A stretch of 21,465 nucleotides of DNA, from IMG/VR virus record IMGVR_UViG_3300012210_000087, positions 1 through 21,465 of that record. One strand, 5' to 3'. Below the pieces are notes generated by a model. That model saw nothing but the letters and a program-made list of their open reading frames with translations. It was not told the origin of the DNA and searched no databases. Below, piece after piece: positions 1-21,465 of this stretch; position 1 is the stretch's first letter, and each line of letters opens with the position of its first letter. The position numbers were made by a program, and so were the translations under genes. This stretch comes from a virus.

Positions 1-220
1 GCGGGATCGTCGGCCAGCTGCCTCCGCTGCCGAGCGGCGGGGCGGACGAGCGCATGCGCTGCTCGGGCACCGGGTCCGGATCCGGATCCAGGTCAGGGAG
101 CTGTCCGGGCTCCGTCCAGTCGGGCTCCGGCTCCCTGCGGATCATCCACCACTCCCGCAGCCGGGCGAACCATCCCGGGCTGCGCACGGACGGCGCCGCG
201 TGCGTCGCAATGCTTGTCAA
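1..220 (-). CDS. Unrecognised small protein, 3' end beyond the window edge
   Basis: A leftward reading frame stays open for 73 codons to the window edge. I chose the TTG at 218-220 because it overlaps the stop of the upstream gene as TTGA, matching the ATGA/GTGA couplings elsewhere in this run, and because GGAGG sits 7 nt upstream. The visible product begins MTSIATHAAPSVRSPGWF. It has a Trp/Arg-rich segment (about residues 17-30) and then an acidic, proline-rich stretch with repeated Asp-Pro (about residues 44-51). The tandem GGATCC-like DNA at 75-89 is simply the coding for that Asp-Pro repeat. No family recognised. TTG starts are uncommon, so the start is the weakest part of the call. Confidence 0.6.
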   Translation of the reverse strand, partial: MTSIATHAAPSVRSPGWFARLREWWMIRREPEPDWTEPGQLPDLDPDPDPVPEQRMRSSAPPLGSGGSWPTIP

Positions 221-906
221 CGTACTACCTCCTTGTCCCAGTCGACGCCAGCATCGTATTCCCAGCCCAGATCGGTCCAGGACTTCGACCACCACGCCGA
301 GATCATGTATTCGCCTGTCATCTCCGGCCAGCCCGTCCGCTCGCCGTGGTCCAGCGCGCAGCGCTCCCCGTACGGGAGCCGGTCGCACTCGGCCGGGTGC
401 TGAAGCTGGTACAGGACGTGCGGGCCGCCGATCTCGGAGAGCGCGGACATGCTCACGGTCAGCCGGTGCACCGGCCCGGTGTCGTGGCCTGTCTCAGGGA
501 CCCGCGGCTGCTGCCTCGCCAGCACTCCGGCCACGTCCGGCTTGCGGTATCGGGGGCCCTTCTGAACCTTGCCGTCCACGATGATCGGCTTGCCGTCGTC
601 GCCGAGCTTGGTCATGTTCGAGGCGTGCACCTCGGCGAGCACCGCGGCCAGGTCGATGCCGTACGTCAGCGCGGTGCCGTAGAGCACGTACACGCAGTCG
701 GCGAGCTCGTGCGCGATGCCCGGCAGCTCGCCCTCGGCCACCGCGTCCTGCAGCTCCCTGATCTCGGACGTGAGCATCCGGTGGCGCTGCCAGGCCAGGG
801 ACGTGCTGATCCGGCAGGGCATGTCGGCGAGCGGCAGGCCGAACTTCTCGTGGAACTCGCGCACCAGGTCGGCCAGGCCGACGATGCCGACCGTCTGCCG
901 ACTCAT
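217..906 (-). CDS. MazG-like nucleotide pyrophosphohydrolase with C-terminal extension
   Basis: A 229-residue protein. Residues about 8-95 look like an all-alpha MazG/NTP-pyrophosphohydrolase: an REFHEKFGL helix, then EIRELQDAVAEGE and ELADCVYVLYGTALTYGIDL, which carry the ExxE and ExxD-type metal ligands. The family hydrolyses (d)NTPs to NMP and pyrophosphate; in phages it is usually thought to act on nucleotide pools or ppGpp-type signals. About 130 further residues follow. They include an HPAECDRLPYGERC segment and a Trp-rich end (WWSKSWTDLGW) that I do not recognise and that MazG domains lack. The ATG at 904-906 was preferred over upstream starts because GGGAG lies about 10 nt upstream and the start overlaps the previous stop as ATGA. 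Confidence 0.8.
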   Translation of the reverse strand: MSRQTVGIVGLADLVREFHEKFGLPLADMPCRISTSLAWQRHRMLTSEIRELQDAVAEGELPGIAHELADCVYVLYGTALTYGIDLAAVLAEVHASNMTKLGDDGKPIIVDGKVQKGPRYRKPDVAGVLARQQPRVPETGHDTGPVHRLTVSMSALSEIGGPHVLYQLQHPAECDRLPYGERCALDHGERTGWPEMTGEYMISAWWSKSWTDLGWEYDAGVDWDKEVVR

Positions 907-1088
907 CTCCACACTCCCATCCGGTTGTTCTGCTCCTTCACGACGTGCCACAGGTGTATCGACCCGTAGCTGAACAGCTGGGCCTCCAGCGTGCGGCGCC
1001 GGTGCCTGAACCAGGCCAGCCGGATCCACCCCCGCAGGCCCGAGGTGTCCGCAGGGCGCTTGTCGAGCAGCGCGCTCTCCCACCTCAT
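903..1088 (-). CDS. Small basic protein, function unknown
   Basis: A 61-residue protein beginning MRWESALLDKRPADTSGL. The middle is rich in Arg and Trp (GWIRLAWFRHRRRTLE) and the C-terminus reads WHVVKEQNNRMGVWR. The ATG at 1086-1088 overlaps the stop of the upstream gene (ATGA), and the stop overlaps the MazG-like gene start in the same way, which supports a translated, coupled gene. No metal-binding or membrane motif is clear and I do not recognise a family. Confidence 0.65.
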   Translation of the reverse strand: MRWESALLDKRPADTSGLRGWIRLAWFRHRRRTLEAQLFSYGSIHLWHVVKEQNNRMGVWR

Positions 1089-1738
1089 AGCGGCATCCCC
1101 GCTACCGGCGCGGTCCCGTTCTGCTTGGCCTGCCACCGCGCCTCGATGATCTCCGGCAGCCTGCGCCAGGAGACCTGCTTCGCGCCGAGCCGGATCGCCT
1201 CCTTGCGCTTGCTGTCCGTGACGTCGTAGTGCCAGTTCTCCGCCAGCCGCGTCCCGGGCTCGGCCTTCGGCTTGCCGTTGACGGTGGGGTCCTGGAACCA
1301 CTGGTAGCGCAGCCCGATGCGCGCGGCGAAGGCGTGCAGCTCCTCGGGTGTGTCGGCGATCAGGTGCGACCAGCGGCTGTGCAGCCCGCCGACACGCGCC
1401 TCAACGCGGTAGTCGTCCACGTAGATGGCCATTCCGGAACTCCGTCCCCTGCTGTTCGGCTGATTCTTACGGCGGTCTCTGTTGATGACCGACGGCCACG
1501 TCTTGCGGGTCAGTGCCATGGCGCCCGTGCACGGGATACACCGGCACTTGTAGTTGTTGTATCCGTTGTACGTGCCGTGCGGGATCTCGTCCCAGGGCGT
1601 GGTGGCGATACGGTCGGCGCGTACGCGCGTGTAGTGCTCGCGGTGCGCCGCAACGCACTGGTCGCCCCGGCAGTGGTGGTTGGTGTACCCGCCCAGCGTG
1701 CCGTGCCAGGGCTCGTGATCCGACTCAGCGCCGGTCAT
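1085..1738 (-). CDS. Tandem HGTxxGY zinc-motif protein fused to DUF4031
   Basis: A 217-residue protein with two parts. Residues about 12-85 hold two related Cys/His motifs: HGTLGGYTNHHCRGDQC and HGTYNGYNNYKCRCIPC, a small putative metal-binding repeat common in actinophage proteins of unknown role. Residues about 103-205 match DUF4031: they begin MAIYVDDYR and contain HLIADTPEELHAFAARIGL, WFQ and HYDVTDSKRKEA. An Asn/Arg/Ser-rich linker joins them. The ATG at 1736-1738 has a GGGGGAG upstream and the gene overlaps the DUF397 gene by 14 nt. An in-frame ATG at 1430-1432 has its own GGAG 7 nt upstream, so DUF4031 may also be made alone (1085-1432, 115 residues). No enzymatic role is known for DUF4031. 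Confidence 0.8.
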   Translation of the reverse strand: MTGAESDHEPWHGTLGGYTNHHCRGDQCVAAHREHYTRVRADRIATTPWDEIPHGTYNGYNNYKCRCIPCTGAMALTRKTWPSVINRDRRKNQPNSRGRSSGMAIYVDDYRVEARVGGLHSRWSHLIADTPEELHAFAARIGLRYQWFQDPTVNGKPKAEPGTRLAENWHYDVTDSKRKEAIRLGAKQVSWRRLPEIIEARWQAKQNGTAPVAGMPL

Positions 1739-1922
1739 CGAACTCCCCCTCACCCACACCCGCCAGGAAGGCGGCCCATTCGGCGTGGGTGAAGGCCAGC
1801 GTCGGGCCGGTGCCGCCGTCCTTCGTGTCCCGCACCAGGAAGCCGTCCGCGGTCTCCATAACCTCGACGCAGTTGGTCCCGCCGTTCGAGGCGGCGGCCT
1901 TGTGCCACTCGTTCAGCTTCAC
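1725..1922 (-). CDS. DUF397-domain protein
   Basis: A 65-residue protein covering essentially the whole DUF397 domain: EWHKAAASNGGTNCVEV near the N-terminus, VRDTKDGG in the middle and LAFTHAEWAAFLAGVGEGEFD at the end. In Streptomyces and relatives DUF397 genes are usually chromosomal, often beside an Xre-type helix-turn-helix regulator, and some such pairs affect development. No Xre gene lies next to this copy. The GTG start at 1920-1922 overlaps the preceding stop as GTGA. The family assignment is strong from the residue pattern; the role in a phage is not known. Confidence 0.88.
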   Translation of the reverse strand: MKLNEWHKAAASNGGTNCVEVMETADGFLVRDTKDGGTGPTLAFTHAEWAAFLAGVGEGEFDDRR

Positions 1923-2401
1923 GCCGGACCTCCGAGCTGCGCGCCGTGCCCGTCAGCCGTGTGACCGGTGTGATCCCAGCCGGTCTTCAGCACCTCGCCG
2001 TCACCTGCTTCCAGTTGGAAGTACATGATCTCGCCGCTGCAGACGGCGCACGTGCCGCGGTCGCCGTAGCGCGGCCTGGGCTCGGGGTCCTCCTCGTACC
2101 CGGCCATGACCTTGACGTCCCATTCGGCTCCCATCGGCGCGGTCGCCTCCAGGTACGGCCCGATCAGGGCCAGCACCGGCGTCACGTGCATGACGGCGGT
2201 GCGCCACAGGTTCTGGATGACCGGGGACAGCGTGGCGAACGCATGGCGCATCGTGCCGACCTGCCGCCGCAGCGCCCGGTTGTCGGCGATGATCGCGCGG
2301 ATCTCGACGGCGGTCTCCGCCTCGATGACGAGCGGTCCCCTGGACCAGTTCCGGTTGAGCAGGTCGAGGATCTCCTGCTCCTGCTCCTGCATGGCCGTCA
2401 T
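1919..2401 (-). CDS. Unknown protein with C-terminal CxxC motif
   Basis: A 160-residue protein. The N-terminal part (MTAMQEQEQEILDLLNRNW, then AEIRAIIADNRALRRQ-like helices) looks coiled-coil or helical. The C-terminal part has CAVCSGEIMYFQ followed about 20 residues later by WDHTGHTADGH, a pattern that could form a small Cys2His2-type zinc site. The ATG at 2399-2401 overlaps the upstream stop as ATGA. A second ATG three codons in is possible. No named family recognised. Confidence 0.75.
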   Translation of the reverse strand: MTAMQEQEQEILDLLNRNWSRGPLVIEAETAVEIRAIIADNRALRRQVGTMRHAFATLSPVIQNLWRTAVMHVTPVLALIGPYLEATAPMGAEWDVKVMAGYEEDPEPRPRYGDRGTCAVCSGEIMYFQLEAGDGEVLKTGWDHTGHTADGHGAQLGGPA

Positions 2402-2760
2402 CCGAGCAGCCCTCCCATTCCGTTCATGCCGGGCACGCCCTGGCCGGGCGCGGGCAGGTGCAGGCCGCCGGTGGACTGCAGGCGGATCGCGGTCAGGTGG
2501 CTCCAGCACAGCTCGAGCACCCCGAGGTGCGTCATGGGGCCGAACAGCCCGACGCCGACGGCGGTCGCCAGCGGCGGCAGATCCTCGGTGCCCGTGGCGT
2601 CGATCCACACGGTCGGCGAGCCGTCGGGCGCACTCATGGCCTGATCGATGGTCAGGGCGAACCGCTCGTTGACGGCGGCCTTCCAGGTGTACGCGCAGGC
2701 GAAGCACCAGCGCTCCCCGGGCAGCGGCTTCGGGCCCTTGTACAGCACCTCAGCGGGCAT
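2398..2760 (-). CDS. Unknown protein with WCFACAYTW motif
   Basis: A 120-residue protein. Near the N-terminus GERWCFACAYTW gives one CxxC knuckle. Residues about 40-75 are mixed (SPTVWIDATGTEDLPPLA), followed by a hydrophobic segment with a single Cys and His (LGVLELCWSHL) and a Gly/Met-rich tail (GVPGMNGMGGLLG). The ATG at 2758-2760 has GGAAGGA about 8 nt upstream. It is the first gene after a 3-nt gap and its stop overlaps the next start. I do not recognise the family. Confidence 0.75.
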   Translation of the reverse strand: MPAEVLYKGPKPLPGERWCFACAYTWKAAVNERFALTIDQAMSAPDGSPTVWIDATGTEDLPPLATAVGVGLFGPMTHLGVLELCWSHLTAIRLQSTGGLHLPAPGQGVPGMNGMGGLLG

Positions 2761-2763
2761 CGG

Positions 2764-2928
2764 TCAGATCCTTCCGTTGGGGCAGCGGTCCGCCGTGTCC
2801 GGCCGACGGTGCCTGATGGGGCATCCGGAGTGGATGTAGTAGGGGCGCGGCCTGCGGCGCAGGATGCGCGGTCGGCCGCTCAGGCCGAAGCGGAACGGGC
2901 CGATGCCCACCGAGCCGAAGAGCCTCAC
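2764..2928 (-). CDS. Very small basic protein
   Basis: A 54-residue, strongly Arg-rich protein starting at a GTG (2926-2928) that overlaps the upstream stop as GTGA. It begins VRLFGSVGIGPFRFGLSGR, somewhat like the start of DUF4236 proteins (a GPFRxxxS pattern); this likeness is tentative. The remainder (RRRPRPYY, SGCPIRHRRP) is basic with two lone Cys residues. A longer in-frame version starting near 3012 was rejected because its first half is a shadow of the upstream gene. Confidence 0.55.
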   Translation of the reverse strand: MRLFGSVGIGPFRFGLSGRPRILRRRPRPYYIHSGCPIRHRRPDTADRCPNGRI

Positions 2929-3185
2929 GGGGTCTTCTCCTCGGCCGCGAGCACCACGATGCCGCGCGCCCTCGGGTGGCTGGCCATCCCGTCCTCGGCG
3001 CACGGCGCGCACATGACGACCTCGCGCGTGCCCTTGCCGAGCAGGGTGCCGTAGACGTCCATCGTCAACAGCGCGCGGGGCGCCTCAATATTGCAGATGT
3101 CCTTGCCGGGGTGGGCGATGGTGCACAGGCAGTTGCATCCCGGCATATTCAGGACCGAGCCGTCCCACTCGTCGATGTTCTTCAC
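2925..3185 (-). CDS. Small Cys-rich, probably zinc-binding protein
   Basis: An 86-residue protein from a GTG at 3183-3185 that overlaps the previous stop as GTGA. It carries CNCLCTIAHPGKDIC and, about 35 residues later, MCAPCAEDG. Six cysteines in this spacing suggest one or two metal sites. Proteins of this shape are frequent in actinophage early operons but have no known function. The upstream half of the longer open frame was excluded as non-coding shadow. Confidence 0.7.
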   Translation of the reverse strand: MKNIDEWDGSVLNMPGCNCLCTIAHPGKDICNIEAPRALLTMDVYGTLLGKGTREVVMCAPCAEDGMASHPRARGIVVLAAEEKTP

Positions 3186-3400
3186 GTCTCGTCCTCCTGC
3201 ATCTCGGCGCAGTACGCGGCGTAGTCCTTCAGCCGCTTCGCGTCGAGATCGATCTGCGCGACCAGGGCGCGCAGGACGCCGTAGGTCAGGGAGCACGAGT
3301 CGCCCCGGTCGTGCACCTTGGCCAGCCACGCGTCGTCCAGTGCGGGGCTGGTCATCTCGAGGAAGGCCTTGGCCTGCTCAAGAGGGGTTAGATCCGACAT
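3182..3400 (-). CDS. Small helical protein, unknown function
   Basis: A 72-residue protein beginning MSDLTPLEQAKAFLEM and ending in a mostly helical, charged segment (AQIDLDAKRLKDYAAYC). The ATG at 3398-3400 has a good GGAGG 9 nt upstream. An in-frame ATG 12 codons earlier (3434-3436) lacks this support. The start overlaps the end of the upstream gene by 23 nt. Not recognised. Confidence 0.7.
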   Translation of the reverse strand: MSDLTPLEQAKAFLEMTSPALDDAWLAKVHDRGDSCSLTYGVLRALVAQIDLDAKRLKDYAAYCAEMQEDET

Positions 3401-3590
3401 CCGGAAGCACCTCCGTGCGCGGCCTGAGTGCTTCATTGACCGCCTGCTCGCTGTCTGCGGTGAGCTGCTGCTCGTAGCGGCAGATCACGCACTTGGTCTT
3501 GTCGCCCCGGTCCTGTCCGAGTGCGTCCGATGCCGCGTCATGGCCGAGCAGCGCGTGCATGGTGGCGATGTACCAGCCGATCGCGTCCAT
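3378..3590 (-). CDS. Small protein with one CxxC, unknown function
   Basis: A 70-residue protein beginning MDAIGWYIATMHALLGHDA and containing KCVICRYEQQL, a single CxxC that might pair with another subunit or a nearby His. The ATG at 3588-3590 joins the upstream stop as TGATG, a classic re-initiation junction. The much longer open frame upstream is shadow. The C-terminal 23 nt overlap the next gene. Confidence 0.65.
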   Translation of the reverse strand: MDAIGWYIATMHALLGHDAASDALGQDRGDKTKCVICRYEQQLTADSEQAVNEALRPRTEVLPDVGSNPS

Positions 3591-3979
3591 CAGCCTCTCC
3601 CGTCCATCAGGTGGCGGCACTGCGAGAACTTCTTGACCCTGGTCGCCTGATCCGGGATCCCGGCCTCCTCCATCGTCAGGGCGAGCAGCCACGCGTCGTC
3701 CTCGCTGTCGCACATGACGTGCCATTCGGCCGGGTTCAGCTGCAGGACGCGGTGCGTGCTGCGGTACTGCAGGAAGTCGTTCCACCACGCCTTGCCGCGG
3801 CCTGTCGCGTAGATCGAGGCCGTGTTGACGTACACGCCCCAGCAGTCCCACAGTCCGGCCTGCCAGGCGTCGTACAGCTTCCGGTGCTCCGGGCAGTCGC
3901 CGGGGTTGCCGACCTGCCAGCACGACTCGGTGTGCTTCCAGTACGCCAGATGCGCCTGCTTGATCTCCTCGACCGTCAT
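3590..3979 (-). CDS. Trp/Cys-containing protein, unknown function
   Basis: A 129-residue protein that is unusually rich in Trp and contains several Cys and His residues (HTESCWQVGNPGDCPEH, GLWDCWGVYVN, EWHVMCDSEDDAW). Residues about 13-35 could form a Cys/His metal site. The ATG at 3977-3979 overlaps the upstream stop as ATGA, and the stop overlaps the next start as TGATG. No family recognised. Confidence 0.75.
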   Translation of the reverse strand: MTVEEIKQAHLAYWKHTESCWQVGNPGDCPEHRKLYDAWQAGLWDCWGVYVNTASIYATGRGKAWWNDFLQYRSTHRVLQLNPAEWHVMCDSEDDAWLLALTMEEAGIPDQATRVKKFSQCRHLMDGRG

Positions 3980-4476
3980 CCGGTGTCACCGCCCCTGCGC
4001 ACTGCCCGGGTCCACTCCGGCAGGCGGGGGTCGAAGGCCGCGACCACGCAGCCCTCGCCGCCGATCAGCGTCTGGCGCATGAAGGCCGCGACGAGGTGCC
4101 AGCGCGCGGCCGTCTGCAGGCTGCCGCTGTCGTTCGAGTGCCTCTCGAAGCCCTCGGCCCGCTCGATCAGCCGCAGGATCTTCGCGTGCGCCCACTCGAC
4201 CGCATCCGGGTCGGAGTCGAAGCGCTGTGCCAGCTCGTCGTGCCGGGACATCGGCGCCATTGCGGCCTCCCTGAGCGCGGCCTCGGCAGCGCGTGCCGCG
4301 GCGGCCTTCTCGATCTGGTTCGTGCTGTGCCTGGCTCCCAGCCTGTTGACCCGGTACGGCGTCCCGATGACCGACCTGTACCGGCCGCAGGAGCAGATGG
4401 CCTGTGCCTGGTTGTCCAGCCGCTCGTGCACGGTGATCTCGTGCTTGGGCAGCGGTGGCGGTGTATTCACCTTCAC
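3976..4476 (-). CDS. Unknown protein, CxC motif then helical region
   Basis: A 166-residue protein starting at a GTG (4474-4476) 8 nt after GGGAGG. N-terminal residues include an HERLDNQAQAICSCGRYRS segment, and the centre is an Ala/Glu-rich helix (EKAAAARAAEAALREAA). The C-terminal half (SRHDELAQRFDSDPDAVEW, GEGCVVAAFDPRLPEW) is globular-looking. A second in-frame GTG two codons later is also possible. Its ribosome binding site lies inside a 22-bp sequence that recurs exactly at 10644-10665. Confidence 0.75.
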   Translation of the reverse strand: MKVNTPPPLPKHEITVHERLDNQAQAICSCGRYRSVIGTPYRVNRLGARHSTNQIEKAAAARAAEAALREAAMAPMSRHDELAQRFDSDPDAVEWAHAKILRLIERAEGFERHSNDSGSLQTAARWHLVAAFMRQTLIGGEGCVVAAFDPRLPEWTRAVRRGGDTG

Positions 4477-4478
4477 GG

Positions 4479-4598
4479 TTACTTCCTCCCTGAACTTGTC
4501 CTCACTTCACGGTACTCCCGCGACGTCCGGTTGCGGAAGGCCCAGACGATGAATGAAACCTGGCCGACGGCGACGGTGCACACGACGGCCAGGATCAC
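4479..4598 (-). CDS. Tiny single-helix membrane protein
   Basis: A 39-residue frame from a GTG at 4596-4598 to a TAA at 4479-4481. The product is one hydrophobic helix (VILAVVCTVAVGQVSFIVW) followed by a basic tail (FRNRTSREYREV). The helix-then-positive-tail layout and exact fit between two neighbours suggest a real gene. The start is uncertain: the GTG has no clear ribosome binding site, whereas CTG codons at 4614-4619, just after a GGAG, would add up to 7 residues and overlap the MmpS-like gene stop. Its last codons double as the conserved ribosome binding site of the next gene. Confidence 0.5.
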   Translation of the reverse strand: MILAVVCTVAVGQVSFIVWAFRNRTSREYREVRTSSGRK

Positions 4599-4612
4599 GT
4601 CCAGGAACGTCG

Positions 4613-5104
4613 TCAGCAGGGGCTCCAGCCGCCCATGTCGCAGACCTCCGCCAGCGCCAGGTTGTACCCGCCCTGCGCGGTGCCGGACTTGGTGGCCGTC
4701 GTCCCGTCAGCGTTCACGGTGGTGGTACAGGTCACCTCGCCGCTGCCGTGCAGCTGCGCCTCGGTGTCCACGTACAGGGCGCTGGCGGGCAGCGCGGCAG
4801 TCTTGCTGAACGGCAGCTTCGAGGCGTGGTAGGAGCTGCCGTCCGGTCCGTAGGTGATGTCGACCCCGTCCGGCGCCTGCCCCGTGCAGGAGTAGGTCAC
4901 CGTCGCGGGCACGGTGACTGGCGTGATGGGCGCGGATGTGGTGGGCTGCGAATACAGCGTGGGCAGGCCGGTCGTGGCCGATGTGGATGCGGTCGCCGAG
5001 CTCGATGCGGCCGGTGTGTTGTTCGAGGCCGACGATGACGCCACGGCGATGACGCCGATGACGATGGCGGCGCCTATGACGATCTTCAGTGCCTTGTGCT
5101 TCAC
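4613..5104 (-). CDS. MmpS-like exported or membrane-anchored protein
   Basis: A 163-residue protein with a basic N-terminus (MKHKALK), a hydrophobic segment (IVIGAAIVIGVIAVA) and a Ser/Thr/Ala-rich spacer to about residue 60, so it is probably exported or anchored with the C-terminal domain outside. There is no lipobox Cys. The C-terminal domain has the layout of MmpS family proteins: VTYSCTGQAPDGVDITYGPDG, LPFSKT, then GEVTCTTTVNADG and a late Cys pair. Mycobacterial MmpS proteins work with MmpL transporters, but none is present here. A GTG start at 5102-5104 follows AGGAGGGG. A role in superinfection exclusion or envelope modification is conceivable but unproven. Confidence 0.65.
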   Translation of the reverse strand: MKHKALKIVIGAAIVIGVIAVASSSASNNTPAASSSATASTSATTGLPTLYSQPTTSAPITPVTVPATVTYSCTGQAPDGVDITYGPDGSSYHASKLPFSKTAALPASALYVDTEAQLHGSGEVTCTTTVNADGTTATKSGTAQGGYNLALAEVCDMGGWSPC

Positions 5105-5149
5105 GGCTGTTCCCCTCCTATGTGTGTTGATATCAGTGTGCGATGTGCG

Positions 5150-5359
5150 TCAGACCGACTCCCACCAGCCGAGGATCTGGTCATAGTGCGACTCATCCGG
5201 ATCGTGCCCGGCCGGTAGGCAGCACTCGGCGTCGCAGGCCTCGTCATCCGGCCAGAAGACCGTCTGCTCCCTGCACCCGGCCCAGGGCCCGTCCAGCAGG
5301 CCGAACACGTGCCCCTCGTCCGTGATCAGCCATCCGGACAGCGACTCGGGGAAGATCAT
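5150..5359 (-). CDS. Small acidic protein, unknown function
   Basis: A 69-residue acidic protein starting MIFPESLSGWLITDEG. Cysteines cluster late (CDAECCLPAGHDPDESH), possibly a metal site. The ATG at 5357-5359 forms TGATG with the upstream stop. About 45 nt separate its end from the MmpS-like gene. The low pI and small size fit many phage accessory proteins, but no family is recognised. Confidence 0.65.
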   Translation of the reverse strand: MIFPESLSGWLITDEGHVFGLLDGPWAGCREQTVFWPDDEACDAECCLPAGHDPDESHYDQILGWWESV

Positions 5360-5616
5360 CAGACCTCCAGTACGAACAGACCGGCGTCGGTCCACATGCC
5401 CTCGGACGGTGCGCCCATCCGCTCGCACTCGATGAAGGGCAGCCACCGGTTCAGCCTGTCCTCCCCTCTCGAGATCTCGAACCCGAAGGCGAACCGCCCC
5501 AGGGCGCCGGGCTGCGGCGCCTCGGACGCGTGGAAGCACCAGAACTCGCATCCGGTGTCCTCCAGGTCGGTGCGCACGTACTTGTGCCCGGCCTCGAAGA
5601 AGCCCTCCCTGGCCAC
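5359..5616 (-). CDS. Conserved-type small actinophage protein (EGFFEAGHKY)
   Basis: An 85-residue protein with EGFFEAGHKYVRTD near the N-terminus, EFWCFHASEAP and RFAFGFE in the middle. I recall this pattern (a GxxY start, a Cys/His strand, then AFG[FW]) as a recurrent actinophage protein of unknown function; I could not check it. The GTG at 5614-5616 begins 5 nt after the upstream stop and has only a weak ribosome binding site, so coupling to the previous gene is likely. Its stop overlaps the next start as TGATG. Confidence 0.7.
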   Translation of the reverse strand: MAREGFFEAGHKYVRTDLEDTGCEFWCFHASEAPQPGALGRFAFGFEISRGEDRLNRWLPFIECERMGAPSEGMWTDAGLFVLEV

Positions 5617-5621
5617 CCGGC

Positions 5622-5822
5622 TCAGTCGCCCAGCGGCGTGATGACGGCCACCCGGCGGCCGTCCTCGACGAGGTAGACCGTGTCTCCGTCGTCCACGGCC
5701 CGGTCGACCGCGTCGGCCAGCGGGCCCTGCCAGCGGGCGGGATCGCGCCGCTCGATGACCACCGCGTTCTCCTCGGCCTCCGCCAGCTCGCCGATGGGGC
5801 GGAACTGATCCAGCGCGCTCAT
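5622..5822 (-). CDS. Small Phd/YefM-like protein
   Basis: A 66-residue protein ending in AVDDGDTVYLVEDGRRVAVITPLGD. This resembles the conserved strand-turn-strand of Phd/YefM antitoxins (a V-x-L-x-x-x-G-x-x-V-A-V-I-x-P pattern), though the protein lacks the usual N-terminal segment of a full antitoxin. No toxin gene is visible next to it. The ATG at 5820-5822 overlaps the previous stop as ATGA. It may be an orphan antitoxin, an anti-defence protein or only a structural look-alike. Confidence 0.6.
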   Translation of the reverse strand: MSALDQFRPIGELAEAEENAVVIERRDPARWQGPLADAVDRAVDDGDTVYLVEDGRRVAVITPLGD

Positions 5823-6022
5823 AGGGATCCTCCTGTGCTCTCGGTCTGGATGCTCGTGGTGACCCCGGTCACCGTGATGACGGCGCCGGAGTGCTGCATC
5901 CCAGGTTGCACCTCCCGGAGCGCAGTTGTCACCGCATCGAGCATTTCGCCCTCGGTAGCGGTGTCGGTGACCCTCATGTCGAGCACCACCGTGAGCAGCG
6001 CGGTGCGTGCCGGGCCGCTCAT
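5819..6022 (-). CDS. Small protein, unknown function
   Basis: A 67-residue protein beginning MSGPARTALLTVVLDMRVTD, with an amphipathic helix (EMLDAVTTALREV) and a final strand (GAVITVTGVTT). The alternating strand-helix-strand pattern suggests a small alpha/beta fold. Both ends overlap neighbours by 4 nt (ATGA), so it is translationally coupled on both sides. Not recognised. Confidence 0.7.
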   Translation of the reverse strand: MSGPARTALLTVVLDMRVTDTATEGEMLDAVTTALREVQPGMQHSGAVITVTGVTTSIQTESTGGSL

Positions 6023-6543
6023 TCGGTCGACTCCGCGCTGTGGTCCGCCAGCCCATAGAGAGCCGACCAGTCGTACCCGCCGTCGGGCCTGGTCAGCACG
6101 GTCAGGTGCGGCTCGCCAGTGAGCGTGATGGACTGCTCGGGCGCCTCATCCGGTGCCTCGCGCAGCACGGGCTGGAGTACCAGCACGTAGTGCCTGCCGG
6201 GGGTGAGCTCGTAGGTGATCTCGTCGACCTTGAGCACGGCCATGGGGGCCGCGAGCAGTGGGATGGGCAGCTGCTCGCTGCCGTTGACCGGCTCTCCGGG
6301 CACGGCCTCGCTGCCCAGCTTCCATTCGGCTTCGGCCGCGTCGATGGACTCGTCGCCGTGCAGCGCCTGCCAGTCCTCGCCGAGGGATGCGGACAGCAGC
6401 TCTCTGATGGACTTGACCCGGGTGTGCCGGTTGTAGCCGCGCGCGTCGCGCAGCTGGCCCCAGGCTCGCGCCAGCGTGCCGGTGGTGTCCTGGCGCTCGC
6501 GCTGCTCCAGCAGCCACGCGCCGAACGTCTTCTCGCTGCTCAT
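6019..6543 (-). CDS. Protein with N-terminal YozE/SAM-like domain
   Basis: A 174-residue protein. Residues 1-30 (EKTFGAWLLEQRERQDTTGTLARAW) fit the YozE SAM-like pattern of FxxWLxxQxxRxDxxGxLA, seen in small Bacillus proteins and many phage proteins. The remainder includes a beta-rich middle (ITYELTPGRHYVLVLQP) and an acidic tail. YozE-like domains have no defined biochemical role. The ATG at 6541-6543 overlaps the upstream stop (ATGA) and the stop overlaps the next start. Confidence 0.7.
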   Translation of the reverse strand: MSSEKTFGAWLLEQRERQDTTGTLARAWGQLRDARGYNRHTRVKSIRELLSASLGEDWQALHGDESIDAAEAEWKLGSEAVPGEPVNGSEQLPIPLLAAPMAVLKVDEITYELTPGRHYVLVLQPVLREAPDEAPEQSITLTGEPHLTVLTRPDGGYDWSALYGLADHSAESTE

Positions 6544-7007
6544 TCGGTCCTCTTCCCTTCACCGTCCGCGGCGAGCGCCGCAGCGATCTCGTCCTTGATG
6601 TTGATCGAGTGCGTGCGCTCGAACCGCTCGACGGCGTGTATCGCCGCATCCCGTGCGGCGCACAGCCGACGGTACGTGTCCGCGTCGCCCGTACCCAGCC
6701 GCTTGAGGGCCCGGTGGGTCCAGGTGATGAATCCGAGCCGGTCGGTGTCGGCCCACAGCACCTGGATGTGGCCGTCTATCCCGCGGATCCCCAGTGCAGT
6801 GCCGTTGCGGATCTGGCCGTCCTCGATGACCGTGAACGGCACCTCGACCTTGTCAGGCTTCTTATACGTGCGGAACATGACCGCGTCCCGCAGCCCGACG
6901 AGCGTGTCCGCCTCGTACGTGATGCCGTCGACCACGGCGCTGAAGATCCCGTCCCTACTGACGTGCACCCTGTTGCCGCCGAAGTCCTGCATGGTGGCTA
7001 CCTTCAT
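6540..7007 (-). CDS. Unknown protein, first gene of the downstream leftward run
   Basis: A 155-residue protein: an N-terminal beta-rich part (VHVSRDGIFSAVVDGITYEAD), a middle with KKPDKVEVPFTVIEDG, and a helical C-terminus (ADTYRRLCAARDAAIHAVERFERTH). The ATG at 7005-7007 follows an excellent ribosome binding site (GTCAGGGAGGAG). The 41-nt gap upstream holds TAGGCT on the leftward strand, a plausible -10, so transcription may restart here. I do not recognise the family. Confidence 0.75.
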   Translation of the reverse strand: MKVATMQDFGGNRVHVSRDGIFSAVVDGITYEADTLVGLRDAVMFRTYKKPDKVEVPFTVIEDGQIRNGTALGIRGIDGHIQVLWADTDRLGFITWTHRALKRLGTGDADTYRRLCAARDAAIHAVERFERTHSINIKDEIAAALAADGEGKRTE

Positions 7008-7048
7008 TCGGTTGCTCCTCCCTGACCAGATGACTACTTGTCACCAGC

Positions 7049-7681
7049 CTACTCCGTCATGGCGTTGTCCGCAGCAAGAATCTCACTCCGGAGCACCCGG
7101 CGCACGGTCTTCTGCATCTCCGTGTTCAGCCCGGCCTGCGTCAGAGCCGTATCCAGCGCCCTATCCAGCAGCAGCAGCTGCTTCTCCTGCAGGTCCAGGC
7201 CCCGCTTGTCCAATCCGAGGCGCAGCGCGCGCTCGGCGTGCGTCCCAGCCAGGTCGGCCGCCTTGAGCATCGCGCCGACCTCGCCGCGCACGTGGATGTT
7301 GCCGAACGCGTCGTAATAGGTCAGCTCCTCCTTGTCGGCCAGCACGGCCTGCATCCGGCTCGCCAGCGCTCGCGAGATCGCCATGATCCACTGCAGCGTC
7401 TCGGCCGGGTTGCCGTACTGCGCGATCAGCTCCTCGTCCGTCAGGTCGAGCACGCTCTTCTTCGCGTCGATCACCGCCTGCCGGTGCGCCATCCGGTCCT
7501 GCGCCTTGGAGATCACCTGAGGCGCCTTGCCCCCGTGGAGGTGACAGACCTCTGATCCGGCTGCCGGAGCCTGTCCGCACGGCCCTCCGGCCTTATTGTG
7601 CCCTTTGCACTGATGTGTCGGGATCGGGCCCAGCAGATTCGCCATGACCGCGTCCATTGAGCGCCGCTCCTGCTCGTCCAT
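7049..7681 (-). CDS. HGGxxPQV zinc-motif protein (possible terminase small subunit-like)
   Basis: A 210-residue protein. Residues about 23-55 carry CKGHNKAGGPCGQ, then VCHLHGGKAPQV, a Cys/His motif ending in HGG-x-x-P found in many actinobacterial phage and prophage proteins, some annotated as terminase small subunits. The rest is helical and charged (KKSVLDLTDEELIAQYGNPAETLQW, then long Leu-rich helices), plausible for oligomerisation. The ATG at 7679-7681 was chosen because the frame further upstream runs into the repeat region; its ribosome binding site is poor, and the ATG at 7655-7657 is an alternative. It lies directly beside the iteron segment, so origin or DNA-end binding are both possible. 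Confidence 0.65.
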   Translation of the reverse strand: MDEQERRSMDAVMANLLGPIPTHQCKGHNKAGGPCGQAPAAGSEVCHLHGGKAPQVISKAQDRMAHRQAVIDAKKSVLDLTDEELIAQYGNPAETLQWIMAISRALASRMQAVLADKEELTYYDAFGNIHVRGEVGAMLKAADLAGTHAERALRLGLDKRGLDLQEKQLLLLDRALDTALTQAGLNTEMQKTVRRVLRSEILAADNAMTE

Positions 7682-7748
7682 GCGGTCATGATACGGCCCG
7701 ATGATCCCAAAGCCATAGGGTAAGTTGATCTTGGTACCTGACCTGTGA

Positions 7749-7920
7749 GGACGCACATCTCGCACTATCCATCTGACACCCACGAATCCTGCGTCCGCAT
7801 GCGGTCGCACACCCACCGACGCGGACGCACACCTCGCATGATCCGTCTATGCGGACGCACATCTCGCACTCCGCAACTGATTCATGCGGACGATGCGGAC
7901 CATACGGACGCACATTTACA
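7749..7920 (+). repeat. Iteron-like direct repeats, core GGACGCACATCTCGCA
   Basis: Four direct copies are visible: 7749-7764 (exact core), 7823-7838 (one change, ACCTCGCA), 7853-7868 (exact core) and 7906-7920 (degenerate, GGACGCACATTTACA). Copies two and three are 30 bp apart, start to start. A preceding GC is present in copies two and three. Shorter pieces of the same unit occur at 7886-7900 and 7939-7955, and inverted GCGTCCGC pieces at 7791-7798 and 8042-8049. Irregular spacing argues against a simple tandem array and for protein-binding sites. Confidence 0.8.
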
Positions 7921-7928
7921 GCCTCCCA

Positions 7929-8007
7929 CTTCCTCTCTGCGGACGCGCGGACGCAGGAGGACAGTCCGCCCTATACCTTCTCTGGTAGGGGGTAAATAGA
8001 GAGGAAG
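7929..8007. repeat. 10-bp inverted repeat around an A/T-richer stretch
   Basis: CTTCCTCTCT at 7929-7938 is perfectly repeated in inverse as AGAGAGGAAG at 7998-8007. Between and just after the arms lies the least G+C-rich DNA of the region (GGTAAATAGAGAGG onwards), a candidate for strand opening. The arms are 59 bp apart, long for a hairpin but suitable for a looped or cruciform protein target. Confidence 0.6.
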
Positions 8008-8055
8008 AGTAAAGGGACAACCGTGCGACCTCCGTCCGCATGCGTCCGCACGTGG

Positions 8056-8079
8056 AAAAGCCCGGACCGTAGTCCGGGC
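8056..8079 (-). terminator. Rho-independent terminator of the Prim-Pol/ATPase transcript
   Basis: On the leftward strand GCCCGGAC, a 4-nt loop and GTCCGGGC form a perfect 8-bp stem (8060-8079) followed directly by TTTT (8059-8056). It sits 15 bases past the stop of the ATPase gene. It would isolate that transcript from the iteron segment and the genes beyond it. Confidence 0.88.
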
Positions 8080-8094
8080 CTCTCATCCGGTCCC

Positions 8095-9501
8095 TCACTG
8101 CGGCGGCAGGATCCGGATCATCCGCTTCCGGTCGTGCCCCTCGCGGAACCGCTCGACCCGCCAGCCGATGGCCGCCAGGGCCTGGCTCGACCGCTCCAAC
8201 CGCTCGGACAGCATCCGGGGCGACCACTTGCGCCCGAACTCGTCCTGTAGCCCTCCGTGCATCACCAGGTGGTGCACCAGCTCCGTGGCCGTGCCCCGCC
8301 ATTCGGCGCGCACCCCCTCGCGCAGCGCGACCGCGACCGCGTCCCCGTCTGCGATGTCCTCCAGGGCCGCATACCGCCCCGAACGCCAGGCACCGATCGC
8401 ATTGGTCCGCCAGCGGCGGTCGATCAGCTGCACGATCTGCGAGAACCGGATCAGGCGGTCCTGCCCCACCGGCTGCGGCATGGACGCCATGTCGGCGAGG
8501 ATCGCGACGGTCTGGTCCAGCAGCCAGGCCAGCGCCTCGGGGTGCGCCAGCGCCCATACGGCTGCGACCTCGTCGTCCGACCGGTACGCCGTGATCCTCG
8601 CCAGCTTGTGCGCCGCCAGCCGGTCCGCCAGGTCTCCCTCGAGACCGCCCAGGGTGATCCCGTTCATCACGATCACGCTTTGAAAAGCCGCCACGTACAG
8701 GTCGCCGTCCGTATAGAGGGCTCTGTCCACCCATCCGTCGCCGCTAGCCGCCTTGCACAGCGCGTCCGACCACCAGCGCGCCACCGAGGACACGTTGTCC
8801 AGCGCCAGCACGTACCGGCCGCCCGCCAGCGCGGCCCAGGTCCGCCCGTCCCGCGGGACCGGCTGCATGGCGGGCGAGGCGTCGATCCAGTTCGTGGTGA
8901 TCCGGGTGGCCGCCGTCTTCGCACTTCCCGGAGGTCCGCTCATCACCTCGATCGGGTGCGTGATGCCGGGGAACAGGGACGCCACCCGGCACGCGACGTA
9001 CAGGGCCCAGTCGTCCACCGACCGGATGTTGATCAGGTCGCGGGCAGCCTCCATCCGGCCGTCCTCGGCGGGCAGCGGCAGCTCGGCCGTCAGCGCGGTC
9101 CTGGTGAACAGCACGGGCGGCCGGTCCACCACGCGCCACGCGCCGGGCCGGAGCTCCACGGCCTTGCCGTCCGCACGGCCCAGGTCCAGGAATATCGACC
9201 CCTGCCATGCGGCGATCCGCAGGTGCGGGGTGACCCTGCCCTTGCCCATGGCCGCGCCCTCGGCCAGGTTCAGCGCGGAGGAGAGCGCGTCGTTGTTCGC
9301 CACCCGGCCGGTCTGCGCGTACATGTCCACGGCCAACCGCTGCCGCATGCCGAAGGCTCCGCGCATCGGGACCATGACCGAGGGGGCGTCCAGCCGCACC
9401 GCGAACGGTCTCCCGTCCGTGGTGGCCGCCACGTAGTAGTCCTTCTGCAGGATCCCCATCAGCGTGTCCACGGCCGCCGGGGCTGTCGCCGTGGCTGTCA
9501 C
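8095..9501 (-). CDS. AAA+/SF3-like replication ATPase (helicase-type)
   Basis: A 468-residue P-loop ATPase. Walker A is GPPGSAKT (residues 189-196), Walker B is YVLALDN (230-236), a sensor-1 Asn ends VIVMN (276-280), and LADRL (291-295) could provide the arginine finger. The N-terminal ~170 residues are a separate domain with no motif I recognise; the C-terminal part (RKWSPRMLSERLERSSQAL) looks like a winged-helix DNA-binding region. Following a Prim-Pol gene, this arrangement matches split primase/helicase modules of actinobacterial mobile elements, so a replicative helicase or origin-opening role is likely. The GTG at 9499-9501 overlaps the stop of a 16-codon leader ORF as GTGA. Confidence 0.82.
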   Translation of the reverse strand: MTATATAPAAVDTLMGILQKDYYVAATTDGRPFAVRLDAPSVMVPMRGAFGMRQRLAVDMYAQTGRVANNDALSSALNLAEGAAMGKGRVTPHLRIAAWQGSIFLDLGRADGKAVELRPGAWRVVDRPPVLFTRTALTAELPLPAEDGRMEAARDLINIRSVDDWALYVACRVASLFPGITHPIEVMSGPPGSAKTAATRITTNWIDASPAMQPVPRDGRTWAALAGGRYVLALDNVSSVARWWSDALCKAASGDGWVDRALYTDGDLYVAAFQSVIVMNGITLGGLEGDLADRLAAHKLARITAYRSDDEVAAVWALAHPEALAWLLDQTVAILADMASMPQPVGQDRLIRFSQIVQLIDRRWRTNAIGAWRSGRYAALEDIADGDAVAVALREGVRAEWRGTATELVHHLVMHGGLQDEFGRKWSPRMLSERLERSSQALAAIGWRVERFREGHDRKRMIRILPPQ

Positions 9502-9548
9502 CTGCGCACCCCTGACGCGGGCGCGGACGAGTCGAGTAGCATGTTCAT
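9498..9548 (-). CDS. 16-residue leader peptide ahead of the ATPase gene
   Basis: A tiny frame (MNMLLDSSAPASGVRR) starts at ATG 9546-9548, 8 nt after AAGGA, and its stop overlaps the ATPase GTG as GTGA. The good ribosome binding site and the exact 4-nt overlap argue that it is translated and couples ATPase synthesis to its own reading. The ATPase has no better ribosome binding site of its own. It may be a coupling leader or, with the hairpins upstream, part of an attenuation device. The product itself shows no recognisable motif. Confidence 0.55.
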   Translation of the reverse strand: MNMLLDSSAPASGVRR

Positions 9549-9584
9549 CCGAGTGTTCCTTTCAGCCAGGAATGCTCTGAGCGT

Positions 9585-9627
9585 CCCCTCTCCACCAGAG
9601 GGGGTGCGTGCCAGCCTAGTGCTGGCA
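9585..9627 (-). promoter_or_regulatory. Two perfect 7-bp hairpins between primase and ATPase genes
   Basis: CCCCTCT and AGAGGGG (9585-9591, 9597-9603) form one stem with a 5-nt loop. TGCCAGC and GCTGGCA (9609-9615, 9621-9627) form a second with a 5-nt loop. They lie in the 128-bp gap (9549-9676) after the Prim-Pol stop. Neither has a U-run after it, so simple intrinsic termination is unlikely. On the leftward strand the second dyad encloses TAGGCT, a common actinobacterial -10, so it could be an operator over an internal promoter. I saw no good -35. Confidence 0.55.
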
Positions 9628-9676
9628 TCCGGGGTCGGCGAGGGGCCGGACGCGGTGACCGCCAGCGTCCGGCTCC

Positions 9677-10597
9677 TCACCGCGTCCCCCTCTTGAGCCA
9701 CGCGTCGCGCAGCGCGTACTCGCGCGCCCGCTGTCCGTCGATGAACTTCCGGGCGCTCTCGCTCAGCACCAGAACCTCGCGCCACGGCATGCCGGACACG
9801 TCCCCGGCCATCCAGATCGCGCGCAGCTCGTCGAGCACACGGTCCGGCGGCAGCCTGCGGTGCAGCGAGCAGGCGGCGCGGTACAGCTCCCGGTTCCGGC
9901 TGCCGACCGGCGCGCCGCGCTCCTTCAGCTCGCCGATGTCGACGTCGTCGCCGCTGTACGTGCTGCCACCCGAGGAGGTCGCGGGACCTGCCGACGCGAC
10001 CCACTCCAGCAGCCACGGCGGAGCGTCCGGCGCCGAGCAGAAGCAGCCGCGCGACCACCGGTATGGGATCGGGACCGACTCCCCGGTGCGCGAGGAGACC
10101 ACCGCCATCGAGGGCGGGGCGACCACGAGGTTGCCGTCCCCGAGGATGTCGATGCCCGGCAGGATCCCGGGACGGCCCTGCACGCGCATGCCGCGCGGGG
10201 TGCGCAGCCACAGGTGCACGCCGCCGGACGGCGTCTCCGCGATGGGGGCGTCCCGGATGCCGAAGCCGTGCTCCGTCATGAAGCGGGTCAGCTGCCCGGG
10301 GCCGTCCTGCCCGTTCTTCACGTCCAGGTCGACCACGACCAGCCGGGACGGCGAGCCGCAGGCGACCCCGATGTTGGCCGCGCGGTCCTGCGACCACGAC
10401 CACTTGGCGGCGCGGCCGTCGATCGAGGCCCAGTGCACTCCGCCGTACTCGCCGAGCATCCGGTGCGGCTTCTTCCGGCCGCGGGCCAGCGCGAGCACCG
10501 CGTACCCCTGGCCCTGGTAGCGCAGCGCGGCGGAGCCCAGCCCGTACTGCTCGGTGATGGGATCCCCTGCGTCGAAATCCTGGTGGTGACAGTCCAT
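9677..10597 (-). CDS. Bifunctional primase/polymerase (Prim-Pol domain)
   Basis: A 306-residue Prim-Pol protein that would make primers and extend them at the origin. The archaeo-eukaryotic primase motifs are visible: the metal-binding DxD in LVVVDLDV (Asp90, Asp92), the SGGVHLW motif (Ser124 to His128) and GIDILGDGNLVVAPPS (about 148-163). The N-terminus (RYQGQGYAVLALARGRKKPH) is typical of the family start. Residues after about 200 are helical and may link to the partner ATPase. The ATG at 10595-10597 follows GTTCAGGGAGGA with good spacing. In many elements Prim-Pol is fused to its ATPase; here the ATPase is the next separate gene. Confidence 0.9.
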   Translation of the reverse strand: MDCHHQDFDAGDPITEQYGLGSAALRYQGQGYAVLALARGRKKPHRMLGEYGGVHWASIDGRAAKWSWSQDRAANIGVACGSPSRLVVVDLDVKNGQDGPGQLTRFMTEHGFGIRDAPIAETPSGGVHLWLRTPRGMRVQGRPGILPGIDILGDGNLVVAPPSMAVVSSRTGESVPIPYRWSRGCFCSAPDAPPWLLEWVASAGPATSSGGSTYSGDDVDIGELKERGAPVGSRNRELYRAACSLHRRLPPDRVLDELRAIWMAGDVSGMPWREVLVLSESARKFIDGQRAREYALRDAWLKRGTR

Positions 10598-10602
10598 CGC
10601 AA

Positions 10603-10664
10603 TCCTCCCTGAACGCTGGTGCTGATTCCAGTGTATCCTGATCTGAGGACAAGTTCAGGGAGGA
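10603..10664. promoter_or_regulatory. Divergent promoter region with 12-bp inverted repeat
   Basis: The only strand switch of the window. TCCTCCCTGAAC (10603-10614) and GTTCAGGGAGGA (10653-10664) are exact inverse copies 38 bp apart. Each arm holds the ribosome binding site of the gene it adjoins. Between them are overlapping -10 candidates: rightward TATCCT (10634-10639) and leftward TACACT (10630-10635 read in reverse). The CTGAAC in each arm lies 19 and 17 bp behind these and could be a weak -35. The two directions would therefore compete for RNA polymerase. Confidence 0.6.
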
Positions 10665-10672
10665 ACACGGAG

Positions 10673-11182
10673 ATGGCACATGTCACCATCCAGGATCACC
10701 ACGGCAGGACGCTAGCCGACTTCGAGGGAGAGCTTGCCGCCGAGGTGACCAGCGACGACGGCGAGCGGGCCCGGTGGATCGAGATGTCGCTGTACCACCG
10801 CGAGGACGGCGGGTGGGTGGTGCACCGCTGCTCGAGGTCGGTCCTCTACCACCGCATCGACACGTCGTGCCGCACCCCGAAGCAGGCGCGCCCCGGCGTG
10901 CGCAGCACCGCGGCCGACCTGCTCGGCGACGCGGAGCCGTGCGCGAAGTGCCGCCCGCCGGAGCCGACCGCGCTCGACCCCGACGCCGCGGTGCGCATCG
11001 AGATCCCGCGCGACAACGTGCACATGCTCGACACCGCGAAGCAGGTCGTGGACGACCTGACGATGGACCGCCGCACCGGCACCCCGTACTGGTCCCAGCC
11101 GGTCGTCGAGCTGCTCGCCGCCGCGGGCCTCAAGCACCCGGAGATCCTCGCGCTGATCCCGCAGTCCGCGGTCATCCGGTGA
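10673..11182 (+). CDS. Unknown protein, first rightward gene
   Basis: A 169-residue protein beginning MAHVTIQDHHGRTLADFEG. Residues about 35-60 (RWIEMSLYHREDGGWVVHRCSRSVLYH) have a strand-rich W-x-E-x-x-L-Y pattern reminiscent of small actinobacterial EXLDI-type proteins, a loose likeness only. A CAKC pair follows at about 92-95 with an earlier Cys (SCRTP), possibly binding zinc. The ATG at 10673-10675 has GGGAGGA upstream. Its stop overlaps the polymerase start as GTGA, so it is coupled to DNA polymerase and may have a replication role. No family is recognised firmly. Confidence 0.75.
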   Translation: MAHVTIQDHHGRTLADFEGELAAEVTSDDGERARWIEMSLYHREDGGWVVHRCSRSVLYHRIDTSCRTPKQARPGVRSTAADLLGDAEPCAKCRPPEPTALDPDAAVRIEIPRDNVHMLDTAKQVVDDLTMDRRTGTPYWSQPVVELLAAAGLKHPEILALIPQSAVIR

Positions 11183-12963
11183 CCGGCGTACTCGACGGCG
11201 TCAGCCTGCGCACGATCACCTCGATCGACGAGCTGGCCGAGTGCAAGCGGTGGGCCGGGGAGAGGCGCGAGGGTCCGCTGTGCTTCGACACGGAGTCGTC
11301 GGGCCTCAGCCCGTACCGGGACGAGTGCCGCCTGATCCAGATCGGCGACATGCACACCGGATGGGCCGCCCCGGCGAAGCTGTGGGGCGGCGGCATCCTG
11401 GAGATCCTGCGGGACTACCGCGGCGAACTCGGCGCGCACAACATGGGCTACGACTGGCGGGTGATCCACCGCCAGCTGGGTCTGAAGCTGAACTGGGCGA
11501 AGATCCACGACACGCTGTTCGTGACCCACCTGCACGACTCGATCGGCGCGCACGGCCTGAAGCCGCGTGCCGCGCAGGACATCGACCCGCGGGCGATGAT
11601 CGGCGAGCGTGTCCTGCAGGAGGCGATGTCGGCCAACCACTGGACGTGGGCCACCGTGCCGCTCGACTATCCGGGCTACACCGCGTACGCCGCGCTGGAC
11701 CCGGTGCTCACGGCGCACCTGTGGCACAAGCACGGGCCGGAGACCATGTCCAAGTTCCGCCAGGCGTACGACTTGGAGAGGTCCACCGCCCGGATCGCCG
11801 CGAGCATGATGGACGCCGGGATGATGCTCGACGTGCCGTACATCGAGCGGCAGATCGAGCGGCTGGAGGCGTGGGAGCGCGAGGCGACCACCTGGCTCCA
11901 CAAGGAGTTCGGCATCAGCTCGGTCAACTCGGCCGCGCAGATCGAACGGGCGCTGAACTCCGTCGGCATCCCGACGTCCGTGTGGACGAAGGGCGGCCAG
12001 GCGTCGACCGACAAGGACACGCTGAAGCTGTATTCGAACACGTATCCGGAGCACCGCAAGCTGATCGAGACCATCGCCTACGCACGCAAGACCGGCAAGA
12101 TCGTCAACACGCACCTGCGCAAGTTCCTCGAGCTGCGCGACGAGGACGACGTCATCCACGCCTCGATCAACACCTGCCAGGCGCGCACCTCCCGGCAGTC
12201 CGTCACCGACCCGCCGATGCAGACCTTCGACCGGGACGTGCCGATGATCCGCGGGTCCTACCGGCCGCGGCCGGGCAACGCGTTCGTGACGGTAGACGCG
12301 GACCAGATCGAGGCGCGCATCACCGCGCACTTCTCGAACGACCGGGGCATGATCGAGATGTTCCGCCAGGCCGACGAGAGCGGCATCGACTTCTTCCGGC
12401 TGATGGCCGGTCGGATCTACCAGACCGACCCGGAGCAGATCCCGAAGTCCGACGTGCGCCGCCAGCTGACCAAGAACTCCACCTACGCGAGGATCTACGG
12501 GTCGGGCCTGGACCGCATGGCGCTGACGGCCGGTGTGCCGGTCGAGCAGGCGTCGCCGGTGTACAACGCGTTCGGCCAGCTCTATCCGGGCCCGGACCGG
12601 CTGATGCAGCAGATCATCCAGCGGTGCAAGGCGGAGGTGCGCGCCGGACGGCGCGGCTTCGTGACCACGCCGACGGGCCGGGTGCTCTACACCGACCGGG
12701 GCAGGGAGTACGCGGGCCTGAACTACAAGGTCCAGGGCCATTCGGCCGAGATCCTGAAGACGGGCGTGATCGAGCTGGACGCGGCCGGGCTCACCCCGTA
12801 CCTGCGCCTCACGATCCACGACGAGGTGATGGGCGAGTTCCCGAAGGAGATCGCCAAGGACGCCCTGGCCACGATGACCAGGATCCTGACCGACCGCGAG
12901 ACGTACCAGGTGCCGATCACCTGGGACGGGAAGATCCTGGAAGAAAGGTGGATCAAGTCATGA
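11179..12963 (+). CDS. Family A DNA polymerase with 3'-5' exonuclease
   Basis: A 594-residue PolA-type replicative polymerase without a 5' nuclease domain, the usual phage form. Exonuclease residues are intact: Asp37 and Glu39 (CFDTES), Asn88 and Asp92 (AHNMGYD), Tyr170 and Asp174 (YAALD). Polymerase motif A is VTVDADQIEARI (catalytic Asp373), motif B RRQLTKNSTYARIYG (Arg428, Lys432, Tyr436) and motif C LTIHDEV (His547, Asp548, Glu549). Tyr rather than Phe at the O-helix position (Tyr436) resembles T7 polymerase. The GTG at 11179-11181 overlaps the upstream stop, and the stop overlaps the next ATG. Longer frames from 10774 are shadow. Confidence 0.95.
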   Translation: MTGVLDGVSLRTITSIDELAECKRWAGERREGPLCFDTESSGLSPYRDECRLIQIGDMHTGWAAPAKLWGGGILEILRDYRGELGAHNMGYDWRVIHRQLGLKLNWAKIHDTLFVTHLHDSIGAHGLKPRAAQDIDPRAMIGERVLQEAMSANHWTWATVPLDYPGYTAYAALDPVLTAHLWHKHGPETMSKFRQAYDLERSTARIAASMMDAGMMLDVPYIERQIERLEAWEREATTWLHKEFGISSVNSAAQIERALNSVGIPTSVWTKGGQASTDKDTLKLYSNTYPEHRKLIETIAYARKTGKIVNTHLRKFLELRDEDDVIHASINTCQARTSRQSVTDPPMQTFDRDVPMIRGSYRPRPGNAFVTVDADQIEARITAHFSNDRGMIEMFRQADESGIDFFRLMAGRIYQTDPEQIPKSDVRRQLTKNSTYARIYGSGLDRMALTAGVPVEQASPVYNAFGQLYPGPDRLMQQIIQRCKAEVRAGRRGFVTTPTGRVLYTDRGREYAGLNYKVQGHSAEILKTGVIELDAAGLTPYLRLTIHDEVMGEFPKEIAKDALATMTRILTDRETYQVPITWDGKILEERWIKS

Positions 12964-13262
12964 CGAAAGAGGACGCCAAGCTCGGCCCGCGCCAGTCCCT
13001 GGAGGCGGACATCACCGACTACCTGGACGAGCAGTACCCCTACTGGGTGGGCGACCCGCAGCGGGTGCCGCAGGGCCTGGTCATCGAGATGCACCCGAAC
13101 ACCCGACTCATGATCCTGCGCGACCCCACCAACCCGCGCACACCGGCAGGCGTGTTCGGGAAGCTCAGCATCCCGGTGAAGATCACCATGGATCTGAAGT
13201 CGGGGGAGTGGCGCCTGGTCCACGTCATCAGGGACTTCAAGATCGGAGGGGTGCTGTCATGA
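12960..13262 (+). CDS. Small beta-rich protein, unknown function
   Basis: A 100-residue protein directly coupled to the polymerase gene (ATGA overlap at 12960). It begins with a charged helix (SLEADITDYLDEQYPYW) and continues with strands (GLVIEMHPNTRLMILRD, LSIPVKITMDLKSGEW). The position suggests a replication accessory factor, but no motif supports a specific role. Not recognised. Confidence 0.75.
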   Translation: MTKEDAKLGPRQSLEADITDYLDEQYPYWVGDPQRVPQGLVIEMHPNTRLMILRDPTNPRTPAGVFGKLSIPVKITMDLKSGEWRLVHVIRDFKIGGVLS

Positions 13263-13468
13263 TCAAGTTCAAGTACTACGACTTCAAGTACTGGATCAAG
13301 CGGAAGGCCGAGAGGCTGTTTCGCTGGTTCGTCTGGAAGCTGCCCCGCAGGCTCGTGTACCAGTGCGCCATCCGGGTCATCGCGCACGCGACGACGGGCC
13401 AGTACGGTGACCAGGTCGTGCCGGAGCTGACCGCGATGGACGCGCTGGAGAGGTGGGACAAGGCATGA
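13259..13468 (+). CDS. Small basic aromatic-rich protein
   Basis: A 69-residue protein with a very basic, aromatic N-terminal half (FKYYDFKYWIKRKAERLF, then WFVWKLPRRLVYQ) that could be an amphipathic, membrane- or nucleic-acid-binding helix. The C-terminal half is acidic. The ATG at 13259-13261 follows GGAGG about 8 nt upstream and overlaps the previous stop as ATGA; the stop overlaps the next start in the same way. Not recognised. Confidence 0.7.
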   Translation: MIKFKYYDFKYWIKRKAERLFRWFVWKLPRRLVYQCAIRVIAHATTGQYGDQVVPELTAMDALERWDKA

Positions 13469-13782
13469 GGTACCCCGGAGCCCAGACCGACATGAAGGCG
13501 TACGAGGGCGAGCCGTGGAAGGTCGTCGTCGATCCACGGAGCATCGAGTACACATTCACCCATTGGGAAGTAGAACGGCAGAAGAGGACAGGTGTCCACC
13601 CGACCGCGGTCAAGGATCTGGAGCTGATGGAGCAGGCATGGGACGCCGCGTGCCAGCACTTCGCGACGCTGCGCCGGGTCGGCTGGCTAGACCAGAAGGG
13701 GCGAGTGTGGACCAAGATCCCGCCGTCCGCCGACTTCGACGGCGGCTCTCTGACCCCGCTGCTCATCGACGCGAGGAACTGA
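13465..13782 (+). CDS. Small protein, unknown function
   Basis: A 105-residue protein beginning MRYPGAQTDMKAYEGEPWK. It has a helical middle (AVKDLELMEQAWDAACQHFATL) and a final IPPSADFDGGSLTPLLIDARN. The ATG at 13465-13467 overlaps the upstream stop (ATGA) and has GAGAGG upstream. One nucleotide separates its stop from the resolvase GTG. Not recognised. Confidence 0.7.
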   Translation: MRYPGAQTDMKAYEGEPWKVVVDPRSIEYTFTHWEVERQKRTGVHPTAVKDLELMEQAWDAACQHFATLRRVGWLDQKGRVWTKIPPSADFDGGSLTPLLIDARN

Positions 13783-13783
13783 C

Positions 13784-14248
13784 GTGCTGCCGCCTGCCGT
13801 GATGTGGATCGATCCCGGCGGGATGACCGGCCTGGCGACGCTGATGGATGGCAGATTCTTCTGGGCCAACGAGTTCCCGCCGCAGCAGGCCGGGGATCTC
13901 ATCGCATCGTTCTGCGAGCACTCGAACCACGGCGGCATGATCGGGTGGGAGAGATTCCACATCGGCCCGCAGACGCACAAGCTCACGCAGGAGCCGGTGC
14001 ACCAGACGATCGAGATGATCGGCGTGGCCCGGTACCTGGCCATCGCCAGCCACGTGCGCATCCTGACTCCGGCCGCACCCGACGACCGCAAGCCCGCCAG
14101 CCCGGCCATGCTGCGCTCCCTGGGCCTGTGGCCGTCCGGCAAGGACGACGCGCAGAGCGCAGCCCAGCACCTCGTCGCGTGGTGCCTGCGGAGCGGGAAC
14201 CTGCCGACCAGCTGGCGTGCTACGCTCCACACTGCTGACATCTTGTAG
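13784..14248 (+). CDS. RuvC-like Holliday junction resolvase
   Basis: A 154-residue RNase H-fold nuclease of the RuvC-like type found in actinophages. The first acidic residue lies in MWIDPGGMTGLA (Asp10), the second in WERFHIG (Glu56), and the last pair in GKDDAQSAAQHL (Asp121, Asp122), the normal order of the four-residue metal site. It would cut branched replication or recombination intermediates before packaging. The start is GTG at 13784-13786, one base after the preceding stop. Confidence 0.85.
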   Translation: MLPPAVMWIDPGGMTGLATLMDGRFFWANEFPPQQAGDLIASFCEHSNHGGMIGWERFHIGPQTHKLTQEPVHQTIEMIGVARYLAIASHVRILTPAAPDDRKPASPAMLRSLGLWPSGKDDAQSAAQHLVAWCLRSGNLPTSWRATLHTADIL

Positions 14249-14282
14249 GCCAGCCGGAAGATCAGGGAAGAGAGGCACGACG
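14221..14282 (+). promoter_or_regulatory. Possible extended -10 promoter before the SNF2 helicase gene
   Basis: TGCTACGCT (14218-14226) fits an extended -10 (TGnTAnnnT) near the end of the resolvase gene, with no good -35. It is followed by GATCAGGGAAGAGAGG (14261-14276), the purine-rich leader/ribosome binding site seen before several genes here. Similar TGCTA elements occur at 17238-17245 and 21265-21272. Confidence 0.4.
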
Positions 14283-16160
14283 ATGGCGTGGACCGAGATC
14301 ATCGACGGCAAGATCACAATCGGGTGCAGCACGGTGGAGAACCACCTGGCCACCCAGATCCCCGGATGCAACTTCGACAAGAAGGCCGGGACCTGGCACG
14401 CCCCGCTGTCCTGGGCGACGGTCGTCACGATGCACATGCTGTGGTCCGGCCAGCAGCTGGACCGCGGACCCGAGCTACAGGCGTGGTCGAAGGAGGCGTA
14501 CGAGGACGTGCTGCACGCCTGGTCGCTGCGCGGCGCGCTCGACGACCGCGCGTGCCAGGAGGACGGCGACGTCGCTGTGATCCTCGACGGTCTCGACGAG
14601 GCCAGCGTCCCGTTCCCGGACGGCCGCCCGCGCCGCCTCTATCCGTTCCAGCGCGGCGGGGCCGCCTACCTGGCCGACCGCCGACGCGGCATCCTCGGCG
14701 ACGAGCAGGGCCAGGGCAAGACCGCGCAGCTGATCCGGGCGCTGCAGCTCGCCGCCGCGCTCGGGCCCATGGGCTCCGGCCCCTTCCCCGCGCTGGTCGT
14801 GTGCACGGTCGCGGCGATCCGCAACTGGGAGCGCGAGATCGCGAACTGGGCTCCGGAGCTGCGCACGGTCGTGGTGGACGGCACGGCGCTGCGCCGACGC
14901 CAGGCGATCGAGCGCACCGACGCGGACGTGTGGATCGTGGGCTGGCCGAACGTGCGCGCGCACACCCGGCTCGAGGCGTACCCCGGCGTCCGGTTCATCC
15001 GGTGCAAGGTGTGCGGCGGCATCGACGACGGCATCGCGGCGGCCCGCTGCGAGGTGCACCCGAAGGATCTGAACCTGACCGAACGACCCTGGCGCACGGT
15101 GATCGCCGATGAGGCGCACCGGATGCAGGACGCGCGCTCGAAGCAGACCCGCGCGCTGTGGTGGCTGCTGCACCAGGCGGAGTACCGCTGGCTGGCCACG
15201 GGGACCCCGATCGCCGACAACATCGGCCAGCTGTGGCCGCTGCTGCACGGTCTCGACATCGCGACGGCGCCGTCCCGCAGCCGGTACCTGGACCTGTTCG
15301 CGGTCAAGGAGATCAACTTCCACGGCGGGTCCACCGTGCTCGGCATCCGGCCGGACAGCGCGGACACCTTCCACAGCTTCGTGCAGCCGTTGATTCGGCG
15401 CATCCCGCGGGCCATCGCGCTGCCGTTCCTGCCGCAGCGGCTCGAGCCCGTGTTCCGCTACCCGGCCATGGCCCCGGCGCAGAAGCGCACCTACGACAAG
15501 ATCGCCAAGCAGGCCATGGTCGAGCTCGAGGGTCGGCTGGTCGTCGCGCAGAACGACTTGGTGTCGTTCTCCCGCCTGTGCCAGCTGGCGTCGTCCATGC
15601 TGGAGGTCGTCGAGGGGGAGGACTCCGACGGGTTCACCACGGCGAATCCCAGGATGGTCGCGCCGTCATCCAAGGTGGCCGACCTGCTCGACTTCCTGGA
15701 GGACGAGGATGGCCAGCTGGTCGTGGCCGCCAACTCGCCGCAGCTGGTCGCGCTCGCGGAGAAGGCCCTCGCCGTGAAGAAGATCACGCACTGCAAGATC
15801 GTCGGAGGGATGAGCGCGGACGCCATGGATCAGGCGGTCACCTGGTTCCAACGAGGCGACTGCCGGGTGATCTTCATCACCGCGGCCGGTGCGGAGTCCA
15901 TCACGCTCACTGCGGCGCACACGATCTACTTCATGCAGCCGGATCCGAGCTGGCGCTCACGCGAGCAGAAGATCGCCCGCATCGACCGCATCGGGCAGGA
16001 GGGCATGGCGCAGGGCGGCATCCGCGTCGTCTACTCCATCACCCCGAAAACGGTCGAGGAGCGGCTTTTCCAGCTCGGCGAGGAGAAGGGCGAGCGGGCC
16101 GCAGAGGTCATCCGCGACGCCGACATACTGCGCTGGCTGATCGGCGGAGACGGTGAGTAG
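14283..16160 (+). CDS. SNF2-family DEAH helicase/translocase
   Basis: A 625-residue two-domain SF2 ATPase. Walker A is GDEQGQGKT (residues 139-147), motif II is DEAH (276-279), motif III TGTP (306-309), and motif VI RIDRIGQ (566-572), the RxxRxGQ signature of SNF2 proteins. Cys241, Cys244, Cys256 and His259 between motifs I and II form a probable zinc knuckle. The N-terminal ~120 residues (STVENHLATQIPGCNFDKKAGTWHAPL) resemble HARP/SMARCAL1-like entries of phage SNF2 proteins, a weak likeness. The role is probably remodelling of forks or branched DNA. The ATG at 14283 follows a purine-rich site; earlier in-frame starts lie in the resolvase gene. Confidence 0.9.
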   Translation: MAWTEIIDGKITIGCSTVENHLATQIPGCNFDKKAGTWHAPLSWATVVTMHMLWSGQQLDRGPELQAWSKEAYEDVLHAWSLRGALDDRACQEDGDVAVILDGLDEASVPFPDGRPRRLYPFQRGGAAYLADRRRGILGDEQGQGKTAQLIRALQLAAALGPMGSGPFPALVVCTVAAIRNWEREIANWAPELRTVVVDGTALRRRQAIERTDADVWIVGWPNVRAHTRLEAYPGVRFIRCKVCGGIDDGIAAARCEVHPKDLNLTERPWRTVIADEAHRMQDARSKQTRALWWLLHQAEYRWLATGTPIADNIGQLWPLLHGLDIATAPSRSRYLDLFAVKEINFHGGSTVLGIRPDSADTFHSFVQPLIRRIPRAIALPFLPQRLEPVFRYPAMAPAQKRTYDKIAKQAMVELEGRLVVAQNDLVSFSRLCQLASSMLEVVEGEDSDGFTTANPRMVAPSSKVADLLDFLEDEDGQLVVAANSPQLVALAEKALAVKKITHCKIVGGMSADAMDQAVTWFQRGDCRVIFITAAGAESITLTAAHTIYFMQPDPSWRSREQKIARIDRIGQEGMAQGGIRVVYSITPKTVEERLFQLGEEKGERAAEVIRDADILRWLIGGDGE

Positions 16161-16365
16161 CGCAGAGGCCGGGGCGGTGCTGGAGATCACCTTCCCGCGG
16201 CCCTACAGCGGCGTCGAGGTCGCCTACCGCGACGGCGAACTCGTGATCGAGATCCCGTTCGTCTCCGAGCTGTCGGCCGAGATCGCCCGCGGCGAGATGT
16301 CCGTGGCCGTACGTCCCCGTGTCCGGGTAATCGACGGCGAAGTGTTGAAGGGAGAGCAGAGATGA
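16153..16365 (+). CDS. Small beta-rich protein, unknown function
   Basis: A 70-residue protein from a GTG at 16153-16155 that overlaps the end of the helicase gene by 8 nt. The sequence alternates strands (AVLEITFPRPYSGVEVAYRDGELVIEIPF) and ends in a basic segment (VRPRVRVIDGEVLKGEQR). Its stop overlaps the nuclease ATG as ATGA, linking it between helicase and nuclease genes. Not recognised. Confidence 0.65.
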   Translation: MSSAEAGAVLEITFPRPYSGVEVAYRDGELVIEIPFVSELSAEIARGEMSVAVRPRVRVIDGEVLKGEQR

Positions 16366-17339
16366 CGACGATGATCTCGCAGTCCGAGATCTACGCGTGG
16401 ACCAGGTGCCGCAGGAACTGGTACCTGACGTACTACCTGGGATTCGTGCCAGCCGACGAAGCGCCGACCGGCGCCCGCCAGCTCGGCACTCGGGTACACA
16501 CCGCGCTGGAGGCCTACTACGGCTACCAGCTCGACCCGCTCGCGGTGCTCGCGCTGCTATACAAGATCGAGGCGAACCGCACTCCCGAGTTTGCGTCCGA
16601 CCTGGCCACCGAGGCGGACATGGCCGACGCGATGGTGTCCGGCTACCTGGAGTGGCTGGCCACCGAGGGCGTGGACGCCGACTTCCGGACCGTCGCCACC
16701 GAGACGGACGTGCGGGTCGACCTGCCGGGCGTTCCCGGTGTGCAGCTGCGGGCCAGGATGGACCAGGTGTCCGAGCGGATCTCCGACGGCGCGCTGCTGT
16801 TCCGCGACTACAAGACCGGGTCCAACTTCGAGGTCGCCGAGCAGCTGCGGATGAATCCGCAGATGAGGTTCTACACGCTGGTGCAGCACCTCGCGTCGCC
16901 GCCCGACGGACCGAAGATCGCGGGGGGCACGATCGACACGCTGCGCAGGGTGAAGCGGACCGCTCGCGCCAATCCGCCGTACTACCGGCGGGACCCGTTC
17001 CTCTACACCCCGGAGGAGGTCCACGCGACGCTGCTGAAGGTGCAGACGGTGGCGTCGCAGATCATGGCGGCACGCGCGCTGCTCGACGACGCATACCAGC
17101 GCAGCGGCGGCGACCTGGCCGTGATCGACCAGGTACAGCGCTCGCAGATGTATCCGACGCAGATCCCGAACGACTGCAAGTGGTGGTGCACTTTCCGAGA
17201 AATCTGCCCGATGATGGACGACGGCAGCGACTGGTCTGCTAGTCTTGTCCGCAGTGGAAGATTCCGGCAGGCGGACCCCTACGAGTACTACAGGGACGAC
17301 GCACTCCGTACGATCAGGGAAGAGATGGCAAAGGTCTGA
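16362..17339 (+). CDS. Cas4/RecB-like PD-(D/E)XK nuclease with probable Fe-S cluster
   Basis: A 325-residue nuclease. Motifs in order: YAWTRCRRNWYLTYY (Cys16), LGTRVHTALE (His46), ETDVRVD (Glu114), RARMDQV (Asp134) and FRDYKTG (Asp149, Lys151), the PD-(D/E)XK catalytic set. Cys272, Cys276 and Cys282 (CKWWCTFREIC) with Cys16 give the four-Cys pattern of the 4Fe-4S cluster in Cas4 and AddB-type nucleases. With no CRISPR genes, it is best read as a phage recombination exonuclease producing single strands for the Sak4/SSB pair downstream. An extended -10-like TGCTAGTCT lies inside the gene at 17237-17245. Confidence 0.88.
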   Translation: MTTMISQSEIYAWTRCRRNWYLTYYLGFVPADEAPTGARQLGTRVHTALEAYYGYQLDPLAVLALLYKIEANRTPEFASDLATEADMADAMVSGYLEWLATEGVDADFRTVATETDVRVDLPGVPGVQLRARMDQVSERISDGALLFRDYKTGSNFEVAEQLRMNPQMRFYTLVQHLASPPDGPKIAGGTIDTLRRVKRTARANPPYYRRDPFLYTPEEVHATLLKVQTVASQIMAARALLDDAYQRSGGDLAVIDQVQRSQMYPTQIPNDCKWWCTFREICPMMDDGSDWSASLVRSGRFRQADPYEYYRDDALRTIREEMAKV

Positions 17340-17581
17340 TGGAGCAATCATCGAACACCCCCCGCGTCCCGCGCACCCTCGTTGAGGGCATCCTCGGCGA
17401 GCAGGCGGCCCGTCACATGGAAACGGCCAACAGGATCGCGGAGCGCGACGCGATCCGCGAGTCCAAGCACAAGAGGATCAACGAAAGCATCACGACGTTC
17501 TCCCACGCGGTGTTCACCCTGGCGCTCGTGTTCGGCATGGGGATCGGCTGCCTCGCGATCTGGGACGCGGTCGTCGGATGA
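17339..17581 (+). CDS. Small protein with one C-terminal membrane helix
   Basis: An 80-residue protein with a charged N-terminal helix (residues about 13-50, rich in Glu/Arg/Lys) and a C-terminal hydrophobic helix (AVFTLALVFGMGIGCLAIW), so it is probably a tail-anchored inner-membrane protein with its body in the cytoplasm. The ATG at 17339-17341 joins the nuclease stop as TGATG, and the stop overlaps the next ATG. A membrane protein inside a recombination operon is odd; it might tether replication complexes. Not recognised. Confidence 0.7.
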   Translation: MEQSSNTPRVPRTLVEGILGEQAARHMETANRIAERDAIRESKHKRINESITTFSHAVFTLALVFGMGIGCLAIWDAVVG

Positions 17582-18354
17582 CAGCCCAGCAGTACGCTCA
17601 GGTGCACGCCCCCGCGCCTGCAACGCCGCAGCCGCGGAGGGCCCAGGGACTCTCGTTCCTGGTGCACGGGCTGCCGAAGGCTGGCAAGTCCACCTTCGCC
17701 GACTCCGGCCCGACGCCGCGCCTCGTGCTCGACGTCGAGGGCTCCTCGTACTGGACCCCGTCCCGCAAGGTCTACTGGGATCCGCTGCGCGAGCCCCCGC
17801 CGCGGCCGGACGGCAGCTGGGACACCGCGATCGTGCTCGTGCGCGAGGCACGGACGGTGTCCGCCACCTACCGGGTCCTGAACTCCGGCCAGCACCCGTT
17901 CAACTCCTGCTCGATGGACTCGGTCACCGAGGTCCAGCAGCGGGTGATCGACGACCTGGCCGGTAACGGCAAGATCGAGAGGGACCACTGGAACGCGCTG
18001 CTCCGTCAGGTGTCCTCGATGGTCCGCCAGTACCGCGACCTGATCACACACCCGGTCAAGCCGATGTGGACGATGACCTTCGTGGCCGGTACGCACCTGA
18101 AGGAGGGCCGCTGGCGCCCGATGGTCCAGGGCCAGGCCCAGGACTACCTGCCGTACTACGTGGACGTGCTCGGATATCTCGGGGCCGAGCGGGACGGCAA
18201 CCGGCTGATGTTCATCGGCCCGCATCCGCAGTACGAGACCGGCGAGCGCCTGGGAGGACGCCTGCCCTACACCATGAAGATCGGGGATCCCTCTCACCCC
18301 GGATTCACAGCGGAAACCATGCTCACGCAGGTTCTCCAGGGAAGAAGGAACTAG
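17578..18354 (+). CDS. Sak4-like recombination ATPase
   Basis: A 258-residue single-domain P-loop ATPase. Walker A is GLPKAGKST (residues 31-39), LVLDVEG follows (49-55), and the Walker B Asp is in CSMDSVTE (Asp114). Length and layout fit the Sak4/AAA_24 group, RecA/RAD51-related phage recombinases that promote annealing and work with a cognate SSB. The N-terminal ~22 residues are Gln/Pro/Ala-rich, like the tail of the next protein. The SSB-like gene three bases downstream supports the assignment. The ATG at 17578 overlaps the previous stop (ATGA). Confidence 0.8.
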   Translation: MTAQQYAQVHAPAPATPQPRRAQGLSFLVHGLPKAGKSTFADSGPTPRLVLDVEGSSYWTPSRKVYWDPLREPPPRPDGSWDTAIVLVREARTVSATYRVLNSGQHPFNSCSMDSVTEVQQRVIDDLAGNGKIERDHWNALLRQVSSMVRQYRDLITHPVKPMWTMTFVAGTHLKEGRWRPMVQGQAQDYLPYYVDVLGYLGAERDGNRLMFIGPHPQYETGERLGGRLPYTMKIGDPSHPGFTAETMLTQVLQGRRN

Positions 18355-18357
18355 ATC

Positions 18358-19401
18358 ATGGGTCAGTACGACTTCAACTCGCTGTACGGCCAGGCCGACA
18401 GCTCGATCTTCGTCTACGACACCAATGAGGTCGACGCCGTGGTCGAGTCGAGCACGTGGGGCCGGACCAAGGACGGCGCCAAGGGACAGTGGGACGTCCG
18501 GTTCCGCGTGACGACCGGTCCCAACGCCGGACGCGCGCAGATCCGGTTCCCGATGACGATCACCACGGACGGCCCGTCGGCGGCCCAGTCGCTCGGGATC
18601 ATGTTCCGGCACCTGGAGGCCATGGGGATCCCGGCCGACTGGGTCAAGAGCAACCCTCCGGAAGAGCAGATCGCACAGGCGATGGTCGGCAAGCCGGTGC
18701 TGCTGAAGATCGTGCTCGACGAGTACGAGGGCGTGCAGCGCAACAAGGTGCGCGACGTGCGCCCGCCGCGCCCCGGCGCCCCGACGACCTGGCCGACCTA
18801 CCAGCCGCAGCAGCCCGCCGCGATGCCCGGCTATGGGCAGCAGCCCGGCTACGGGCAGTCGCCGTTTCAGCAGCCGCAGTACGCGCAGCCTCAGTACGCG
18901 CAGCCGCAGCAGGGCTACGCCCCGCAGCCGCAGCAGGACTACAGCCAGCCGAGCTACGCGCCGCCGCAGCAGGATCCGTGGCAGCAGCCCCAGCCGGGCT
19001 ACGGAGGCCCGCAGCAGCCCGCCGCAGCGCCCGCGCCCGTTGACCCGTGGCAGACGCCAGCGCCTGCAGCAGCCCCCAACGGTGCCCAGCCCGGCGGCAA
19101 CGCGGCTGTCCCGCCGTGGGCGACTCCGCAGCAGGCACCGCAGGCGCCCGCCGCGCAGCCGTGGAACCCGATGCAGCAGCCGCAGCAGCCCGCCCCGGGC
19201 TACGGCGCGGCCCCGGCGCCCTACCAGCCGCAGCAGCAGGCACCGCAGCAGCCGCAGCAGGGCCAGCCCCAGCCGCAGCAGCCCGCGGCGCCCGCGCCTG
19301 CGCCCGCCCCCGGCAACGCGCCGTGGAACGGCCAGGGCGCTCCGGCGCAGCCCGAGCAGGCCGGACCGCAGGGCGCGCCGCCGCCGCCCTGGGCCCAGTA
19401 G
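18358..19401 (+). CDS. SSB-like (DUF669-type) protein with long Pro/Gln tail
   Basis: A 347-residue protein. Residues 1-140 look like an OB-fold single-strand DNA-binding domain of the phage DUF669/SSB-like type: VDAVVESSTWGRTKDG, QWDVRFRVTTGPNAGR, a GIMFRHLEAMGI helix and VGKPVLLKIVLDEYEG. Residues about 141-347 are low-complexity Pro/Gln/Ala/Gly/Tyr with GYGQQPGYGQ and PQYAQPQYAQ repeats. Canonical SSBs end in an acidic tip; this one ends PPPPWAQ. The tail resembles disordered, condensate-prone regions. The ATG at 18358 follows GGGAAGAAGGA. Role: protecting single strands for polymerase and Sak4-like ATPase. Confidence 0.75.
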   Translation: MGQYDFNSLYGQADSSIFVYDTNEVDAVVESSTWGRTKDGAKGQWDVRFRVTTGPNAGRAQIRFPMTITTDGPSAAQSLGIMFRHLEAMGIPADWVKSNPPEEQIAQAMVGKPVLLKIVLDEYEGVQRNKVRDVRPPRPGAPTTWPTYQPQQPAAMPGYGQQPGYGQSPFQQPQYAQPQYAQPQQGYAPQPQQDYSQPSYAPPQQDPWQQPQPGYGGPQQPAAAPAPVDPWQTPAPAAAPNGAQPGGNAAVPPWATPQQAPQAPAAQPWNPMQQPQQPAPGYGAAPAPYQPQQQAPQQPQQGQPQPQQPAAPAPAPAPGNAPWNGQGAPAQPEQAGPQGAPPPPWAQ

Positions 19402-19412
19402 GCTGCGAAGCA

Positions 19413-19478
19413 CCCGGCCGCGCGTGAACCGGCTATCTCCACTCCCCCACTGGAGAGAGCTACAACCGCGCGGCCGGG
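19413..19478. other. 66-nt rod-like inverted repeat, candidate structured RNA
   Basis: CCCGGCCGCGCG (19413-19424) and CGCGCGGCCGGG (19467-19478) form a perfect 12-bp outer stem. Inside, GGCT pairs with AGCT (one G-U) and TCTCCA with TGGAGA around a 1x1 mismatch, leaving a 9-nt C-rich apical loop. It begins 12 nt after the SSB-like stop and ends 18 nt before a clear terminator. No U-run follows, so it is not an ordinary terminator. It could be a 3'-end stabiliser, a small RNA or a protein-binding site. Confidence 0.6.
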
Positions 19479-19496
19479 GTACTAACGGGGTGCGGG

Positions 19497-19529
19497 AAGG
19501 GTCATCTGCCGCCGCAGAGGGCCCTTTCT
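19497..19529 (+). terminator. Rho-independent terminator after the SSB-like gene
   Basis: AAGGGTC (19497-19503) pairs with GGCCCTT (19520-19526, one U-G), and inside it TCTGC pairs with GCAGA around a 4-nt loop. The second arm runs into TTTCT. The AAGGG...CCCTTT form is typical of actinobacterial and phage terminators. It closes the rightward recombination operon. Confidence 0.8.
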
Positions 19530-19539
19530 GCGTGCCAGC

Positions 19540-19578
19540 TTGTGTGAACGGCCGAAGACCGGGTATAGTTGTCATCAG
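19540..19578 (+). promoter_or_regulatory. Promoter of the DUF932-like gene
   Basis: TTGTGT (19540-19545), an 18-bp spacer and TATAGT (19564-19569) make the best -35/-10 pair in the window, placed 11 bp after a terminator. The following TAGTTGTCATCAG (19566-19578) recurs exactly at 21274-21286 before the last gene, so it probably covers the -10 and start site. Confidence 0.75.
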
Positions 19579-19579
19579 T

Positions 19580-19596
19580 GGGGCCGCAGCGGCCCC
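19580..19596. promoter_or_regulatory. Palindrome in the 5' leader of the DUF932-like gene
   Basis: GGGGCCGC and GCGGCCCC flank a single base, a perfect 17-bp dyad. It lies just after the probable transcription start and 21 nt before the ATG, with AAGGAG (19602-19607) in between. As RNA it would form a 7-bp hairpin at the very 5' end, which could protect the message; as DNA it could be an operator. Confidence 0.65.
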
Positions 19597-19617
19597 GGAT
19601 CAAGGAGATCAGGGAAG

Positions 19618-20874
19618 ATGACCGTACAGCTCACCGCCCGCAACGCCTCCGCCGCCGAACTGCTCGAGATCCTCAACTCGCAGAAGGCGCACAAGCTCGA
19701 CGTCGTGGCCCCGGCCCGCTCGGTCTGGAGCCGCAACGGCCAGCTCGTGGTCGCCAGCACCGTCGCCGAGGTCACCGAGGAGGGCGTCACCTCCGCGGCG
19801 GGCACCTACTCGCTCACGGACATCGCCGACCGCGGTCTGGCCGACAAGCTGGGCATCGGCACGACCTACTTCCGCAAGCTGCGCGAGGCGGGCCGCAACG
19901 ACCTGATCGACGGCAACGTCAACGGATGGCTGCACGGCAACAAGGGCGCCGACGGCACCCTGCTGCACGCGGCCGACGACCGCAGCTTCCTGCTGCGGCT
20001 GTTCCGCGGCGACGCTGGCGAGCCCGGTGTGGCCCGCGCGTTCCTGTCCGACCGGTTCAACCTGTCGATGGACAACCTCGACATGCTGATGGCCGTCACG
20101 CAGGGCATCCAGGCCGCCGGTGTGCAGCCGATCGTCAACGTCTCGGACCTGAGCGAGACCCGGATGCGCGTCCGGTTCGAGTTCCCCGAGGTCTACGCCC
20201 GCGCCGAGGGCCTGCTGGACGGCTACCGCAGCCCGTTCGACGGCAGCGGCGGCACCGACAACGGCCCGCGCCGCGCCGGACACCGCGACCTGACCGCGCT
20301 GCGCCGCCAGTACGGCGACCACCACATCTTCAACCACGGCGACGAGCCCCTGGCCTACATGGGCCTGGACTTCGACAACTCCGAGACCGGCTCCGGCGCC
20401 TACAACCTGACCCCCGTGGTCTGCCTGGTCCGCTGCACCAACGGCTGGACCGACGTCCGCAAGGGCATCCGCAAGGTCCACCTCGGCCGCGTCCTGTCCG
20501 AGGGCGTCATCCGCCCCTCGCTGGGCACGGTCCGCGCGGCCGGTCAGCTGATCAAGTCGGAGACCTCCGACGCGGTCTCGCAGTGGCTGACCGTCGACTA
20601 CCTGGCCAGCATGATCACGGGCTTCGAGGAGAAGGCCGCCGTCACGATCGCCAGCCCGACCGAGGTCGTGCCGAAGGTCTGCACCGGACTCGGCTTCACC
20701 GCCGACGAGTCGAAGTCGGTCCTCGACTTCTTCATCCTGTCCGGCCAGCCGACCGCTGGCGGTGTCGCCAACGCGATCACCGCCTTCGCGCAGACGCTGG
20801 AGGACCCGGACCGGGCCTACGAGGTCGAGCGCCTCGCGGTTCCCGCCCTGGAGCTCGTCTCCGTCCGGCGATAA
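19618..20874 (+). CDS. DUF932-like phage protein
   Basis: A 418-residue protein. The LADKLGIGTTYFRKLREAG region (about 75-95), LSDRFNLSMDNLDMLMAV (about 143-160) and VVCLVRCTNGWTDVRKG (about 263-280) resemble the DUF932/TIGR03299 phage-plasmid family, whose function is unknown. It has its own terminator, promoter, 5' hairpin and strong ribosome binding site, and its codons end almost uniformly in C or G with a marked preference for C. Together these suggest very high expression. The ATG at 19618 lies 10 nt after AAGGAG; in-frame upstream starts fall in the promoter. Long opposing frames are shadow. Confidence 0.75.
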   Translation: MTVQLTARNASAAELLEILNSQKAHKLDVVAPARSVWSRNGQLVVASTVAEVTEEGVTSAAGTYSLTDIADRGLADKLGIGTTYFRKLREAGRNDLIDGNVNGWLHGNKGADGTLLHAADDRSFLLRLFRGDAGEPGVARAFLSDRFNLSMDNLDMLMAVTQGIQAAGVQPIVNVSDLSETRMRVRFEFPEVYARAEGLLDGYRSPFDGSGGTDNGPRRAGHRDLTALRRQYGDHHIFNHGDEPLAYMGLDFDNSETGSGAYNLTPVVCLVRCTNGWTDVRKGIRKVHLGRVLSEGVIRPSLGTVRAAGQLIKSETSDAVSQWLTVDYLASMITGFEEKAAVTIASPTEVVPKVCTGLGFTADESKSVLDFFILSGQPTAGGVANAITAFAQTLEDPDRAYEVERLAVPALELVSVRR

Positions 20875-20888
20875 CCTAGTAGTTGACC

Positions 20889-20920
20889 GCAGGGTCGCCG
20901 CCGCCAGGCGGCGGCCCTGC
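20889..20920. promoter_or_regulatory. Strong 14-bp hairpin between the DUF932-like and DNA-binding genes
   Basis: GCAGGGTCGCCGCC (20889-20902) and GGCGGCGGCCCTGC (20907-20920) form a 14-bp stem with one U-G pair and a 4-nt loop. It starts 14 nt after the TAA. No U-run follows, so it may be a weak terminator, a 3' stabiliser or an attenuator reducing expression of the next gene, whose ribosome binding site begins 11 nt later. Confidence 0.65.
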
Positions 20921-20946
20921 CCCCGTGTAGGAGAGGAGACGGTGCG

Positions 20947-21276
20947 ATGTCGCCCGTCGGCAGGCTGTGGGAGGAGAAGGACGGCAGGGCCGGATTCCAG
21001 GGCCTGGCGGCCATCCTGTCTGAGCGCTACGCCATCGACCCGCCGCTGGACCGCCGACGGATCCGGGACTGGTGGCACCGCGGCACCAAGAACGCGGCCG
21101 GAGAGGCTTTTCCACAGCCTGTGGATATCACCCACAAGGTCGACGGCTCGCCGCGCGGCTACCGGTGGTTCGACATCGAGCAGGTGGACAGCTGGCTTCG
21201 CCGGGGCATCCCCGGCCCCTACGGATCCGGGTGGAAGTACCCTTCCGCCAAGGCCGGGGAGTCTGCTAAGTTGTAG
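20947..21276 (+). CDS. Xis/MerR-like winged-helix DNA-binding protein
   Basis: A 109-residue protein. Residues about 18-90 fit a small excisionase- or MerR-type winged helix: a helical start (FQGLAAILSERYAI), RRIRDWWHRGTKN, then FPQPVDI, GSPRGYRWFDIEQVDSWLRRG, where the R-W-F-D/E-x-x-x-V-x-x-W pattern is typical. It would bind DNA as a regulator or directionality factor; no integrase is seen here, so regulator is preferred. The ATG at 20947 follows GGAGAGGAG. The strong upstream hairpin suggests lower expression than the DUF932-like gene. Confidence 0.75.
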   Translation: MSPVGRLWEEKDGRAGFQGLAAILSERYAIDPPLDRRRIRDWWHRGTKNAAGEAFPQPVDITHKVDGSPRGYRWFDIEQVDSWLRRGIPGPYGSGWKYPSAKAGESAKL

Positions 21277-21315
21277 TTGTCATCAGATACACCAAGATCA
21301 GGGACAGGGAAGATC
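21265..21315 (+). promoter_or_regulatory. Probable promoter and leader of the last gene
   Basis: TGCTAAGTT (21265-21272) and TGTAGT (21273-21278) are both possible -10 elements. TAGTTGTCATCAG (21274-21286) is identical to the start region at 19566-19578, and GATCAGGGA (21296-21304) repeats the leader used by other genes. I saw no good -35. Confidence 0.5.
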
Positions 21316-21465
21316 ATGACGGATCTAGAACTAGGCAGGTACCGTCGCAACGCGGAGCCGCACGAATACGTATGGCTCACATCGAAGGGCGACGGAAGCG
21401 TCTTGGTCCACACGAAGACCGGCTGGATGGGCATGCCTGTCGAGCAGTTCGAAGCCGAGTTCACC
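21316..21465 (+). CDS. Unknown protein, 3' end beyond the window edge
   Basis: Fifty codons are open from ATG 21316-21318 to the window edge. The product begins MTDLELGRYRRNAEPHEY and continues VWLTSKGDGSVLVHTKTGW. It is preceded by AGGGACAGGGAAGATC and by a probable promoter shared with the DUF932-like gene. Too little is visible to suggest a family. Confidence 0.65.
   Translation, partial: MTDLELGRYRRNAEPHEYVWLTSKGDGSVLVHTKTGWMGMPVEQFEAEFT

Follow-up and report, generated by a model that had tools for sequence, protein, structure and literature searches.

A repeat array and a large stem-loop beside the Prim-Pol and ATPase genes of an uncultured soil phage: a probable replication origin

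The 21,465-bp stretch of DNA analysed here, referred to as the window, is identical to the reverse strand of G001, a 71,862-bp contig of an uncultured soil phage, from position 46147 to 24683. End repeats of 123 bp (the length found in G001), 127 bp and 99 bp are present in three genomes of the group; since these repeats look like assembler overlaps, the contigs are probably circular assemblies. The locus is framed by genes on the minus strand, which encode a Prim-Pol (9677-10597; PF09250, E 5e-27), an ATPase (8095-9501) and a 210-aa protein with an HGGxxP zinc motif (7049-7681), which belongs to phrog_3678, a family of unknown function, and shows a weak match to HGGxSTG that is below the cut-off. 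The most likely start of the HGGxxP gene is 7681, so that the true gap between this gene and the ATPase stop at 8095 extends from 7682 to 8094, and the gene calls confirm that it is free of genes, as had been noticed from the letters. The Prim-Pol and a family-A DNA polymerase, both encoded by the phage, are organized in divergent operons (9677-12963).

The ATPase, identified by alignment, is a candidate initiator and replicative helicase. For its assignment to SF3 there is a Walker A motif, GPPGSAKT, recognised by eye, with no Pfam match in any of the five homologues, no NCBIfam family and no PHROG match of significance. Among annotated proteins, the closest relative is the primase-helicase gp37 of Microbacterium phage Zeta1847, whose helicase half is 31% identical over 79% of the ATPase, and cellular relatives were not found with the patterns used. 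The DnaB family gave no match in the four phage genomes searched, and the ATPase is thus the only recognised helicase candidate besides an SNF2-type helicase. The C-terminal part of the ATPase (residues 376-468; 8098-8376, minus strand) is predicted to form a winged-helix domain (AF2 pLDDT 89.5), which is a candidate iteron binder. The matches of this domain in BFVD are phage helicases and primases (TM 0.70-0.79), and profile and fold searches against the PDB yielded nothing significant. The structure of the whole ATPase was dropped as evidence because the full-length model is too poor (pLDDT 47).

The gap is densely filled with short repeats. In an unsupervised test, it contained 91 repeated 8-mer pairs versus a mean of 3.6 in shuffled sequences, and none of 1000 shuffles reached this number. 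The motif TGCGGACGCA has ten matches in the window when up to one mismatch is allowed, all of which are located on both strands within the 305 bp between 7746 and 8050, while the best 305-bp cluster in dinucleotide shuffles of the window comprised one to two copies. In the whole G001 genome (71.9 kb), 10 of the 15 copies lie in the same gap, so that the motif search over the genome proposed in the sequence-only reading found a core that is not scattered. The window is otherwise devoid of the motif; iteron origins are likewise marked by several copies of a short repeat that are grouped in non-coding DNA at a single place. The densest short-repeat block of G001 is found elsewhere, in the gene for an unknown protein with a P/Q-rich tail and a weak match to phrog_2300 (18358-19401, plus strand).

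The four copies of the 16-nt core GGACGCACATCTCGCA described from the sequence were all recovered, and reading of the sequence together with the motif search placed them in longer composite units on the plus strand. The units at 7746-7764 and 7850-7868 (TGCGGACGCACATCTCGCA) contain exact cores (7749-7764 and 7853-7868), the unit at 7820-7838 carries one change in its core (7823-7838), and the degenerate unit at 7903-7921, which includes the iteron TACGGACGCA, carries five (7906-7921). The reverse complement of the unit at 7850-7868 provides the 15-mer TGCGAGATGTGCGTC. Additional near-copies of TGCGGACGCA in both orientations were identified by the motif search: an exact copy in reverse orientation (7790-7799, minus strand) forms a near-palindrome with the adjacent TGCGGTCGCA (7800-7809, plus strand), and further copies occupy the arms of a stem-loop, namely TGCGGACGGA (8031-8040) and an exact TGCGGACGCA (8041-8050) on the minus strand and, on the opposite arm, TGCGGACGCG (7938-7947) and CGCGGACGCA (7946-7955) on the plus strand. 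The claim that this is the least G+C-rich DNA of the region is correct at the 500-bp scale, at which the lowest block of the window is 7501-8000 (61%); however, at the 100-bp scale the gap ranks only third lowest in the whole G001 genome.

A 10-bp inverted repeat had also been reported and is indeed present, but its arms (7943-7962 and 8034-8053) are 20 nt long and 85% complementary, and they are part of a large imperfect stem-loop of about 113 nt (7938-8050, minus strand). The predicted DNA fold has an energy of -30 kcal/mol (z -4.7), which was not reached by any of 200 shuffles, and the best fold of the gap ranks fifth among 3588 windows of G001 after correction for GC content. The outer arms of the stem-loop consist of the facing iterons, pairing continues inside them, and the loop side is T/C-rich on the minus strand. 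A strand-asymmetric, A/T-richer stretch within the stem-loop (7968-8022; 51% A+T, 64% purine on the plus strand) is a candidate region for melting and priming. The large stem-loop, along with two elements read from the sequence at the borders of the gap, was overlooked in the first description. The first is a terminator-like hairpin (GCCCGGACTACGGTCCGGGC followed by TTTT; 8056-8079, minus strand) 3' of the ATPase gene; the terminator scanner requires five T and did not count this GC hairpin with four. The second is a putative -10 element, TATCAT (7688-7693, minus strand), positioned 6 nt before the ATG of the HGGxxP gene at 7681, which suggests a leaderless-looking promoter and a leaderless HGGxxP transcript. 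It is part of the promoter-like motif GATCNTNNGGNCGTATNNTG (7679-7712, minus strand), which is unique and syntenic in three genomes, with a similar motif in the other two, and lies at the same place in L007 to L010. The promoter scan found no sigma-70 two-box match to the putative promoter. Rfam gave no match for the stretch. In the direction of minus-strand transcription, the order is thus Prim-Pol, ATPase, terminator-like hairpin, stem-loop, iterons down to 7746, promoter-like element and HGGxxP gene.

The ATPase is also encoded, with 74-81% identity, by four further phages in IMG/VR, and a search for further viral relatives via the Prim-Pol and the HGGxxP protein revealed no new phages. All five phages possess a repeat array in the syntenic gap before the HGGxxP gene, each beyond all 1000 shuffles, and in all of them the repeats are found directly downstream of the helicase gene, separated from it in three phages by a single small antisense gene. 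The cores differ, with GGTGACG in L007, GCGTCAGC in L008, GGGTGACGCA in L009 and GTGCGTCAG, which lies in a 30-bp composite unit, in L010; TGCGTC is common to most. The type of iteron does not track the similarity of the ATPases, as L007 has the closest ATPase and a core unlike that of the window. Conservation of the core among relatives was found as the sequence-only reading had proposed to check: G001 and G005 have identical copies of the composite TGCGAGATGTGCGTC at the same site, and its relaxed form YGCGAGANNTGCGTC is confined to the gap in these two genomes. Matches to the composite repeats in IMG/VR outside the group were judged to be chance, as genes related to those for the ATPase, the Prim-Pol or the HGGxxP protein were absent from the fetched stretches.

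An imperfect stem-loop is also present in the syntenic gap of all four relatives, with a largely different sequence, so that what is conserved of the stem-loop 3' of the Prim-Pol and helicase genes is its form and not its sequence. Compared with z -4.7 in the window, it is strong in L007 (z -8.2, rank 1 in its own genome) and in L009 (z -9.6, second-ranked place of its own genome, the first being the repeat array of this gap). The values for L008 (z -3.7) and L010 (z -2.5) refer to intervals chosen by eye after inspection of the sequence, the wider intervals of first choice giving -0.6 and -1.6, respectively. In G005 the gap has a weak fold, at rank 130 in the genome. The small antisense genes between the ATPase and the repeats (L008:7529-7882, L009:7451-7804 and L010:7564-7953, minus strand, opposite to the ATPase) encode free-standing winged-helix proteins of 117-130 aa, which are homologous to the C-terminal domain of the ATPase (BLASTP E 8e-7 and 2e-6, tblastn E 2e-5). 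These homologues occur exclusively at this position next to the repeats of the three relatives; G001 and G002 lack the free copy, since the sole matches in them are the C-termini of the ATPases themselves.

From the repeats, the stem-loop, the synteny and the predicted winged-helix domain, we infer binding, melting, priming and origin activity at this site. The gap beside the Prim-Pol/ATPase module is likely to be the replication origin of the phage, at which the ATPase would initiate replication via the iterons and the stem-loop. A candidate origin at this position had already been proposed, and it is the best-supported reading, given the syntenic repeat clusters in five of five phages and a core that is not found genome-wide. 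Among the three proteins suggested as binders, the ATPase, the Prim-Pol and the HGGxxP protein, the ATPase is the best placed, since it has a predicted winged-helix end and free copies of this domain are encoded beside the repeats in three relatives. The ATPase could thus be a self-loading hexameric helicase-initiator, which would bind the iterons by its C-terminal winged-helix domain, assemble on the two facing iteron sets and melt or extrude the centre of the large stem-loop, which is T/C-rich. Priming at this centre might then be carried out by the Prim-Pol, whose gene lies just upstream, and the primer might be extended by the phage DNA polymerase I. The terminator-like hairpin 3' of the ATPase gene may keep the transcription of the upstream operon out of the site. 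A turn of the GC skew at the site, which had been named as a further check, is absent from all four genomes; the minimum of the cumulative skew is about 17-20 kb away in three of them (G001, G002 and G005) and about 4 kb away in G003. As gene direction confounds GC skew, this result fails to support the origin and does not refute it.

The main rival, albeit an unlikely one, is that the repeats serve as an array of operators, bound by a phage regulator of the leaderless-looking HGGxxP promoter, and that the stem-loop is incidental to operators facing each other. The array does lie directly upstream of the conserved promoter-like motif, and such a regulator could be the free-standing winged-helix protein that three relatives encode. 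However, the window phage lacks this protein and the binder-like domain belongs to the ATPase, the composite motif is found at one place only, unlike in multi-promoter regulons, and in three phages pairing continues inside the iteron arms with a different sequence. Packaging (pac) sites are often located near small-terminase genes, and the HGGxxP gene adjoins the gap; a pac site with the HGGxxP protein as small terminase is nonetheless highly improbable, considering that the large terminase is encoded at G001:58114-59835, about 20 kb off. Recombination (attP) sites and plasmid-type partition sites can both consist of direct and inverted repeats, which would fit the gap, but either is equally far-fetched, as Phage_integrase, Resolvase, ParA-type (CbiA) and ParB gave no match in four genomes in which the controls were positive.

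The proposed origin resembles several known systems. Plasmid pRN1 of Sulfolobus needs a stem-loop of about 100 nt downstream of its Prim-Pol/SF3/winged-helix gene, which follows a terminator and is conserved in form, not in sequence, and the authors of that study proposed a stem-loop for phage BIP-1 as well (PMC4234260). The phage locus likewise combines a Prim-Pol, a helicase and a winged-helix domain with a terminator-like hairpin and then a stem-loop of about this size 3' of the gene, again kept in form and not in sequence. In contrast to pRN1, in which these activities reside in one chain, the Prim-Pol and the ATPase are separate genes, the ATPase cannot be assigned to SF3 by profile, and the stem arms contain iterons and are followed by an iteron array, whereas pRN1 is without iterons. 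In SaPIs the origin consists of iterons that immediately follow rep, and the related Cch2 of SCCmec binds its own repeats by its C-terminal domain (PMC7581432). The position of the array, immediately 3' of the helicase gene, agrees with this arrangement; however, SaPI Rep belongs to DUF927 or Primase_Cterm/D5, while none of the five ATPase homologues has a Pfam match, and the phage is full-size, encodes its own PolA and has longer, GC-rich repeats and a large stem-loop. Since the site departs from each family in one defining feature or more, it is a variant that belongs to neither; by analogy, it may combine the pRN1 and SaPI designs and work like both, the Prim-Pol and the helicase being separate proteins.

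The alpha protein of satellite phage P4 is an initiator-helicase whose winged helix binds the origin repeats (PMC4234260). The ATPase would be comparable as a candidate for such binding; its primase partner is a separate Prim-Pol, whereas P4 alpha itself contains a Toprim primase. Zeta1847 gp37 shares the same C-terminal domain (TM 0.77) with the ATPase, but its helicase is fused to a Toprim primase. Zeta1847, the nearest isolated relative, showed no comparable gap and array beside the primase-helicase gene; used to test whether the layout extends to more distant phages, it offered no clear counterpart.

Prim-Pol replicons with stem-loop origins and initiator helicases with iteron origins have been described separately, and the two designs would be linked in this one phage group. 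With five phages that have related ATPases and largely different iterons, co-evolution of initiator and origin becomes directly testable. It is tempting to speculate that, at an origin formed by an iteron-armed stem-loop, the free DNA-binding domain of the initiator in some members keeps re-initiation in check by competing for the iterons, an extension of the origin reading that we regard as tentative. Outside the window, G001 also encodes a DNA topoisomerase-like protein (G001:22958-23935, minus strand; phrog_6247, E 2e-85).
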